A program made the position numbers and the translations under genes. From positions 1-62,167 of IMG/VR virus record IMGVR_UViG_3300042549_002778: a stretch of DNA of 62,167 nucleotides; one strand, written 5' to 3'. Below the pieces are notes generated by a model that saw only the letters and a program-made list of their open reading frames with translations, made no database searches and had not been told where the DNA came from. The stretch comes from a virus. Shown here piece by piece: positions 1 to 62,167 of the stretch (within the stretch, counting starts at the first letter, position 1; the number at the start of each line of letters is the position of its first letter).

Positions 1-127
1 CGAAGGAATCCCGTAAGGGTTTCAAGTAGGCGGAATGGCAACGGGTGAAATGCCGCCGGGGAGTTTTCCGACAGGTTATGCGGGAATGACTCCGGCGGCG
101 CAGGATTACGCTGCCAAAACAGCGGTT
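1..127. repeat. 127-bp terminal direct repeat, left copy
   Basis: These 127 bases are identical to the last 127 bases of the window (62041-62167). The repeat holds the last 29 bases of the gene at 61080-62069 (stop codon at 27-29) and the start of the gene at 35-238. An exact overlap of this kind is what an assembler leaves at the ends of a circular or circularly permuted molecule. A true short terminal repeat is possible but less likely because the copies cut through coding sequence. The unique length is 62040 bp. Confidence 0.95.
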
Positions 128-238
128 CCCACCCACCCTGACCCCCGTGCAATCGGGATGGCTGAGCAATCTGCATTAGCCACCCGTACGGGCATAGGCG
201 CTGTTCCGCCGCGTAGAAAAGGTGGAAGAACAAAGTGA
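35..238 (+). CDS. small Pro/Gly-rich hypothetical protein
   Basis: A 67-residue protein of unknown function. It is rich in Pro, Gly, Ala and Thr and ends in a basic tail (RRKGGRTK) that carries the GG motif seen in many virion-region proteins of this phage. AGGCGGA lies just before the ATG. It follows the Lys/Gly-rich protein (stop at 29) by five bases and its stop overlaps the next GTG start, so it belongs to the portal-to-capsid operon. A minor virion component is possible, but nothing in the sequence proves it. Confidence 0.6.
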   Translation: MATGEMPPGSFPTGYAGMTPAAQDYAAKTAVPTHPDPRAIGMAEQSALATRTGIGAVPPRRKGGRTK

Positions 239-438
239 ATTTAGACCTGAGATTATATCAGGAACTGGAACAATCCTTGTCGGAAATGGCAGAGAAGCTT
301 GGCGCTGAACTGATTACCGGCAAGGCACAGAGCTTTGACGATTACCGCTATCGCGTTGGTCGTCTAAAGGGCCTTCAAGACGCTCTTGAGGTCGCACAAG
401 AAGCCCAAAAGAAAGTTTTGGGCGGAGAAAGGAAATAG
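235..438 (+). CDS. small helical hypothetical protein
   Basis: A 67-residue protein starting with GTG; the start overlaps the preceding TGA (GTGA), which indicates translational coupling. GGTGGAAGAA upstream provides the ribosome-binding site. It is charged and probably all alpha-helical (QELEQSLSEMAEKLGAEL, then GLQDALEVAQEAQKK). No family is recognised. Its place between the portal and the co-chaperonin and scaffold genes suggests a head-assembly accessory, by position only. Confidence 0.65.
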   Translation: MNLDLRLYQELEQSLSEMAEKLGAELITGKAQSFDDYRYRVGRLKGLQDALEVAQEAQKKVLGGERK

Positions 439-443
439 CTGAC

Positions 444-860
444 ATGCCGTCAGTTGCGATGCTGCATGAGATTGACCCGCGTGAGGCCATCCTTGCAAAA
501 GTTGGTTCCCTTGATGGGATTGAAATGTTTGGTAGCGACATTCTGGTTGCTATCTACAAGCGTCCGACAAAGACGAAGTCGGGAATTATCCTTACGGACA
601 AGCACTTAGAGGAAGATTTGCATCAGGGAAAGGTTGGTCTGGTCCTTAAAATGGGTCCGACAGCCTATCTTGATGATGAGGGCAAATCGTTCCGCGACAT
701 TAAAGAAGGCGATTGGATTGTTTTTCGACCTTCTGATGGCTGGCGCGTCACGCTGAACACGCTTCGCGGCAACTATTCCAAGGACGATACGGTAGATTGT
801 CGGATTTTGACCGATATTGCCGTCCGTTCGCGCCTGAATGACCCTGATTCAATCTACTAA
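444..860 (+). CDS. GroES-like co-chaperonin (Cpn10 fold)
   Basis: A 138-residue protein whose middle (about residues 29-105) follows the GroES pattern: a strand opening with FGSDILVAIYKRP, a loop KTKSGIILTDK, then the barrel segment GKVGLVLKMGP. An acidic turn and GDWIVFRPSDG follow. In the family the loop docks the co-chaperonin onto GroEL. The protein is longer than host GroES (about 95 residues) at both ends. Translation may begin at the ATG at 459. It precedes the scaffold and capsid genes, which fits a role in capsid-protein folding as known for T4 gp31. It could instead be a Cpn10-fold structural protein. Confidence 0.72.
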   Translation: MPSVAMLHEIDPREAILAKVGSLDGIEMFGSDILVAIYKRPTKTKSGIILTDKHLEEDLHQGKVGLVLKMGPTAYLDDEGKSFRDIKEGDWIVFRPSDGWRVTLNTLRGNYSKDDTVDCRILTDIAVRSRLNDPDSIY

Positions 861-870
861 GGGCTTGAAA

Positions 871-1851
871 ATGGATGATATTGAAGAAAAACCCGGCGAA
901 TCCGTAGAGATTCCGGCCGAAGAGGCCCATCAGTCCGTTGAAGTAAGTCTGGATGATGATCCAAAGGCTGAAAAACGTGCTGAAAAACAGGCTGTAGACA
1001 AACCCTCAGTCAGCGAAGTTGACGAAAGGGAGCAGCAGCTTATCGAAATCAAGCGCCAGTATGAAGAGCAGAAGCGTCGCGCGGAAGCTGAGCGCAATGC
1101 CCGTCATCAGGCGGAACAATATGCTTATGAGCAGGCTCAAAAGGCGCAATACGCTCAGTATGACGCCGAAGGCAACCGGCTTCAGACGTATATCAACGCC
1201 ATTGAGGCGACTGAACAGGCTGCATCCAATGCGGAACGTGCATATGCGGATGCTATGGCGTCCGGTGACTATGCCGCCGCTGGCAGGGCGCAGCGTGCGA
1301 TGGCGTCTGCGGAAGCTCATTTGCTTCGGTTGCAGAATGAGAAAGCGCAGGCTGAGCAATACATTGAGTCTCTAAGGACTGAGGGTCGGGTTCAGGCTCC
1401 GCCGCGTCAGACCTTTGATCCTATGCCACAAAGCCAAGATCCGGTTGAGATGATGGCTTCCCGGCTAACGCCAAAGAGCGCCGCGTGGCTGCGCGCTCAC
1501 CCGGAAGCTGCGTCTAAAGTGGATAAACTCACGGCTGCGCATCAGGCTGCTATCAGTCTGGAGGGCATCGAGGTCGAAACGCCGGAATACTTCCGATATG
1601 TGGAAGAAAAGCTTGGCATTTCCACGCCTCAGAAAGCACCGAACAAGAAAATCATGGCTTCTGCTCCCGTTCAATCATCATCCAGCATGTCGTCGTCCCG
1701 GTCTGTCGGGAACGGTAGCACGATGATCCTTTCGCCGGCTGAAGTTGAACAGGCTGTCCTTAATGAACCTGACCTCCCTCGCGACAAGGCCCTTGAGGTC
1801 TACGCCCGCAACAAAGCGGCGCTTATTCGCGAAGGCAAGCTGTCAGCATAG
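871..1851 (+). CDS. putative scaffolding protein
   Basis: A 326-residue protein. The ATG at 871 is chosen because AAGGG lies seven bases upstream and it clears the previous stop; an in-frame ATG at 838 overlaps the GroES-like gene. The N-terminus (1-50) is very acidic. Residues about 50-180 are rich in Lys, Glu, Gln, Arg and Ala and look like a long coiled coil (EQQLIEIKRQYEEQKRRAEA). A Ser-rich linker and a short helical C-terminus follow. No enzymatic motif is visible. Composition and position before the major capsid gene match phage scaffolds; sequence alone does not prove it. Confidence 0.55.
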   Translation: MDDIEEKPGESVEIPAEEAHQSVEVSLDDDPKAEKRAEKQAVDKPSVSEVDEREQQLIEIKRQYEEQKRRAEAERNARHQAEQYAYEQAQKAQYAQYDAEGNRLQTYINAIEATEQAASNAERAYADAMASGDYAAAGRAQRAMASAEAHLLRLQNEKAQAEQYIESLRTEGRVQAPPRQTFDPMPQSQDPVEMMASRLTPKSAAWLRAHPEAASKVDKLTAAHQAAISLEGIEVETPEYFRYVEEKLGISTPQKAPNKKIMASAPVQSSSSMSSSRSVGNGSTMILSPAEVEQAVLNEPDLPRDKALEVYARNKAALIREGKLSA

Positions 1852-1862
1852 GAAAATAAACA

Positions 1863-2399
1863 ATGTCAGACGTTGAAACCAAGATTGATGGCCGCAGCCG
1901 CGAGGCTCGCATGGCTAAAATTGGCGCTGTCGGGAAAGAATCTTCAATGGATTCAAGGGCTCGCGCCGAAGCTCGTATTCGTGCGATCAGGGACAATCTG
2001 CCTGATGGCGGTGCTTCAAGAGACAAGTTTTATGCGCCACCTCCGCCTGATGGGTGGGACTATCAGTGGAAAATGCGCACGGTTATGGGCGAAGAGTTTC
2101 ATTCCTATCAGGTAGAACTGCTCCGCAATGGTTGGGAGCCTGTCCCGCTTAGCCGCCACCCGGAGCTTATGCCGCAGGGCTGGCAGGGTGAGACAATCGA
2201 GGTTGAGGGTCTGGTTCTTATGGAGCGGCCCAAGGTGTTTACCGACGAGGCTCGCGCAGAAGAGGCCCGATCCGCCCGCGAGGCGGTCATGGTCAAGGAG
2301 GCCCAGCTTCGCGATGGCCGTGGGTCTGACCTTGGCAAGCGTGAGGTTCACAGGTTCAGCAAATCCCGCAGCCCAATAGCCATACCGGACAGCGAATAG
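1863..2399 (+). CDS. conserved phage hypothetical protein in the head region
   Basis: A 178-residue protein. The N-terminus is Arg/Ala-rich. The middle has an aromatic Trp-containing block (PPPDGWDYQWKMRTVMGEE, then ELLRNGWEPVPLSRHPEL) of a kind I associate with proteins beside capsid genes in environmental podovirus-like phages. The C-terminal third is a charged helix. It starts 11 bases after the scaffold-like gene and is the last gene before the promoter and leader of the capsid genes. The function is unknown. Confidence 0.6.
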   Translation: MSDVETKIDGRSREARMAKIGAVGKESSMDSRARAEARIRAIRDNLPDGGASRDKFYAPPPPDGWDYQWKMRTVMGEEFHSYQVELLRNGWEPVPLSRHPELMPQGWQGETIEVEGLVLMERPKVFTDEARAEEARSAREAVMVKEAQLRDGRGSDLGKREVHRFSKSRSPIAIPDSE

Positions 2400-2405
2400 G
2401 GTTTG

Positions 2406-2434
2406 TTGACAGAAGTCCAAAGATTTCATAAAAT
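2406..2434 (+). promoter_or_regulatory. strong sigma70-type promoter before the capsid genes
   Basis: A perfect -35 box TTGACA (2406-2411) is followed after 17 bases by TAAAAT (2429-2434), one mismatch from the -10 consensus. It lies just after the stop at 2399 and about 170 bases before the capsid-operon start at 2607. It is among the best host-type promoters in the window and would raise expression of the decoration-like and major capsid genes. Transcription start has not been shown. Confidence 0.65.
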
Positions 2435-2606
2435 TGACTTTGGATTTTACCATTTCCCGCTTACCGGTGGGAAAGAGATAGGAGCGGGCCGGGAATCTGG
2501 CCCGTCGCCTTTATGAGCCGTCCCGCGCTGGGGCGGATAAACACATCCAGATCAACGGCTAAAAACGCTTTTTAGCTAACGGTCACTCCAATAAAAGGAG
2601 AGAGCC
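2435..2606 (+). promoter_or_regulatory. structured 5' leader of the capsid genes
   Basis: This 172-base untranslated stretch holds three inverted repeats. TTTCCC (2453-2458) pairs with GGGAAA (2469-2474). GGGCC pairs with GGCCC around 2477-2493. GCTAAAAA (2558-2565) pairs perfectly with TTTTTAGC (2569-2576) around a CGC loop. A strong ribosome-binding site AAAGGAGA (2595-2602) precedes the GTG at 2607. The last hairpin lacks a clear terminator U-run; it could stabilise the capsid mRNA or mark a processing site. Confidence 0.45.
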
Positions 2607-3227
2607 GTGGCGAATACTTTTGCGCCCTTCGGCTTCCGTCCGGTTTCGACCAGCAATGGTCCGATGAACTGGCGGATTTCTGCGCGCCGTGTCGCTTCGT
2701 CGGCTGGCGCTATCTACCGTGGCGACGCCGTCGTCCCGGATACCAGCACTGCTAACGGATACATTGTCCAGGCGACTGCCTCGACTGTCCCGCTGGCGGG
2801 TATCTTCTGGGGTTGTCAGTATCTGTCGACCTCGCAGAAGCGCGTTATCTGGAGCCAGTATTGGCCCGGTAGCGATGCGACCGGTGACGTGATTGCTTAT
2901 GTGATCGACGATCCGAATGCGCGCTTCCTTGTCCAGACCTCTGGTTCTTCGTTCCAGATTACCGGCACGCCGACGACCTTCACCTCGTCGCCTGTTGGCC
3001 AGCTTGCTCAGCTTAACGTCGGTTCGGGTTCGACCACGACGCAGCAGAGCGGCATGTATCTGGACACGGTTGGCACGACTGCCACCTTCCCGTTCCAGAT
3101 CGTCGACATGGTTCTCGACCCGCCGGGCTCGAATGGCTCCGACGCTACGTCGAATTACAACTATGTCGTCGTTGGCTTCAACAACGAGATGCTGCGTTCT
3201 AACGGCGCAGTGACCGGCATCAGCTAA
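2607..3227 (+). CDS. putative head decoration/structural protein
   Basis: A 206-residue protein starting with GTG after AAAGGAGA. It is rich in Thr, Ser, Gly and Val with few charges, as expected of a beta-rich virion protein. The opening MANTFAPFGFRPVSTSNGP resembles structural proteins that often precede the major capsid gene in environmental phages. It sits 13 bases before the major capsid gene under the same promoter. A head-decoration or minor capsid role is inferred from position and composition. Confidence 0.6.
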   Translation: MANTFAPFGFRPVSTSNGPMNWRISARRVASSAGAIYRGDAVVPDTSTANGYIVQATASTVPLAGIFWGCQYLSTSQKRVIWSQYWPGSDATGDVIAYVIDDPNARFLVQTSGSSFQITGTPTTFTSSPVGQLAQLNVGSGSTTTQQSGMYLDTVGTTATFPFQIVDMVLDPPGSNGSDATSNYNYVVVGFNNEMLRSNGAVTGIS

Positions 3228-3240
3228 GGAGTAGAGACCA

Positions 3241-4155
3241 ATGGCTGTTAATCTTAGCGCCATCCGCGATCTGCTCCTTCCGGGGCTTCGCGGCGTTGAG
3301 GGCAAGTATCCTCAGATCCCGTCTCAGTGGGATAAAGTGTTCGAAAAAGCCAAGTCAAACATGGCTCTCGAACGCACCGCTGAAATGCGTTACCTTGGCC
3401 TTGCCGCCATCAAAACCGAAGGCGGCGCGGTCAGCTTCGACAATAACGCGAGCGAGCGTTATGTCTATAATCAGGAGCATTACGAAATCGGTCTTGGCTA
3501 CGCCATTACCCGTAAGGCTATTGATGACAACCTCTATAAGACGCAGTTTACGCCGACGAATCTTGGCCTGATCGAGTCTTTCGGTCAGACGAAGGAAATC
3601 TATGGCGCGAACATCCTCAATACCGCTACGACGTATAATGCGTCGGTTGGTGGTGACGGCGTCGCTCTCTGCGCCACCAATCACCCGATTGATGGTGCGA
3701 CGATTGCGAACCGTCCGCTGGTTGATGCCGATCTGAACGAAGCTTCGTTGCTTAATGCGATGATTAGCATTCGTCAGAACTTCAAGGACATCGCTGGCCT
3801 GAAGATCTTCGCCCGTGGCCGTAAGCTGATTGTTCCGCCGTCTCTTGAGCCGGTTGCTATTCGTCTTACGAAGACGGAACTGCGTCCGGGCACGGCAAAC
3901 AACGACGTAAATGCGATTTTAACGACCGCTGGCGGCCTGCCGGAAGGTTACATGGTCAACGACTTCCTTACGTCGAACTACGCTTGGTTCCTGCTGACCA
4001 ACATTAAAGGCTTGGTCTACATGGAGCGCGTGCCGTACGAAATGGATATGCAGGTGGACTTCACGACGGATAACCTCCTTGTGAAGGGCTACGAGCGTTA
4101 TTCGTTCGGCTATTATAATTGGCGAAGCATTTTCGGGAGTTTCCCAACCTCTTGA
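3241..4155 (+). CDS. major capsid protein
   Basis: A 304-residue protein with features of an HK97-fold capsid subunit: a helical N-terminus (LSAIRDLLLPGLRGVEGKY), a strand-rich middle with GGAVSFDNNASERYVY, a long spine-like helix (LVDADLNEASLLNAMISIRQ) and a C-terminal block ending GYYNWRSIFGSFP. The part KIFARGRKLIVPPSLEPVA resembles the axial domain of Mu gpT-type capsid proteins. There is no obvious N-terminal scaffold or protease domain. Its place after the scaffold-like gene and a strong promoter fits. Confidence in the role is high, in the exact family moderate. Confidence 0.8.
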   Translation: MAVNLSAIRDLLLPGLRGVEGKYPQIPSQWDKVFEKAKSNMALERTAEMRYLGLAAIKTEGGAVSFDNNASERYVYNQEHYEIGLGYAITRKAIDDNLYKTQFTPTNLGLIESFGQTKEIYGANILNTATTYNASVGGDGVALCATNHPIDGATIANRPLVDADLNEASLLNAMISIRQNFKDIAGLKIFARGRKLIVPPSLEPVAIRLTKTELRPGTANNDVNAILTTAGGLPEGYMVNDFLTSNYAWFLLTNIKGLVYMERVPYEMDMQVDFTTDNLLVKGYERYSFGYYNWRSIFGSFPTS

Positions 4156-4202
4156 TAATGTTGTGGAATTTTATAATTCCCAACTCGCCTATTGAATAAA
4201 AA

Positions 4203-4246
4203 TTGCCTTCGGTGTATGCTTCTTAGGTAGCTGGCACCGGAGGCAA
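4203..4246 (+). promoter_or_regulatory. RNA hairpin sequestering the nuclease ribosome-binding site
   Basis: TTGCCTTCGGTG (4203-4214) and CACCGGAGGCAA (4235-4246) form a 12-bp stem with one G-U pair around a 20-base loop. The 3' arm contains the GGAGG Shine-Dalgarno (4239-4243) of the nuclease gene whose ATG is at 4249. Folding would hide the ribosome-binding site on transcripts reading through from the capsid gene. T4 homing endonucleases such as I-TevI are known to be silenced by such hairpins. Confidence 0.7.
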
Positions 4247-4248
4247 AA

Positions 4249-4914
4249 ATGAAAGGTAAAATCAAAACACCTACATTTAATCATACTCAGTTATGCGAAA
4301 TATTAGACTATGACGCAGAAACTGGGGTGTTTAGATGGAAGATAAGCCCGGCCCGAAATGTAAAAGTTGGGGCAGTAGCTGGATCTAAAAACGATAGTCG
4401 AGGATACAGTTACATTAAGGTTCTTGGGTTTGAAGTAACAACATCACGTTTGGCGTGGTTTTATGTTACAGAAGAATGGCCAAGAACACGGGTTCAGTTC
4501 AAAAACCGAAATCCACTGGATGCTAGGTTTGAGAATTTATCTTTGTCTTTGGGATTGCATGGTGATTTTGATTTTACAACCAGAGAAGGAAGAATTGCTT
4601 ACCAAAGAGCGCGTCGTAAGGCGACTCCTCACCTTGAAAAAGGTAGGGCTCTAAGGGAAAGCTTTAATATTTCTCTGGATCAGTATTTAGAAATGCACGA
4701 TAGGCAAGGCGGCAAATGCGCTATTTGCGGCCAGCCAGAAATGCAAATGCGAAATGGGAAGATCAAGGCTCTAGCCGTAGATCATAACCATAAAACAGGT
4801 GCAATTCGTGGGCTTCTGTGTTCTGATTGTAACACTGGTATTGGAAAGCTCAAGGATGATGTTAAAGTCCTCCAAAGCGCAATCCGGTATCTAAACAGCC
4901 AGCAATCAACATGA
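4249..4914 (+). CDS. HNH/endonuclease VII-type homing nuclease
   Basis: A 221-residue nuclease inserted between virion genes. Residues 15-105 (LDYDAETGVFRW, then SRLAWFYVTEEWP) match the N-terminal region of phage HNH homing enzymes. Residues 140-215 match recombination endonuclease VII: a CAICGQPE knuckle, the catalytic-type AVDHNHKTGAIRGLLC and a second CSDC knuckle binding zinc. It is clearly more AT-rich than the flanking structural genes, consistent with lateral arrival. Its ribosome-binding site is inside a hairpin. It probably acts as a free-standing homing endonuclease, not as a structural protein. Confidence 0.82.
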   Translation: MKGKIKTPTFNHTQLCEILDYDAETGVFRWKISPARNVKVGAVAGSKNDSRGYSYIKVLGFEVTTSRLAWFYVTEEWPRTRVQFKNRNPLDARFENLSLSLGLHGDFDFTTREGRIAYQRARRKATPHLEKGRALRESFNISLDQYLEMHDRQGGKCAICGQPEMQMRNGKIKALAVDHNHKTGAIRGLLCSDCNTGIGKLKDDVKVLQSAIRYLNSQQST

Positions 4915-4946
4915 TTTCTGGTTAACTCTTATAAAGGATAGCCGAC

Positions 4947-5978
4947 ATGGCTCTCACTAATTTTCCCAACGGCATCACCTCTTTCGGTGTTCCGGTTATT
5001 GGCGGCATCAATGGCATTCCGCTGACCGGCACTTGGTATTTCGTCGACCCGGCTACGGGTTCTGACGGCAACGAAGGCACGTCGCCTGAATCTCCGTTTG
5101 CGACGATTTATCAGGCTTACAGCAAGGCGGTTGCTGGCAATAACGATGTCATCGTCCTGATTGGCAACGGCTCGACCAGCGGCACTGCCCGCATGTCGAC
5201 TGCTCTTGCGCAGACGATCACGCCGGCTGCTACAACTGGCACGATTACATGGGCGAAAAATGCGACGCATCTGATCGGTGTTACGGCTCCGACCGGCGTT
5301 TCTAACCGCGCCCGCTTTGCCCCGCCGACTGGCACCTATACGGCTGCTACGTTTGGCAATAGCGGCAACATGTTCAATGTTACGGCGTCTGGCTGCATCT
5401 TTGCGAACTTCTCCGTTTTCAACGGTTTCTCGACCGGCGCTAACGGCCAGATCGCTTGGATTGATGCTGGTGGTCGCAACTACTACAGCGACGTTCAGTT
5501 TGGCGGTTTTGGCGACACGGCTTCGGCTCAAGGCGCTAACAGCCGTGCGCTGAAAGTCACCAGCGGCGAGAACACGTTTGTTAACTGCACGGTTGGCCTT
5601 GATACGGTCACTCGCACGGTTGCAAATGCGAATCTTGAGCTTGCTTCAGGCGCTGCCCGCAACAAGTTCATCAATTGCGATTTCCCGGTTATGACCTCGT
5701 CGGCCACGTCGCTGGCGATCCTTGGTTCGGGCGCTGCTGCAATTGATCGCTGGACGAAGTTCCAGAACTGCCTGTTCGTCAACAGCGTCGATTCATCTTC
5801 AACGACGATTACGGCGGTTGCTTCTCTCAATGCCGCTGCGGGCGGTAGCCTTGTGTTCAATGGCTGCACGGCTGTTGGCGCGACGGCTTGGGGTGATGCG
5901 GGCGCTCTGGCTAACTCGTATGTCGATAACGCACCTCCGACGGCGGCCACTTCTGGCCTCGCCGTTAACCCGGCTTAA
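4947..5978 (+). CDS. putative beta-helix virion protein
   Basis: A 343-residue Gly/Ala/Thr/Asn-rich protein. The segment WYFVDPATGSDGNEGTSPESPFATIYQA resembles the first coil of right-handed parallel beta-helix proteins of the pectate-lyase type, and short repeats such as FVNCTVG, FINCDFP and FQNCLFV recur at coil-like spacing. It has no signal peptide. It lies in the capsid-to-adaptor interval, so a head fibre, decoration or particle protein is likely; enzymatic activity is not evident. Confidence 0.6.
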   Translation: MALTNFPNGITSFGVPVIGGINGIPLTGTWYFVDPATGSDGNEGTSPESPFATIYQAYSKAVAGNNDVIVLIGNGSTSGTARMSTALAQTITPAATTGTITWAKNATHLIGVTAPTGVSNRARFAPPTGTYTAATFGNSGNMFNVTASGCIFANFSVFNGFSTGANGQIAWIDAGGRNYYSDVQFGGFGDTASAQGANSRALKVTSGENTFVNCTVGLDTVTRTVANANLELASGAARNKFINCDFPVMTSSATSLAILGSGAAAIDRWTKFQNCLFVNSVDSSSTTITAVASLNAAAGGSLVFNGCTAVGATAWGDAGALANSYVDNAPPTAATSGLAVNPA

Positions 5979-5993
5979 TGAAAGGTTACGGCT

Positions 5994-6302
5994 ATGAAGG
6001 CTGCTAAGAAGTATGCCCACGGTGGCAAAATGGAAAGCCCGAAGAAGGGCGTGGTTGTTGGCGATAAGACCCCCAGCATGACCTATGCTGGCGGCGATTC
6101 CAACGTCCTCAAGGAAGCCAAGGCCCGCAAGCGCGGTGGCATGTGCAAGAAAGAGGGCGGCAAGGCGATGGGCAAAGAGGCGATGAAGCGTCTTGACCGT
6201 CCCATGCGTAAATCCGGCGGCAAGGTTGGCGCAAATGAGCGTCCGCTTTCGACTGCGGCGCATACCTCTGATCGTCCCGGTGGCGACGTTCAGGAAGCGT
6301 AA
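5994..6302 (+). CDS. small Lys/Gly-rich protein with GG motifs
   Basis: A 102-residue basic, low-complexity protein of unknown function. It carries the phage's recurrent GG motif four times (AHGGKM, KRGGMC, KEGGKA, KSGGKV). Its middle (GKEAMKRLDRPMRKSGGKV) closely resembles part of the protein at 61080-62069, so the two are paralogues or share a module. It follows the beta-helix gene by 15 bases and precedes a terminator. A nucleic-acid-binding or particle-internal basic protein is plausible. Confidence 0.6.
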   Translation: MKAAKKYAHGGKMESPKKGVVVGDKTPSMTYAGGDSNVLKEAKARKRGGMCKKEGGKAMGKEAMKRLDRPMRKSGGKVGANERPLSTAAHTSDRPGGDVQEA

Positions 6303-6310
6303 AAATAGAG

Positions 6311-6337
6311 GGGCCGCCTAGAGCGGCCCTTTCTCTC
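6311..6337 (+). terminator. Rho-independent-type terminator
   Basis: GGGCCGC (6311-6317) and GCGGCCC (6323-6329) form a perfect 7-bp GC stem around CTAGA, followed by TTTCTCTCT. It sits between the stop at 6302 and the ATG at 6352. The pyrimidine tract is interrupted, so termination may be partial, which would grade expression between capsid and adaptor genes. Confidence 0.65.
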
Positions 6338-6351
6338 TGGGAGCAAGAGAT

Positions 6352-6549
6352 ATGGCTGAGAAATGGATACAAAAGGCTATTTCAAAACCGGGTTCGCTCC
6401 GAAAAGCCCTTCATGTCCCTGAAGGCAAAAACATTCCCTCCGGCAAGCTGGAGAAGGCCGCGCATTCGGATAATCCGACGCTGGCGAAACGGGCCAATTT
6501 GGCCAAGACATTAAAAGCTATGCACCGCAAATACGGTGGCGACGTTTAA
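6352..6549 (+). CDS. small basic hypothetical protein
   Basis: A 65-residue basic protein (WIQKAISKPGSLRKALHVPE, GKNIPSGKLEKAA, KRANLAKTLKAM). I have the impression of similar short proteins in many environmental phages, usually beside structural genes, without known function. A GGGAGCAAGAG ribosome-binding region precedes it. It ends with KYGGDV, another GG motif. It is translated from the transcript downstream of the 6311 terminator. Confidence 0.6.
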   Translation: MAEKWIQKAISKPGSLRKALHVPEGKNIPSGKLEKAAHSDNPTLAKRANLAKTLKAMHRKYGGDV

Positions 6550-6559
6550 GGATTAAATC

Positions 6560-7216
6560 ATGCAGCCGATCACGGTTACAGTTGGCCCGCTTGACGCGGC
6601 CGATGACAATGGAATTGCCGAAAGCCAAACCACGGCAGGCGCTGCTAATTTGACGTTGGACGGCGTTCTTGTGACCGGTGGAGTGGCTATTCTTGATACT
6701 CCGCGTCAGGTTATTGTGACTAGCGGCGGCAATGACACAGGCGTCACCTTTACCATTTATGGCACGACTTATGGCGGGCAAAGTGTTAGTGAGGCAATTA
6801 CAGGCGCAAGCGGCGGAGCATCTGCAACCAAAACGGACTTTGCGACCGTTACTCGCGTTGCGGCATCTGGTGCGACAAGCGTTTCTGGCGTAATTGTCGG
6901 CACGAATGCCAAGGCTGGCTCCCGCTGGGTTCGCATGGATAGTTGGGCCTTCCCGCAGACGGTTGTTCAGGTAAATGTCAACGGGACGGCTGACTTTACT
7001 GTTCAGACGACGATGGATGATCCGAATAGCCCGACCAATCCGGTTGCTATAGGATCCGTTACATGGCTTGATACCTTGGATACAAACCTTGTTACTACGT
7101 CGGTAAGCACGTCAGGCTTTATCGCGTATAGCACGTCATTTGTTCGCGTTCTGCTTAATAGCGGAAGCGGTTCTGTCACAGCAACATTCTCGCAATTTGG
7201 CAATGTTCCGCTTTAA
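6560..7216 (+). CDS. beta-rich structural protein
   Basis: A 218-residue Thr/Val/Ser/Gly-rich protein with very few Lys or Glu residues. Alternating hydrophobic strands (VIVTSGGNDTGVTFTIYGT, VVQVNVNGTADFTVQTT) suggest one or two beta-sandwich domains. No catalytic motif is visible. It lies directly before the head-tail adaptor-like gene. A capsid-surface, connector or tail-associated virion protein is the most likely role; the family is not identified. Confidence 0.58.
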   Translation: MQPITVTVGPLDAADDNGIAESQTTAGAANLTLDGVLVTGGVAILDTPRQVIVTSGGNDTGVTFTIYGTTYGGQSVSEAITGASGGASATKTDFATVTRVAASGATSVSGVIVGTNAKAGSRWVRMDSWAFPQTVVQVNVNGTADFTVQTTMDDPNSPTNPVAIGSVTWLDTLDTNLVTTSVSTSGFIAYSTSFVRVLLNSGSGSVTATFSQFGNVPL

Positions 7217-7238
7217 CAGAGCTATTTAGGAACTAAAA

Positions 7239-7916
7239 ATGTCAACAAGCGGAACTTACGCCTTTTCACCTAATCTAGGTGATCTGGTTATCAACGCTTT
7301 TGCCAAGTGCGGCGTCAGGCGAACTGATTTAACCAATCAGCATATGTCTGATGCTCGCATGGAAGCCAATCTGATGATGTCGGATTGGGCTGGAGATGGC
7401 ATTAACCTATGGCAAGTCCAGAGCGCATCATTTCCGCTGACCCAAGGGACGCAGTCGTATGCGATTCCTTCAGATCGGGTCTTTATTCTTGACGTTTATA
7501 TCAGGCAGGACGGTTTTGATCGGTTGATTTTCCCGATTTCTCGCTCTGATTATGCGTCATTTGCCCAGAAAGACCTTCAAGGATACCCGACAAGCTTCTG
7601 GTATGACAGGCTAATTGATCCAAATATGTATATTTGGCCGGTCGCCGATCAAAATGGCCAGTATACATTGACTTATTATTACATGCGGCAAGCCATGGAC
7701 AGTGAATTGTCTAATGGAACGCAGCCAGAAGTCCCTTGGTATTACCTGAATGCCTTTGCAGATGGTTTGGCGGCCAGATTGGCATACATTTATGCCCCTG
7801 AGCGTGTCGCTGTATTGCAACCTAAATACGATAAATCATGGTTTAGGGCGCTTCAGGTTGGTTCTGAGAATGTTCCGATAAACTTGAACGTCGCCATGAG
7901 GGGTTATTTTAGATGA
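7239..7916 (+). CDS. head-tail adaptor-like protein (P22 gp4 type)
   Basis: A 225-residue protein. The N-terminal helical part (LGDLVINAFAKCGVRRTDL, then MEANLMMSDWAGDGINLWQV) and the turn SFPLTQGTQSYAIPSDRVFILDVYI match the layout of podoviral head-completion adaptors, which form a ring below the portal. The C-terminal half continues with LTYYYMRQAMD and LNAFADGLAARLAYIYAPER, a helix typical of these proteins. Its stop overlaps the next ATG (7913). A second adaptor-like protein is at 18661-19371, so the two may form successive rings. Confidence 0.65.
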   Translation: MSTSGTYAFSPNLGDLVINAFAKCGVRRTDLTNQHMSDARMEANLMMSDWAGDGINLWQVQSASFPLTQGTQSYAIPSDRVFILDVYIRQDGFDRLIFPISRSDYASFAQKDLQGYPTSFWYDRLIDPNMYIWPVADQNGQYTLTYYYMRQAMDSELSNGTQPEVPWYYLNAFADGLAARLAYIYAPERVAVLQPKYDKSWFRALQVGSENVPINLNVAMRGYFR

Positions 7917-8497
7917 GCCTGCCTCACGGACGCGCGCGCGTAAATGCAACAAGTCCCAGTGCGTTTGCAATCTGCGATAGATGTGGATTTTTATACAATC
8001 ATCGCGATTTGCACTGGCAATACGATTATCGCGGTCGTTCGCTGGCTAATTTGCGCATTCTCGTATGCGAAACTTGCGAAGATACGCCACAGAATCAATT
8101 AAAGCCACGAATTATACCGCCCGATCCGGTCCCGATTATGAATGCGCGTCCTGAAAGATATCGTCAATATGAGTCAAACACTCGCATTACGCAGGCAAAT
8201 ACTGTAGATTTTTGGACAGGATTGCCTATTCAAGGTGGAGATACGCGTGAAACACAAGGCGGCAATACGCGCGTCACTCAACAAACGGGCGGCGCTCCCG
8301 GAAGCAAAAATCTCTTTCCTGGAACAAGATTTTCTGTACCCGATGATGCAAATGCTGGAATCCCGTATGATGCTGTCGCTGTTCCGAATACTGGGCGTCT
8401 CAGCACTGTGACAGACTACATCGTTTGGACAAACAATTCCCCCAATTATAATTGGTGGACGGATAATGAAGAAGCCCAGATTTACTGGGGCGCTTAA
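7913..8497 (+). CDS. virion-region protein with N-terminal zinc ribbon
   Basis: A 194-residue protein. Residues 19-56 hold two Cys knuckles (ICDRCGF and CETCED) separated by an aromatic-basic segment (HRDLHWQYDYRGRSL), a probable zinc ribbon. A Pro-rich stretch (PPDPVPIMNARPERYR) follows, then a Gly/Thr-rich tail ending in aromatic NYNWWTDNEEAQIYWGA. Such proteins accompany adaptors in several alphaproteobacterial phages, as far as I recall. It is coupled by overlap to the adaptor gene and probably belongs to the connector or tail. Confidence 0.55.
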   Translation: MSLPHGRARVNATSPSAFAICDRCGFLYNHRDLHWQYDYRGRSLANLRILVCETCEDTPQNQLKPRIIPPDPVPIMNARPERYRQYESNTRITQANTVDFWTGLPIQGGDTRETQGGNTRVTQQTGGAPGSKNLFPGTRFSVPDDANAGIPYDAVAVPNTGRLSTVTDYIVWTNNSPNYNWWTDNEEAQIYWGA

Positions 8498-8515
8498 TTC
8501 AAAAGGAATAAATAA

Positions 8516-11500
8516 ATGGCTGTTCCGTATAAATTTGGAAATATCCCGAATGGCGAAACAGTTCCTCTTAATTATATAGACGAAAATTTTGATTATGTAG
8601 AAAATCAAATAAATAATATACCGGCTGGTCCCACTGGCGCGACTGGATCTGTAGGCCCGACTGGTCCGGCTTCTGGGCCAACCGGCCCGACGGGTTCTAT
8701 TGGTCCCACTGGCTCCACTGGCTCAACCGGCCCGACTGGCCCTACTGGTGCTGCTTCTACCGTAGCCGGCCCGACGGGTCCGACTGGAACTACAGGGGCT
8801 CCTGGGGCTGGCATTCAGTATAAGGGCTCAGTTTCTGTCACGGGAAGCCTGCCGACGGCTGGCAATACTCAGGGCGATGCATACACGGTCACGTCAGACA
8901 GCCACTTGTGGATTTGGGATGGCTCTACATGGACTGATGCGGGTCCTTTAACTACTGCTATTACTGGACCGACTGGTCCGACTGGTGGCATTGGTGCAAC
9001 CGGCCCAACTGGCGACATTGGCCCGACTGGCCCGACTGGCGACGTTGGTGCAACTGGTTCTACTGGCCCTACGGGTCCTATTGGCGTGACTGGTCCGACA
9101 GGATCTTCTGGGCCCACTGGTCCGACAGGACCGGTAGGTGACGCTTCTACAGTTCCGGGTCCAACTGGATCTGCTGGCCCCACTGGACAGGCTGGATCAA
9201 CTGGCCCAACCGGTCCCACAGGTTCCGCATCTACTGTTGCGGGACCAACAGGTTCTACGGGGGCGACAGGATCTGCTGGCCCTACAGGGCCAACTGGTAG
9301 CACTGGTGCAGTGGGTCCGACTGGCAGCGCGGGCTCGACTGGCTCGACTGGCCCAACTGGCTCAACAGGTCCTACGGGAGCAACAGGACCAACGGGTTCT
9401 GCTGGTTCAATTGGCCCGACGGGCCCCACCGGCGCTGCCTCGACAGTTGCCGGCCCAACGGGCCCGACCGGATCAACGGGTGCTACGGGCTCTCCGGGTG
9501 GCGGCATTCAGTATAAAGGCGTTGTTGCGACCACTGGCAGCTTGCCGACTGGTGGCAATACAACAGGTGATGCTTATTCAGTTACTGATGATAATCATTT
9601 ATGGATTTGGGATGGAGTGGCATGGACTGATGCCGGGCCGTTAACGACAAGTATAACGGGCCCGACTGGTTCAAATGGCCCGACAGGTCCTACGGGTGCG
9701 ACTGGCGGCATTGGTGCATCTGGACCAACAGGTCCTACTGGTGCAACTGGCCCGACCGGCCCGACTGGCGGCACTGGTGCATCTGGACCAACAGGTCCTA
9801 CTGGTGCAGCGTCAACGGTAGCTGGTCCAACCGGAGCTACTGGAGCAAGAGGACCAACAGGTCCTACAGGTGCGGCTTCAAATGTTGTAGGCCCGACAGG
9901 GGCGACTGGAGCCACCGGCCCTACGGGTCCGACCGGAGCTACCGGAATTGGTTATAATGGATTAACTAGCGTTACATCCGTTTCTATTTCGACCGGATCT
10001 AAGAGCTTTACTACTAACCTTAGTTCCGTTTCTACGGCATTTACGGTTGGAACCAGGATCAGAGTTGCATCAAGTGTTTCTCCGTCTAATTGGATGGATG
10101 GTGTTATTACATCATTCTCAGGCAATACGCTTGCGCTTACGGTTGACTATACAAATGGCTCAGGAACATACATTTCTTGGACATTTAGTGTAATTGGAAT
10201 TGTTGGCGCAACTGGACCAACTGGTTCAACCGGCCAAACTGGTGCTACTGGCCCTACTGGAGCGGTTGGTGCTACTGGCCCAACGAATATTATTCGCTAT
10301 ACGTCTATTAGCGCTCTTCGTCTTGTCCCTGTTTCTACATCAATTACGCCTATTGTTACTGGATATTATTCTGACGGCGACGGTGGCGGCGGGGAATTTT
10401 ATGGCGCTGTCGGCGCTCCCGTCGGAACTTATGTTGATAATGGCGGCACTATTATTCGCCCAACTGGGGGAGATGGCTCTAGTGCCTGGATAAGAATTTA
10501 TTCTGGACCAATAAACGTAAAGTGGTTTGGCGCAAAAGGTGATGGGGTCACGAATGACACATCAGCAATATCTTCTGCGGTTAATTATTTTACGTCAATA
10601 AATTCAACGTCGTCTCAACAGCAATTGTTGTTCCCGTCTGGAAATAATTTTTCCATTACTGGAATTACTTTGAGCAATATTAATTATTTTTCCATAAGAA
10701 TTGATGGGGTAATAACTAACATCGCGACTAAACCTGGCCCTACGGCCACGAACACCAATAATACCACTGGCGGCGTAAATGCTACATTTAAAATACTTAA
10801 TTGCTCTAACTTCTCAATTGAAGGACAGGGGCAAATAAATACAAGATATCGCCAATGTTTTGTTGTAGGCACTGATCCGCTTGCTGGGTCAAATGCTGCA
10901 TGTTCTTATTTCTCCATATCAATAACAATTTTTGGAGAAAATCTTAATGATAATACACACGCAAACATATTTAGATATTGTTCATATTTTTCACTAAACA
11001 ACATGGTGGTCAATGCAGTAACCAAGAAACCTGGATATGTTAATAATTCCACGCCTTATTATTATGATTGGTGCAATCCTTTGCTGTTTTGGGATTGTGA
11101 GGCGTTTTCAATTACATCAGTGACTTCCAATTATAATTCTATGAATGGATTTTATATTGGATCAAATTGCACCAATTTTATAATTGATGGCTGCATATCA
11201 GAACATAACGGCGGTAGTGGAATTCAGTTGGCATGGTCATCTTTTGGCTCATTTCCATCTAACTTTACTATCAGCAACAATATTATTAGATTAAACAGGG
11301 CTGATACTATTGATTTTAACAACACAGGAGCATTTATAAATTGCAATGGTGTTTTTTCAAATAACACAGCGTATTATAATGGATGGGGAACAGAAAATAC
11401 AGCAGGAACTACTCCGACAAATGATGGATCTGGTTTTGGAACATGTATAAATATTGGAAGACTTCTTATAAGTAACAACATTGATATGGAATGCTCAAGA

Positions 11501-12229
11501 GCAAGCGTTTTTTGTCAAAATTCTTCTAATATTATCGCAAATGGAAACATAATATACAAGCAAGCTTCTGGGTCTCAAGGAGACGGTCTATATTCAGATA
11601 CATGCTCAAATATAGATTTTTCAAATAATAACGTAATTGTAAAGTCTACAAACTATGCCACTAGGCTGTATTCACTTACGTCTAATCAAAATATTAATAT
11701 TAGCAATAACGTCCTTAACGGGCTAATTGGATTTACCGGTGGGAGTTACTTAAAGTGCGATATGATTAATAATGATATAACGACTACATCGCAAGTTACT
11801 TGCCCAATTAATTTTAGTAACAACAATCTTAACGTCACTAATGCTTCTCAGAATGGTATTTATGTAAACGCAGATCACGTTATCATTGATTCTAATAACA
11901 TAACCGCTACTAACTACGGTATTGTTTCGGCGTCATTCAACAATGTAATTATAACAAATAATACTGTTACTGGCGGAGTTGGAGCCATATACATTTCTGA
12001 CAATAGTTTTACTCGCGTATCTGCAAATAAAGCCTCTGCACAAAATGCTCCGGGAATTCAGTTTTTTGGAACATGCAATAAGTGTGAAATGAGCATGAAT
12101 AGCGGCTCGTCGGTGTCTGGCAATTCTTTCCGCGTTGAAAGCACTTGCACATTGACTAACTTGTGGGCCAACTATGCAATTAGTGGCCCTACATTTTACG
12201 GCGGAACTTATGGGATAAATTACCCATAA
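8516..12229 (+). CDS. collagen-like tail fibre/spike with beta-helix domain
   Basis: A 1237-residue protein. After a short N-terminal anchor (about 1-40) come long Gly-X-Y tracts dominated by GPTG repeats (about 40-480), interrupted twice by a 48-residue module (GIQYKG to WTDAGPLTT). Around residue 660 the signature [21 protein letters not shown] opens a right-handed beta-helix of the pectate-lyase/tailspike type. It runs to the end with Asn-rich coils (ISNN, FSNN). Beta-helix phage spikes bind or cleave surface polysaccharide. The GPT triplets would form a trimeric collagen stalk. The beta-helix half is more AT-rich than the stalk, suggesting module exchange. Confidence 0.8.
8809..8960 (+). 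repeat. repeated fibre module GIQYKG...WIWDG
   Basis: A non-collagenous module of about 48 codons interrupts the GPT tracts. It recurs at about 9502-9653 in the same gene and, more diverged, at about 12501-12645 in the next fibre gene. Shared anchors are I(Q/H)YKG, GNT.GDAY and (W/Y)IWDG. It probably folds as a small globular knob or trimerisation element between collagen segments and offers homology for recombination between fibres. Confidence 0.75.
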
Positions 12230-12332
12230 CAAAATTTTTTGAATGGCCTAATGGCAAAATTAAGTCACTCAAAAAACAGATCAATAATTGTTATACTTGG
12301 CGGCCTGAGACAGATAACCGACGGATAAAAAA

Positions 12333-15410
<3,078 letters not shown>

Positions 15411-15421
<11 letters not shown>

Positions 15422-15629
15422 CCAAATGCTATATGACGTAGAACTTATTGGGCCATCCGGCTATCCTGAAACTCATTTTGCAGTCAAGGCAGATAATGAG
15501 TTTGAAGCAGCAAGATTGTCCCCGATTATGTTAACTGCAAATTCCCACATATTGCCAGAGCAATATACAGTTATATCAGTAAAACCATCAATCTATAGGG
15601 AGTCGTCAGATGGCATACATCAAAATTGA
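15411..15629 (+). CDS. small fibre-associated hypothetical protein
   Basis: A 72-residue protein; the start is uncertain (ATG 15411 or 15426), as the longer frame from 15324 lies inside the Gly-rich gene. The sequence LYDVELIGPSGYPETHFAVKADNEFEAARL suggests a small alpha/beta domain. It overlaps the next gene by 20 bases. The position, between a receptor-binding tip and a possible fibre-assembly protein, suggests a fibre chaperone or accessory. No family recognised. Confidence 0.5.
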
Positions 15630-16128
15630 CGATAAAGCGATTGTCGCTGTTTCGGATATTATGCGCGCATATCCATACGTCTCATTCCCTAATACTGAAT
15701 GGACAGATGAAGTTCTTCAGCCATTTGGCTATGCGGTTTTACATCGCCCTAATACCCATCCATTCCCATCAGAAAATGAGATTTTAGTTGATGGGGAGCC
15801 TTACGAAGAAGGCGGTAAATGGTATTTACCTTATATTGTTCGCCCTCTTACACCTGAAGAGATTGAAATCAGATTAAATAATTGGCGAGAATCAGCATAC
15901 TGCACTCCATTTCAAGGTCGCGTGGCACTAGCCAATGCTGGGCTTTTGGAGCAAATTGAGTCAATTATTAATGTTCCAGAAACCAACCAAGAGGTTAAAA
16001 TTGCTTGGGAATATGCTATAGAATGGCGTCGCATGTCTCCCATGATCTTGAGTATGTCTACCGCGTTGGGATTGACTGATGAGCAAGTTGACGAGCTTTT
16101 TAGGAGCGCACAAGAAGTTTCCGCCTAA
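15610..16128 (+). CDS. putative tail fibre assembly/accessory protein
   Basis: A 172-residue protein. The N-terminal half is strand-rich (VSFPNTEWTDEVLQPFGYAV, NEILVDGEPYEEGGKWYLPY). The C-terminal half is helical (FQGRVALANAGLLEQIESII, IAWEYAIEWRRMSPMILSMS, GLTDEQVDELFRSA). This two-part plan, and the LGLTDEQVDELF ending, are typical of small proteins encoded just after phage fibres that help fibre assembly. Exact family membership was not verified. Confidence 0.55.
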   Translation: MAYIKIDDKAIVAVSDIMRAYPYVSFPNTEWTDEVLQPFGYAVLHRPNTHPFPSENEILVDGEPYEEGGKWYLPYIVRPLTPEEIEIRLNNWRESAYCTPFQGRVALANAGLLEQIESIINVPETNQEVKIAWEYAIEWRRMSPMILSMSTALGLTDEQVDELFRSAQEVSA

Positions 16129-16171
16129 CATCTCTATGGCCCATGCCGCGCTGGCAAATGAGGGGTTGATC

Positions 16172-18361
16172 ATGCCGATCAGTTCAGAAAATGGTAAGCA
16201 ATACATCAAAGAGTTTATCTCAAATATTAAGCATGAAAATATGCTTGATATTGGTGTTGGATGCGGCACATATGCCAACATGTTCCCGAATGCCAAATGG
16301 ACGGGAATAGAGGTTTGGCAACCTTATGTCGAAGAGTTTGACCTTGAGTCAAAATATGAGAATCTTATTATAGCCGACGCGAGAGAAGTCAATTTTACCG
16401 GCTCATATGATGTTGCTTTTCTTGGAGATGTCCTTGAGCATATGACCTCTTTCGAGGCGGCTAGGCTTCTTTCCAAAGTCCGTGACGTTTCTGATTATGT
16501 GATTGTAAGCATTCCTTTGGGCCATCATCCTCAAGGTTCTGTCAATGGCAATGAGTTTGAGCGCCACATAGAGGATTGGGACGATGGCAAGGTTAAAATC
16601 CTCTTTGGTCAGCCATCAGCAAGTCATATAGAGGGTGAGATAGGCGTTTATATTTATAAGCGTTCTGTCTGCAAGGTCCCTAAGATAATTCATGTTGTTT
16701 GGGTTGGAGATGAATCAAAGCGCCCAAATCATTACATCCGTTCCTGGGGAGATTTAAACCCTGGTTGGGATGTAAAAATTTGGGGCAACAAAGAATACAA
16801 CGACATTGATTGGATCAATAAATCTTACATGCAGAAAATGTGGGATGCCGGGTCATTGCACGGCGTTGCCGATCTGATGCGTTACGAGATTCTATTCCGC
16901 GAAGGCGGATTTTGCGTTGATGCTGATAGTGAATGCGTCCGACGATTGGATGATGATCTTTTTGACGAGCGAACTGTCCTCACCTATGAGAATACGGAAA
17001 CTCGACCGGGTCTTATCTCCGTTGGTTATATGGCTTCTGTCCCGGAACTTCAGTTCTTTCTTGATATCATTGAGGACATTCGGGATACGCCAGAGGATAA
17101 AATCCTCACGGATCATGCTTGGTTTTCAGTTGGTCCCCGCCGTTTGACGGATAATTACGAGAAGATTAACCCTGAAAATGTTAAGATTCTCCCCGACTAC
17201 ACTTTTATACCCAAGCACTTTGACGCCCCGGAATATAAAGGCAATGGCGCTGTTTATGCTAAGCAGCATTGGCTCACGACCAATAAAAACAAGAAGAATT
17301 TTAAAATCTGCGTTTACGCTATTAGCAAGAACGAAGTTCAGTTTGTTCAGCGCTTTTGTGAGTCGGCAGTTGATGCGGATATGATCCTGATAGCTGATAC
17401 GGGATCAACGGATGGTACGGATACCAAAGCTAGAATTCATGGTGCAACTGTTCATTCTATCTGCATAAGTCCTTGGCGTTTTGATCACGCTCGTAATGCT
17501 GCTCTTGCTCTTATTCCTAAAGATATTGATATTTGCGTTTCTCTTGATCTGGATGAGGTTTTAGAGCCTGGATGGCGAGAGGAAATTGAGCGGGTTTGGA
17601 CTGAAGGCACTACGCGCTTGCGTTATATGTTCGACTGGGGGATGGGAATAAAGTTTCAATATGAAAAAATTCATGCTCGACACGGATACCATTGGCACCA
17701 TCCTTGTCACGAATATCCCCGCCCGGATGGTCGAACTAATGAACAATATGCACATACAAACCGGCTTCTGGTGTCCCATCATCCAGACCCTACAAAAAGT
17801 CGTGGCCAATATTTGGATCTACTCAAACTTTCAGTTACCGAAGATCCTTTCTGTCCAAGAAATGCGTTTTACTATGCGCGTGAACTTTCGTTCCATATGC
17901 AATGGGAAGAGTCCATTGCTGAATGTAAACGCTATTTAGATCTTCCTGGGGCAAGTTGGCACAACGAGCGCTGCTATGCCTATCGAGTGATGGGCAAGTG
18001 CTATGAGGCCTTGGGGCGGAATGCAGAGGCGGAGACGGCTTATCATATGGCCTGTGCGGCGGCGCCGGTGACTAGGGAGCCGTGGTGCGAGTTGGCCATG
18101 CTCATGTATCGGCTGAGCCGGTGGGAGGAATGTTTTGCTTATTCCATGCGGGCTTTGAAGATTATTCATCGGGAGCAAGTCTATACCTGTGATCCGGCTG
18201 TCTGGGGTCATTGGGCGCATGACCTTGCCTCTATTTCGGCGTGGAATTTGGGTATAAAAGACATTGCTTTGGAACAGGCTAGATTAGCGCTTGAAAAGAC
18301 CCCAAATGATCCTCGTCTTAGGGCCAATGTGGATTTTATGGAGGGGTTGTCATCGGCCTGA
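16172..18361 (+). CDS. methyltransferase-glycosyltransferase-glycosyltransferase fusion with TPR tail
   Basis: A very unusual fusion of about 729 residues. First, a class I SAM methyltransferase: motif I LDIGVGCGTYA (about 16245) and VAFLGDVLEHM. Second, an OCH1/DXD-type glycosyltransferase: PKIIHVVWVGDE (about 16678), then GVADLMRYEILFREGG and the metal-binding DAD. Third, a GT-A family 2 domain: ADTGSTDGT (about 17393) and LDLDEVLEPGW. Fourth, a helical TPR-like tail (about 17830-18350). The ATG at 16172 is preferred for its GAGGGG Shine-Dalgarno; ATGs at 16079 and 16136 are possible. It probably modifies a surface glycan or the adjacent GPT-rich fibres. Confidence 0.8.
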   Translation: MPISSENGKQYIKEFISNIKHENMLDIGVGCGTYANMFPNAKWTGIEVWQPYVEEFDLESKYENLIIADAREVNFTGSYDVAFLGDVLEHMTSFEAARLLSKVRDVSDYVIVSIPLGHHPQGSVNGNEFERHIEDWDDGKVKILFGQPSASHIEGEIGVYIYKRSVCKVPKIIHVVWVGDESKRPNHYIRSWGDLNPGWDVKIWGNKEYNDIDWINKSYMQKMWDAGSLHGVADLMRYEILFREGGFCVDADSECVRRLDDDLFDERTVLTYENTETRPGLISVGYMASVPELQFFLDIIEDIRDTPEDKILTDHAWFSVGPRRLTDNYEKINPENVKILPDYTFIPKHFDAPEYKGNGAVYAKQHWLTTNKNKKNFKICVYAISKNEVQFVQRFCESAVDADMILIADTGSTDGTDTKARIHGATVHSICISPWRFDHARNAALALIPKDIDICVSLDLDEVLEPGWREEIERVWTEGTTRLRYMFDWGMGIKFQYEKIHARHGYHWHHPCHEYPRPDGRTNEQYAHTNRLLVSHHPDPTKSRGQYLDLLKLSVTEDPFCPRNAFYYARELSFHMQWEESIAECKRYLDLPGASWHNERCYAYRVMGKCYEALGRNAEAETAYHMACAAAPVTREPWCELAMLMYRLSRWEECFAYSMRALKIIHREQVYTCDPAVWGHWAHDLASISAWNLGIKDIALEQARLALEKTPNDPRLRANVDFMEGLSSA

Positions 18362-18424
18362 TTTTATTGTAAAAATATAAAAGCCGTTTTTGCGGTCTTA
18401 TATCGGCCGGCGGAGCCTTGCCAC

Positions 18425-18661
18425 ATGGATTCCCAAATGATTATTAACCTCGCAGCGGGGGCGATTCTTGCTGCGATGGGATGGCTTGCGCGCGTTCTCT
18501 GGGAGGCTGTAAGCAAGCTTCGGGAGGACCTCCATGAGTTAGAAGTAGAGCTTCCAAGAAATTACGTCCGCAAGGATGAATTTTCCGACAACATGCGGGA
18601 GATCAAAGAGATGCTTGGCAAAATCTTTGATCGTCTGGACAACAAGGTGGATAAACCCTGA
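18425..18661 (+). CDS. small membrane protein with coiled coil
   Basis: A 78-residue protein with one N-terminal transmembrane helix (INLAAGAILAAMGWLARVLW) and a charged helix (SKLREDLHELEVEL, REIKEMLGKIFDRLDNK) that probably forms a coiled coil. Topology and size fit a phage holin, antiholin or inner-membrane accessory. It lies among tail genes, 10 kb from the lysis cassette, so a role in DNA entry is also possible. The next gene starts in its stop codon (TGATG). Confidence 0.55.
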   Translation: MDSQMIINLAAGAILAAMGWLARVLWEAVSKLREDLHELEVELPRNYVRKDEFSDNMREIKEMLGKIFDRLDNKVDKP

Positions 18662-19371
18662 TGTCCCTAAACTATACAACGTATGTCGCGCAAATAGCCA
18701 ACATCATGGCTGTTGATCCGACGACGCCGCAGTTTCAAACTATGCTCCCCGGCATGATCGACTACGGAGAGCAGCGCATTTATCGCGAACTTGATCTTCT
18801 CAATACGGTTACGAGAGATAATAGCGCGACGTTTACGAGCGGCAACCGCAACTTTACGCTGCCCACGACGGCAAACGGCAATTTTATCACCCTTCAGGGA
18901 ATAAATGCCATCACGCCTGCCGGGGCAATTGAAAGCAACGGAACGCGCAGGGCTTTGCAGCCTATAACCCGTGACTATTTAGATACGGTTTGGAATAGCT
19001 CTTCCGGTGCTTCACTGCCGCAGTATTTCGCGATGATTGATCAGTTCAATATCATCGTCGGGCCTTGGCCGAATGCCAATTACTCAGTTGAGGTAATTGG
19101 CACAATCAGGCCAAACCCTCTATCAGCGACAAATCAAAGCACGTTTCTGACGCAATATCTGCCCGATCTTTTTTTGGCCGCGAGCATGATCTATGCGACC
19201 GGCTATCAGAGAGATTTTGGCTCTCAGTCAGATAATCCCGCGCAGGCCGTCTCTTGGGAAAGCCAATACGAGCGGCTTTTTGCTTCGGCAAATGCTGAAG
19301 AGTTGCGTAAGAAATGGGCCGGCCCCGGCTGGACAAGTCAGTCTGCAATCGCCAACCCGCCGGTAAGATAA
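18661..19371 (+). CDS. second adaptor/tail-tube-like protein
   Basis: A 236-residue protein: N-terminal helices (YTTYVAQIANIMAV, MLPGMIDYGEQRIYRELDLL), strand segment NRNFTLPTTANGNFITLQGIN, and a C-terminal helical block (LPDLFLAASMIYATGYQRDF, AVSWESQYERLFASANAEEL). This layout matches phage adaptor or gatekeeper proteins at the portal-tail junction. It is co-translated with the large nozzle-like protein that follows by one base. Together with 7239-7916 it would give two adaptor-type rings. Confidence 0.6.
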   Translation: MSLNYTTYVAQIANIMAVDPTTPQFQTMLPGMIDYGEQRIYRELDLLNTVTRDNSATFTSGNRNFTLPTTANGNFITLQGINAITPAGAIESNGTRRALQPITRDYLDTVWNSSSGASLPQYFAMIDQFNIIVGPWPNANYSVEVIGTIRPNPLSATNQSTFLTQYLPDLFLAASMIYATGYQRDFGSQSDNPAQAVSWESQYERLFASANAEELRKKWAGPGWTSQSAIANPPVR

Positions 19372-19372
19372 C

Positions 19373-21418
19373 ATGCCCTTTGAAACCCTGCGTATCATTC
19401 CTAGTGTCGATGTTGAAAAGACACTGGCCGACAACGCGCAGGGCGTCTCTGAATCAAACTTTATTCGTTGGCGTGATAAGATCCCTGAGAAGCGTGGCGG
19501 ATGCCAGCTTTATACAAATACGCAGTTCAGTGGTTACGTTACTGATCTGCACGCATGGCAGGGATTAAACAGCCAAAGATATTTAGGCATTGGAACGACA
19601 ACAAACCTATACGCTTTCTTTAATAATAACGCAAAAGACATATCTCCCAGATTCAATACCGATGATGTGGCCCCCGACATATCATCAACGTCCGGCAGCA
19701 ATGTTTTTGAAATAACGGATGCGGTGTTTACGCCTGTTTCCACGTATTACACCGTTGTGTTTAATACGCCTGTTTCTATAGGCGGCGTGGTGCTAAGCGG
19801 CGCATATCCGATTTATTCCATTACCGGCGCAACATCTTATGAGATCATTGCACAGGCTGCGGCAACAGCTACTGTCGCTAACGGCGGGGCAGTTCCTGAA
19901 TTTGTCACGGCCAGCGGAAGCAGTTCTGTAACGGTCAATCTTGCTGATCATACATATCTCGTCGGTCAAGCTGTGTCATTCACCGTCCCTACAACGGTTG
20001 GCGGCATTGTTATACAGGGCACCTACATTGTCGAAAGCGTTGTAGCCGGTGTTTCATTTGAGATAATTGCCCAGAATGAAGCTACGTCGACCGACACTCA
20101 AGATATGAATGGCGGTGATCTTAACCTTACATACTGGATCACTGAAGCCCCATTGCCGCAGGGTACCGGATACGGGCTTGGCGGGTATGGCAATGGTGGA
20201 TATGGAACTGGCGTAACTCCGGCCAATCCAAATCCGGGAACGATCCTTGCTGCTGATGAATATTATCTGGATAATTGGGGCGAGACATTAATAGTTTCCC
20301 CGAAGAATTATCCAATATTTACGTGGTCTCCAATATCTGGCTACCAGAATGCGGGCGTCGTGGTTAACAGCCCGCTTCAGAATCTTGGCGCGTTTGTCGC
20401 CATGCCCCAGCAGCAAGTCATGGCGTGGGGATCAACATACACTGGCTTGAGTGACCCGCTTCAGATCCGGTGGAGCGATGTGGGTAACTTCAATGACTGG
20501 ACGCCTACAGTCACCAATCAGGCTGGTGGTTATCGTATACCAACCGGTTCGATTATACGGCGCGGTTTTCAGGGACCGTCGCAACAATACTGGTGGACTG
20601 ATATTGATCTCTACGTTGCCCAATACACAGGGCCGCCGTTTGTTTATGGGTTTAACAAAATAGGGACTGGATGCGGTCTGATTTCGCCCAGAGCCGTCGC
20701 ACAACTTGGTTCAACAGTTTATTGGATGAGCCAAAAGCAGTTTTTTATGACCAGTGGGTCAAATGCGCCGCAGCCGATACCGTGTTCTGTCTGGGATTTT
20801 ATATTCCAAAATCTTAATTGGAACGCTGTTAATAACGTAGAAGCTGCGCCAAATTCGCAGTTTAATGAGATCAACTGGTTTTTCCCAAGCGTTAACTCCT
20901 CCAACGGGGCAAACGACGCTTATATCTGTTACAACGTCCTATACAATGAATGGGACTATGGTTTCCTGTCGCGGACGGCGTGGATAGATCAGTCAGTTTT
21001 GACCACTTCTAACGGTCTATATGGACCAATAACTGCTGGCAGCGATGGATATATCTACATTCATGAAACCTCAAACGACAATGCTGGCGTTCCGATCAAC
21101 GCATCTTTCAAGACAGGTTATTTCTCCCTGACCAATGGAAATGATCTGGTTTTTGTTGATTGGGTGCTTCCTGATATGAAATGGGGTCAGTATTCACAGG
21201 CCCCGGATGCATCAATTCAGATGACGTTCAATGTCACTGATTATGCTGGTCAGACGCCAAAGGCATATGGTCCTTTCACATTCACGAAAGATACGCCGTA
21301 TATTGAGCCTAGATTCCGGGGTAGATTCGTTCAAATTGTCGTAGAAAGCACAGATCCCGGAAGCTTCTGGCGACTTGGCTCAATCCGATATCGCTTTGCG
21401 ACCAGCGGAAGAAGATAA
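19373..21418 (+). CDS. putative tail nozzle (tubular B-like) protein
   Basis: A 681-residue, aromatic- and Gly-rich beta protein without charged low-complexity tracts. The N-terminus ([20 protein letters not shown]) and the repeated YEIIAQ blocks (around 160 and 225) suggest duplicated beta domains. The [17 protein letters not shown] linker and a propeller-like C-terminal half ([33 protein letters not shown]) follow. Such proteins paired with an adaptor form the nozzle of podovirus tails. The assignment rests on context and architecture. Confidence 0.55.
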
Positions 21419-22896
21419 TGACAGATAATGCTATTATCACGGCTGCTCAAAATACTGTGATTGCTATTAATAATCTTGGCAAGAGTCTTTCGGGGCTAAG
21501 CGGACCCACAGGGCCGACTGGTTCAATTGGGCCAACTGGGCCAGGTATTGGAGCTACTGGCGCAACTGGGGCAACGGGTCCAACCGGTCCAAGCGCAATA
21601 GGGCCAACCGGTCCAATCGGCCCGACCGGCGCAATAGGGCCGACGGGTCCAAGCGGAGGCCCAGTCGGTCCGACTGGCTCCACAGGTCCTACAGGTGCAA
21701 TGGCAACCATTTTAGGAACAGTAAATGTTTTGTCTTTTGGAGCTGTAGGTGATGGTGTAAATAATGATACAACAGCATTTTCTAATGCTATATCATCCAT
21801 ATCTGCCGGAACAGTAATTGTCCCTCCCGGTTTGTATTTAATAGATCCTATAACTATTCCTTCTTATATAAATTTAGAAGGGACGACTGTAGGGCCATTT
21901 GATGGTGTAAATCCAACATCTTCAACGACTGCGCCTACCATAATTGCAAATTCCGATACAGCGTCTTTAATAACTTTGGATGGATATAAAAGCTCTGTTA
22001 TCAACCTATTGTTTTATTACAAAACAACTGGAGCAGCGGCCCAAGTAGATCCAACATCATCAACACCCACAAGCTTAAATCCTACAATATTAATGACATC
22101 TGCTGGAGGGCATTTTGTCAGTAACTGCACATTTGTAAACAGTTTTACTGCCATTAAAATAGAAGTTGGTCGCTGCACTGTTCAAAATTGTTTAATTGGG
22201 GCTTATTATCGCGGTATTTTAGTTGATGGAGCTTTAGATTGGGTAACAATTAGTAATGTTCAAAATCAAGTAATGTGGGATACTTATACTGGTCTTTCTT
22301 ATCCTCAAAATATTGATGCTTGGGTATTAAATAATGGAATTGCGTTAGAAGCGAAAAAATGTGATAGTTTAATAGTTAGTAATTTTAGTGTTTATTCTAG
22401 ATATTGCGGAATAGCATTTGAAGGATCTCTTGGAGATAATTGTTATGGTCGAGGAACAAATATTGATTTAGATTATGTTGCATATGGTGTATTAGCTACA
22501 ACAACAAATAATACCGGTGGTGGATTTAAAATCACAAACATGGATGTCGGCGCAAATATGTCTGGCATCGGAACTGTTGGGCAAGTTTCTGTTTATCTTC
22601 CGTCTGGTTCTGCTGAACCTGGAAATATTATATGGGAAAACGGCTCAATACGCGGAACTTGGGCATTTAATAGTGGCAAACCAGAAGTAAATGACGGAAG
22701 TATATGGATAAATAATATTAGAGGCATAGACGGAACTTATACCGTCGGTCAGTTGCCGTCGGCTTCATTATCCGGTTCTGGTGCAAAATTATTCGTAACT
22801 GATGCTTCTGCGACAACATTTGCCTCAATTGTAGTTGGTGGCGGGTCGAACAAAGTGCCAGTTTATTCGGACGGAACAGATTGGAGAATCGGATAA
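21418..22896 (+). CDS. tail spike with collagen-like stalk and beta-helix
   Basis: A 492-residue protein. After a helical N-terminus ([19 protein letters not shown]) comes a short GPTG collagen-like stalk (about 30-95). Then [21 protein letters not shown] opens a right-handed beta-helix of the pectate-lyase/tailspike family running to about residue 430. A compact C-terminal piece ([20 protein letters not shown]) may be a trimerisation tip. The helix domain is AT-rich compared with the stalk. It is smaller than the spike at 8516-12229 and probably gives a second receptor specificity. Confidence 0.75.
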
Positions 22897-23429
22897 TGCC
22901 GCTTTTAAAAGGCAAAAGTCAGAAGACGATATCCTCAAATATCTCTGAACTGATGCATACCGGACGCCCCCAGAAACAGGCCATAGCCATAGCTTTAGAC
23001 GCTGCGCGACGGTCAAGAGCCTCTGGCGGCGCGAATAAAAAGGTGTTTCATGGCCCAATCGTCACGCCAATCCCCGGAAGGACTGATCGGCTTCCTATCC
23101 ATGTGTATTCTGGAAGCTACGTCATTCCTGCGGATATTGTTTCCGGTCTAGGCGAAGGCAATACGCTGGCTGGCTACGAGGCCATAAAGCGTATGTTTGG
23201 CCATCATCTGAAATCCAAATATGGCGTTCGCGGCTCCTATCACGAAAGCAGGGACATTGTTCCTGTTATCGTTGCTGGCGGCGAATACATTTTGACCCCG
23301 GAAGAGGTGGAGATTGCGGGGAATGGTGATCTTGATAACGGTCACGCCATTCTGGATGCGTTTGTAAAATCACAGAGGCTCAAATTGAGAAAGAAGCTGG
23401 CAAAGTTACCGGGCCCGGCGAAGGATTAG
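22896..23429 (+). CDS. conserved phage protein with basic N-terminal domain
   Basis: A 177-residue protein; the ATG at 22896 overlaps the spike stop (TAATG) and has GGAGAATC upstream. Residues 1-45 (KGKSQKTISSNISELMHTGR, then QKQAIAIALDAARR) form a basic helical module I have seen repeatedly in environmental phages. It is followed by RASGGANKKVFHGP, a GG motif. The rest (RLPIHVYSGSYVIPADIVSGL, PVIVAGGEYILTPEEV) is a conserved virion-region domain of unknown function. Confidence 0.62.
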   Translation: MPLLKGKSQKTISSNISELMHTGRPQKQAIAIALDAARRSRASGGANKKVFHGPIVTPIPGRTDRLPIHVYSGSYVIPADIVSGLGEGNTLAGYEAIKRMFGHHLKSKYGVRGSYHESRDIVPVIVAGGEYILTPEEVEIAGNGDLDNGHAILDAFVKSQRLKLRKKLAKLPGPAKD

Positions 23430-23430
23430 A

Positions 23431-23901
23431 ATGGATATGGAACTGCAAAAGTGCCCTGACGTAAGATTGGCTGAATTAGACGATCTTCCAGAACTGATGC
23501 GTTTGACAAAGATAGCCTGCGACGAAGACGCCCAACATAGTTATGACGCCGAAAAAGTTCTTGGCGTTTTGCGCCTTCACTTTGAAAAGCGCGGCGGTGT
23601 CGTTGGCGTCATTGGCGACAGGGGCAAGGAATTAAAAGCCTACATCATTATGGTGATAAACGAGGTTTGGTATAGCCGGGACTCTCATGTCCAGGAACTA
23701 AGCCTGTTTGTTGCGCCCAATCATCGTAGGTCAAACTACGCCAAACAGCTTATGCAGTTTAGCAAGCAAACGTCAGATGTCCTTAATCTGGACCTCACGA
23801 TTGGCGTTTTGTCTAACGAAAGAACGGCTCCTAAAGTCCGTCTGTATCAGCGTCAGTTCCCATCGGCGGGAGCTTTCTTCGTTTATTCTCCTAAGAATTA
23901 A
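23431..23901 (+). CDS. GNAT-family acetyltransferase-like protein
   Basis: A 156-residue protein with the GNAT outline: an N-terminal strand-helix (DVRLAELDDLPELMRLTKIA), a central strand pair with VQELSLFVAP followed by NHRRSNYAKQLMQFSK in place of the acetyl-CoA loop (usual R/Q-x-x-G-x-G/A; the glycines are poorly kept), and C-terminal LYQRQFPSAGAFFVYS. It would transfer an acyl group to a protein or small molecule. The degenerate loop leaves activity uncertain; it may be a structural relic. It lies between two virion genes. Confidence 0.62.
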   Translation: MDMELQKCPDVRLAELDDLPELMRLTKIACDEDAQHSYDAEKVLGVLRLHFEKRGGVVGVIGDRGKELKAYIIMVINEVWYSRDSHVQELSLFVAPNHRRSNYAKQLMQFSKQTSDVLNLDLTIGVLSNERTAPKVRLYQRQFPSAGAFFVYSPKN

Positions 23902-23912
23902 GGGCTAATATC

Positions 23913-26900
23913 ATGGGCAGCAAGGGCAGCGGCGGTGGTTCAAACCAAATGGGGTTCCAGGCAACTACGTCGACCTATACGCCAAACCCTGAAGCCATGG
24001 CGGCATATCGTAACGCCCTTGGAATGGCCGAAAACGTCGCTCAAATTCCATTTGAGCAATATCAGGGTCAAATGCTTGCCGGCTTTACGCCAGATCAGTT
24101 GGCTGCTTTTCAGGGCACGCGAGAGATGCAGGGCATGGCCCAGCCTTACATCAACGCGGCGGCTGGAGCGGTTAACAGGTCGCTTATGATGGCTGATCCC
24201 CGCAACTTCACGCCGGCTGCTCTCCAGCAATATTACAATCCATATCAGCAGAACGTCATTGAATCGACGCAACGCATGATGGAACAGCAGAACGCCCAGC
24301 AACAGGCTGACCTGACTGCCCGTGCTATTCAGCAGGGCGCGTATGGCGGCGATCGGTCTGGCGTTGCGCGCGCAGCCCTTATGGGTCAGCAGGCTCTTGC
24401 AAATCAGCAAGTCCTTTCTGGTCTTCAGCAACAGGGATACCAGCAAGCGGTTAGCCAGTATAATCAGCAACAGCAGCAGGCTATTGGCGCTGCGCAACAA
24501 GGCGCTTACAGCCTTGGTCAGCTTGGACTACAGGGTCAGCAGGCCGCCCTTCAGGGCATTCAGGCCCTGCTTGGCACAGGCGGGATGCAGCAGCAGCTTG
24601 GCCAGCAGCAGCTTTCTGCGGCTTACAATCAGTTCATGCAGGCGCGTGCTTACCCGTATCAGCAGGCCAATTTCTATGCTGGCATTGCGTCTGGCATTGC
24701 GCCAAACATGGGCGGCACAACCAATACTTTTGGCATCGGCAATAGCCAGACACAGCAACAGCAGGCGTCTGGCGGCGGTGGTGGCGCTGGCTTGATTTCG
24801 TCTGCGCTTTCGTTCTTGCCGATGCTTCTAGGCGGGTCGGATCGAGATGATAAAACTGATATCAAATATATCGGAAGGCACCCGGAAACCGGCGAAAGGC
24901 TTTATGAGTATCGCTATAAGGGAGATCCCAAAACCTATCCCAAGGTTGTTGGCCCAATGGCGCAGGACATCGAGAAAGACGAGCCTGAGCGCGTCCATGA
25001 GATTGGTGGCCATAAGGTCGTTGAGGGTCTTGGGCACTTAAAGCCCAGCGAAAGAGAAGGTCGCGCCGATGGCGGCGGGGCTTATGGCTCTTATAATGTC
25101 GATCCGTATGCCTATCAGCAGCCGGCTTATCAGGCTGACCAGCGATTTGATCCCGGATTCCAGACGGGGCTTAATGCCGTCATTGATCCGGCTATGGCGA
25201 ATGAGATCGCCCGCAGCCGTTGGGTTTCTCAGAATCCAGATCAAAGCCAGAGCGATCAGGCTGTTAACGAGCAGATGCAATACCGTAACCCGGAATTTAA
25301 TCTGTTCCCGTATTTTCAGGAAGGCGAGCATTCGCAGAGCCCGTTTGACGGCAACGCAGAACGTCCACAGATGTATGCCGACGGCGGTGGAGTTGGCGGA
25401 TTTGGCGATCTGATTAAAGCCAAGTCGCCGTTTGGTGCGGCCAATGAATATATTGAGGCCCTGCCTATTACTCCCGGCAAGGCTCATATCCCTGAGCCTC
25501 CCAAGATGAATTGGCTTCCGGGTCTTCCGGGTGGCGGTCCTTCGTCCAGTGGCGGGGGCGGCGGTGGCGGCGGCGGCGGATCGCCCAAGCTCCCCAAGCT
25601 AGGCGGTTCAAAGGCGGCTTCTGCCGGTGCGCACGCCCCGGATGCGGCTATGGCTGGTGAACATGCGGCGGCGGCTGCTCCGGCAACCCATGATGCGGCG
25701 GCTCATGCTCCGGCGATGGATATGGGCTCCGCTCCTGCGCCTGCCATGGATGCTGGTCTTGGCGGTATGGGTGGAATGGGTGGCGGGCTGGAAAATATCT
25801 TTTCCGGCCTTGGCGGCATTCTCCCGATGTTTAATCGTGGCGGTCGCGCGCCCAAGGCGGATGGCGGCGCGGGCGGAATGGGTTCCAGCGGCTTCGCGGG
25901 CGCTCTTGGTCCGGGCGCTGGCGCAATCCCCGGCGTGATTGGAGAGCCCGGCAGCGGCACGCTTGGGTCTCTGACTTCTGATATTGGCGGCGCTCCCACC
26001 AAGGGTCCAATGGGCGACATGTCCTATAAGGGCTGGCTTGGCCGCGCTATGGAGCTTGATCCCGGTCGTCAGACGACGCCGGAAGAACAGGGTCAGCCTT
26101 CGCTTCCCAAACCCGGTTCTCAGCCGCCGCGGCAGTGGATGCCGGGCGAGTCTCAAAGCAAGGTGATTGGAAATCAAAACGAAGGCATTAACCCCATGCT
26201 TATGATGGGCATGGGCAAAATGGGTAGCGGGCTTGCCCTTGCCTCTATCATTGGCCAGCAGCAGGCTCAGCAAAACGCCTCCACAATGCAGAAAGAGGCG
26301 CAGGCCAAGCGCGCGGAGATCCTTGCCAAACCTCAGACGCCGGCTGGATATTCCACTTCTCTGGCGAGCAATATTGTCAATCCCCGCACGGGCCTGTTTA
26401 ATGTAAACTATGGCACGTATTACATGCCGCCTTACGCGGCTGGCGGTCGGGTCGGTAAGGCTAATGGTGGAGGCTTTAATTACGGCCCCTCAATGCAGCT
26501 TTACTACGACATGATTAATTCTGGTAAAATGACCCCGGAGGCTGCGGCTGGTTACGCCGGAAACTTCTCATATGAGGCTTCCGGTCGCGGTAAGAACCAG
26601 ATCAATCCTGCGGCTGTCGAGGGCGGTCAGCCCTTTAACAAGGCTGGCATTGGATATGCGCAATGGACGAATGCTCATCGCGGAAATCTTGGTCGCCACA
26701 GCGACTTCCTGAATTTTGCAAAACAAACTGGTCAGCCGTGGAATACGCATCTTGCCAACCTTGATTATTTTAACAAGGAGCGGTCTGAAAATCCGTTTGT
26801 TATGCGTGCTGATGAAAAGGTTCAGGCACAACCAACAATTCGTGAAGCCGCTACTCATGTCATGCAGGACTATGAGCGTCCGGGTGCGGCGGAGGCGGCG

Positions 26901-29900
26901 AAGTCTCTGCATCATCGGATCGGCATGGCTGAGCATATTGGCGACATCGCGCAGGCAGGAAATCCGTTTGAGGGCACTGCCCTTGCTGAGGAATCGGCTC
27001 GCAGTAATCAGGTGCTTGCTGAAGATCATCCTGAATTTACGACCGGCGGCCAGTTTGCGGAAGGTGGTCGTGTTTACATGGCGCGCGGTGGCGGCTTGGA
27101 TGAGCGCACTTCGGCCCTTGCCAATCGGGCAATGAACTATTTCCTTAGCAAAGGCTACTCAAAGGCTGCTGCTGCGGGAATCGTTGGAAATCTTATCCAT
27201 GAAAGCGGTGGTCATTTAAATCCTGCCGCTCATGGCGATTTAAGTCTTGGCGCGGCGCGTTCGGCTTGGGGCATTGGTCAGTGGCGTGAGAACAGGTTCA
27301 GAAATCTTCAGAATTTTGCAAAGGCCATTGGCCGGGATTGGAAAGATTTTGATACGCAGCTTGCCTTTGTTGATCGCGAGCTAAAGTCTGATTACCGGAA
27401 TGCCTATCGAGGGATCACAAGCGCCCGGACGCCGCAAGAAGCGGCTGCGCAGATGATGATGTATTACGAAATCCCGCAACATCGCGTTGCCGGAGTTCCG
27501 TCTACATATAGGGGCTGGGGTCAGCGCGCCAATCTTGCTTCGATGCTTGGCGGTCAGGAATACAGCCCGACTTCAGCCGGTTCCTATGGCGCTCCTGCGA
27601 CGGCACCGATCAGAACATTGGCTGTCCGTCCCCTTACCGGGGAGCGTGCGGGGGTTGTCGCGTCGGATAATCAGCCGACTCCTGCTCCTGCGCCCGTTCG
27701 TGCGGCTGCGCCTGCCTCGCCTTATCCCGGAAGCAACCTGAACCGGATCAATCCCGCCGACCCGTCTGGACCTCTTTTGGGAGATCCTGCGCCAAAGGTT
27801 GTCCCGGCGACCGCCCCGGCTGAGCCAAAGCCCGGATTTAATCTGGCCAGTTTAAGCCCCATCAGCGCGGCCTATGCCAGTGATCGTGGTGTTTATCCGC
27901 CGTCGCGGTTTGAAGGCCCGCCTATGTCGCGTGGGCCGGCTGAGCAGCGTATTATGAACCGTGGGCTTGATGTCGGTTATGGCCCTGATCACGACACGTA
28001 TGGTCCGGGAATTTCTGAGGTTGAGGGTATCCGCACGCAGTTTGGCCAGACGCCTTATCAGAGGTCCATGCTGGCTGAAACTCCGTATGCCCAGACCATG
28101 GTTGGCGCTCCGCTAAGCCCATTTGACGATGGTTCTGGATTTAGCGAGGAAAAAGAAGTCGTCTCCGCTGACCGTAAAGAAGCGCCCAAGGCTCCCGCGT
28201 CCAAATCTGGAGAGGGTCCATATTGGGGCGATTACCGTGATTATGAGCCGTGGAAATCTGACCCCATCGGTGGGTTCTTTGATGAGTTAACCGGAGATCG
28301 CCCGCATTCCGCGCATAAGGGCGCGTCAATGTATGACACTGGCGCTGGCGAGACGCAGGGCGGTGGTTTTGATATTCTCAAAGAATTGGGCTTTGCCGAT
28401 GGCGGCGCGGCTGAGACGGATGCGGATAAAACACGCAAACGCCCCGGTGTAAGCAGCACGTTTGATCCTCTTGGGTCATTGCCGGAGAGATTGGCTGCTG
28501 AGCAGTTGCAGCGGATGTCAATCAACCCGAATACGCCCGCGAAGCGCCCCGGCTGGGGAAGTTCTTTTGACACGCTTGGTTCGTTGCCAGAGCGACTTGC
28601 GATGGAGCAGCGCGCCAAAATGGCGGCGGAACGTCCCGTCTACCGTCAAGATCCGAATTTCCGACCGACCTATCATGCCAACATGGGTCCGATGGTATCG
28701 GAAATGACGCAACGTCAGCTTCCTGATTGGAATCCAAACATTCCGGCTCAGCAGGGCGGTTATCCTTCAACCATTGGTCAAATGTATCCGGTTGAAAGTG
28801 TCGTGGCTGAGCAGGCTCCGCAGCCTACCCCCGCATCTGGCGCAGGGGCAGAGATGCCCGCTCCGGCGGCTTCTCAGGGTGCCCGTTCGGCCCCGCAAGC
28901 CGGTTCTCAAGGCGAAAATGGTGGCCCGTATTGGGGTGATTATCGCGATTACGAGCCGTGGCGCTCCGATCCGATTGGATTGGCTTTTGACCAGATTATG
29001 GGTGAAAAGCCGCATTCTTCCCACAAGGGTGCGTCAATGTGGGATGTTGGCGGTGGTGAAACCGCTCCCGCAAGCCTTGGCGACCTGTTCAGGCAGTTTG
29101 GTGGTCGCGTAAAGATGCAGGATGGCGGTGATCCGCTTGCTGGCCTTGATTCTGAATTGTTCAGTCAGGAGCCCATGGCAGATGATCTTGCCGGGTTTTC
29201 CCCGCAGGCGCTTGCTGAAGCTACTGCGCCAGAATCGGAAGAGCCAATTGTAGCCACTGACAGGCAGGAACAGCCTGTTCAGCCGGCGGCAAAACAGGGC
29301 CTTGGTGGTCTTCGTTCCCCCATTACGGGACAGCCCATGGAGTTTGGTCCCTTGTCGCAGGCCATGCTTGCGGCTGGCCTTGGCATGATGGCTTCGGATC
29401 GCGTTAATCCGCTTCAGGCGATTGGCGAAGGCGGATTGCGTGGACTTGAGTATTATCAGGAAGCAAAAGCTGGCGAGAGAGCAAGAGAAGCCGCTAATGA
29501 GCGTCTTAGCCATCAGCGCGCCAAAGAACGCGCTGACGAGCTTTATCGTCAGAACGCTCTTGAGCTTCGCCGTAATCTTCTGGAAGCCCAAGAAAGAGCC
29601 AGGATTGCAAACGAAAAGCGTCTGGAGTTGCAAAGTAGCCCTGATTACAAGGCTCGCGTTGCTCAAGAAGCGGCTGAAGCCAAGAAACTTGCTGACATTG
29701 GAATCAAAACTCAAGAAGATGCCATGTCGGCGCAGGGCAATATTTCGCGTCTTAGCAACTTTGAAAAGGCTCTTGAAGAAGCGCGTTTCAGGACCGGCGC
29801 AGGGGCTTCTGTTGAGCTTGCGCTTCGTCGTGGCGCGGCTGCTCTTGGCTATGGAGACGAGGAAGCCGTCCAGCTTATGGGTGACTTTGAGTCTGGAGCA

Positions 29901-30311
29901 ATCAAAGATTTGCTGACAAACGCTGGTGGATCGCTTGGTGCTGGTATCTCCCGCTCTGACGCTGAAACCCTCGCCAAGATGTCCACAAGTCTGTCCAAAT
30001 CTCCGGCTGAAAACCTTAGCGCCATTCGCGCGGCGAAAGCGGTTGAACAGCGCAAAATTGATATTGCTGAGTTCCAGCGGCAATATCGTGAAGCCCATGG
30101 CGGGGTTCTTGATGGAAATTATTACAATGAGCTTTCCAAATGGGCGGCTGCGCATCCGATAACAGCTACATTGGGACAGACAAAATCCAAAGAAAGCAAG
30201 TCTTCAGGACAATCGGAATCAGCTCCTTCGTCTCAAAAAGTGATCATTAATCCTGTGACAAAAGAGCGTATGAGACTGAACGCTGCGGGCACTGGATGGG
30301 AGAAATTCTAA
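23913..30311 (+). CDS. giant virion protein with two tail-lysozyme domains
   Basis: A 2132-residue protein, probably an ejected or tail-internal protein. Residues 30-270 are extremely Gln/Ala-rich. About 309-376 (DDKTDIKYIGRHPETGERLYEYRYKGD, shown in part as key residues) resembles an intramolecular-chaperone/S74 segment. Ala/Gly/Pro linkers follow. About 860-995 and 1066-1216 are two related lysozyme-like domains (AAGYAGNFSYEASGR and AAGIVGNLIHESGGH carry the Glu), like phage tail lysozymes. The C-terminal 300 residues are helical. GG motifs (FADGGA, FAEGGRV, QFGGRVKMQDGG) punctuate the linkers. It would digest peptidoglycan during DNA entry. Confidence 0.72.
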   Translation: MGSKGSGGGSNQMGFQATTSTYTPNPEAMAAYRNALGMAENVAQIPFEQYQGQMLAGFTPDQLAAFQGTREMQGMAQPYINAAAGAVNRSLMMADPRNFTPAALQQYYNPYQQNVIESTQRMMEQQNAQQQADLTARAIQQGAYGGDRSGVARAALMGQQALANQQVLSGLQQQGYQQAVSQYNQQQQQAIGAAQQGAYSLGQLGLQGQQAALQGIQALLGTGGMQQQLGQQQLSAAYNQFMQARAYPYQQANFYAGIASGIAPNMGGTTNTFGIGNSQTQQQQASGGGGGAGLISSALSFLPMLLGGSDRDDKTDIKYIGRHPETGERLYEYRYKGDPKTYPKVVGPMAQDIEKDEPERVHEIGGHKVVEGLGHLKPSEREGRADGGGAYGSYNVDPYAYQQPAYQADQRFDPGFQTGLNAVIDPAMANEIARSRWVSQNPDQSQSDQAVNEQMQYRNPEFNLFPYFQEGEHSQSPFDGNAERPQMYADGGGVGGFGDLIKAKSPFGAANEYIEALPITPGKAHIPEPPKMNWLPGLPGGGPSSSGGGGGGGGGGSPKLPKLGGSKAASAGAHAPDAAMAGEHAAAAAPATHDAAAHAPAMDMGSAPAPAMDAGLGGMGGMGGGLENIFSGLGGILPMFNRGGRAPKADGGAGGMGSSGFAGALGPGAGAIPGVIGEPGSGTLGSLTSDIGGAPTKGPMGDMSYKGWLGRAMELDPGRQTTPEEQGQPSLPKPGSQPPRQWMPGESQSKVIGNQNEGINPMLMMGMGKMGSGLALASIIGQQQAQQNASTMQKEAQAKRAEILAKPQTPAGYSTSLASNIVNPRTGLFNVNYGTYYMPPYAAGGRVGKANGGGFNYGPSMQLYYDMINSGKMTPEAAAGYAGNFSYEASGRGKNQINPAAVEGGQPFNKAGIGYAQWTNAHRGNLGRHSDFLNFAKQTGQPWNTHLANLDYFNKERSENPFVMRADEKVQAQPTIREAATHVMQDYERPGAAEAAKSLHHRIGMAEHIGDIAQAGNPFEGTALAEESARSNQVLAEDHPEFTTGGQFAEGGRVYMARGGGLDERTSALANRAMNYFLSKGYSKAAAAGIVGNLIHESGGHLNPAAHGDLSLGAARSAWGIGQWRENRFRNLQNFAKAIGRDWKDFDTQLAFVDRELKSDYRNAYRGITSARTPQEAAAQMMMYYEIPQHRVAGVPSTYRGWGQRANLASMLGGQEYSPTSAGSYGAPATAPIRTLAVRPLTGERAGVVASDNQPTPAPAPVRAAAPASPYPGSNLNRINPADPSGPLLGDPAPKVVPATAPAEPKPGFNLASLSPISAAYASDRGVYPPSRFEGPPMSRGPAEQRIMNRGLDVGYGPDHDTYGPGISEVEGIRTQFGQTPYQRSMLAETPYAQTMVGAPLSPFDDGSGFSEEKEVVSADRKEAPKAPASKSGEGPYWGDYRDYEPWKSDPIGGFFDELTGDRPHSAHKGASMYDTGAGETQGGGFDILKELGFADGGAAETDADKTRKRPGVSSTFDPLGSLPERLAAEQLQRMSINPNTPAKRPGWGSSFDTLGSLPERLAMEQRAKMAAERPVYRQDPNFRPTYHANMGPMVSEMTQRQLPDWNPNIPAQQGGYPSTIGQMYPVESVVAEQAPQPTPASGAGAEMPAPAASQGARSAPQAGSQGENGGPYWGDYRDYEPWRSDPIGLAFDQIMGEKPHSSHKGASMWDVGGGETAPASLGDLFRQFGGRVKMQDGGDPLAGLDSELFSQEPMADDLAGFSPQALAEATAPESEEPIVATDRQEQPVQPAAKQGLGGLRSPITGQPMEFGPLSQAMLAAGLGMMASDRVNPLQAIGEGGLRGLEYYQEAKAGERAREAANERLSHQRAKERADELYRQNALELRRNLLEAQERARIANEKRLELQSSPDYKARVAQEAAEAKKLADIGIKTQEDAMSAQGNISRLSNFEKALEEARFRTGAGASVELALRRGAAALGYGDEEAVQLMGDFESGAIKDLLTNAGGSLGAGISRSDAETLAKMSTSLSKSPAENLSAIRAAKAVEQRKIDIAEFQRQYREAHGGVLDGNYYNELSKWAAAHPITATLGQTKSKESKSSGQSESAPSSQKVIINPVTKERMRLNAAGTGWEKF
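28216..29059 (+). repeat. duplicated segments inside the giant virion gene
   Basis: Two coding repeats occur here. A 46-codon module beginning GPYWGDYRDYEPW lies at about 28216-28355 and again at about 28921-29059, with 33 or so residues conserved by eye, including DPIG and HKGAS. Between them an FD.LGSLPERLA.EQ unit occurs twice (about 28441-28515 and 28546-28615). The copies suggest internal duplication that lengthened this region. Confidence 0.8.
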
Positions 30312-32434
30312 TGGCAAATGAACTTCCTCCCATTCCTGAAGGATTTGAACTTTACAAGGGAGGGGATGAATCTCTCCCAGAAATTCCAGAAGGCTTTCAG
30401 TTATCAACTGAAGAAAAACGACCTGAAGGCGGAGTTGGTGAAACCATAGCAGCCGGACTTCGTGGCGTTCGTGAAGCCATACCGTTTGGCCAAGATATAG
30501 GTGCGGCTGCGACTGCTCCATTTACTGGCCGTTCGTTTGGTGAAGAAAAGCGCCATCAAATGGAGAGAGATGTTCAGCTATCTAAAGAACATCCTTATGC
30601 TTACGGCGCAGGCATGGCCACTGGAATTGGCGCGCAATTGCTTGCGCCAGAAGTCGGCTTGGTCAGGTCTGGAATGGGATTTCCAGCTAAAGTTGCTGCC
30701 GGTAGTGCAGAGGGTGCGTTATACGGATTAGGTGAAGGCGTAACACCTGAAGAAAGACTTCAAAGCGCCAAAACGGGTGCTTTATTCGGTGCTGGCGCAA
30801 CCGCTGGGCTTACTGCGGCTGGAAAAGGTCTTGAGGCTGCTGGCGCTGGCGCAAGTCGTCTTTTTAGGGGTCCACAGGCGCAGGCGGAGCGGGCCATTGG
30901 TGAAGCTCTTGAAACTGACATTCGTCGTGAATCTGAAAGACTTACGCCACAAGAAATCGAAGAAGCAGTAAAACGCGGCCAGCCAATTCTTCCTGTTGAT
31001 GTTGGTGGTGGCACTCTTGCTGGGGAGCTTCGCAAAGCGACAAATATTTCCCCGGAAGCAGAAGCTACAATATATGGGCCGCTGAAAAAACGATATGTTG
31101 AGCAGCAGAAACGGTATCAGCAGCACCTTCAGGGCCTTATGGGGCATGATTTAGATGCGGCTGGTATGCAGGAGGATCTTCGCGAAATTGCCCGTGGTAT
31201 CAATCGCCCGGCCTATCGCGCGGCATATGATTCTCCAAATGCTCAAAATATCTGGAATCAGGAGCTTGCAAATATTGTCAATGCACCTGCGGTCCAAAGC
31301 GCCATTGAACCAGCAATGGTCAAGATGAAGAATAAAGCCGTCCTTGGCGAAGGGCCAGATATAGAGCCGATATTTGTTTCTGATACCAAAGGCAATGTAA
31401 GGCAGGGATTGCCTAAATCCCTTGAGTATTGGGACAACGTAAAACAGGCCATGGATGACAAGATAGGCGCTTTAAAGCGAGCCGGAGATTCATCTTGGGT
31501 GGATATAAATAAAATCAAAAACAGGCTAGTCGCGGCTCTTGATAAGTCTGTTCCAGAGTATGCGAAAGCTCGCTCTGGCGCAGCCATGATGTTTGGCGCT
31601 GACAATGCATTTGACGCGGGGCTTTCATTTCTTGGCACCAAAAGCACGTTAAATTCTGCTAAAATGAAAAAACTTGTTGAGTCCATGAAGCCAAATGAGC
31701 GTGAAGTATTTGCTCATGGCGTTGCGGCTAACATGCTTTCACGTATTCGCGACCGCAGAGAACGATCAGATATATCGAAGCTTTTTGACTCCCCCGAAGA
31801 GCGTGAAAAGATTTCCATGGCCCTTGGGCCAGAAAGAGCGGCAAAGTTTGAGGCTTTCCATCGTGTAGAAAACATAATGGATAGAGCCTATCAGGCTGTG
31901 GTATCCAATTCTACGACTGCCAAACAATACGCGCGATCTCAGGATCAGGGATACGCAAGAAAGATTATAGGAAGGTTGCCTTATATGGGAGGCGAGGCCG
32001 GTTTGGCTGGCGCATATTCGCACTCTCTATCTCAGGCAATACTTCCTGTTCTACTGGATTTGACCGGGACGACAATAAAGCACGTTTCTGATAAACGCAG
32101 AATGGCTTCTGTTGAGAAGCTTGGGGAAATGCTGGTTTCTCCCGATCCAGCCGTCAGGCAGCAAGTCATGGATATGATTTCTTCCAAGCCGTCTGCAATG
32201 CAGAAGCTGCGTAACATTGATGCATCCTTGCGCAGGATGGCAATTGTTGGCGGCGTTGAGCTAAATAGAGAAGAAAGAAAGTCTGGTGGCAAGGTTTACC
32301 CTGCCAAGCGCCTTTCATTGCTGGAAAAGGCTGCGCTTAAAGCTCATAATGACCTCGCAAATGGTTCTAGGCCACTTATGGAGATGTCGGACGAGCAAAT
32401 CGCCGCCGGCCTACATGACGCTAAAGAAGGATAA
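30311..32434 (+). CDS. putative ejection/internal virion protein
   Basis: A 707-residue protein; its ATG overlaps the previous stop (TAATG). The N-terminus has two copies of LP.IPEGF.L. A Gly/Ala-rich stretch (about 60-190: AYGAGMATGIGAQLLAPEVG, GALFGAGATAGLTAAGKGLE) could insert in membrane. A long helical, charged body follows, with a GG motif near the end (RKSGGKVYPAK). The Gly/Ala zone plus helices is the style of podoviral ejection proteins. No catalytic residues are recognised. Confidence 0.58.
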   Translation: MANELPPIPEGFELYKGGDESLPEIPEGFQLSTEEKRPEGGVGETIAAGLRGVREAIPFGQDIGAAATAPFTGRSFGEEKRHQMERDVQLSKEHPYAYGAGMATGIGAQLLAPEVGLVRSGMGFPAKVAAGSAEGALYGLGEGVTPEERLQSAKTGALFGAGATAGLTAAGKGLEAAGAGASRLFRGPQAQAERAIGEALETDIRRESERLTPQEIEEAVKRGQPILPVDVGGGTLAGELRKATNISPEAEATIYGPLKKRYVEQQKRYQQHLQGLMGHDLDAAGMQEDLREIARGINRPAYRAAYDSPNAQNIWNQELANIVNAPAVQSAIEPAMVKMKNKAVLGEGPDIEPIFVSDTKGNVRQGLPKSLEYWDNVKQAMDDKIGALKRAGDSSWVDINKIKNRLVAALDKSVPEYAKARSGAAMMFGADNAFDAGLSFLGTKSTLNSAKMKKLVESMKPNEREVFAHGVAANMLSRIRDRRERSDISKLFDSPEEREKISMALGPERAAKFEAFHRVENIMDRAYQAVVSNSTTAKQYARSQDQGYARKIIGRLPYMGGEAGLAGAYSHSLSQAILPVLLDLTGTTIKHVSDKRRMASVEKLGEMLVSPDPAVRQQVMDMISSKPSAMQKLRNIDASLRRMAIVGGVELNREERKSGGKVYPAKRLSLLEKAALKAHNDLANGSRPLMEMSDEQIAAGLHDAKEG

Positions 32435-32439
32435 CGACG

Positions 32440-33363
32440 GTGCCCGATTCATATACGACAGGTAAACTTGGCCTTATCGAACCGGCCCGTGGCGGTTATG
32501 TAGACACATGGGATGAACCGCTATATGCCAATTGGCAGACGTTAGAGGCTGCTATTTCCGGCACGACAACCCTGACGTTGACAAATGCAAACGTCGTTTT
32601 GACAGTCCCGACGTTCCCGACAAACAATGATCCGCCGACCGTCTCTACGTCGTGTCAGAACCTTCGGCTTTATCTTACGGGCACGCTTGCGGCCAACTTA
32701 ACGGTTTTCATCCCGGCAACTGTAGGTGGCTTCTGGATCATTGATGATGCTACAATCGGTAGTTTTACTGTAACGATTAAAACGACTGCGGTTGGATCGA
32801 CGGGGGTTAATTCTGCCCAAGGAAAAAGCATAATTGTTTTTAGCGACGGAGCAAATGTTAAACTTGCCGATAGCGGTATTATTCCGCCAGTTCCTCTTGC
32901 GGTTCCAATTGGAACTATTCTTAGTTATGCGTCAAGTTCGTCTTTGCCGACCGGGTATTTAAATTGCAATGGAGCCGCAGTATCAAGAACTTTATATTCT
33001 GATCTTTTTTTAGTAATTGGGACAACTTGGGGCGTTGGAGATAATTCAACAACCTTTAATGTTCCTGATCTTCAAAACATGTTTATTCGAGGCGCGGGAA
33101 CTTCTCCTGTAGGAACATTTGAAGCAAACACGTTTGGTTCGCATACTCACGGTGTAAATGACCCCGGCCATACGCATACACAATCGCAAGGCCAACGTGG
33201 CGCTTTTGGTGGCGTTAACCCTGTTCCAAATGGTCTTACTGGCACCAATTATGTTAATCAGCCAGCAATTGCTTCAGCAACTACAGGTATAACAATCGCA
33301 AATTCGGGTGGTTCTGAAACGCGCCCGGACAATAAACGCGTTCTGTATATCATAAAAACATGA
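32440..33363 (+). CDS. tail collar-domain fibre protein
   Basis: A 307-residue protein with a GTG start and AAAGAAGGA upstream. The N-terminal half is a Thr/Val-rich beta domain. The C-terminal half has the phage tail-collar signature: PIGTILSYASSSSLPTGYLNCNG, then GVGDNSTTFNVPDLQNMFIRG and clustered His in SHTHGVNDPGHTHTQ, ending RPDNKRVLYIIK. In T4 gp12 the equivalent His residues bind metal along the trimer axis. It is probably a short fibre or fibre tip near the lysis genes. Confidence 0.78.
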   Translation: MPDSYTTGKLGLIEPARGGYVDTWDEPLYANWQTLEAAISGTTTLTLTNANVVLTVPTFPTNNDPPTVSTSCQNLRLYLTGTLAANLTVFIPATVGGFWIIDDATIGSFTVTIKTTAVGSTGVNSAQGKSIIVFSDGANVKLADSGIIPPVPLAVPIGTILSYASSSSLPTGYLNCNGAAVSRTLYSDLFLVIGTTWGVGDNSTTFNVPDLQNMFIRGAGTSPVGTFEANTFGSHTHGVNDPGHTHTQSQGQRGAFGGVNPVPNGLTGTNYVNQPAIASATTGITIANSGGSETRPDNKRVLYIIKT

Positions 33364-33485
33364 TGCATCCTGACGACTATGACCTTATTATTAAAATATG
33401 TAAGACCGTAGCCATAATATGGATGTGCGTTCTATGTTATAAACTAGGCCAAGGCGTCTACCTTGAGTTGAGGAATCTACAATGA
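33360..33485 (+). CDS. small membrane protein upstream of endolysin
   Basis: A 41-residue ORF whose ATG overlaps the collar gene stop and whose TGA overlaps the endolysin ATG. Residues 15-31 (KTVAIIWMCVLCYKLGQ) form one hydrophobic helix after a short acidic N-terminus. The perfect stop/start overlaps on both sides support translation. By position it may be a holin-like or lysis-control peptide; no family is recognised. Confidence 0.5.
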   Translation: MMHPDDYDLIIKICKTVAIIWMCVLCYKLGQGVYLELRNLQ

Positions 33486-34024
33486 ACATGGATTATTTCT
33501 TCGACCGTATAAGGCGCTCCTGTTTTGGCGGCAAAATGACCCAAAAACAGGTAGATGGCGTTAATAAAATCATCGCCTATCGCGATGAAAAATGGCCCAA
33601 AATGCCGGATACGGAACTGGCATATCTATTGGCTACCGTTATGCATGAGACGGCATTTACGATGCAGCCAATAAAGGAAATGGGCTCTCCGGCGTATTTC
33701 AGGACAAAGCGGTATGCGCCAAAATGGATCGGTCGCGGTTTAATCCAGATTACGTGGAAATACAACTACGAGAAATTCGGGATTGCGGACGATCCCGATT
33801 CCGCTCTCAAATGGCCCGTTTCTCTGGACATCGCCTTTCGCGGCATGATCTTTGGCATGTTTACGGGCAAGAAGCTGTCGGACTACATTAAGCCGGGAAA
33901 AGCTCCTGACTTTGTCGGCGCTCGTCGCATTATCAATGGCACTGACCGTGCAAGGCTTATTGCTGGCTATGCCAATTCCTATCTTGACGCTCTAACTCAG
34001 TCCAAGCAGGAGCCGGGAAAATGA
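33482..34024 (+). CDS. endolysin (GH19/lysozyme-like)
   Basis: A 180-residue muramidase-like protein without a signal peptide. Residues 48-75 (LAYLLATVMHETAFTMQPIKE) hold the likely catalytic Glu, and KWIGRGLIQITWKYNYEKFG carries the GRG.IQ.T..NY signature shared by GH19 chitinase-like and related phage endolysins. LARRIING-type helix GARRIINGTDRARLIAGYA completes the fold. It would cleave peptidoglycan at lysis. Lacking an export signal, it depends on a holin, for which candidates flank it. Confidence 0.85.
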   Translation: MNMDYFFDRIRRSCFGGKMTQKQVDGVNKIIAYRDEKWPKMPDTELAYLLATVMHETAFTMQPIKEMGSPAYFRTKRYAPKWIGRGLIQITWKYNYEKFGIADDPDSALKWPVSLDIAFRGMIFGMFTGKKLSDYIKPGKAPDFVGARRIINGTDRARLIAGYANSYLDALTQSKQEPGK

Positions 34025-34161
34025 GAGAAACTTTCGTATATCTGCTAGTGGCAGCTATGTATTCTGTCATATTACTTAGCTTTAGCGTTCTGGCGGGTTG
34101 CGAAAGCGCCAAGTATGTTGAATGTGTTATGCGAGATAACACCAGAAACCCCTGCAATTAG
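34021..34161 (+). CDS. small lipoprotein (lysis-cassette)
   Basis: A 46-residue ORF overlapping the endolysin stop by ATGA. It has a signal sequence (FVYLLVAAMYSVILLSFSVLAGC) ending in the lipobox LAGC, so the mature protein would be a lipid-anchored peptide of 18 residues with two more Cys. Small lipoproteins beside endolysins are often outer-membrane spanins, but a better spanin pair follows at 34371-34767, so this may be an entry-exclusion or lysis-timing lipoprotein. Confidence 0.55.
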   Translation: MRETFVYLLVAAMYSVILLSFSVLAGCESAKYVECVMRDNTRNPCN

Positions 34162-34170
34162 GAGGCTGAT

Positions 34171-34374
34171 ATGCACAATTTGCTTGTAAACTGGAAAACC
34201 ACGATCTCCGGCCTTATCCCGCTTGTGGCTTATGGCCTAAACTATGCCGGTCTTTGGCCTAGCGTTATTCCGCTTCCGCCGTTTGATCAGGTCTGGCCGT
34301 TTGTTCTGGCTATTGTCGGAATCGGTGGCGCGGCAAAAGATAGCAATGTCACTGGTGGCAATATTCAGCAATGA
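34171..34374 (+). CDS. putative holin
   Basis: A 67-residue protein with two predicted transmembrane helices (TTISGLIPLVAYGLNYAGLW and VWPFVLAIVGIGGAA) joined by a Pro-rich turn, and a polar C-terminus. AGGAGG precedes the ATG. Size, topology and place between endolysin and spanins fit a class II-type holin that opens the inner membrane at lysis. No sequence family is certain. Confidence 0.6.
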   Translation: MHNLLVNWKTTISGLIPLVAYGLNYAGLWPSVIPLPPFDQVWPFVLAIVGIGGAAKDSNVTGGNIQQ

Positions 34375-34586
34375 ACATCATCATCTCGATCCTGATTGGC
34401 CTTCTTATATCGGCATATGTAGTCTACAAAATAGGAACGTCGATATCCGAAGAAATGGGCAAGATGGAAGCTGAGAATGATCGTCTAAAAAAAGACATGG
34501 ATATCGCCAAGAAACGTGCAGAGGAAATGGCGAAGGATCTTTCCCGTGAGGATGTTGTTGACGATCTTCGTAATGGCAAGTTCTAG
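34371..34586 (+). CDS. inner-membrane spanin (Rz-like)
   Basis: A 71-residue protein with an N-terminal transmembrane anchor (IIISILIGLLISAYVVYKIG) and a periplasmic coiled coil (MEAENDRLKKDMDIAKKRAEEMAK). It is short for an Rz protein but has the right topology. The outer-membrane partner begins inside it in another frame, as in lambda Rz/Rz1. The start overlaps the holin-like stop by ATGA. The spanin pair would fuse inner and outer membranes, which implies a Gram-negative host. Confidence 0.68.
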   Translation: MNIIISILIGLLISAYVVYKIGTSISEEMGKMEAENDRLKKDMDIAKKRAEEMAKDLSREDVVDDLRNGKF

Positions 34587-34767
34587 CTTGGCCGGATGTT
34601 CTACTCAAATACAGGCGGGGAATGGTTGTCCCCCGCTTGTTCAGTATAGCGCGCAGACACAGCGCAAAGCTGCCGACGAGCTAGAGAAGATGCCCAAGGA
34701 CTCCGTCGTCGCCAAAATGATCGTGGATTACAAGAAGACCCGCGACGCCTGTCGCATTACGATGTAA
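34546..34767 (+). CDS. outer-membrane spanin lipoprotein (Rz1-like)
   Basis: About 73 residues, starting within the inner spanin gene in a different frame. The GTG at 34546 is preferred because AAGGA lies eight bases upstream; ATG 34552 or GTG 34516 are alternatives. The signal MLLTIFVMASSSLAGC ends in a clear lipobox, followed by a mature lipoprotein with CPPLVQYSAQTQRKAADELE and a helical end. It would sit in the outer membrane and bind the Rz-like protein. Its stop region overlaps the convergent leftward gene by 11 bases. Confidence 0.7.
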   Translation: MRMLLTIFVMASSSLAGCSTQIQAGNGCPPLVQYSAQTQRKAADELEKMPKDSVVAKMIVDYKKTRDACRITM

Positions 34768-35380
34768 GATCGTCTACCGATGTCACCACGGCATCCATGC
34801 GGGCCGTCTCAATGATCGGCTTTCCGTAGGGGTCTTTTGGGTCTTGGGCAATCCATTGAACAGCGACGGGTCCAACTCCCTCCGCCATCCAATATCGAGC
34901 GCCACCGCCCGGCTTCCCATCCCAAGCCTGTAGATATGTAAACCTCAAAACATTGTTGTAGATCACGCCCGTCTGCACGCGGAAGGTATCAACCAGGGCT
35001 TCTACGCAGACAATCTGCACGCCCTTTGCCATTGCCGGCGGCCATGATTGCAGAAGGCTCATTTTTGGGTAGCAAACGAATGTGCCCCCAATGTCAAAAT
35101 ATTCGCCCCATCCGATGGGCGGAGACATTACGACCTTCTTGCCGGGGTAGTCATCCCGCCATTCGTTAATCCCGCTTCCGGCGTTGTATCTATAATACCA
35201 TGTGTCTTTCCATGTCAGATGCGCGTCATAGTCAATGTAGAGCATTGAGTCTGACCCGGCATCATAGGCGAAAACCGCTGTGATCGGCGGCATTGAATCG
35301 TCCAGCGCCGTGTAGTCAAAGCGCCTCAATTCGTTTGTTTTGAATATCGGCCAGTAGGCCGGCATAAATATTTTAGACAT
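34757..35380 (-). CDS. hypothetical protein, end of leftward operon
   Basis: A 207-residue protein rich in aromatic residues (YWPIFKTNELRRFDYTALDD, WKDTWYYRYNAGSGINEW, RYWMAEGVGPVAVQWIAQDP). It probably folds as a beta domain. No motif or family is recognised and no signal peptide is present. It is the last gene of the leftward operon and converges with the spanin gene, overlapping it by 11 bases. The upstream gene overlaps its start by eight bases. Confidence 0.55.
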   Translation of the reverse strand: MSKIFMPAYWPIFKTNELRRFDYTALDDSMPPITAVFAYDAGSDSMLYIDYDAHLTWKDTWYYRYNAGSGINEWRDDYPGKKVVMSPPIGWGEYFDIGGTFVCYPKMSLLQSWPPAMAKGVQIVCVEALVDTFRVQTGVIYNNVLRFTYLQAWDGKPGGGARYWMAEGVGPVAVQWIAQDPKDPYGKPIIETARMDAVVTSVDDLTS

Positions 35381-35570
35381 TTTCAGTCACCTCCGGCAGG
35401 ACGGACATAACAACATCCAGCTTTTCCCATTCATCTGTTCCACGCTGAAGCTGTAGCTCCCATCCCACGTTTACATATGTGTCATTGCCGTCCTGATCTT
35501 TTTGGATCTGCCAGTGCTGGACGACGCGCAAATCTGTTACGGCGGGTATCTTTGGCTTACGGGCCGGCAT
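35373..35570 (-). CDS. small hypothetical protein
   Basis: A 65-residue protein (TDLRVVQHWQIQKDQDGNDTYVNVGWELQLQRG, quoted in part) predicted as a small beta sheet. It overlaps genes on both sides by 1-8 bases, so it is translated as part of the leftward operon. Its function is unknown; it may act with the protein encoded at 34757-35380. Confidence 0.5.
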   Translation of the reverse strand: MPARKPKIPAVTDLRVVQHWQIQKDQDGNDTYVNVGWELQLQRGTDEWEKLDVVMSVLPEVTENV

Positions 35571-36049
35571 TAAAACTTGCTCCTTATTGAGGCAATCAGA
35601 GAAGATATCGGGTTAGCTGTAAGCGAATGGCTTACAGGCTTAACCTTGACTGTCCGGTAGCTATCGCAGGGCTTGACGCCAAGGTTGACAAGGTCGTCAT
35701 AACGCAGGGTCGTTTTTGCGTTGTAGTATTTGGAGATATTGGGCTCCAGCCGCTGCCTGATCTGGACCGGGAGATTGCTCATCATAATGGCCGTAATGTC
35801 CGGCCTGACCATCCCAGTATCCTTTTCGTATGCCTGATGGGCTTTAACCACAGCATTAGGCCCTACGCATACTTTAGGAACTGATAAAGCCAGCACGCAA
35901 GCTGATCGGCAAGATCCAAGGATTTTAACCTGTCGGCCTTCCAGGCTATACTGGTAAGCCATTTCTTCATACTTTTTAACCAATCCGCCGCCGTCTTCAT
36001 AGATGGCAACCGGTTCGTGGTTTGGTGGGGGTGCAACAAAATCGCCCAT
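35570..36049 (-). CDS. ClpP/crotonase-fold protease-like protein
   Basis: A 159-residue protein. GGGLVKKYEEMAYQYSLEGR, then ILGSCRSACVLALSVPKVCV, then GPNAVVKAHQAYEKD follow the order of ClpP/SppA-like (COG3904-type) proteins: a Gly-rich strand, a Cys-x-Ser-Ala block with the likely nucleophile Ser, and a His before Gln. No signal peptide is seen. GAATGGAG lies seven bases upstream of the ATG. A protease role, for example on host proteins or the prohead, is inferred; loss of activity is possible. Confidence 0.55.
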   Translation of the reverse strand: MGDFVAPPPNHEPVAIYEDGGGLVKKYEEMAYQYSLEGRQVKILGSCRSACVLALSVPKVCVGPNAVVKAHQAYEKDTGMVRPDITAIMMSNLPVQIRQRLEPNISKYYNAKTTLRYDDLVNLGVKPCDSYRTVKVKPVSHSLTANPISSLIASIRSKF

Positions 36050-36070
36050 GATTTTCCTCCATTCCCCACC

Positions 36071-36098
36071 AATCTAGCCTAATCTGACAAAATGTCAA
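36071..36098 (-). promoter_or_regulatory. leftward promoter with overlapping palindromic operator
   Basis: On the minus strand TTGACA (36093-36098) is followed after 16 bases by TAGATT (36071-36076), a moderate sigma70-like promoter for the ClpP-like gene. The 13-base palindrome TGACAAAATGTCA (36085-36097) overlaps the -35 box. The same 13-mer occurs at 40347-40359 next to the Cro-like gene. It could be an operator for that regulator; no binding has been shown. Confidence 0.55.
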
Positions 36099-36099
36099 A

Positions 36100-36450
36100 T
36101 TATTTTACGGGAGTGACCTTTTTAGCCGTTGGAACAGGCGCAGCCGCCGCTATTTCTGCCTCAAGGCCCTTTTCCAGAATGTCATTGATCCGCGCCATAG
36201 TCGGGTTGCTGGGCTGGAACTCAGACACAAGCGGCTCATGGTCGCCGCCAATGGCGTAATCCGCAGAAAGGGCAAGCGCACGCTCAATGATGCGCTCCCG
36301 GCGGACCTCGTCGTCTGTATAGGGCTCATTCCCACGCCCATGCGCCTCGCGGGAAGCCTGAACCGCGTTTCTGGCGATCGACCGGCAACGGGTCTCCAAA
36401 TCCACGCTGGCGTTTGTAACAACCGCCAGACGGGCAACGTCAATGCTCAT
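36100..36450 (-). CDS. hypothetical helical protein
   Basis: A 116-residue, mostly helical, mildly acidic protein (CRSIARNAVQASREAHGRGN, RIIERALALSADYAIG) with an Ala/Pro/Lys-rich C-terminal tail. AAGGAGAACCAAA precedes the start, a ribosome-binding context shared with other leftward genes. Its first codons overlap the small membrane gene upstream. Function unknown. Confidence 0.55.
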   Translation of the reverse strand: MSIDVARLAVVTNASVDLETRCRSIARNAVQASREAHGRGNEPYTDDEVRRERIIERALALSADYAIGGDHEPLVSEFQPSNPTMARINDILEKGLEAEIAAAAPVPTAKKVTPVK

Positions 36451-36613
36451 TTTGGTTCTCCTTTCGCACTTGAATGATCGTGTTTACTTTCGGGCCAGTG
36501 CGCTGCCCAAAAGGATTCCTGCGAATTTTACGTTTGATGGCAGCAAACACGCCAGACGCGGAAATGGCCATAAGGGCTCCGGTTAAAGATAGCCCGATAT
36601 AGACCAACGTCAT
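36440..36613 (-). CDS. small membrane protein
   Basis: A 57-residue ORF with one transmembrane helix at the N-terminus (LVYIGLSLTGALMAISASGV) followed by a strongly basic tail (AIKRKIRRNPFGQRTGPK), predicting an N-out, C-in orientation. Its ATG overlaps the stop of the upstream secreted protein (ATGA) and its stop overlaps the next gene. Host-membrane modification or superinfection exclusion is possible, not shown. Confidence 0.5.
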   Translation of the reverse strand: MTLVYIGLSLTGALMAISASGVFAAIKRKIRRNPFGQRTGPKVNTIIQVRKENQNEH

Positions 36614-37023
36614 TGCATTGATTCCTGCATAAGCATCATTTCGTATTCGCGGTTATCTGTATCAATCTGATTCTGAAGCTGCTGCAAAAGCATCATGTCT
36701 TCAGCGTCAGTCTGAGCAGCCTTTAGCTCATCAATCTGACGCTGCAATTCTGCGCTGTTGTCAGAATCATCATTGAAGGGTCCGCCATACACGCGGGGAC
36801 CATAGGGAGAGAACTGATTCCGCCCACTGTATGGGCTGAACCTGTTGCCGTACGGCCCAAACCGATTGCATGGGCTGTCCGGGTAAAAGCAGTTATTCCA
36901 CTTCGACCAAGGGTTGTTTATGCCGTCTGGCGCAAACCGATTGCTAGACAGGCTACCGATGTAGTCATCCGCCATAGCGCCCGTTGAGGCGATCAGGGCA
37001 ACCGCAAGAATCAGTTTACGCAT
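36610..37023 (-). CDS. secreted/periplasmic protein
   Basis: A 137-residue protein from the ATG at 37023, chosen because GGAGG lies five bases upstream. It has a signal peptide (MRKLILAVALIASTGAMA) with an AMA cleavage site. The mature part has Asn/Pro/Tyr/Phe-rich repeats (NRFAPDG, NRFGPYGNRFSPYSGRNQFS), then a Gln/Glu-rich helix. Asn-Pro-Tyr repeats occur in small secreted alphaproteobacterial proteins, so the gene may be host-derived. It could alter the envelope of the infected cell. Confidence 0.62.
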   Translation of the reverse strand: MRKLILAVALIASTGAMADDYIGSLSSNRFAPDGINNPWSKWNNCFYPDSPCNRFGPYGNRFSPYSGRNQFSPYGPRVYGGPFNDDSDNSAELQRQIDELKAAQTDAEDMMLLQQLQNQIDTDNREYEMMLMQESMQ

Positions 37024-37075
37024 GTCATCCTCCATATGTATAGCATTTGCTATCATGCATGGCACAGTCTGTCAA

Positions 37076-37432
37076 TTATTCAAACATGCCACGCCGGGGC
37101 GGCAACGGCATCTTTTCTTTCTTTTCCCGCTTTGGAAATCCGCGAGACTGAATTTTCTGTTTCGGGACATGCGCCCCGATGTGACGCGCCTCTACACGTT
37201 TCGCTTTTGCGATCATAGCCACGTCTTCTTTTGTCTTTTCTGCATGACATGGGATGCAAAGAAGTCGGCTATTTTCGAATGTTGGTTCTCCCAAGAGCCC
37301 GTCTGCGCGGATATGGTCTATCTGAAACTTGGTGCAAAGCGCGCCACATCCTTCGCAAAATACCTGTCCGCCTACGGTCGCAGCCTTGATCCGCTGAACC
37401 ATGACGGCTTTGGTAAAGTTACGCCTAGCCAT
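37076..37432 (-). CDS. HNH endonuclease
   Basis: A 118-residue HNH protein: CEGCGALCTKFQIDHIRADGLLG (first Cys knuckle plus DH), FENSRLLCIPCHAEKTK (Asn and second knuckle with His). The tail is Lys/Arg-rich. It overlaps a second HNH gene by eight bases. It may serve in packaging, in recombination beside ERF/YqaJ, or as a mobile nuclease. Confidence 0.75.
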   Translation of the reverse strand: MARRNFTKAVMVQRIKAATVGGQVFCEGCGALCTKFQIDHIRADGLLGEPTFENSRLLCIPCHAEKTKEDVAMIAKAKRVEARHIGAHVPKQKIQSRGFPKREKKEKMPLPPRRGMFE

Positions 37433-37772
37433 TGAACATTAGCTCTATAATATCTGGATGCTTTGACAGATAATCCGCAGGAAACCTAATTCCTTTTATT
37501 GTTAAGCTTCCAATGCCGTCACCAAGTATCTTATTATCCCAATCATCTTTTGTTCTACCATCGGTAAGATGATGGCAAAAAGCACAGCATAAAACTAAAT
37601 TATCTACTGAATCATTTCCTTTATCACATTTAGGAATTATATGGCACCTTTCTACATAGCCATAGTCCTTGCCACATTCCATACATTCATATTTCTTACC
37701 TTTATATCCACGACTCTTATGATAATTATAAATAGCCAACTTACTTGGCATGTTACGTTTTTGTTTAGCCAT
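37425..37772 (-). CDS. HNH endonuclease, second copy type
   Basis: A 115-residue protein from the second Met. CMECGKDYGYVERCHIIPKCDKG and NLVLCCAFCHHLTDGR provide two Cys knuckles and the catalytic His-Asn-His arrangement. It is noticeably AT-rich against both neighbours, suggesting recent arrival. Its sequence differs from the adjacent HNH gene, so this is not a tandem duplication. A selfish homing role is likely. Confidence 0.75.
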   Translation of the reverse strand: MAKQKRNMPSKLAIYNYHKSRGYKGKKYECMECGKDYGYVERCHIIPKCDKGNDSVDNLVLCCAFCHHLTDGRTKDDWDNKILGDGIGSLTIKGIRFPADYLSKHPDIIELMFNG

Positions 37773-37968
37773 CATTCATTTCCAAGGTTTGGCAAATTGC
37801 ATGTTCAATCAGCCACGATTGGGATCTTCCCGTTCTACGTGATAGTTGACGTAACCTTTTCAGGATCGGTGCAGATATCCTTACGTTAAGCTGAACCTTT
37901 ACAATTTGCGTTCGGCTCTCTCTGTTGCCTCGCGGCTTTGTTGTTCGCTGAATCGCATCTTGATCCAT
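37765..37968 (-). CDS. ribbon-helix-helix DNA-binding protein (start uncertain)
   Basis: The last 48 residues (VQLNVRISAPILKRLRQLSR, then RTGRSQSWLIEHAI) match a ribbon-helix-helix fold: a basic strand and two helices with G-x-S/T-x-S at the turn. Such proteins are dimeric operator-binding repressors. The ATG at 37968 gives 67 residues but overlaps the next upstream gene by 70 bases; an ATG at 38037 would overlap more. It may regulate the operon or accompany the HNH element downstream. Confidence 0.5.
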   Translation of the reverse strand: MDQDAIQRTTKPRGNRESRTQIVKVQLNVRISAPILKRLRQLSRRTGRSQSWLIEHAICQTLEMNDG

Positions 37969-38210
37969 TCGAGTTTGACCTTGGCTAGGTTGGCTGCTGT
38001 CTTTGCTTCTACCATCTGGGTTATAAAGGCCATCCATTCGGGAGAAGACTTGACGGTTAGCTCCGCTTTGCTAACCGCCATGTCCCCAAGGACAGCCATT
38101 TTCTGGGCCAGAACGGCGCTTTTTGTCTCTTCAAACATACGCGCCGTGCTGTCCAGTTCAACCCATTCTTTCGCAGCCAATCTATACCGCTCAGAAAGGG
38201 TCTCTGACAT
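37899..38210 (-). CDS. hypothetical helical protein of recombination operon
   Basis: A 103-residue all-helical protein (SERYRLAAKEWVELDSTARM, QKMAVLGDMAVSKAEL, ANLAKVKLEWIKMRFSEQQS). It sits directly downstream of the single-strand-binding-like and ERF genes, which suggests an accessory role in recombination. No catalytic or DNA-binding signature is clear. Its last 70 or more bases overlap the RHH gene in another frame. Confidence 0.6.
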   Translation of the reverse strand: MSETLSERYRLAAKEWVELDSTARMFEETKSAVLAQKMAVLGDMAVSKAELTVKSSPEWMAFITQMVEAKTAANLAKVKLEWIKMRFSEQQSREATERAERKL

Positions 38211-38461
38211 TAGAACTCGTCCCCGCTGTTCCCGCCAAATCCGCCTGAGCGATTATTGTCAGGGCCTTTTTCGCGCGGCTCGCTGAACGACAGGGACATA
38301 AAGTTGGTCCCGCTCTTTGACTGTTTAATCCAGCCAGCAACCCGGTATTCAACGCCATTAATCTTGGCAGTTCCCGTCCGGTCGGGATGGTTTTCGGTCT
38401 TCTTGTCTTTGTTGACAAAAAGGCTTCCGGTCATATCCTTGATTTCGTATTTGTCAGCCAT
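38210..38461 (-). CDS. small protein associated with ERF recombinase
   Basis: An 83-residue protein; the ATG at 38461 has AAAGGG eight bases upstream. Strand-rich core (TGSLFVNKDKKTENHPDRTG, AKINGVEYRVAGWIKQSKSG) and an acidic Gly/Asn-rich tail ending GGNSGDEF, as in single-strand-binding proteins whose tip recruits partners. It overlaps the ERF stop. An OB-like single-strand binder is inferred from tail and context, not proven. Confidence 0.55.
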   Translation of the reverse strand: MADKYEIKDMTGSLFVNKDKKTENHPDRTGTAKINGVEYRVAGWIKQSKSGTNFMSLSFSEPREKGPDNNRSGGFGGNSGDEF

Positions 38462-39083
38462 TGTTTTCACCCTTTGCTTCTTCGATTATCTGCTTGTGAA
38501 TAGTCTTATATTCACGCACAATCAAAGCCTGATCCGATAGTGTCAATTTTGACTTGTTTTCCTTATTGGTGACGGTCCAGATTGCAATGTCGTCAGATGT
38601 TTTACATTTTCTCAAGTCTTCCATCATTGCCGCCAGAAGCTTTGCCGACTCCTCATTTGAGGCGTTGCTTGTGGTAATCGTTGTCGCCTTGTTTGCTGTA
38701 TTGCCGTCATCATCTTCGCCGGCAATGCCAACCGCCGCAAACAAAGCGCCGCGCCGTGCATATGTCAGAGCGGCTAATCCATCTTGCGGTTTGTATGGCA
38801 CTCCTATGACCGGGTAATGGCTTGCAAGCCATTCTCCGCTTGTGTGGCCTATGACTGTTTCCAGCATAAGCAGCGTATCCGTCAGGTATGTTCTCTGGAA
38901 AACACATAGACCTACGGCGGACAGGGCGTCGCGAACGACATTCAGACCTTCGTCCAGCGTGGTATAGGTGTTTTTGAAGTGAGAATTTTTGGCATTCTTG
39001 ACGGGATTCTGTATCGTTTTCTGCGCTTCAGCCAGAGCGCCAAAGATCGCTCCGACTGTCTCACTCTGAAACGGACTTGCCAT
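38454..39083 (-). CDS. ERF-family single-strand annealing protein
   Basis: A 209-residue protein with the ERF pattern: an N-terminal helix (VGAIFGALAEAQKTIQNPVK), then NSHFKNTYTTLDEGLNVVRD and a beta section with GEWLASHYPV, and TYARRGALFAAVGIAGEDDD, the conserved YARRYAL..lvGi..EDDDG motif. Such proteins anneal complementary single strands, usually with a partner exonuclease; here YqaJ is directly upstream. It probably circularises or recombines phage DNA. Confidence 0.88.
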   Translation of the reverse strand: MASPFQSETVGAIFGALAEAQKTIQNPVKNAKNSHFKNTYTTLDEGLNVVRDALSAVGLCVFQRTYLTDTLLMLETVIGHTSGEWLASHYPVIGVPYKPQDGLAALTYARRGALFAAVGIAGEDDDGNTANKATTITTSNASNEESAKLLAAMMEDLRKCKTSDDIAIWTVTNKENKSKLTLSDQALIVREYKTIHKQIIEEAKGENNG

Positions 39084-39720
39084 TCTGTTTCTCCTTTATC
39101 TTTTCTCTTGTTTTCTGAACGTCTTCGTTAAGCTCTTTGATAAACGTGACAATCATTTCCCTCATCGTTGCGATAAATATTTCGTCCCGCTCCACTCTCT
39201 GGATGTATAGCTGACCGCCTTCCGGCATACGCGGATCGTAGCATACGAAATCGCACCATTTACGCCCTGTGCAATCTAGCTGCATCTGTATCTGCGTCTG
39301 CCATTTCAGCGGAATTACGTCGGTCAGAAAAATGTCGAGGAATGTCGCTGTATTGGGGCATTTGATTTCGATAAGCCCGTCATCTCCAACAAGGCCATCA
39401 GGGCTACAGCCAGCGCCCAGAATATCAGGATGGTCAACAAAACCGACTTCGCTGACTGTGTCAAAGATCGTGGCTGCATAGGCTGCACGGGCGTTTGGCT
39501 CCTGTTCTGTCCCCCATTTCATGGCGTCGGATGTGAATCCTGTCGCTGTATTGCCGGTCAGAATCTCCAAAAGCAGTTCAGCTTTGTAATTTTGCCGGCT
39601 GGTTGAGAAACCGGTTTTGGTTCTGGCCATGATGTCCGCAACGCGGGAGGCTGTTACCTTGCCCCTCCGCGCGGCGAACCATTCAGGCGTTCCCTGAACG
39701 ATTGCATTTGGATCATTCAT
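39061..39720 (-). CDS. YqaJ/lambda-exo-type exonuclease
   Basis: A 219-residue protein with the YqaJ layout: GTPEWFAARRGKVTASR at the N-terminus, MKWGTEQEPNARAAY, and the PD-(D/E)XK core LGAGCSPDGLVG then LIEIKCPNTAT, followed by WQTQIQMQLDCTGRKWCDFV. The Asp, Glu and Lys metal-site residues are present. It would resect double-stranded ends 5' to 3' to feed the ERF protein. It overlaps ERF by 23 bases. Confidence 0.9.
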   Translation of the reverse strand: MNDPNAIVQGTPEWFAARRGKVTASRVADIMARTKTGFSTSRQNYKAELLLEILTGNTATGFTSDAMKWGTEQEPNARAAYAATIFDTVSEVGFVDHPDILGAGCSPDGLVGDDGLIEIKCPNTATFLDIFLTDVIPLKWQTQIQMQLDCTGRKWCDFVCYDPRMPEGGQLYIQRVERDEIFIATMREMIVTFIKELNEDVQKTREKIKEKQNGKSVSE

Positions 39721-39952
39721 GTTCCATGCCCCTGGTTGCTTCTGCCTCTACCATTTTCCACGCCTCATTAAATGCAATCACGGCAACCGATAGATGCTTT
39801 GCATATTTGAGGTCAACAAATATTCCAACCTTATCCGCTATCCCGTCGTCAGGCGTGTCGCCAATCTCTATGGCGATGGCCTTCTCGCTTTTGTATATGT
39901 TTGCCTTTAGCGGCCCGTTAGCAAAATATAAAATGGCTCCACCTGTTCGCAT
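39713..39952 (-). CDS. small hypothetical protein
   Basis: A 79-residue protein (AILYFANGPLKANIYKSEKA, then DLKYAKHLSVAVIAFNEAWK). It has alternating strands and a terminal helix. It overlaps the exonuclease gene by eight bases and starts after AAGGAGAACCAAC, the context shared with other leftward genes. The function is unknown; a role in early metabolism is suggested only by position. Confidence 0.5.
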   Translation of the reverse strand: MRTGGAILYFANGPLKANIYKSEKAIAIEIGDTPDDGIADKVGIFVDLKYAKHLSVAVIAFNEAWKMVEAEATRGMEHE

Positions 39953-39966
39953 GTTGGTTCTCCTTA

Positions 39967-40284
39967 TTAGTAGCAGTAGTCTTCTTCGTAGTTCTGACTT
40001 TCAATGTCAGTGTTTATTGCGTTTTCTATCTTTGGATTTCTGGCCAGAACCTGAAACAGCTTGCCAGTTACCTTGAAGGCTGGCCCCATTCCGTCCAGCC
40101 CCCGATCTTCCATAAGGAAGATGTCCTGAATAGACCATTCCGGTCCCCATCCCGGCTCGCCGCCGTTTTCGTAATCTATGATGAAGGGCGATCCAAGGCT
40201 TTCGATATAATACTCAACCTCAGCCTCAAAGTCGTGGCCCATGAAGTTGATATATGTGCTGGCGCTTGAAACTATGTTTCCCAT
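39967..40284 (-). CDS. first gene of leftward operon, hypothetical
   Basis: A 105-residue acidic protein. The ATG at 40284 is chosen for GAATGGAG seven bases upstream; ATG 40332 would read through the promoter. Segments include HDFEAEVEYYIESLGSPFII, EPGWGPEWSIQDIFLME and VTGKLFQVLARNPKIENAIN. It is the first gene behind the strong leftward promoter, so it is likely made very early and may inhibit a host function. No family is recognised. Confidence 0.55.
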   Translation of the reverse strand: MGNIVSSASTYINFMGHDFEAEVEYYIESLGSPFIIDYENGGEPGWGPEWSIQDIFLMEDRGLDGMGPAFKVTGKLFQVLARNPKIENAINTDIESQNYEEDYCY

Positions 40285-40308
40285 GTCGGTTCTCCATTCC
40301 GCCACTGT

Positions 40309-40337
40309 TCTATAGATAGCAAATGATAGCATGTCAA
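40309..40337 (-). promoter_or_regulatory. strong leftward early promoter
   Basis: On the minus strand a perfect TTGACA (40332-40337) and TATAGA (40309-40314; five of six to TATAAT) are exactly 17 bases apart. It drives the leftward operon beginning at 40284 and lies in the divergent region shared with the Cro-like gene. With the palindrome at 40347-40359 ten bases upstream of its -35 box, it is positioned for repressor control. Confidence 0.78.
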
Positions 40338-40345
40338 GACAGGGG

Positions 40346-40359
40346 TTGACAAAATGTCA
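40346..40359 (+). promoter_or_regulatory. palindromic operator and rightward -35 box
   Basis: TTGACA (40346-40351) faces the Cro-like gene at 40382, although no good -10 box is visible. The palindrome TGACAAAATGTCA (40347-40359) overlaps it. The identical 13-mer sits on the -35 box at 36085-36097, and the core ACAAAATGT occurs at 48169-48177, in the second divergent region. Shared palindromes at all three leftward or divergent promoters suggest a phage regulon. Confidence 0.5.
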
Positions 40360-40381
40360 GAATACCATGTAGGTTCTGGTC

Positions 40382-40591
40382 ATGGCTAATCATTCCCTTT
40401 CAAATCCCAAAACGACCCCACTAATCGAGAGCATCGCTTTGGCGCTAGGCGCGAAGAAAAATGCTGTTTACCAATGGCGCAGGAGGGGCGTCCCCCCTGC
40501 GTGGCGAATTGTGATAATCAAGGAAAGTCAGAGAACGAAGAACCCTTTGACCCTTGACGATTTCCCTGACGATATAGTGGTGGTGAAATGA
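40382..40591 (+). CDS. Cro/YdaS-like HTH regulator
   Basis: A 69-residue protein. TPLIESIALALGAKKNAVYQWRRRG (residues about 13-37, quoted for its key turn GAKKNAVYQW) forms a helix-turn-helix of the Cro/YdaS type with basic recognition helix, followed by PPAWRIVIIKES. It is the first gene of the rightward operon, transcribed divergently from the leftward operon, the classic location of a Cro-like switch protein. The adjacent palindrome is a candidate binding site. No CI-like partner was found. Confidence 0.72.
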   Translation: MANHSLSNPKTTPLIESIALALGAKKNAVYQWRRRGVPPAWRIVIIKESQRTKNPLTLDDFPDDIVVVK

Positions 40592-40821
40592 CTGACGATC
40601 TCCACGATGAGGCGGCAAAATATGCCCGCGTAGACAAATCAACGGCGGATTGGAGGTCGCAGATGCTTCAATCCCTGCCTGAAGACATACCAATGTATAC
40701 GGCTGAACGGTTCAAGTATTACAAAGAGGCTGGCATACCCGAAACTGTATACAAGGATCTTGATTCTCAGGTTTTGCATTTGGCTATGCAGGCCAGATTT
40801 CCGGGACAGAATTTATGGTAG
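40588..40821 (+). CDS. small acidic hypothetical protein
   Basis: A 77-residue, mostly helical protein (DEAAKYARVDKSTADWRSQM, then AERFKYYKEAGIPETVYKDL). Its ATG overlaps the HTH gene stop (ATGA) and its stop overlaps the VRR-NUC ATG, so the three are translationally coupled. Function unknown; it may work with the nuclease downstream. Confidence 0.5.
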   Translation: MTDDLHDEAAKYARVDKSTADWRSQMLQSLPEDIPMYTAERFKYYKEAGIPETVYKDLDSQVLHLAMQARFPGQNLW

Positions 40822-41225
40822 CCATACGCAGGCAGATAGAGTCTGGAATACAGCGGGGGATCGTTCAATACATCCGATCCGTGCTGCCAAGGGCGGTTCT
40901 GTTGGCAATCCCTAACGGGTCTCAAAGAACAGCTTCAGGTCGCCCTGCGAATGCTGTTCCGGGCTTTTTGGCCGGCGCTCCAGATTTGGTTCTGGCACTT
41001 CCAAATGGCCATGTTGTGTGGATAGAGGTCAAGTCTCCGGTTGGTCGGCTGAGCGATAATCAAAGGCATGTTCATGCTTTGTTAAATTCTATAGGGCATG
41101 ACGTAATATTGGCTAGATCAATAGACGATATTCGGGAAGCGTTTGCGTATTTAAAAATAAAAACAAAAGACAAATGGAATGGAGAGCAGGAAAATGACAA
41201 GGACACAACTGGTCTGGAAACCTGA
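40815..41225 (+). CDS. VRR-NUC domain nuclease
   Basis: A 136-residue PD-(D/E)XK nuclease of the VRR-NUC type: GIQRGIVQYIRSVLPRAVLL, IPNGSQRT, then GFLAGAPDLVLALPNGHVVWIEVK with the Asp, Glu and Lys metal-site residues, and a closing LSDNQRHVHALLNSIGHDVI. Family members resolve branched DNA or repair. In this operon it probably processes replication or recombination intermediates. It overlaps the GcrA-like gene by 32 bases. Confidence 0.85.
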   Translation: MVAIRRQIESGIQRGIVQYIRSVLPRAVLLAIPNGSQRTASGRPANAVPGFLAGAPDLVLALPNGHVVWIEVKSPVGRLSDNQRHVHALLNSIGHDVILARSIDDIREAFAYLKIKTKDKWNGEQENDKDTTGLET

Positions 41226-41787
41226 ATGGATAGATCACGCAAGGTTGATCTTGGCTGCTGGCGGTAGCTTTGGCAACGCTGCAATCGGCGTTAGCAATAA
41301 ATTTAAAGTTACAGTCAGCAGAAATGCAATGATCGGAAAGTTTGGCAGGCTGAAAGAGGCTGGCGAGCTTAATTTGCCGGAACCAGAAATCTGGAGGGGC
41401 AAATCAATGGTTACTCTTGTCAGCTACTGGAACAGGGGCGTATCAGCATCCGAAATAGCCAACATCTTTGAGGTAGAGACGCCTACCTTGAGAAACAAAG
41501 CATACATGTATGGTATGCACCCGCGCGGATCAGAAGCGGGTTTGAGGGTAATAAAAGACAATCCAAAATATCTACAGAACAAGGCTCCTGCGTTTGTAAC
41601 AAAGATGAAGGAGTTTATGAATCCAAAGGCTCTGGGTCTGGACATAATGGATCTGGAAAGAAAAATGTGTCGATTCGTAATTGGCGACAAACCATTCTAC
41701 TTTTGCGCAGCCCCGGTAGAAGTTGGTTCGCCAGTCCCTTACTGCTCATATTGCAGGAAGGTCATGTATGTTCCAGTAAAAAGGTAA
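41194..41787 (+). CDS. GcrA-like cell cycle regulator
   Basis: A 197-residue protein; ATG 41194 follows GAATGGAG by nine bases. Residues 5-60 contain WKPEWIDHARLILAAGG and VTVSRNAMIGKFGRL, matching the GcrA helix-turn-helix (typical VTRNAVIGKVHRLGL). The C-terminus CRFVIGDKPFYFCAAPVEVG, then PYCSYCRKVMY matches the GcrA cysteine module that contacts sigma70. A middle insert (SASEIANIFEVETPTLRNKA) looks like a second HTH. GcrA acts with CcrM-methylated promoters in alphaproteobacteria. The phage copy may retarget host transcription. Confidence 0.75.
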   Translation: MTRTQLVWKPEWIDHARLILAAGGSFGNAAIGVSNKFKVTVSRNAMIGKFGRLKEAGELNLPEPEIWRGKSMVTLVSYWNRGVSASEIANIFEVETPTLRNKAYMYGMHPRGSEAGLRVIKDNPKYLQNKAPAFVTKMKEFMNPKALGLDIMDLERKMCRFVIGDKPFYFCAAPVEVGSPVPYCSYCRKVMYVPVKR

Positions 41788-41791
41788 GGTT

Positions 41792-42316
41792 ATGTTGGTC
41801 GAACAGCAAGAAAGAGACAACATCGTCGATCAATTGGAAGAATTGCACAATTCGTCCGGCGTGGCCATTTTGAAAGTCGCGTCTAATGAGTTGCGCAGGC
41901 TGTATTCTATCCTGAATGAAAGGGTCGCCAAGGTTGACGTAAAACAGGCTGAAAATATTAACGTCAGAATGGCCGTTGTAATGAGAACTTGCGCAAAGTA
42001 TTTCACTCTATCCAAAGAGGAACTTACGTCGCATCAGCGGATGGCCTGTTATAACATGCCACGTCACATAACCATGTATGTGGCACATAAAATCACAAAA
42101 CTATCTTACGTGCAGATAGGCAAGTGGTTTGGAAACCGGGATCATTCGACGGTTATCCATGCCTGTCACAAGATCCAGAACATGATTGAAGACAACAATC
42201 TCGAATGTCTGAAGCAAGTAGAGCAGATCATCGCTCTTTGCAAAACAGAAGCCCTGCGTGAACATCAACTCATAGAGGATGCCAAGATATGTCAGAAGAA
42301 AATTCCGAACTTGTAA
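41792..42316 (+). CDS. DnaA domain IV-type DNA-binding protein
   Basis: A 174-residue protein lacking the AAA+ ATPase of DnaA. Residues 68-140 match DnaA domain IV: KYFTLSKEELTSHQR, NMPRHITMYVAHKIT, LSYVQIGKWFGNRDHSTVIH. The last contains the DnaA-box recognition helix signature (G-x-RDHSTV). The N-terminal 60 residues are a helical region without a recognised fold. It could bind DnaA boxes in the phage origin or at host oriC, replacing or blocking host DnaA. It lies five bases after the GcrA-like gene. Confidence 0.85.
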   Translation: MLVEQQERDNIVDQLEELHNSSGVAILKVASNELRRLYSILNERVAKVDVKQAENINVRMAVVMRTCAKYFTLSKEELTSHQRMACYNMPRHITMYVAHKITKLSYVQIGKWFGNRDHSTVIHACHKIQNMIEDNNLECLKQVEQIIALCKTEALREHQLIEDAKICQKKIPNL

Positions 42317-42612
42317 GTCTCAATGAACATGATCTCAGGGTTGCGATCCTAAAGACCGTAGAGGGCTGCACGTCATTTCTGGATGGCGTGGTTCAGGAAA
42401 ATAAAATGGACGCCGCCCAGATGATCATGGTTTCCGTAAACGTGGCGGCTCATTTGATGGCCAGAAACATTCTGTTTGCAAACGGACCAAAGGGTCGCGT
42501 CGATCTGTGCAAGCATATGTTGTCAGACGCCGCTGAAATCATTAATGACGCCCGCAATCACATAGACGTTTCGGAGCGTGAGCTTAACAATACCATCATC
42601 CGGCCAAATTGA
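42289..42612 (+). CDS. hypothetical helical protein
   Basis: A 107-residue helical protein (HDLRVAILKTVEGCTSFLDG, AAQMIMVSVNVAAHLMARNI, DLCKHMLSDAAEIINDARNH). It overlaps the DnaA-IV gene by 28 bases. No motif is recognised. Position suggests a partner of the DnaA-like protein or a replication accessory. A structured RNA segment follows its stop. Confidence 0.55.
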   Translation: MSEENSELVSLNEHDLRVAILKTVEGCTSFLDGVVQENKMDAAQMIMVSVNVAAHLMARNILFANGPKGRVDLCKHMLSDAAEIINDARNHIDVSERELNNTIIRPN

Positions 42613-42617
42613 CCGGG

Positions 42618-42692
42618 CCCAGAAAGGACGACGGCGGCTTGACTAAAAGCCAGCCGCCGTCTACTCTGGGAAAGGTTCGGGGCGGCAACCCC
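42618..42692 (+). other. structured intergenic RNA with nested stems
   Basis: GACGGCGGCT (42630-42639) pairs perfectly with AGCCGCCGTC (42652-42661). An outer stem CCCAGA (42618-42623)/TCTGGG (42665-42670) encloses it. A second hairpin GGGG (42679-42682)/CCCC (42689-42692) follows, extendable by GGT/ACC. No U-run follows, so it is not a standard terminator. It could be an attenuator, an mRNA-processing signal or a small RNA. Confidence 0.5.
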
Positions 42693-42731
42693 TGACCGAT
42701 GACACTGGAAGAGAGCGAAGGAACCAACGCT

Positions 42732-42962
42732 ATGCCATCGGCTAGCAATACAAATACCCCCAAAAAGCCCCGTGATCAAGATGCCGCCTTCGTTGAGGCG
42801 GACATTATTTCGAATCTGCGGCTAACTGCGGACTTTGCCGAACTGGCAGAGCGCCACGCGGCTATTTTCGACGAAAACGGTTTCCGCTATTGCGTTGACC
42901 GATTCCTCGATCATGCCCGACTTGTGTCTACAAACATCAAGAAGCTGAGGGATTTAGGCTAG
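42732..42962 (+). CDS. small hypothetical protein
   Basis: A 76-residue protein; ATG 42732 is chosen because AAGGAA lies upstream and the earlier in-frame ATG at 42699 lies within the structured RNA. The N-terminus is polar (ASNTNTPKKPRDQD). The rest is helical and acidic (ISNLRLTADFAELAERHAAI, RYCVDRFLDHARLVSTNIKK). Unknown function. Confidence 0.5.
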   Translation: MPSASNTNTPKKPRDQDAAFVEADIISNLRLTADFAELAERHAAIFDENGFRYCVDRFLDHARLVSTNIKKLRDLG

Positions 42963-43302
42963 AGCTTAACAGTAATACGGAACCCGCAGATGCCGTCTGT
43001 CGGTGCAGCAATCCTGCCGTGAGGTTGGGCGCTGGTGCGGGTAACGAAGTGGCCGACCTACTTCTACGGTCGGGCGCAATGAGGCACCTAATGGCGTGCC
43101 AGTTCCTGTAAGTCGCCTGCATGGCTTATAGGGATCACCGATGGGTTGGGAATCTGTGGGAATGGGGGGTCAATGCCATCCGCCTCCTGCCGCAAGGCTG
43201 AAACCACAATGCAGGGGCGCTGACGGGGCTGGCTCCGAAAGTGCATCAACCCCCGGCAACGGGGGAATTGCGCCTTTAAAACCTCACCAAAAGTGCATCG
43301 AA
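42963..43302 (+). other. 340-bp non-coding GC-rich region with hairpins
   Basis: No convincing gene is seen here. Pairable elements include ACCCGCA (42982-42988) with TGCGGGT (43036-43042), enclosing GCAG/CTGC (43005-43017). CCGACC (43053-43058) pairs with GGTCGG (43068-43073), GGCAC (43083-43087) with GTGCC (43096-43100), and CCCCCG (43250-43255) with CGGGGG (43260-43265) around a GCAA loop of GNRA type. AAAGTGCATC is repeated at 43238 and 43290. It may encode a structured RNA or hold the origin; no known riboswitch is recognised. Confidence 0.45.
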
Positions 43303-43866
43303 ATGACCGACGATTGGGACAAACCCACGCCTATCAGGAACACCACGATTGCTGACGTTTTGAAGGACGGAAGCAAGCGGGATTACCTGAACGATGAGTT
43401 CAAGAGACTTGCTGACAGGGGAAGACAGGCAGAACAGGCTGTAGCTCGATACCTTGAGCGTAACGGGTTTGAGGTTCGGTTGCCTGAGAAGAAGATACGT
43501 GAGAACATCGAAGACAGACACAAGTTCACTGATGAGGGCGACTTGTTCTACCGCAAAGTTGGTAGTGAAGGTCACTGGCATAGAGTGGAGGTCAAGAGTC
43601 ACGATTACCGGACGCCGCCGTTTACTTGCATTGCAGACTTCCCGTTTAAGGATGTGATACTTGAGCGGGAACATCGGATGAAAGAATCGTTCCCATATGT
43701 GTATAAGTGGGTGATGGTTTCGAGTGATTTCAGATATGCTGCGGTTACGTCGTTGGAAAGCTGCATATACTGGTATAAAGAAACAAGAAAAAAGAGAAAC
43801 TACGGAACGACTGAGACAGATTGGTATGTTCCTGTCGGTCATACCAAGATCATAAAATTGGGATAG
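43303..43866 (+). CDS. putative PD-(D/E)XK nuclease-like protein
   Basis: A 187-residue protein from ATG 43303; in-frame ATGs from 43141 would translate the structured non-coding region. GRQAEQAVARYLERNGFEVR is a typical first helix of PD-(D/E)XK nucleases, followed by EGDLFYR and HRVEVKSHDY that supply Asp and Glu-x-Lys. The rest (FPYVYKWVMVSSDFRYAAVT) continues the core sheet. It probably trims or cuts DNA with the helicase that follows six bases later. The ribosome-binding site is weak. Confidence 0.6.
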   Translation: MTDDWDKPTPIRNTTIADVLKDGSKRDYLNDEFKRLADRGRQAEQAVARYLERNGFEVRLPEKKIRENIEDRHKFTDEGDLFYRKVGSEGHWHRVEVKSHDYRTPPFTCIADFPFKDVILEREHRMKESFPYVYKWVMVSSDFRYAAVTSLESCIYWYKETRKKRNYGTTETDWYVPVGHTKIIKLG

Positions 43867-43871
43867 GTCAG

Positions 43872-45359
43872 ATGGAGCTAAGACACTATCAGGCGGAGGC
43901 TATTCGTAACCTTCGCCAAGCCATAGCAAACAAAGAGAAGCCTGTTTTGTCGGCCCCAACGGGATCTGGCAAGACGCTGATTGCTTCGGAGATTTTTTCG
44001 TTGGCGAGGGCCAAGGGGAAGCGGGTTGTATTTGTCGTGCCATTCCTGTCACTGATTAATCAGACATGGAAGGCTTTTGAACGCGCCGGGATTGATGGTC
44101 GGGACATGGGGGTGATTCAGGCATCCCATGAGCTAACCGATTACTCAAAGCCGGTTCAGATTGCGTCGGCGCAGACTGTGGAGCGCAGGACGCTGTTGCC
44201 AAAGGCTGACATTGTGATTTTCGATGAATGCCATATAAAGAGGAAAATATACAGCCGCTGGATGCATGAGTCCCCGGATGTGTATTTTATCGGCCTGTCC
44301 GCCACGCCTTGGGCTGTCGGCATGGATGACATCTGGACGCGGATGATCATTGTTTCGACGCTGAGCGACCTGATTGAGGAAGGCCATTTATCGAATTTCC
44401 GTTACTACGCGCCGGCCCAGCCTGATTTATCCAAGGTCAGGACGCGGTTAGGCGATTATGTCGAAGCGGATCTTGAGAAGGTGATGGGTCAGGCTGACCT
44501 GATTGCTGATATTGTGAATACATGGCGAGAGAAAGCCAACGAGCGCCCGACGTTCTGTTTCTGCGTAAACCGTCGCCATGCCCAAGAGGTTCAGCATCAG
44601 TTTCTCAGGGCCGGAATCCCGGCTGGCTATGTTGATGCCTATACCCCGGTTGAAGAACGGGAGGCGCTGGTTGAGCAGCTTCGGCGGGGTGATCTGAAGG
44701 TTATTTGTAATATCGGGACAATGACCACGGGCGTTGATGCGCCGTTTGTGTCCTGCATTATCTTGGCTAGGCCGACCAAATCAGAGATGCTGTTTATCCA
44801 GATTGTGGGCAGGGGGCTGAGAACAGATCCGACGAAGGATCACTGTCTGATTCTGGATCATTCGAACACGGCGCTTAACTTGGGCCGCCCGGATGAGATC
44901 TTCCACGATCATTTCGTTTCGGGTAAGGCTGCGGAAGCGGGTGATAAGGCCAAGAAGGAAAAGGAAGAGAAAAAGCCGCGCCTTTGTCCGCATTGCAAAT
45001 TTGTGATGCTTCCCAAAGAAAAGGAGTGTCCATCCTGCGGATTTGTGATGCCGCCCCCGCAGAGTGAGATTGAGATCGCAGCCGGGGAGCTTTCGGAGCT
45101 TGGTCGCAACGGAGCCAGAGGCAAGGCTACGAAGGATGAGAAGCAGCGGTTCTTTAGTGGTTTGCTTTGGTATGCCCGTCAGCAAGGGTATAAAGTGGGT
45201 TGGGCAGCGAGGATCTATCGGGAGAAATTTGGCGTCTGGCCGCGAGGGTTGACAGACAAGCCAGACTTCCCTGATAGCGTTGTGTTCAAGTTCATTGAAG
45301 AGCGGAACCGGGCTTGGGTTAAATCCAGAAGAAATTCAATGAATGCGAGTCAAATATGA
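43872..45359 (+). CDS. SF2 DNA helicase (DEAD/H) with zinc ribbon
   Basis: A 495-residue helicase. It has a Q-like motif LRHYQAEAIRNL, Walker A SAPTGSGKT, Walker B FDECH, motif III LSATPW, and motif VI QIVGRGLRT. A Cys4 ribbon (CPHCKF, then CPSCGF) follows at about 375-395, and a C-terminal domain (RFFSGLLWYARQQGYKVGWA) often seen in phage helicases ends the protein. It unwinds or translocates on DNA during phage replication; it is not a DnaB-type replicative helicase. Its stop overlaps the methyltransferase ATG. Confidence 0.88.
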   Translation: MELRHYQAEAIRNLRQAIANKEKPVLSAPTGSGKTLIASEIFSLARAKGKRVVFVVPFLSLINQTWKAFERAGIDGRDMGVIQASHELTDYSKPVQIASAQTVERRTLLPKADIVIFDECHIKRKIYSRWMHESPDVYFIGLSATPWAVGMDDIWTRMIIVSTLSDLIEEGHLSNFRYYAPAQPDLSKVRTRLGDYVEADLEKVMGQADLIADIVNTWREKANERPTFCFCVNRRHAQEVQHQFLRAGIPAGYVDAYTPVEEREALVEQLRRGDLKVICNIGTMTTGVDAPFVSCIILARPTKSEMLFIQIVGRGLRTDPTKDHCLILDHSNTALNLGRPDEIFHDHFVSGKAAEAGDKAKKEKEEKKPRLCPHCKFVMLPKEKECPSCGFVMPPPQSEIEIAAGELSELGRNGARGKATKDEKQRFFSGLLWYARQQGYKVGWAARIYREKFGVWPRGLTDKPDFPDSVVFKFIEERNRAWVKSRRNSMNASQI

Positions 45360-46690
45360 ACTATTACAATGAGTTTGACCCGTATGCCGCTGAATGGCTA
45401 AGGAATTTGATAAAGGCGGGACACATACCGAATGGAGAGGTTGATGTCCGATCAATTGTTGATGTTCAGCCTGATGACCTTAGAGGATTCACCCAATGCC
45501 ACTTCTTTGCAGGAATTGCAGGATGGTCGCACGCGCTCCGATTGGCAGGATGGGATGACGAAAGAGAAATCTGGACGGGTTCGTGCCCCTGCCAACCATT
45601 TAGCGTCGCCGGCAAGGGAAAAGGAACCGCCGACGAGCGGCATCTATGGCCTCACTTTCACAGACTTATTGCCGCCCGCAGACCAAAGGTCGTTGTTGGC
45701 GAACAGGTTAGTGGCAAGGCTGGCTATGGTTGGCTCGACGGAGTCCGACTTGACCTGGAAGGTGAAGGATACGCCTGCGAAGGATTTGATATTCCGGCTT
45801 GCGCCGTCAACGCGCCGCACATCCGGCAGCGATTGTATTGGGTGGCGCACGCCAGCAACTTCAGAACCCGGAGTTTCGCTGGACAGGCTTCGGACAGTGG
45901 ACGGGGAGCCGTGGACATTGGGACAGAGAGCCTACGACATGCAGACGGGACGCGTGGCTCAGGTTGGGCTGACGCACGAAATACTGGCAACATGGTCAAC
46001 CCCGACCGTGCAGGACAGCTCGAACAACGCCGGGCCTTCCCAATATCGCAGGAACAGTCAGGCGCTGAACGTGCAGGCAGCGGGGGGTCGTCCGGCGGGC
46101 AGGGCTTGGGACGAGATTCAGGCGGCAGCGACATGGCCCACCCCGACAGCCAACGACCACAAGGGTTCCGGCCCGACAGTGATACGTCAGGACGGCGTGG
46201 ACAGGACATTTCAGCGTCTGGACTATGCGGTAGAGCAGGGGATGGCGACATGGCCGACACCGGACACAGGACGGGACGAGACTGTGGAGAGCTTCGACGC
46301 CAGAGTGCAACGCATGAAGATGCGACACCCAAAAAAATCAGGGATGGGGTCGAATGGTCCGCTTCATATAGTGGCGCAGAGGATGACATGGCCGACGCCA
46401 CAGGCGAACAAGAACACCAAGAACAGCAAAGACCCCCAGCGGATGAAGGAGAATGGCGTCCAGACGGCGTTGGCGGATGCGGCATGGATTACAGACAAGC
46501 CGGCCCATGGGACGACGCCGAATGGCTCACAGGAGCCGACGGAAAAACGCGGCGCGCTAAACCCGGAGTTCGTCTCCTGGCTCATGGGGTTCCCGCCAGA
46601 GTGGGACGCCTGCGCGCCTACGGCAACGCCATCGTCCCGCCGCTCGCGGCAGAAGTCATAAAATCTTTCATGGGGACCGCAAATGGCTAG
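45356..46690 (+). CDS. DNA cytosine-5 methyltransferase
   Basis: A 444-residue C5 methyltransferase. Motif I-like FFAGIAGWSHALRLAG, catalytic motif IV TGSCPCQPFS, motif VI region VVGEQV (usual ENV), motif VIII HIRQRLYWV and motif X RLRAYGNAIVPPLAAEVI are in order. Between VIII and X is an unusually long hydrophilic region (about 190-375) in which MAHPDS, MADTGH and MADATG-type units recur. That region is also read in another frame as the gene at 45444-46661. The enzyme probably protects phage DNA. Start overlaps the helicase stop. Confidence 0.85.
   Translation: MNYYNEFDPYAAEWLRNLIKAGHIPNGEVDVRSIVDVQPDDLRGFTQCHFFAGIAGWSHALRLAGWDDEREIWTGSCPCQPFSVAGKGKGTADERHLWPHFHRLIAARRPKVVVGEQVSGKAGYGWLDGVRLDLEGEGYACEGFDIPACAVNAPHIRQRLYWVAHASNFRTRSFAGQASDSGRGAVDIGTESLRHADGTRGSGWADARNTGNMVNPDRAGQLEQRRAFPISQEQSGAERAGSGGSSGGQGLGRDSGGSDMAHPDSQRPQGFRPDSDTSGRRGQDISASGLCGRAGDGDMADTGHRTGRDCGELRRQSATHEDATPKKIRDGVEWSASYSGAEDDMADATGEQEHQEQQRPPADEGEWRPDGVGGCGMDYRQAGPWDDAEWLTGADGKTRRAKPGVRLLAHGVPARVGRLRAYGNAIVPPLAAEVIKSFMGTANG
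45444..46661 (+). CDS. protein nested in the methyltransferase gene (WPTP-repeat family)
   Basis: A 405-residue ORF lying wholly inside the cytosine methyltransferase gene in the +1 frame. Its ATG at 45444 has GAATGGAG six bases upstream, the same context used by other early genes. Key parts are MVGSTESDLTWKVKDTPAKD, TRRTSGSDCIGWRTP, four TWPTP-type repeats (TWSTPT, TWPTPTANDHKG, TWPTPDTGRDE, TWPTPQANKN) and LNPEFVSWLMGFPPEWD. I recognise this pattern from phage proteins linked to cytosine methyltransferases; the function is unknown. Both frames appear to be protein-coding. Confidence 0.75.
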   Translation: MSDQLLMFSLMTLEDSPNATSLQELQDGRTRSDWQDGMTKEKSGRVRAPANHLASPAREKEPPTSGIYGLTFTDLLPPADQRSLLANRLVARLAMVGSTESDLTWKVKDTPAKDLIFRLAPSTRRTSGSDCIGWRTPATSEPGVSLDRLRTVDGEPWTLGQRAYDMQTGRVAQVGLTHEILATWSTPTVQDSSNNAGPSQYRRNSQALNVQAAGGRPAGRAWDEIQAAATWPTPTANDHKGSGPTVIRQDGVDRTFQRLDYAVEQGMATWPTPDTGRDETVESFDARVQRMKMRHPKKSGMGSNGPLHIVAQRMTWPTPQANKNTKNSKDPQRMKENGVQTALADAAWITDKPAHGTTPNGSQEPTEKRGALNPEFVSWLMGFPPEWDACAPTATPSSRRSRQKS

Positions 46691-47213
46691 GGCTGGCAGA
46701 AAGCGCAAGGTTGGTGAGAGATACCCCGCTGGCCAGATACGCCCGCAGGATGATGGCCCATCGCCGGCTATTGTGAAGCGTCTCCGCAGTGCTGCGATTT
46801 TGGGCATGGCTGATCCACATTGGGGATCTGTCGCTGGCCTTTGGTATTTGCAGAAGGTGATAGACGATTCAGAGTATGAAGCGGCCAAGCGGTTCGGGGA
46901 TCTGCACGCGCAATATATTGGCGTGATCGGTGGCCCTAGACCGCCCAAAACATCAACTGGCGAGCGGATGAGCAAGTCCCAGAATGTGGATGTAGACACG
47001 CATCAGGGCGATCTGGAAGCCCAGCGGCATATAGCCGTGATGACCAAATACAATGATGTCCATACGTCCCTGTTGATGCTCAATCCTCTGACGGAGGCGG
47101 AACTGATAAGGTTCTGCGCCATGCCGGGAGAGACGCCAACCGGGCATGAGGGAATTATCAGAATCCGTGCTGGATTGCGGGCTTTGGCTGATTTGTGGAA
47201 GATCAGCAAATAA
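46683..47213 (+). CDS. conserved phage hypothetical protein
   Basis: A 176-residue protein with a basic N-terminus (ARAGRKRKVGERYPAGQIRP), then helices (IVKRLRSAAILGMADPHWGS, GLWYLQKVIDDSEYEAAKRF) and a C-terminal helical part ending GLRALADLWKISK. Proteins of this plan are common in alphaproteobacterial phages without known function, as far as I recall. It is the last gene of the rightward operon and overlaps the methyltransferase by eight bases. Terminators follow. Confidence 0.6.
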   Translation: MARAGRKRKVGERYPAGQIRPQDDGPSPAIVKRLRSAAILGMADPHWGSVAGLWYLQKVIDDSEYEAAKRFGDLHAQYIGVIGGPRPPKTSTGERMSKSQNVDVDTHQGDLEAQRHIAVMTKYNDVHTSLLMLNPLTEAELIRFCAMPGETPTGHEGIIRIRAGLRALADLWKISK

Positions 47214-47236
47214 AAAAATGCCCCGCGTCCGGGGCA
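47208..47236 (-). terminator. leftward Rho-independent terminator
   Basis: On the minus strand TGCCCCG and CGGGGCA form a perfect 7-bp stem around GACG, followed by TTTTTTTATTT. It lies just beyond the last codon of 46683-47213 and would stop leftward transcripts from the 48019-47418 cassette before they oppose the methyltransferase operon. Confidence 0.8.
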
Positions 47237-47341
47237 GTCTCAGGGAGGAAACTTAAAATACTTTCAAAAACCAATCTCGTCAATCTTGATTTATGATTTA
47301 AGTGAATGTAAAAAGATGAAGAACCATTCGGTTCTCCTTTT
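47237..47341 (+). terminator. rightward hairpin AGAACC/GGTTCT with U-tract
   Basis: AGAACC (47320-47325) and GGTTCT (47330-47335) form a 6-bp stem with an ATTC loop, followed by CCTTTT. It sits in the gene-free interval after 47213. It is weaker than the next hairpin at 47378 and may act as a first stop for rightward transcripts. The rest of this interval (47237-47319) is AT-rich and shows no gene. Confidence 0.5.
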
Positions 47342-47377
47342 CAAACTTTCTTCGGGCAGGCCCCTGTCCTGAAGAGC

Positions 47378-47418
47378 GCCCCGCCAGCGTAGCTCCATTC
47401 CGCTGGTGGGGCCTTTTT
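47378..47418 (+). terminator. strong rightward terminator
   Basis: GCCCCGCCAGCG (47378-47389) and CGCTGGTGGGGC (47401-47412) form a 12-bp stem with one G-U pair, followed by CTTTTT. It terminates the 40382-47213 operon. Its T-run abuts the stop codon of the convergent gene at 47418. Together with the leftward terminator at 47208-47236 it makes a compact convergent terminator cluster. Confidence 0.82.
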
Positions 47419-47621
47419 CATTTACGATATTTTTCGTATACAGCTTTCGCCTTGGCAAAGTGACCAAGGGTCTCAGACTCAATATCAGCCTCCGCAAACG
47501 GCTTGATTGCATCCAGCAGTTCATCAAACTTAATCTCTAGCTTGGCTATTTGCCAACGTAGTTCTGTTTCTGCCGGGTTGTTTTTCTTGACGCTGGTCAC
47601 GTCATAGATCGTCCGTTTCAT
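47418..47621 (-). CDS. small hypothetical protein
   Basis: A 67-residue, charged helical protein (ELRWQIAKLEIKFDELLDAI, then ETLGHFAKAKAVYEKYR), probably a coiled coil. It is the last of three small leftward genes. The ribosome-binding site is weak. No family recognised; such small early proteins often bind host targets. Confidence 0.55.
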   Translation of the reverse strand: MKRTIYDVTSVKKNNPAETELRWQIAKLEIKFDELLDAIKPFAEADIESETLGHFAKAKAVYEKYRK

Positions 47622-47628
47622 GTTTTGG

Positions 47629-47829
47629 CTACTCTTGAATAGTCTGCTGGTTTTTCAAAAAGCGTATTTTTTTATGGAGCAATTCAATCGTCTCTTTCTG
47701 TTGGCGCAAACCCATAGCCGCGCCAAGCATAAGAGCTTGAGCTAGTTCGAGCTTATATTCCTGATCGACTTTATATGTTTCAAGCTGCTTGATCAGGGCT
47801 GGGATTTCAATTTTTGGATCATTCGTCAT
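47629..47829 (-). CDS. small coiled-coil protein
   Basis: A 66-residue protein, acidic at the N-terminus and helical throughout (IPALIKQLETYKVDQEYKLE, GLRQQKETIELLHKKIRFLK). A coiled coil is likely. Its ATG overlaps the end of the upstream gene by 11 bases. Unknown function. Confidence 0.55.
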   Translation of the reverse strand: MTNDPKIEIPALIKQLETYKVDQEYKLELAQALMLGAAMGLRQQKETIELLHKKIRFLKNQQTIQE

Positions 47830-48019
47830 CGGTATCGTCAGAAGGTTTGCCGTTTTTCAGAGCATCAACAATCCGCTCTGTCTGTTCATCAAGGCTTTCA
47901 AAGCCATTTGCCTGTCCGTAGATGTCTCGCAGGCCGGACAATTCATCGCGGATAAACATGAGTTCCGCACCGATATCTTTCAGGGCATCAAGTAAGGCTT
48001 CAAACTGATTATCATTCAT
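47819..48019 (-). CDS. small acidic protein, first of leftward cassette
   Basis: A 66-residue acidic helical protein (NQFEALLDALKDIGAELMFI, RDELSGLRDIYGQANGFESL). ATG 48019 is chosen for GAATGGAG seven bases upstream; the longer frame from 48121 would begin inside the promoter. It is expressed from the promoter at 48120-48147. Unknown function. Confidence 0.6.
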   Translation of the reverse strand: MNDNQFEALLDALKDIGAELMFIRDELSGLRDIYGQANGFESLDEQTERIVDALKNGKPSDDTDDE

Positions 48020-48119
48020 GTTCTTTCTCCATTCCGGGTTCCCCGGCGCTACGCTACCAACGCTGTCGGCATTCCGGTTTTTAGCCCGCGCGAGCCTCAA
48101 CCTTCTCAGGGAATGCGTC

Positions 48120-48147
48120 AAGATACTTTTTTTTGAAAATTTGTCAA
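48120..48147 (-). promoter_or_regulatory. leftward promoter of the small cassette
   Basis: On the minus strand TTGACA (48142-48147) is followed after 16 bases of A-rich spacer by TATCTT (48120-48125). It faces the genes at 48019-47418. A rightward promoter for 48210 probably lies nearby (TTGATT at 48156 with TAAGAT at 48178 is one candidate), making a second divergent control region. Confidence 0.6.
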
Positions 48148-48166
48148 ATTTCTGTTGATTTGTATT

Positions 48167-48179
48167 CTACAAAATGTAA
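48167..48179 (+). promoter_or_regulatory. operator-like palindrome CTACAAAATGTAA
   Basis: The core ACAAAATGT (48169-48177) matches the centre of the TGACAAAATGTCA palindromes at 36085 and 40347, with flanks changed to CT and AA. It lies between the leftward promoter and the first rightward gene at 48210. It may be a weaker site for the same regulator, an inference from similarity only. Confidence 0.35.
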
Positions 48180-48209
48180 GATAGCTATATTGACGAATGG
48201 AGCAGTCAA

Positions 48210-48362
48210 ATGATCAAGGTTCGCAAAAACGCAAAAGTGAAGATTTGGAATGTCTATGCCTCGAATGGAGAAAGCCTTGGGCAGTATTCCTTCTACGTTG
48301 CTGAAGTGAAGGCTTACTTCCCCGGCTGCACAATTCAAAAGCAGAACGTCTATCTTCCGTAA
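48210..48362 (+). CDS. small basic protein upstream of ribozyme
   Basis: A 50-residue ORF with GAATGGAG seven bases before its ATG. The sequence (IKVRKNAKVKIWNVYASNGE, SFYVAEVKAYFPGCTIQKQN) suggests a small beta-alpha domain. Its stop codon TAA (48360-48362) shares its last base with the first base of the hammerhead ribozyme, so cleavage would leave the coding part intact. It is the first gene of the long rightward block. Unknown function. Confidence 0.6.
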   Translation: MIKVRKNAKVKIWNVYASNGESLGQYSFYVAEVKAYFPGCTIQKQNVYLP

Positions 48363-48413
48363 GTCGAAACGGGCTTCAGCCCGTCTGTCGGTAAGGCCGG
48401 CACTGATGAGACT
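48362..48413 (+). ncRNA. type II hammerhead ribozyme
   Basis: All core parts of a hammerhead are present. Stem II is open: AGTC (48362-48365) pairs with GACT (48410-48413). GAA (48366-48368) leads into stem III, ACGGGC (48369-48374)/GCCCGT (48379-48384), loop TTCA. The cleavage residue is C48385, in the GTC context. Stem I is TGTCGG (48386-48391)/CCGGCA (48397-48402), loop TAAGG. The invariant CTGATGA is 48403-48409. Cleavage after 48385 would split the mRNA between the genes at 48210 and 48436. Every invariant nucleotide matches. Confidence 0.88.
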
Positions 48414-48435
48414 AAGCAACCAAGGAGATTATGAA

Positions 48436-48771
48436 ATGAAAACATTCACGATTCAGACTGCTCACTCGACCAAGAAATCGGCCGAAGCTTCTATCGTTAT
48501 GGGATACGCCGACGGAACCTACGCGCCGGACTTCCCGCCCTACATCGTTTGTGATGGTGAAGGCAACTTTCTGGTTGTGACTGCCGTCGTAAATTACCGT
48601 AACAGTCTAATCTATTACGACGCTGACACCTATCGTTATTGGTGGGAAGACGCCGTTACGGGAGTCGTCGGTGGCGAAAATTTCGACACGTTCGAGGAAG
48701 CGAAAGCAGACATTCGGGGTGATGGCCAGCAACGCGAAAAATTTAATCGCGGGCCGTATGCTTATCTGTAA
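48436..48771 (+). CDS. hypothetical protein between ribozyme copies
   Basis: A 111-residue acidic protein rich in Tyr (ADGTYAPDFPPYIVCDGEGN, NSLIYYDADTYRYWWEDAVT). ATG 48436 is chosen for AAGGAG upstream; the in-frame ATG at 48406 would lie in the ribozyme core. It is bracketed by the intact hammerhead and a decayed copy, so this gene and its leader may have been duplicated or moved as a unit. Function unknown. Confidence 0.6.
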   Translation: MKTFTIQTAHSTKKSAEASIVMGYADGTYAPDFPPYIVCDGEGNFLVVTAVVNYRNSLIYYDADTYRYWWEDAVTGVVGGENFDTFEEAKADIRGDGQQREKFNRGPYAYL

Positions 48772-48825
48772 GGACGAAACGGGACGCTAGTCCCGCCCGC
48801 CGGTAAAGCCGGTATTGATGAGACT
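48772..48825 (+). ncRNA. degenerate hammerhead-like element
   Basis: This leader aligns throughout with the ribozyme at 48362-48413: GACGAAACGGG start, stem III CGGGAC/GTCCCG (48780-48785/48790-48795), stem I with a TAAAG loop (48804-48808), then TTGATGAGACT. Key changes are invariant C3 to T (48815), the T before the cleavage site to C (48796), and A-A mismatch in stem II. It is therefore probably inactive, or retained as a structured leader of the gene at 48841. Confidence 0.7.
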
Positions 48826-48840
48826 GAATGGAGAGCAGTT

Positions 48841-49107
48841 ATGAAATCTGAGCTTGCTGATCTTTATGCTGCGGCTAAAATTGAGGTTGAGGCTGCACAG
48901 GCTGCGTTGGACGCAATCAAGGCGCAGATCATTGCGACCGGATGCGATGTCATTGAGGGCGATGACTTTCGCGTGAATGTCGGACTTCAGGAGAGAACAA
49001 CAATATCCGCGAAAGAGGCGGAAAAGGTTTTGCCGACTGATCTGTATCAGTCGCTGGCAAAGACCACGATGTTTCCGGCTGTCAGATATAAAGCAATACG
49101 AGCGTAA
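48841..49107 (+). CDS. hypothetical coiled-coil protein
   Basis: An 88-residue protein with an N-terminal helix (ADLYAAAKIEVEAAQAALDA) and a beta-rich end (DVIEGDDFRVNVGLQERTTI, KTTMFPAVRYKAIR). GAATGGAG lies seven bases upstream of the ATG. Similar short proteins occur near phage replication genes, as far as I recall; the function is unknown. It precedes the deaminase-like gene. Confidence 0.58.
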   Translation: MKSELADLYAAAKIEVEAAQAALDAIKAQIIATGCDVIEGDDFRVNVGLQERTTISAKEAEKVLPTDLYQSLAKTTMFPAVRYKAIRA

Positions 49108-49120
49108 AGGAGAATCTGAT

Positions 49121-49603
49121 ATGATATTGCCTGCCCAGAGAATACGGTTCTTGTGTTCTGGCGCATTTGGTCAGAGGCCAATGATGCATCCATTCCATGA
49201 GCGCACTGTTGCCAATGGGATGACATTTGGCCTTGGCCCCGCTGGCTATGATGTCAGAATCAAACAGAGCCTGATGTTGGAGTGTGGTGATTTTGTTCTG
49301 GCGTCTACTGTTGAGCGGTTCGCCATGCCAAACGACGTGCTGGCCAAGGTTGCCGATAAATCGACGTGGGCGAGGCGCGGTCTGGCAGTGCAAAATACCA
49401 TTATCGAGCCCGGTTGGAGCGGATGGTTGACATTAGAGCTTACAAACCATGGAAAGACCCCGATCAAGATAGAGGCTGGCTCTCCGATCGCGCAGATCAT
49501 CTTTCACCAACTGCTGGAGCCGACGGAGACTCCGTATCGGGGGAAATACGATCATCAGGCCGATCAGCCGGTCGGGGCAATTATGGAGGCAGAAAATGAT
49601 TAA
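49121..49603 (+). CDS. dCTP deaminase/dUTPase-family protein
   Basis: A 160-residue protein from ATG 49121 (AAAGGAG upstream). GLGPAGYDVRI, then VADKSTWARRGLAVQNTIIE, PGWSGWLTLELTNHG and AGSPIAQIIFHQL match dCTP deaminase motifs: Arg-rich nucleotide loop, a PGW-G-LTLE strand. The Glu in LTLELTN matches the catalytic Glu. It would turn dCTP into dUTP to feed dTTP synthesis, or control dUTP. No thymidylate synthase was found nearby. Confidence 0.85.
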   Translation: MILPAQRIRFLCSGAFGQRPMMHPFHERTVANGMTFGLGPAGYDVRIKQSLMLECGDFVLASTVERFAMPNDVLAKVADKSTWARRGLAVQNTIIEPGWSGWLTLELTNHGKTPIKIEAGSPIAQIIFHQLLEPTETPYRGKYDHQADQPVGAIMEAEND

Positions 49604-49694
49604 AGCAGCCTTGGCCGTGTTCCTGCTTGTCGGCATTTACGTGATGTTTTGGGCATGGGTTAATAAAGATAATGGCGATGGGGGCGTGGGATGA
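49596..49694 (+). CDS. very small membrane peptide
   Basis: A 32-residue ORF overlapping the deaminase stop and the next ATG (ATGA). One transmembrane helix (ALAVFLLVGIYVMFWAWV) with a Lys before it and an acidic-Gly tail. GGAGGCAGAAA precedes the ATG. Tight overlaps on both sides support translation. Function unknown. Confidence 0.5.
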   Translation: MIKAALAVFLLVGIYVMFWAWVNKDNGDGGVG

Positions 49695-49942
49695 CTGACT
49701 ACAGCGAACTGGTGAAGCAGCTTAGGCAGGCGACACATGGTTTCGTGCATCACGAAGCCGCTGATGCACTCGAAGCGCAGGCGAGAGATATTGCGGTTCT
49801 GAGGGCGGTGCTGACAGATTGTGCTGACGCGTTAGAGTCATGGGTAGACTATCTGTATGCGAAAGGCAGCGTACCATACGAGAGAGACCTTGCGGCAGTT
49901 GACGCCGCCCGCGCCGCGCTGAAGGGAGAGAAGAATGGCTGA
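49691..49942 (+). CDS. small helical early protein
   Basis: An 83-residue helical protein (ELVKQLRQATHGFVHHEAAD, LEAQARDIAVLRAVLTDCAD). The arrangement of an N-terminal LR-rich helix, AADALE and coiled coil is common in phage early proteins of the Ead/Ea22 kind, but no firm family is claimed. It overlaps genes on both sides. Confidence 0.55.
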   Translation: MTDYSELVKQLRQATHGFVHHEAADALEAQARDIAVLRAVLTDCADALESWVDYLYAKGSVPYERDLAAVDAARAALKGEKNG

Positions 49943-50150
49943 ATCCTCTGAAAATAGGAAATTACGATACAAATTAATGAAAAAACGGATGGCTGAAGAT
50001 CCTGAATATGCGGCCAATGTTAGAGAAAAACAAAGGTTGGCGGACATTCGTTGTCAGGCAAAGAAAAAGCAGGCTGAGGATCAGGCCAACAAATTAAAGA
50101 GGGGCAAACCCGGTAGGCTGGTAGCTATGTGCGGCTGGCTTGGGTTTTGA
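49935..50150 (+). CDS. small basic hypothetical protein
   Basis: A 71-residue, very basic helical protein (SENRKLRYKLMKKRMAEDPE, REKQRLADIRCQAKKKQAED) followed by a short hydrophobic end (GRLVAMCGWLGF). GGGAGAG precedes the ATG. It may bind nucleic acid. No family is recognised. Confidence 0.5.
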   Translation: MAESSENRKLRYKLMKKRMAEDPEYAANVREKQRLADIRCQAKKKQAEDQANKLKRGKPGRLVAMCGWLGF

Positions 50151-50171
50151 CACAGGCTGAATGGAGCGGAC

Positions 50172-50927
50172 ATGACGAAGGATTATCTTGTTGAAATAAA
50201 AGTAAAAAACAATCTTTTGTATAAAAAGATCAAGGATGCTGGTTATGTCAACATGGTTGATTTTGCCAAGAAAAATAGCCTGTGTTATCAGACGCTTATG
50301 AGTTATCTTAATTTTTATCGCGCCCCGATTGACGCAAAAACTGGCAATTGGAAAAGAACATTCTTGTTAATATCGGATGCTCTTCGCTGTATGCCGGGAG
50401 ACATTTGCCCGCCGCAACATCTTAATAATGTCCTGAAGATCAATAAGGCCAAGATGGAAGCTGGTGCAGAAGAGATAGCCGGATATATTACTGGTAATGC
50501 AGACACGGCTAATCTTGCATTGAATCACATAATCCAGCGGGAGAATGATGCTCTGATACAGGACGCCATCGCCAAGCTAACTGACAGGGAGCAAGATGTT
50601 ATCCGACGCAGATACGGATTTGATGGCGATCTGCAAACATATGATGAAATTGGAAAATCGTATGGAGTCACCAAAGAGCGGATAAGGCAAATTGAAGCCA
50701 AGGCTTTGCGGAGAATGAGGGGCCTCTCGATTACCAAGGAAATCGGCAAGATTGCTGACGAGATGGGCTTACGTCACGGTTACACCCCGCCCCGGCATTA
50801 TATCCCCGAATGGAAGGTCAAAGAGGCTGCTAAAAAGCCGGTAAGGGAAGAGCAGAAGCCAAAGACCCCTGATCGAAAGAGCAATTTTGTGTTATTGGAT
50901 GAGGATAATCCCTTCCTGAACCATTGA
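50172..50927 (+). CDS. sigma70 region 4-containing regulator
   Basis: A 251-residue protein with GAATGGAG five bases before its ATG. The N-terminal 75 residues (MVDFAKKNSLCYQTLMSYLN) look like a non-canonical HTH. Residues about 135-185 (LTDREQDVIRRRYGFDG, YDEIGKSYGVTKERIRQIEA) are a clear sigma70 region 4 that contacts the -35 element. Region 2, which binds core polymerase and the -10 box, is absent. It might therefore appropriate host sigma or act as a phage late activator. The C-terminus is basic and Pro-rich. Confidence 0.75.
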   Translation: MTKDYLVEIKVKNNLLYKKIKDAGYVNMVDFAKKNSLCYQTLMSYLNFYRAPIDAKTGNWKRTFLLISDALRCMPGDICPPQHLNNVLKINKAKMEAGAEEIAGYITGNADTANLALNHIIQRENDALIQDAIAKLTDREQDVIRRRYGFDGDLQTYDEIGKSYGVTKERIRQIEAKALRRMRGLSITKEIGKIADEMGLRHGYTPPRHYIPEWKVKEAAKKPVREEQKPKTPDRKSNFVLLDEDNPFLNH

Positions 50928-50938
50928 CGGATTCCTAA

Positions 50939-51211
50939 ATGACTGATATAAAAAGCATATTGGCTGAAAGAGGCAAAACCCACGGCGATTATGCTCGCCA
51001 TGCCGCGACAACGCAGTGCCTAAAATCAGTTATGCGCAATACCCAGAATTGGGGAGACCTGAATCCTTCTCAGGTAGAGGCTCTGGAGATGATCGCCCAT
51101 AAGATCGGTCGCATCCTGAACGGAGATCCCAGCCACATAGACCATTGGGACGATATCTCCGGTTATGCCACATTGGTTGCCGATCAGTTGAGGAAGCATC
51201 AAACAAGCTAA
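50939..51211 (+). CDS. DUF6378-like phage protein
   Basis: A 90-residue protein: ILAERGKTHGDYARHAATTQ, LKSVMRNTQNWGDLNPSQVE, LEMIAHKIGRILNGDP, DHWDDISGYATLVAD. This ER-x-x-THGDY and DHWDDI-x-GYA pattern is shared by a widespread phage family with MazG-like helical character; a nucleotide-hydrolase role is suspected but not known. It lies between regulator and terminase genes. Confidence 0.7.
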   Translation: MTDIKSILAERGKTHGDYARHAATTQCLKSVMRNTQNWGDLNPSQVEALEMIAHKIGRILNGDPSHIDHWDDISGYATLVADQLRKHQTS

Positions 51212-51302
51212 AGCATGGCCATGAATGGGGGGCTAGTAAACATCCCTGAAACAGTGTATTTAGGTAATTAATGTTGACATACTAACAGAAGATCATCATC
51301 CA

Positions 51303-51686
51303 ATGGGCAAGTTCGTAAAAGGACAGAGTGGAAATCCGAATGGACGCCCGCCCGGCTATCAATCGCCTGAGAGGCGGATTGGTTTTATCGGGGTGATGGA
51401 TGTTAAGGCTCTGGCCAGAGAATGGACGCCAGAGTCAATCAACACCCTGGCTGATATTATGAAGGATGTTGCCGCTCCGGCTTCTAGTCGGGTGGCTGCT
51501 GCCAATTCGTTGTTGGATCGTGGCTGGGGCAAGCCGCATCAATCTGTGGAGGCTACGGTCAACGGCCGTTTTGACGATAGGTCGGACGATGAACTTAAAC
51601 GCATTATCGAGGGAACAATTATTAGCATTGGCCCCGATAGCGGCGGAACTGAATTTGAGGACATCGAGGAGGACATGCCAGAGTGA
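51303..51686 (+). CDS. DUF5681 protein, putative small terminase
   Basis: A 127-residue protein starting GKFVKGQSGNPNGRPPG, the DUF5681 signature, followed by a helical body (ALAREWTPESINTLADIMKD, SSRVAAANSLLDRGWGKP) and an acidic tail. Proteins of this family often sit directly before the large terminase and are treated as small-terminase candidates. Its end overlaps the large terminase frame by 98 bases. DNA binding at a packaging site is inferred. Confidence 0.65.
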   Translation: MGKFVKGQSGNPNGRPPGYQSPERRIGFIGVMDVKALAREWTPESINTLADIMKDVAAPASSRVAAANSLLDRGWGKPHQSVEATVNGRFDDRSDDELKRIIEGTIISIGPDSGGTEFEDIEEDMPE

Positions 51687-53298
51687 TCTGGCGTCCTTTG
51701 TCCATGAGGCTTGGAAGGTCGTAGAGCCGGGGAATGCCCTGATCTGGGGATGGCACATGCAGGCCATCTGCGATCATCTGGAGGCTGTATCCAATGGTGA
51801 GATTAACCGGCTGCTGATCAACGTCCCGCCGGGTTTCTCCAAGTCCCTCCTGACAAGCGTATTCTTCCCAAGCTGGGTATGGGCCAATGACCCCCATATG
51901 CGGTTTCTGTGCGCCTCGCATAGCCAGAACCTAGCCATCCGCGATTCCACGAAGATGCGCCGGCTGATCCAATCTGAGTGGTATCAGGAGAGGTGGGGCA
52001 AGGATGTGGTTCTGACGGGGGATCAGAATGCGAAAACGAAATTCGAGAATACGAAGGCTGGTTTTCGCGAGGCGGTTGCTGCGGGCTCTATTACCGGTTC
52101 TCGCGGTGATATTGTTATTATTGATGATCCCCACTCCGTAGAAAGCGCCTCTTCGGAGGCCATGCGCGCTACAACCGCTGAATGGTTCCTTGAGGCTGTC
52201 CCGACCCGACTGAACAACCCTGCGGAATCAGCAATCATCGTGATCATGCAGAGGCTGCACGAAGAGGATGTTTCAGGGATTATCCTTGATAAACAATTAG
52301 GTTACGAGCATCTCTGCTTGCCCATGCGGTTTGAGCCCGACCGTAAATGCTTCACGGGCATAGGCTTTGAAGATCCCCGCGAGGATGACGGCGAGCTTCT
52401 GTTCCCGGAGAGATTTCCACTTGAGGTTGTAGAGCGCGATGAGCGCGTTATGGGGCCGTATGCCACGGCTGGCCAGTTCCAGCAGCGTCCGACAGTCAGG
52501 GGCGGTGCGATCATCCGCCGGCAGGATTGGATGCTCTGGGACGAGAACGAGGCCAATACGCAGGGCATCAAGGATGGGTCAGCCTATCCCCCGATGGACT
52601 ACATTTTGGCAAGCTTGGACACGGCCTATACTGAAAAGCAGGAGAACGATGCCAGCTATCTGACCATTTGGGGAATCTGGCAGAGATCTGCGGCTGTTGC
52701 GCTGGCCCACGTTGATCCAACCGGGAGAAGGTTTGAGCATCTGGAGGAAAGGGATACTGTTCCTGCGGTCATGCTTATGTATGCCAAGGAGATGCGCCTT
52801 GCGATCCACGGCGAGGATCTGGAGCGCCAGCCCGGCGAGACTGACAACGCCTTTGCCATCCGCCAGAGGAACGCTTGGGGGCTATGCGAATGGGTCGCGC
52901 ACCACTGCAACCAGTTTAAGGTGGACAAGCTCCTGATCGAAGCCAAGGCTAACGGAATCACGGTCGGGCAGGAACTGAAGCGCCTGAATCGGGTCAACCG
53001 CTGGAGTGTGGAGCTAGTAAATCCGGGCGCTTTGGATAAAGTAGCAAGGGCGTATGGCGTCCAATCGGTGTTTACCAACGGGCAAGTTTACGCTCCTGAC
53101 CGCGAGTGGGCGGAGAAAGTAATTGCTCAAGCAGAAGCGTTCCCGAAGGGCAAGCATGATGACGCTGTCGATTCCACGACACAAGCGTTACGCTATCTAC
53201 GCGAGCGTGGTATGCTTGATCGTCAGGAAGATATTGCTGCCCGCGCTGCTTGGGAAGCCAGCCAACCGACCAAGAAGAAGATAATCTACGACGTTTAG
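51589..53298 (+). CDS. terminase large subunit
   Basis: A 569-residue terminase from ATG 51589, which keeps the conserved start of the ATPase domain and overlaps the previous gene by 98 bases; upstream in-frame sequence is a shadow of that gene. Walker A-like LINVPPGFSKSLLTSV, Walker B DIVIIDDPHS, then a C-terminal RNase H-like nuclease with YILASLDTAYTE and GKHDDAVDSTTQALRYL carrying Asp residues. It would translocate DNA into the prohead and cut it. The Walker A loop (PPGFSKS) is a known terminase variant. Confidence 0.92.
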   Translation: MNLNALSREQLLALAPIAAELNLRTSRRTCQSDLASFVHEAWKVVEPGNALIWGWHMQAICDHLEAVSNGEINRLLINVPPGFSKSLLTSVFFPSWVWANDPHMRFLCASHSQNLAIRDSTKMRRLIQSEWYQERWGKDVVLTGDQNAKTKFENTKAGFREAVAAGSITGSRGDIVIIDDPHSVESASSEAMRATTAEWFLEAVPTRLNNPAESAIIVIMQRLHEEDVSGIILDKQLGYEHLCLPMRFEPDRKCFTGIGFEDPREDDGELLFPERFPLEVVERDERVMGPYATAGQFQQRPTVRGGAIIRRQDWMLWDENEANTQGIKDGSAYPPMDYILASLDTAYTEKQENDASYLTIWGIWQRSAAVALAHVDPTGRRFEHLEERDTVPAVMLMYAKEMRLAIHGEDLERQPGETDNAFAIRQRNAWGLCEWVAHHCNQFKVDKLLIEAKANGITVGQELKRLNRVNRWSVELVNPGALDKVARAYGVQSVFTNGQVYAPDREWAEKVIAQAEAFPKGKHDDAVDSTTQALRYLRERGMLDRQEDIAARAAWEASQPTKKKIIYDV

Positions 53299-53345
53299 CC
53301 TACCCGAAATGACCCAACCGGATAGGTAAAGTATTGGAGAATGGA

Positions 53346-54512
53346 ATGGAGCTTGCCGATGGCCGGGTATTTCTCCACTCTGGAGACTGCCTTGAGGTTC
53401 TGGCGTCATTGCCGGAAAACAGCATTGATGCGGTGGTGACTGACCCGCCTTATGAACTTGGCTTTATGGGCAAGTCATGGGACGCAAGCGGTATTGCCTT
53501 TTGCTCAGATACATGGGCTCTTGTCTGGCGCGTCCTGAAACCCGGCGGCCATATGGTGGCGTTTGGCGCTCCGAAAAATTATCACCGTTTGGCCTGTGCA
53601 ATTGAGGATGCGGGCTTCGAAATCCGCGACAGCCTTATGTGGGTATTCGGGACTGGCTTCCCCAAGAGTCACAATATAAGCAAGGCCATAGACGCGGCTG
53701 CTGGTGCTGAGCGTGAGGTTGTTGGTGTTAAGGTTCGTGGAGATGTGCAAAAAGCAAAATCTTCTGGGTCAACATACGCTGCCGCTGATGCAAATAAGGG
53801 AAATGAAAAAATATTTGGCTACGGGGTTGAGGAATTAACCGCCCCGGCAACTGACAAAGCCAAACAATGGGACGGCTGGGGCACAGCCCTAAAACCTGCG
53901 TATGAGCCAATCGTCCTTGCCCGCAAGCCGTTAAGCGAAAAGACAGTCGCGGCGAATGTCCTGCGCTGGGGAACCGGGGCGTTGAATATTAATGCGACGC
54001 GAGTGGGAAGCGAAGTTCTGCCAGAGATAAAAGCAGGGCAAGCAAAGATAGGAACATTTGAGCGTCAGGATATGGTGACGCCAGAGCGCGTTGGCCGCTG
54101 GCCTGCCACTATCTGCCACGATGGAAGCCAGCAAGTCCTAGACTTGTTTCCGCATACGAAAAACGGGGGGCAAAACGCTTCGTCTATTAAAGGTGACGGT
54201 ATGTTCATGGCAGGCTCCAAAATTGCGGGGGCTTCTAATTTTGCTGGCGACGAAGGCTCCGCAGCCCGCTTCTTCTATAGCGCCAAGGCCAGCAAGGCTG
54301 ACCGCGCAGGCTCAAAGCATCCGACAGTCAAGCCGGTAGCTCTCATGCAATGGCTTGTCCGCATGGTCACGCCGCCGGGCGGGACTGTGCTTGATCCGTT
54401 TGCTGGATCTGGGACCACTGGCCAAGCGGCTGTAAATGAGGGATTTCAGGCAGTTCTGATTGAGCGGGAAGAAGAGTATCAATCAGATATCAGGAATCGT
54501 CTAAGTGCCTAG
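53346..54512 (+). CDS. beta-class DNA amino-methyltransferase (N6A/N4C)
   Basis: A 388-residue protein; ATG 53346 has GGAGA five bases upstream, while TTG 53334 is weaker. The order catalytic motif IV first (VVTDPPYEL) and SAM-binding motif I last (TVLDPFAGSGTTGQAAV) defines the beta class, to which CcrM also belongs. The middle (WGTALKPAYEPIVLARKPLS, VLRWGTGALNINATRVG) is typical of phage enzymes of this class and may hold target recognition. It would protect phage DNA or alter GcrA-linked methylation. The target is not predictable by eye. Confidence 0.88.
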   Translation: MELADGRVFLHSGDCLEVLASLPENSIDAVVTDPPYELGFMGKSWDASGIAFCSDTWALVWRVLKPGGHMVAFGAPKNYHRLACAIEDAGFEIRDSLMWVFGTGFPKSHNISKAIDAAAGAEREVVGVKVRGDVQKAKSSGSTYAAADANKGNEKIFGYGVEELTAPATDKAKQWDGWGTALKPAYEPIVLARKPLSEKTVAANVLRWGTGALNINATRVGSEVLPEIKAGQAKIGTFERQDMVTPERVGRWPATICHDGSQQVLDLFPHTKNGGQNASSIKGDGMFMAGSKIAGASNFAGDEGSAARFFYSAKASKADRAGSKHPTVKPVALMQWLVRMVTPPGGTVLDPFAGSGTTGQAAVNEGFQAVLIEREEEYQSDIRNRLSA

Positions 54513-54738
54513 AAAGGGCGGCATATTCCATTACGTCCCTCTGGCCGATGCGCCGGAGTGGGAGGCGATTGGCTGGGTCAGGGTCGATGACGCGCCCAAG
54601 CCGGATGGAAAGCATCCCTCACTTTACCGCTGGGCTGGCGAGGGAAAGGTCCGCATTCCCTATCTCAAGGAAGAGCGGGACAGGGAACTTTCAGACTTTG
54701 ATTACATTTGGCCCGATCCGTCCGGCGGAGACGGCTAA
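54505..54738 (+). CDS. small hypothetical protein
   Basis: A 77-residue protein with a GTG start overlapping the methyltransferase stop. The sequence is aromatic and strand-rich (GIFHYVPLADAPEWEAIGWV, KVRIPYLKEERDRELSDFDY). Coupled to the methyltransferase, it may be an accessory, but no family is recognised. A 72-base AT-rich gap with an inverted repeat TAGTTTG/CAAACTA follows. Confidence 0.5.
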   Translation: MPRKGGIFHYVPLADAPEWEAIGWVRVDDAPKPDGKHPSLYRWAGEGKVRIPYLKEERDRELSDFDYIWPDPSGGDG

Positions 54739-54810
54739 TAGTTTGCTAATTGCCGGAAAATCATTTAAAAAAATATACATCCCAAACTATGCCCGCGCCC
54801 GGAGGCCGCC

Positions 54811-55029
54811 TTGTTGACAATGGCACAGGCTGAAGCCAAGCATGATCAGTTGCGGCAGGAGATGCGCCGCATCCGCCGCGCGCTTCGCAGCAATCAGGAT
54901 GTTGAGGGATTGGAGCAGGCTCTTGAGGAAATCAAGGCTCAGGCCAAGGCTCTTGCCATAGCCCTTGAACGATGCCGGCAAATGTCTGATTACCTTATGT
55001 CGGCTGAGCCGTATGGCGGGCCGCAATGA
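54811..55029 (+). CDS. small coiled-coil protein (UUG start)
   Basis: A 72-residue helical protein (QAEAKHDQLRQEMRRIRRAL, LEQALEEIKAQAKALAIALE). A TTG start at 54811 is chosen because GGAGG lies five bases upstream; ATG 54820 is too far from it. The protein overlaps the next gene by ATGA. Position before the portal suggests a head or packaging accessory. Confidence 0.55.
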   Translation: MLTMAQAEAKHDQLRQEMRRIRRALRSNQDVEGLEQALEEIKAQAKALAIALERCRQMSDYLMSAEPYGGPQ

Positions 55030-55229
55030 GCAGGCCAGCGCCGCTGAAGCCTATGAATCCTCCGCCTGCTGAGGGACAGGTCATTTGGTTGACTGTCAGG
55101 CTTAGCCCAAATCCAATTAACCTATATCGCGTTCAGGCCATCTATCAGGATGGCGACTATTACGCCGTTCAGGACATCTCTGCTGGTCCGATTCCCGGCA
55201 GCTACGTTGGCTGGTTGCCGACCAATTAG
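55026..55229 (+). CDS. small hypothetical protein before portal
   Basis: A 67-residue protein with a Pro-rich N-terminus (PAPLKPMNPPPAEG) and a strand-rich core (VIWLTVRLSPNPINLYRVQA, YYAVQDISAG). Probably one small beta domain. It is coupled to the preceding gene and is eight bases before the portal. Unknown. Confidence 0.5.
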   Translation: MSRPAPLKPMNPPPAEGQVIWLTVRLSPNPINLYRVQAIYQDGDYYAVQDISAGPIPGSYVGWLPTN

Positions 55230-55237
55230 GATTTCCC

Positions 55238-57463
55238 ATGGATCATTACAATCTCCGTCAGTCTGGCCCCGGACAAGCATCCCTGCCGGACGAAGAGACC
55301 GTTAACCTTGGCGGTCTTGAAGAAGCGGTAAAGGACGCGAGTATCCTTCAGGTTGAGCTATCGGATGGTTCTGTCAGCATTAACTTCGCCCCGCACGTGA
55401 AGGCCGGAGGCGGGGACGATACGGACCACGACGAGAACCTTGCCCTGCATGTTGATGCTGGCGAGCTTGCCAACGTGGCCGATAATCTGTTGCGCCACAT
55501 CCGGGAAGACATCACCCGCCAAGAGCAGCGTTTGCAAGACGTTGTGAAGGGCATTGACCTGTTGGGCATTAAGCTGGAGGAACCGCGTGGCGAGCCAAAT
55601 GACGAGGGTATTTCAGTTGTGCGTCATCCGCTCCTGCTTGAAGCCGTCCTTCGGTTCCAGGCCAACGCGCGTGGTGAAATGCTTCCGGCAGATGGCCCGG
55701 TCAAAGTCGCAAATGATGGCGACCAGACGGTCGAGTTGGACGCGGTCGCGAATGCTCTAGAGCAGGACATGAACCACTATCTGACGGTGGGCGCTCCTGA
55801 GTATTACCCTGATACGGATCGGATGTTCTTCACGCTTGGCCACGGCGGCGAGGCGTATAAGAAAGTTTACTTTCACCCGATCAAGCGCCGTCCTGTCTCT
55901 GAGACGGTCGACCGCAAGGATCTGATCCTGTCCGATGGCGCGGTTAGCCTTGAGGCTTGTTCGCGTATCACTCACCGATCCAAGATGCGCCCGTCTGAGA
56001 TCAAGCGTATGCAGCTTGCCGGCGTATGGCGCGAGGCCCCGCTTGGGCCGCCCAGCATGTCAACCTTGTCTACTAACACGGTTGATGTTGCGCTTCAAAA
56101 CATCTCTGGCTTTGACCCCAAGTCGACGGTTGAGCCGGAGGAAGTCGATAGAGAGATTTACGAATGCTATTGCGAGATTGATCTTCGCGGATATGAGCAT
56201 ATGGAAGATGGCGAGGCCACTGGCCTTGCGCTGCCCTACCGCGTGACAATTGATAAGGATTCCAAGCAGATACTTGAAATCCGCCGCTGGTGGGAAGAAG
56301 GCGATGACACATACACCCGGAAGGAAGTTTTCGTGGAGTATGTTTTTGTCCCGGCTTTTCCCGGTGTCAACCTTGGTCTGCTCCATATCCTTGGGAATGC
56401 TACACGCGCTCTCACGGCTGCTTGGCGAATTGCTTTGGATAACGGGATGCTCGCTAATTTTCCGGGCGGCATCATGGCTAGATCCACCGGCAAGCAGCAG
56501 ACAACGTCGATCAGGGTCGGGCCGGGACAGGTAGCGCCCATGGATGCCGATGGCGTCCCGCTCAAAGAAGCGTTTATGCCCCTGCCGTATCGTGACGTGA
56601 CGGGCGGCTTTGTCAGCATCATCCAGAACGTAGAGCAGACCAGTCAGCGCCTTGGCGGCACGGCTGAGACGGCTGTTGGCGAGGGGCGCAATGATGCCCC
56701 TGTCGGGACCACGATTGCCCTGATTGATCAGGCGACAAAGGTTCTGAGCGCCGTCCACAAGCGTATGCATACAGCGCAACAGAAAGAGTTTGCGCTACTT
56801 AAAGACCTGTTCAAGAAAGACCCGGAGGCGCTTTGGCGGTCTAACCGGAATCCTTCGTTCCAGCGTGACGTTGCCCGGTTGCAAGAGGCTTTGGAGAACA
56901 AGGACATTGTTCCGAAGGCTGATCCGAATACGGCCAGCCAAACCCTGCGCATCCAGAAGGCAATTGCCATTTACCAGATGGCAAAAGAAAACCCGCCGAT
57001 GTTTAACCAGAGAGAGGTATATACCCGCATTCTGGGCATGGTCGGTATTGAGGATGCGGAGAGCCTGTTTAATAACGCGCCGTCTGGACCGCCCATGATG
57101 GACCCGATCCGTCAGATGGAGGCTAACGCCAAGCTTGCCGGCGTTCAGGCGAAGATTGCTGAGATGGGTAGCAAACAGCAGATTGCCGCGAGCCAAGAGC
57201 AGACGAAGATCGCTATGGCCCAAGCCAAGATCGCTGAAACGCGGGTGCGCGAGAAAGAGGTCGCGATTGATGCGGCCAACCACGCTGCGGATCGTCGGTC
57301 AAAGGAAAAGCTGGCGGAAGCTGATTTGCAGCAGTCAATGCTGGTCCATTCCGATAAGCTGATAAAAGATAGAGCTTCTATGCAGGCCGATCAGCAATAT
57401 CGCCAGCAAGAGGCTGAGTTCAAGCGCCAGCAGGCGATGCAGAAACCTACAGGAATTGAATGA
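55238..57463 (+). CDS. portal protein (P22-like)
   Basis: A 741-residue portal. The acidic N-terminus is followed by a portal core with VGAPEYYPDTDRMFFTLGHG, EVFVEYVFVPAFPGVNLGLL and LGNATRALTAAWRIALDNGM, which match the P22-type portal clip and stem. The last 150 residues form a long helical barrel (GVQAKIAEMGSKQQIAASQE, KEVAIDAANHAADRRSKEKL) like the P22 portal barrel. It forms the dodecameric DNA gate at one vertex and docks the terminase. Confidence 0.88.
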   Translation: MDHYNLRQSGPGQASLPDEETVNLGGLEEAVKDASILQVELSDGSVSINFAPHVKAGGGDDTDHDENLALHVDAGELANVADNLLRHIREDITRQEQRLQDVVKGIDLLGIKLEEPRGEPNDEGISVVRHPLLLEAVLRFQANARGEMLPADGPVKVANDGDQTVELDAVANALEQDMNHYLTVGAPEYYPDTDRMFFTLGHGGEAYKKVYFHPIKRRPVSETVDRKDLILSDGAVSLEACSRITHRSKMRPSEIKRMQLAGVWREAPLGPPSMSTLSTNTVDVALQNISGFDPKSTVEPEEVDREIYECYCEIDLRGYEHMEDGEATGLALPYRVTIDKDSKQILEIRRWWEEGDDTYTRKEVFVEYVFVPAFPGVNLGLLHILGNATRALTAAWRIALDNGMLANFPGGIMARSTGKQQTTSIRVGPGQVAPMDADGVPLKEAFMPLPYRDVTGGFVSIIQNVEQTSQRLGGTAETAVGEGRNDAPVGTTIALIDQATKVLSAVHKRMHTAQQKEFALLKDLFKKDPEALWRSNRNPSFQRDVARLQEALENKDIVPKADPNTASQTLRIQKAIAIYQMAKENPPMFNQREVYTRILGMVGIEDAESLFNNAPSGPPMMDPIRQMEANAKLAGVQAKIAEMGSKQQIAASQEQTKIAMAQAKIAETRVREKEVAIDAANHAADRRSKEKLAEADLQQSMLVHSDKLIKDRASMQADQQYRQQEAEFKRQQAMQKPTGIE

Positions 57464-60400
57464 TGGCTAAGAGCCCCGCTTGGCAGCGCGCCGAAGGAAA
57501 GAATCCAGAGGGTGGGCTGAATGAGAAGGGGCGTGCGTCATTACGCGCCGCTGGCCATGATATCAAGCGACCGCAGCCGGAGGGTGGCGCTCGCAAGCGT
57601 TCATTCTGTGCGAGGATGGAAGGGATGAAGCGGGAGAATACGAGCGCGGAAACCGCCCGTGATCCCGACAGCCGGATTAACAAGTCCCTGCGTAAGTGGA
57701 ACTGCGCCGATGGCGGTGCGGTTGATCCGTATGATTCCGTCCAGCAAGCAGCCAAGGGCGGTCCGATATGGGATAGGCCACGCCCCAAGAAGCTTGGCAA
57801 GTCTGAGCCGTTAAGCCCGAAACAGAAGGCCAGCGCCAAGGCTGCGGCCAAAGCCGCCGGTCGGCCATATCCCAATCTGATTGATAACATGCGGGCGGCT
57901 AGGGCTGATGGCGGTCCTGTTGATGATCGGGCGCATGAGTTTGTGCAGGAACAACTGCGTTCCGGCGAGCCGCAAGTCCCGCAATATGTGGCTGAGAACG
58001 ATTTCCCGGCCCGCGCCGCTCGCGGCGTTCAGGCGGTGGATACTGCTGCCTCTCGCGTAAATAATATGTTGGCCGATATTGCTGGCCAGCCCGCCATGCG
58101 TTCCCCAGAAGGTCGTTCTGCCTCTGAGATCGTCCAATCCGCTATGCCCATTGATCCCTATCAGGCCGTCCAACAGGCCGCTGGCCAATGGCGTGAGGGC
58201 GACAAGCTGGGTGCGGCTGAGACAATGGCCACAGCTATGCCGATGCAGGGAGCCATCCGTGCCTATCATGGCTCGCCGCATACTTTTGACCGCTTTGACA
58301 TAAGCAAAATCGGAACAGGCGAGGGCGCACAGGCTTATGGGCATGGGTTGTATTTTGCGGAAAATGAAGGGATTGCAAAGCAATACCGCGACAACCTTTC
58401 CGTGAAGGGCAGTGGCGGAATAGCTAATAAATTCTTGACTAATTTTGGCGGTGATAAGGAGCGAGCGGCTGCTGCTTTGTCAGAGCTTATTGAAAAACAG
58501 TCAAAAGATTTTGCGCCAGAGTTCCTTGAGCCAAAACGAGAAGCTCTGCGGATTTTGCAATCCGGCGCAAAACCAAACCCCGGCTCCATGTATGAAGTCG
58601 ACATCCACGCCAATCCGGAGCATTTGCTGGATTATAACAACCCGTTGCAGGGGCAGGCTGCATTTAAAAATATTCAAGACTATTGGGACAATAAAGTTGG
58701 TGATCCTGAAATTATTCTTAATCGTCTTGGTATTGGAAATGAATCAGTCGGGAGGGATTTGCTTGAAGCAATGGGAGGTCATTCATCAAATGCGGTTGGT
58801 GCAGCAAATACATTGAACGAAGCCGGAATACCCGGCATCAAATACCTTGACGCTGGCTCGCGCGGCGCAGGCGAAGGGTCGCGCAACTACGTCATGTTTT
58901 CGCATGATCCGATTGAAATCCTGCGTCGTTACGCCAACGGCGGCGAAGTTGAAGGCGACGTGCAGTTCGCCCCCGAAGATCCCTACGCCAAGGTTCAGGA
59001 AGCCGCTCGCCTGCCCATGATGGCGCAGAACGAATATTCCATGCGAATGCCTCAGTCAGATGTCCGCTATGACACAGGCCCGCAACCGGGCGAAGCCACA
59101 ATGAAGGCTTACGAGCCGACAATTAAAGAGCGCATTTATCAGACTGTTGCTGGCACTGAAGAGCGCCCCAGCCCGGAGCGTGCGCAGTTTGCTCGCGGCA
59201 TTTCCAATATGGCTGAGTTTGCGCCTGTGCTTGGCAATGTCATGGCGGGGCAGGAAGCGCAGCGCCGGGGCGACAGCAAGGGCATGTTAATGGCTGCTTT
59301 GCCTGTTCCGGGTATGGCGACTGAAGCCCGCATGGCGCAGGCCGCGATCACCCCCGCAGAGCAGGCGGCCAAAGAGGCATATCAGCGTGTTCTGAATGCC
59401 CAAGGTCTTTACAGCCATGCTGCGGAAGCTGCGGCCAATCTCCCGCAGGCCAAGGGCTCCTATGAGCAGATGATGGCCATGTTGCAGAAGGCTGGTGTCA
59501 AGCCGGAAGAACTGCACTGGAGCGGCGCGCAGCAGTTTGCCGGCCAGCCGGTGACGCGCGAGCAGTTGGTTCAGCATTTCGAACAGGGCGTTCCGAAAAT
59601 TGAGGAAAGTATTCTTGGCAATCCTCTTAAAAACGATATTGGCGCTCAAATGATTGAGCCGCTTGGTGAGCATGGGCTAAAATATCTTAATACACCGGCA
59701 GATATTGAGTTGGCAAAAGCGCACAATGCTCAATTCCGCTCAAGTGTCGAAGGAATGTCGGATGACGATATTCTTTCTGCGGCTCAAAGGCTCCGTTCAT
59801 ATCAAAAATATAGTGATCCTAAATTTGAACAATACACCATCCCCGGTGGCGAGAACTACCGGGAAGTGCTGATGCACATGCCAACAATTAAGCCAATAGA
59901 TATAAATTCTACAGAATTAAGGGCAAAAGCTGCTGAAATGTATGGGGAAAAATATGTAGATCGGCTTTCTCCTGAACAATGGGATATTGTCGGCAGAAAT
60001 TTTCAACAAGAAGAGCCATATCGTTCCTCCCATTGGGACCAGCCCAACGTCCTTGCCCATCTCCGCCTGTCCGACCGCACGGGACCGAAAGGCGAGAAGA
60101 TCCTTCACATGGAAGAGTTGCAGAGCGATTGGGGGCAGGCTGGTAGGAAGCAGGGGTTTAGAGAAGCAAAAGAAAAAGAATTAGCTGATGCCGTCGCTGA
60201 AAGAGATGCAATCGAAGCGCAGCTAAAAGATCAAAAGCCTGACGTTGCGACAATTGATAGACTCAATGCCTTGCACGATAGGATTGCTGATATTGGTCGT
60301 GGTGATGTTGGCGTTCCATCCGCCCCCTACGTCGCCTCCCCCGAAGGCAAGCATACATCCTCATGGGTAGACCTTGGCCTGAAACGCGCCCTCCGCGAAG

Positions 60401-61038
60401 CTGCTGAAGGCGGATATAATAAGCTGGTTTGGACGCCGGGGGCTGAGCAGGCGTCGCGATATGATTTGAGTAAGCATTTAAAAGGTATAGCATACGACCC
60501 CGAAGAAAAGACGTTATCATTTTTACGACACAATACGCGACCGGGTCTTGGATACGAGGATGTCCCCGGCACTATTGAACCACACGAACTAGAGCAACAC
60601 ATTGGTAAAGAAGCTGCTGAAAAACTTTTATCTACAGAGCCCCACCCTCTAAGCGGGAATCATTTATTAGAAGATCAAGATTTAATGGTCGGCGGCGAAG
60701 GTATGAAATCCTTCTACGACAAAATTGTCCCGACCCAATTGCAGAAGATCCTCAAGAAACTTGATCCAGATGCCAAGGTTCAGATGGGCGGTCATGCTGT
60801 GTCAGTCGGTAAGGGCAAGCCGACTAACTATCGCAATTTTGAAGAATGGAGCAATGCTCCTGAATCTCGTCAAATTAATGCGCACGTTATCGAAATCACG
60901 CCCCGGATGCGTGAGGCAATTCTGAAGGGCCTTCCTGCCTTTGCCGATGGCGGCAAGGTTGTAAACAAGTCCGATCCGTATGATAATATACAGGAAGCGG
61001 CAAAGATTCATCCCCGCGCGCGGCGGGCTTCTCATTAG
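57460..61038 (+). CDS. giant polyvalent protein with ADP-ribosyltransferase-like domain
   Basis: A 1192-residue protein. Residues 5-82 (WQRAEGKNPEGGLNEKGRAS, RINKSLRKWNC) resemble DUF6321. About 265-480 begins IRAYHGSPHTFDRFDISKIG and GAQAYGHGLYFAEN, the signature of ART-type domains in phage polyvalent proteins. The C-terminal part has LHMEELQSDWGQAGR and a segment ending MREAILKGLPAFADGG. DPY-x-x-V/I-Q-x-AA occurs four times and GG motifs four times. It may be packaged and injected to ADP-ribosylate a host target. It overlaps the portal stop. Confidence 0.75.
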   Translation: MMAKSPAWQRAEGKNPEGGLNEKGRASLRAAGHDIKRPQPEGGARKRSFCARMEGMKRENTSAETARDPDSRINKSLRKWNCADGGAVDPYDSVQQAAKGGPIWDRPRPKKLGKSEPLSPKQKASAKAAAKAAGRPYPNLIDNMRAARADGGPVDDRAHEFVQEQLRSGEPQVPQYVAENDFPARAARGVQAVDTAASRVNNMLADIAGQPAMRSPEGRSASEIVQSAMPIDPYQAVQQAAGQWREGDKLGAAETMATAMPMQGAIRAYHGSPHTFDRFDISKIGTGEGAQAYGHGLYFAENEGIAKQYRDNLSVKGSGGIANKFLTNFGGDKERAAAALSELIEKQSKDFAPEFLEPKREALRILQSGAKPNPGSMYEVDIHANPEHLLDYNNPLQGQAAFKNIQDYWDNKVGDPEIILNRLGIGNESVGRDLLEAMGGHSSNAVGAANTLNEAGIPGIKYLDAGSRGAGEGSRNYVMFSHDPIEILRRYANGGEVEGDVQFAPEDPYAKVQEAARLPMMAQNEYSMRMPQSDVRYDTGPQPGEATMKAYEPTIKERIYQTVAGTEERPSPERAQFARGISNMAEFAPVLGNVMAGQEAQRRGDSKGMLMAALPVPGMATEARMAQAAITPAEQAAKEAYQRVLNAQGLYSHAAEAAANLPQAKGSYEQMMAMLQKAGVKPEELHWSGAQQFAGQPVTREQLVQHFEQGVPKIEESILGNPLKNDIGAQMIEPLGEHGLKYLNTPADIELAKAHNAQFRSSVEGMSDDDILSAAQRLRSYQKYSDPKFEQYTIPGGENYREVLMHMPTIKPIDINSTELRAKAAEMYGEKYVDRLSPEQWDIVGRNFQQEEPYRSSHWDQPNVLAHLRLSDRTGPKGEKILHMEELQSDWGQAGRKQGFREAKEKELADAVAERDAIEAQLKDQKPDVATIDRLNALHDRIADIGRGDVGVPSAPYVASPEGKHTSSWVDLGLKRALREAAEGGYNKLVWTPGAEQASRYDLSKHLKGIAYDPEEKTLSFLRHNTRPGLGYEDVPGTIEPHELEQHIGKEAAEKLLSTEPHPLSGNHLLEDQDLMVGGEGMKSFYDKIVPTQLQKILKKLDPDAKVQMGGHAVSVGKGKPTNYRNFEEWSNAPESRQINAHVIEITPRMREAILKGLPAFADGGKVVNKSDPYDNIQEAAKIHPRARRASH

Positions 61039-61079
61039 ACACGCTGTCTGTAAACCAAACACCTTGCAAGGGTAATAAA

Positions 61080-62069
61080 ATGGCACATCCTCACTCCAAA
61101 GAGGCTAAAGAGGGCCACGCCAAGAAACTGGCTGGCTACGGCGGCAAGTCCAAGAATTTCAGCGACAAAGGTTCTTGGGATGGCCAGAAGGGCCTGAACA
61201 ACGACGAGCAGGCTGGCCTGAAGATCATCGACAAGGAGCCGTCGCTTTCCGAAGAGACCGCCCCGCGCATCATGCGTAAGTCTGGTGGTTCGGTTAAGGG
61301 CAAGATGGCTGTCAAGCGTCTTGATAAGGCTGCTCGCAAGGGCAAAAAGCGCGCCGATGGTGGTCAGCTTCCCCCGCCGGAAGATGCGCTGGAGTCGGCT
61401 GAGCGTCTGGGCGAAATCCGTCGCGAGGATAATGATTCCGATAGCGACAAGCGCGCTATGCCGCCGGCTTCTGAGGCCGCCAAGCGTTCTGGCCAGTATC
61501 AGAACTACAAGAAGGGCGGTCGCGTCGCCCATGAAGATGAGCCGGAAGATCGCTCATTGGTCAAAAAAATGGTCAAGCCGTCTGCCCTCAAGGGAATGAA
61601 GAAGGGCGGTCAAGTCAAAACCGTTGGCTATACGCCTGAGAACAATGTCACCAAATCGGCCCGCGCTGGCCGTGCGACCGGTGGCGCTGCTGGTAAGGGC
61701 AAGACGACGGTTAATATCATTGTCGGTGCTGGCCGTGGCGAGCAGCAGGCGGCCATGCCTCCGGCTCCCGGCGCTCCGGCTGGACGGGCTCCGATGCAGG
61801 CTCCGCCCATGATGCCGCCGCCCCAGATGCCGATGGCTCCCCCGATGGCTGCTGCGCCTATGGCTCCCCCGCCGGCCCCTCCGATGGGTGGCGCTCCGGG
61901 CGGTATGCCTCCGGGTGGTATGCCGATGGGCCGCAAGCGTGGCGGGCGCATTCGTGACGCCTCTGATTTGACTGCTGGCGCTGGATCTGGCGAAGGCCGT
62001 CAGGAAAAGATTGAGTTGCAGAATGCGAAGGGCTGGCCGCCGAAGGAATCCCGTAAGGGTTTCAAGTAG
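61080..62069 (+). CDS. Lys/Gly-rich protein with Pro/Met-rich tail
   Basis: A 329-residue basic protein. It starts with a Lys/Gly-rich part including AGYGGKSKNFSDKGSWDGQK, then five GG motifs (KSGGSV, ADGGQL, KKGGRV, KKGGQV, KRGGRI). A Pro/Met/Ala low-complexity tract (about 235-285) precedes the last motif, which is followed by SDLTAGAGSGEGRQEKIELQ. KRLDKAARKGK resembles the protein at 5994-6302. It spans the contig junction; bases 1-29 repeat its end. Function unknown; probably a virion or assembly protein. Confidence 0.65.
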   Translation: MAHPHSKEAKEGHAKKLAGYGGKSKNFSDKGSWDGQKGLNNDEQAGLKIIDKEPSLSEETAPRIMRKSGGSVKGKMAVKRLDKAARKGKKRADGGQLPPPEDALESAERLGEIRREDNDSDSDKRAMPPASEAAKRSGQYQNYKKGGRVAHEDEPEDRSLVKKMVKPSALKGMKKGGQVKTVGYTPENNVTKSARAGRATGGAAGKGKTTVNIIVGAGRGEQQAAMPPAPGAPAGRAPMQAPPMMPPPQMPMAPPMAAAPMAPPPAPPMGGAPGGMPPGGMPMGRKRGGRIRDASDLTAGAGSGEGRQEKIELQNAKGWPPKESRKGFK

Positions 62070-62167
62070 GCGGAATGGCAACGGGTGAAATGCCGCCGGG
62101 GAGTTTTCCGACAGGTTATGCGGGAATGACTCCGGCGGCGCAGGATTACGCTGCCAAAACAGCGGTT
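62041..62167. repeat. 127-bp terminal direct repeat, right copy
   Basis: Identical to 1-127. It carries the end of the gene at 61080-62069 and, from 62075, the first 31 codons of the gene at 35-238, which is truncated here only by the end of the contig. This shows that the contig is circular or circularly permuted. No additional gene is present. Confidence 0.95.

What the first reader, a model, noticed from the sequence alone, without database searches (positions are those of the whole stretch)
48362..48413. Complete type II hammerhead ribozyme between two early phage genes
Every invariant core element of a hammerhead is present in order: open stem II AGTC/GACT, GAA, stem III of 6 bp with a TTCA loop, cleavage residue C48385 after GT, stem I of 6 bp with a TAAGG loop, and CTGATGA. 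The stop codon of the upstream gene shares its last base with the ribozyme, and the next gene's Shine-Dalgarno lies about six bases after it. Self-cleavage would separate the two coding regions and leave a 5'-OH on the downstream mRNA, which could change stability or translation. Hammerheads are known in bacteria and phages, but their role there is unclear.
Basis: partly seen in the sequence, partly recalled or inferred. Interest (0 to 1): 0.88.

Follow-up and report, generated by a model that had tools for sequence, protein, structure and literature searches.

The report
Self-cutting RNA between phage genes
Between two small phage genes lies a conserved RNA that almost certainly cuts itself (a type II hammerhead ribozyme); many phages carry such cutters at gene boundaries, this one belongs to a sub-type that the standard database model mostly misses, and a worn-out second copy sits one gene downstream.

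Summary
Window 48362-48413 (+) is a complete type II hammerhead with predicted cleavage after C48385. Rfam Hammerhead_II scores it 35.6 bits, just below its cut-off of 37. A model built here from relatives gives 72.3 bits. In viruses chosen only because they carry the upstream 50-aa gene, a hammerhead follows that gene in 9 of 11, and all three stems covary.

The window's ribozyme belongs to a rigid sub-type: 6-bp stem I, U-N-A-N-G loop, 4-bp stem II, an A before stem II, and no loop I-tail pseudoknot. Rfam's cut-off finds 1 of 24 such elements, against 24 of 26 of the others. A decayed copy lies one gene downstream (48770-48827).

Across IMG/VR these elements fill the gap between a stop codon and the next ribosome-binding site, in single-strand arrays. 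Cultured Streptomyces phage Celia has 11.

Most likely function: co-transcriptional processing of polycistronic phage mRNA into short units, with a hairpin at each new end. Cleavage was not tested here. Type II hammerheads flanking prophage genes were reported in 2011, so this is a variant of a known kind. I found no description of the sub-type in the open-access papers I could search.

The parts
48210..48362 (+). Upstream cistron, 50 aa (MIKVRKN...), function unknown; its stop TAA 48360-48362 overlaps the ribozyme by one base
   Evidence: the ORF listing; 11 relatives at 67-76% identity in IMG/VR; no PHROG family
48362..48413 (+). Type II hammerhead ribozyme, U-N-A-N-G sub-type
   Evidence: cmscan 35.6 bits; own model 72.3 bits; covariation
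48385..48385 (+). C17, residue 5' of the predicted cleavage point (cut between 48385 and 48386)
   Evidence: position in the hammerhead core; cleavage itself not tested
48369..48384 (+). Stem III hairpin, would form the 3' end of the upstream mRNA after cleavage
48386..48402 (+). Stem I hairpin with UAAGG loop (U-N-A-N-G class), would form the 5' end of the downstream mRNA
48422..48427 (+). Shine-Dalgarno AAGGAG of the next gene (start ATG 48436)
   Evidence: sequence
48436..48771 (+). Downstream cistron, 111 aa, function unknown, no relatives found
48770..48827 (+). Decayed hammerhead at the next cistron junction: C3 to U, U16.1 to C, 1.1 T to C, stem II mispaired; the two hairpins remain
48841..49107 (+). 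88-aa cistron after the decayed copy; relatives elsewhere start at their own promoter-like sequence

Best explanation
A functional type II hammerhead ribozyme that cuts the phage's rightward polycistronic transcript at the junction of two cistrons, probably as it is being transcribed. Because stem II is the open stem, the cut lies exactly between two closed hairpins. The upstream mRNA then ends one base after hairpin III with a 2',3'-cyclic phosphate, directly after its stop codon. The downstream mRNA begins with hairpin I and a 5'-OH, directly before its ribosome-binding site. Each gene, or short block of genes, thereby becomes a separate mRNA whose new ends are structured and chemically blocked against the usual 3' exonucleases and 5'-monophosphate-dependent decay, and whose expression is insulated from changing neighbours. 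Shown here: the motif, its covariation, and its conserved placement between stop codon and ribosome-binding site on one strand. Inferred: cleavage, stabilisation and insulation.
For: Complete core and stems. Covariation in gene-selected homologues and in a set whose stem I was not constrained by the search: 148 of 148 distinct elements pair fully, with four or more pair types at every position. Placement in that set: the upstream stop codon ends -5 to +1 nt from stem II in 107 of 149; the next start codon is a median 23 nt after it. 71 of 71 contigs with several hammerheads have them on one strand; 89 of 120 neighbouring pairs enclose exactly one ORF. Cultured Streptomyces phage Celia: 11 model matches at 11 gene boundaries, nine also recognised by Rfam at E up to 0.01. 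Pistol ribozymes sit at gene boundaries with a hammerhead in contig L060, which points to cleavage rather than the fold as what is selected. Published: triple arrays in Agrobacterium, Azorhizobium and Clostridium cleave in vitro, and the Agrobacterium one in E. coli (PMC3088659).
Against: No cleavage, RNA-end or stability data for this phage. The window's second copy has lost its core, so processing is not indispensable at that junction. In two of 11 relatives a terminator-like hairpin with no ribozyme follows the 50-aa gene, and in one the upstream ribozyme is absent. In longer RNA the predicted probability of stem II is low (0.13-0.26), though the energy model ignores the core's tertiary contacts. 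Stabilisation of both ends is reasoning from general mRNA-decay knowledge, not measurement.
Confidence: 0.7

Rival explanations
1. Insulated gene cassettes: the main benefit is evolutionary. A gene bounded by self-cleaving junctions can be inserted, lost or reordered without disturbing its neighbours' mRNAs, like the synthetic RiboJ insulator.
For: 676 genes next to hammerheads fall into 449 similarity clusters. The 50-aa gene has different partners in different lineages while the ribozymes stay beside it. Genes after hammerheads are mostly unassigned, with scattered anti-restriction, integrase and RusA hits.
Against: Phage accessory genes are mosaic anyway; shuffling was not compared with that of genes lacking ribozymes. 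It needs the same cleavage and adds a selective reason rather than excluding the best explanation.
Confidence: 0.4
2. Translation switch: before cleavage the ribozyme hides the ribosome-binding site of the next gene, and cleavage frees it.
For: The binding site lies a median 12 nt after stem II; predicted unpairedness rises on cleavage from 0.49 to 0.55 on average (282 elements, Wilcoxon p 1e-5).
Against: The effect is very small (median +0.02; window 0.38 to 0.41), and the binding site itself lies outside the ribozyme.
Confidence: 0.1
3. Relic of a mobile or circular-RNA element (retrozyme-like) or of junction recombination, without present function.
For: Hammerheads mark retrozymes in eukaryotes (literature); one window copy is decayed.
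Against: No element around the ribozymes; they are about 50 nt and packed between stop codon and ribosome-binding site; intact with compensatory changes over large divergence.
Confidence: 0.05
4. Not catalytic: two tandem hairpins that act as a transcription terminator or RNase barrier and resemble a hammerhead.
For: Hairpins are stable (median -10.8 and -8.4 kcal/mol) and remain in the decayed copy.
Against: Core bases outside the hairpins and the open stem II are conserved, stem II with covariation; a run of four T follows stem II in only 5 of 366 elements.
Confidence: 0.03

Closest known systems
Type II hammerhead ribozymes of bacteria and prophages (Perreault et al. 2011, PMC3088659; Rfam RF02276)
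   Same: Topology (open stem II), core, C17, single-gene spacing, intergenic arrays in phage genomes
   Different: The published consensus has a loop I-tail pseudoknot. The window element has 4-bp stem II, 6-bp stem I and a UNANG loop, no pseudoknot of 4 bp or more was seen, and it scores under Rfam's gathering score.
Triple hammerhead array around ardA in an Agrobacterium prophage (PMC3088659)
   Same: Hammerheads flanking single small phage genes; cleave in vitro and in E. coli
   Different: Different phage and genes; in the window one copy is intact and one decayed
Pistol ribozyme (RF02679)
   Same: Self-cleaving RNA at phage gene boundaries; found beside a hammerhead in contig L060
   Different: Unrelated fold
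RiboJ insulator (synthetic biology)
   Same: Hammerhead that trims the 5' end of an mRNA to isolate a gene from upstream context
   Different: Engineered; placed after promoters rather than between cistrons (own knowledge)

Membership tests
Type II hammerhead ribozyme | Core C3 U4 G5 A6 N7 G8 A9, G12 A13 A14, A15.1-U16.1, H17 | tested here: met
   CTGATGA 48403-48409, GAA 48366-48368, A48369-T48384, C48385
Type II hammerhead ribozyme | Three stems, I and III closed by loops, II open | tested here: met
   MFE fold; pair counts on alignments A2 and A4
Type II hammerhead ribozyme | Covariation in homologues | tested here: met
   Gene-selected homologues: score 0.395 against 0.122 shuffled, no broken pair
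Type II hammerhead ribozyme | Mg2+-dependent self-cleavage after H17 | not testable with these tools
   Bench assay needed
Rfam RF02276 Hammerhead_II | Score at or above the gathering threshold of 37 bits | tested here: not met
   35.6 bits; the sub-type as a whole falls below: 1 of 24 reach it, against 24 of 26 other type II elements
Pseudoknotted type II consensus of Perreault et al. | At least 4 WC pairs between loop I and the tail after stem II | tested here: not met
   The element falls in the UNANG group; loop UAAGG has no 4-base complement in the tail AAGCAACCAAGG
Hammerhead, for the second copy 48770-48827 | Intact core and core-adjacent pairs | tested here: not met
   C3U with G8 kept, 16.1 C, 1.1-2.1 C/A, stem II mispair; likely inactive
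Intrinsic terminator | Hairpin followed by a T run | tested here: not met
   None at the ribozyme in the window scan; T run in 5 of 366 elements

The most novel reading that the evidence does not exclude
A distinct, widespread structural sub-class of phage type II hammerhead, largely missed at the Rfam cut-off, in which a U-N-A-N-G loop on a fixed 6-bp stem I docks on a 4-bp stem II flanked by A residues in place of the pseudoknot. It would serve as a general device that turns phage polycistronic transcripts into single-gene mRNAs capped by hairpins at both cut ends, making accessory-gene cassettes interchangeable.
Probability: 0.4. Interest if true: 0.78.

Novelty: new variant of a known kind. 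Interest (0 to 1): 0.55.

Why it matters
The role of hammerheads in phages has been an open question since 2011. The quantified layout (stop codon, ribozyme, ribosome-binding site; one strand; one gene per interval in most cases) supports the mRNA-processing idea. The both-ends-capped reasoning predicts specific RNA ends. The cultured Streptomyces phage Celia, with 11 elements in about 8 kb, makes the question directly testable. The sub-type also shows a blind spot in the database model used for annotation.

Tried and rejected
Ribosome-binding-site unmasking by cleavage: computed for 282 elements, effect too small. Terminator reading: rejected. Second copy as an active variant: rejected, because C3U lacks the compensating G8A and three further core or stem positions are off. 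Relatives by the dCTP deaminase gene: 32 loci; the nearest relatives (L122-L126) showed no hammerhead with the model, and the closest contig (L122) begins downstream of the ribozyme. Relatives of the 111-aa gene: none found. Orthologous ribozyme before the 88-aa gene in L227, L154 and L233: none; they carry a promoter-like sequence instead. Isolated phages with the 50-aa gene: none. Paper searches for a role in phages, a UNANG-type description or Celia's array found nothing newer than PMC3088659 and reviews; supplementary figures, among them Figure S5 of PMC3088659 on tertiary contacts, could not be read.

Full report
What is there. Rfam lists nothing in the window at its gathering thresholds. 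Searched without that threshold, the element is a full-length Hammerhead_II match of 35.6 bits against a threshold of 37. A structural parser that demands the core and all three stems finds one such element in 160 random windows.

A second copy. The junction after the next gene carries a related sequence, again directly after a stop codon (48769-48771). It has lost the core: C3 is U with G8 unchanged, U16.1 is C, pair 1.1-2.1 is C/A and stem II is mispaired; both hairpins remain. A model built from relatives (R1), which does not contain this copy, finds it at E 3e-9. The C3-to-U change is tolerated in nature when G8 becomes A (PMC3088659), which is not the case here, so I read it as an inactivated copy.

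Homologues. The 50-aa upstream gene finds 11 relatives in IMG/VR. A hammerhead follows it in 9; the other two (L162, L163) have a terminator-like hairpin. One precedes it in 10, and L157 lacks that one. Six of the 11 (L154-L159) are nearly identical, so independent lineages are about five. On 11 distinct elements chosen this way, 176 of 176 pair cells are standard pairs and 7 of 16 pairs change on both sides, with changes in all three helices.

The sub-type. Of 208 parsed elements, 121 have a loop I-tail pseudoknot of at least 4 pairs, mostly with 3-bp stem II. A group of 66 has stem I of 6 bp (65), a loop of the U-N-A-N-G kind (middle A in 61) and stem II of 4 bp (62). The base before stem II is A in 77 of 77 elements of this kind where the search did not fix it. 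A second search left the 17 bases of stem-loop I free. All 148 distinct elements pair fully in stem I, loop position 1 is U in 147, position 3 A in 113, position 5 G in 120, and 99 fit U-N-A-N-G. The pattern did fix the 17-base length, stem II and the A before it, so those are not evidence in that set. Rfam at gathering finds 1 of 24 elements of this group but 24 of 26 others. Alignment A2 (47 elements) gives a covariation score of 0.784 against 0.148 shuffled; its members were chosen by a parser that requires pairing, so the figures from the free search and the gene-chosen set carry more weight.

Placement. In the second set the upstream stop codon ends -5 to +1 nt from stem II in 107 of 149, and the next start codon is a median 23 nt downstream. 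Contigs with several hammerheads always have them on one strand (71 of 71), and 89 of 120 neighbouring pairs enclose one ORF. Contig L060 has one hammerhead and four pistol ribozymes, with stop codons close upstream of them. Streptomyces phage Celia (MN062705.1) has 11 model matches between 41.3 and 49.0 kb, all at gene boundaries (a few overlap the annotated end of a neighbouring gene, one by 25 bases), nine of them also Rfam matches at E up to 0.01. Celia's elements have a longer stem I loop and are closer to the pseudoknot group than to the window's.

Mechanism. In the type II permutation the cut falls between the two closed hairpins, so both products carry a hairpin at the new end. In type I and type III only one product does (own reasoning from the topology). 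With a cyclic phosphate on one side and a 5'-OH on the other, both ends should resist the commonest decay routes (general knowledge). This suits a junction where both products are mRNAs. Simple unmasking of the ribosome-binding site is not supported. Diverse, mostly unassigned neighbour genes and changing partners of the 50-aa gene fit an insulating role but do not prove it. Cleavage of comparable arrays in vitro, and of one in E. coli, is published (PMC3088659).

Limits. No cleavage or RNA data exist for this phage. Contigs are metagenomic; the host is unknown, and the terminase's closest named relatives include an uncultured phage and several phages of alphaproteobacteria at 36-55% identity. 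The sub-type may be contained in the 2011 data set, whose supplementary figures I could not read.

Noticed in passing
L319 (MN062705.1, 41305-49022): Cultured Streptomyces phage Celia carries 11 hammerhead matches at gene boundaries, including next to an OCR-like antirestriction gene; 133 phage records, 122 of them Streptomyces phages, match all or part of one 151-base stretch around a Celia ribozyme.
   Followed up: partly
L256-L306: The UNANG sub-type occurs in bacterial genome assemblies, many of them Gastranaerophilales (Melainabacteria) gut MAGs, often two copies about 300 nt apart beside the same gene families; probably prophages, not checked.
   Followed up: no
L060 495-2753: Four pistol ribozymes and one hammerhead in one 5.8-kb contig, all on one strand.
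   Followed up: partly
L061 3157-3265: RAGATH-24 RNA (81.6 bits) beside a type II hammerhead.
   Followed up: no
L083 1487-1537: Half hammerhead: stem II strand, GAAA and stem III intact, the rest replaced; another decayed junction.
   Followed up: no
window 48431-48439: Micro-ORF ATG AAA TGA overlaps the start codon of the 111-aa gene (ATGA).
   Followed up: no
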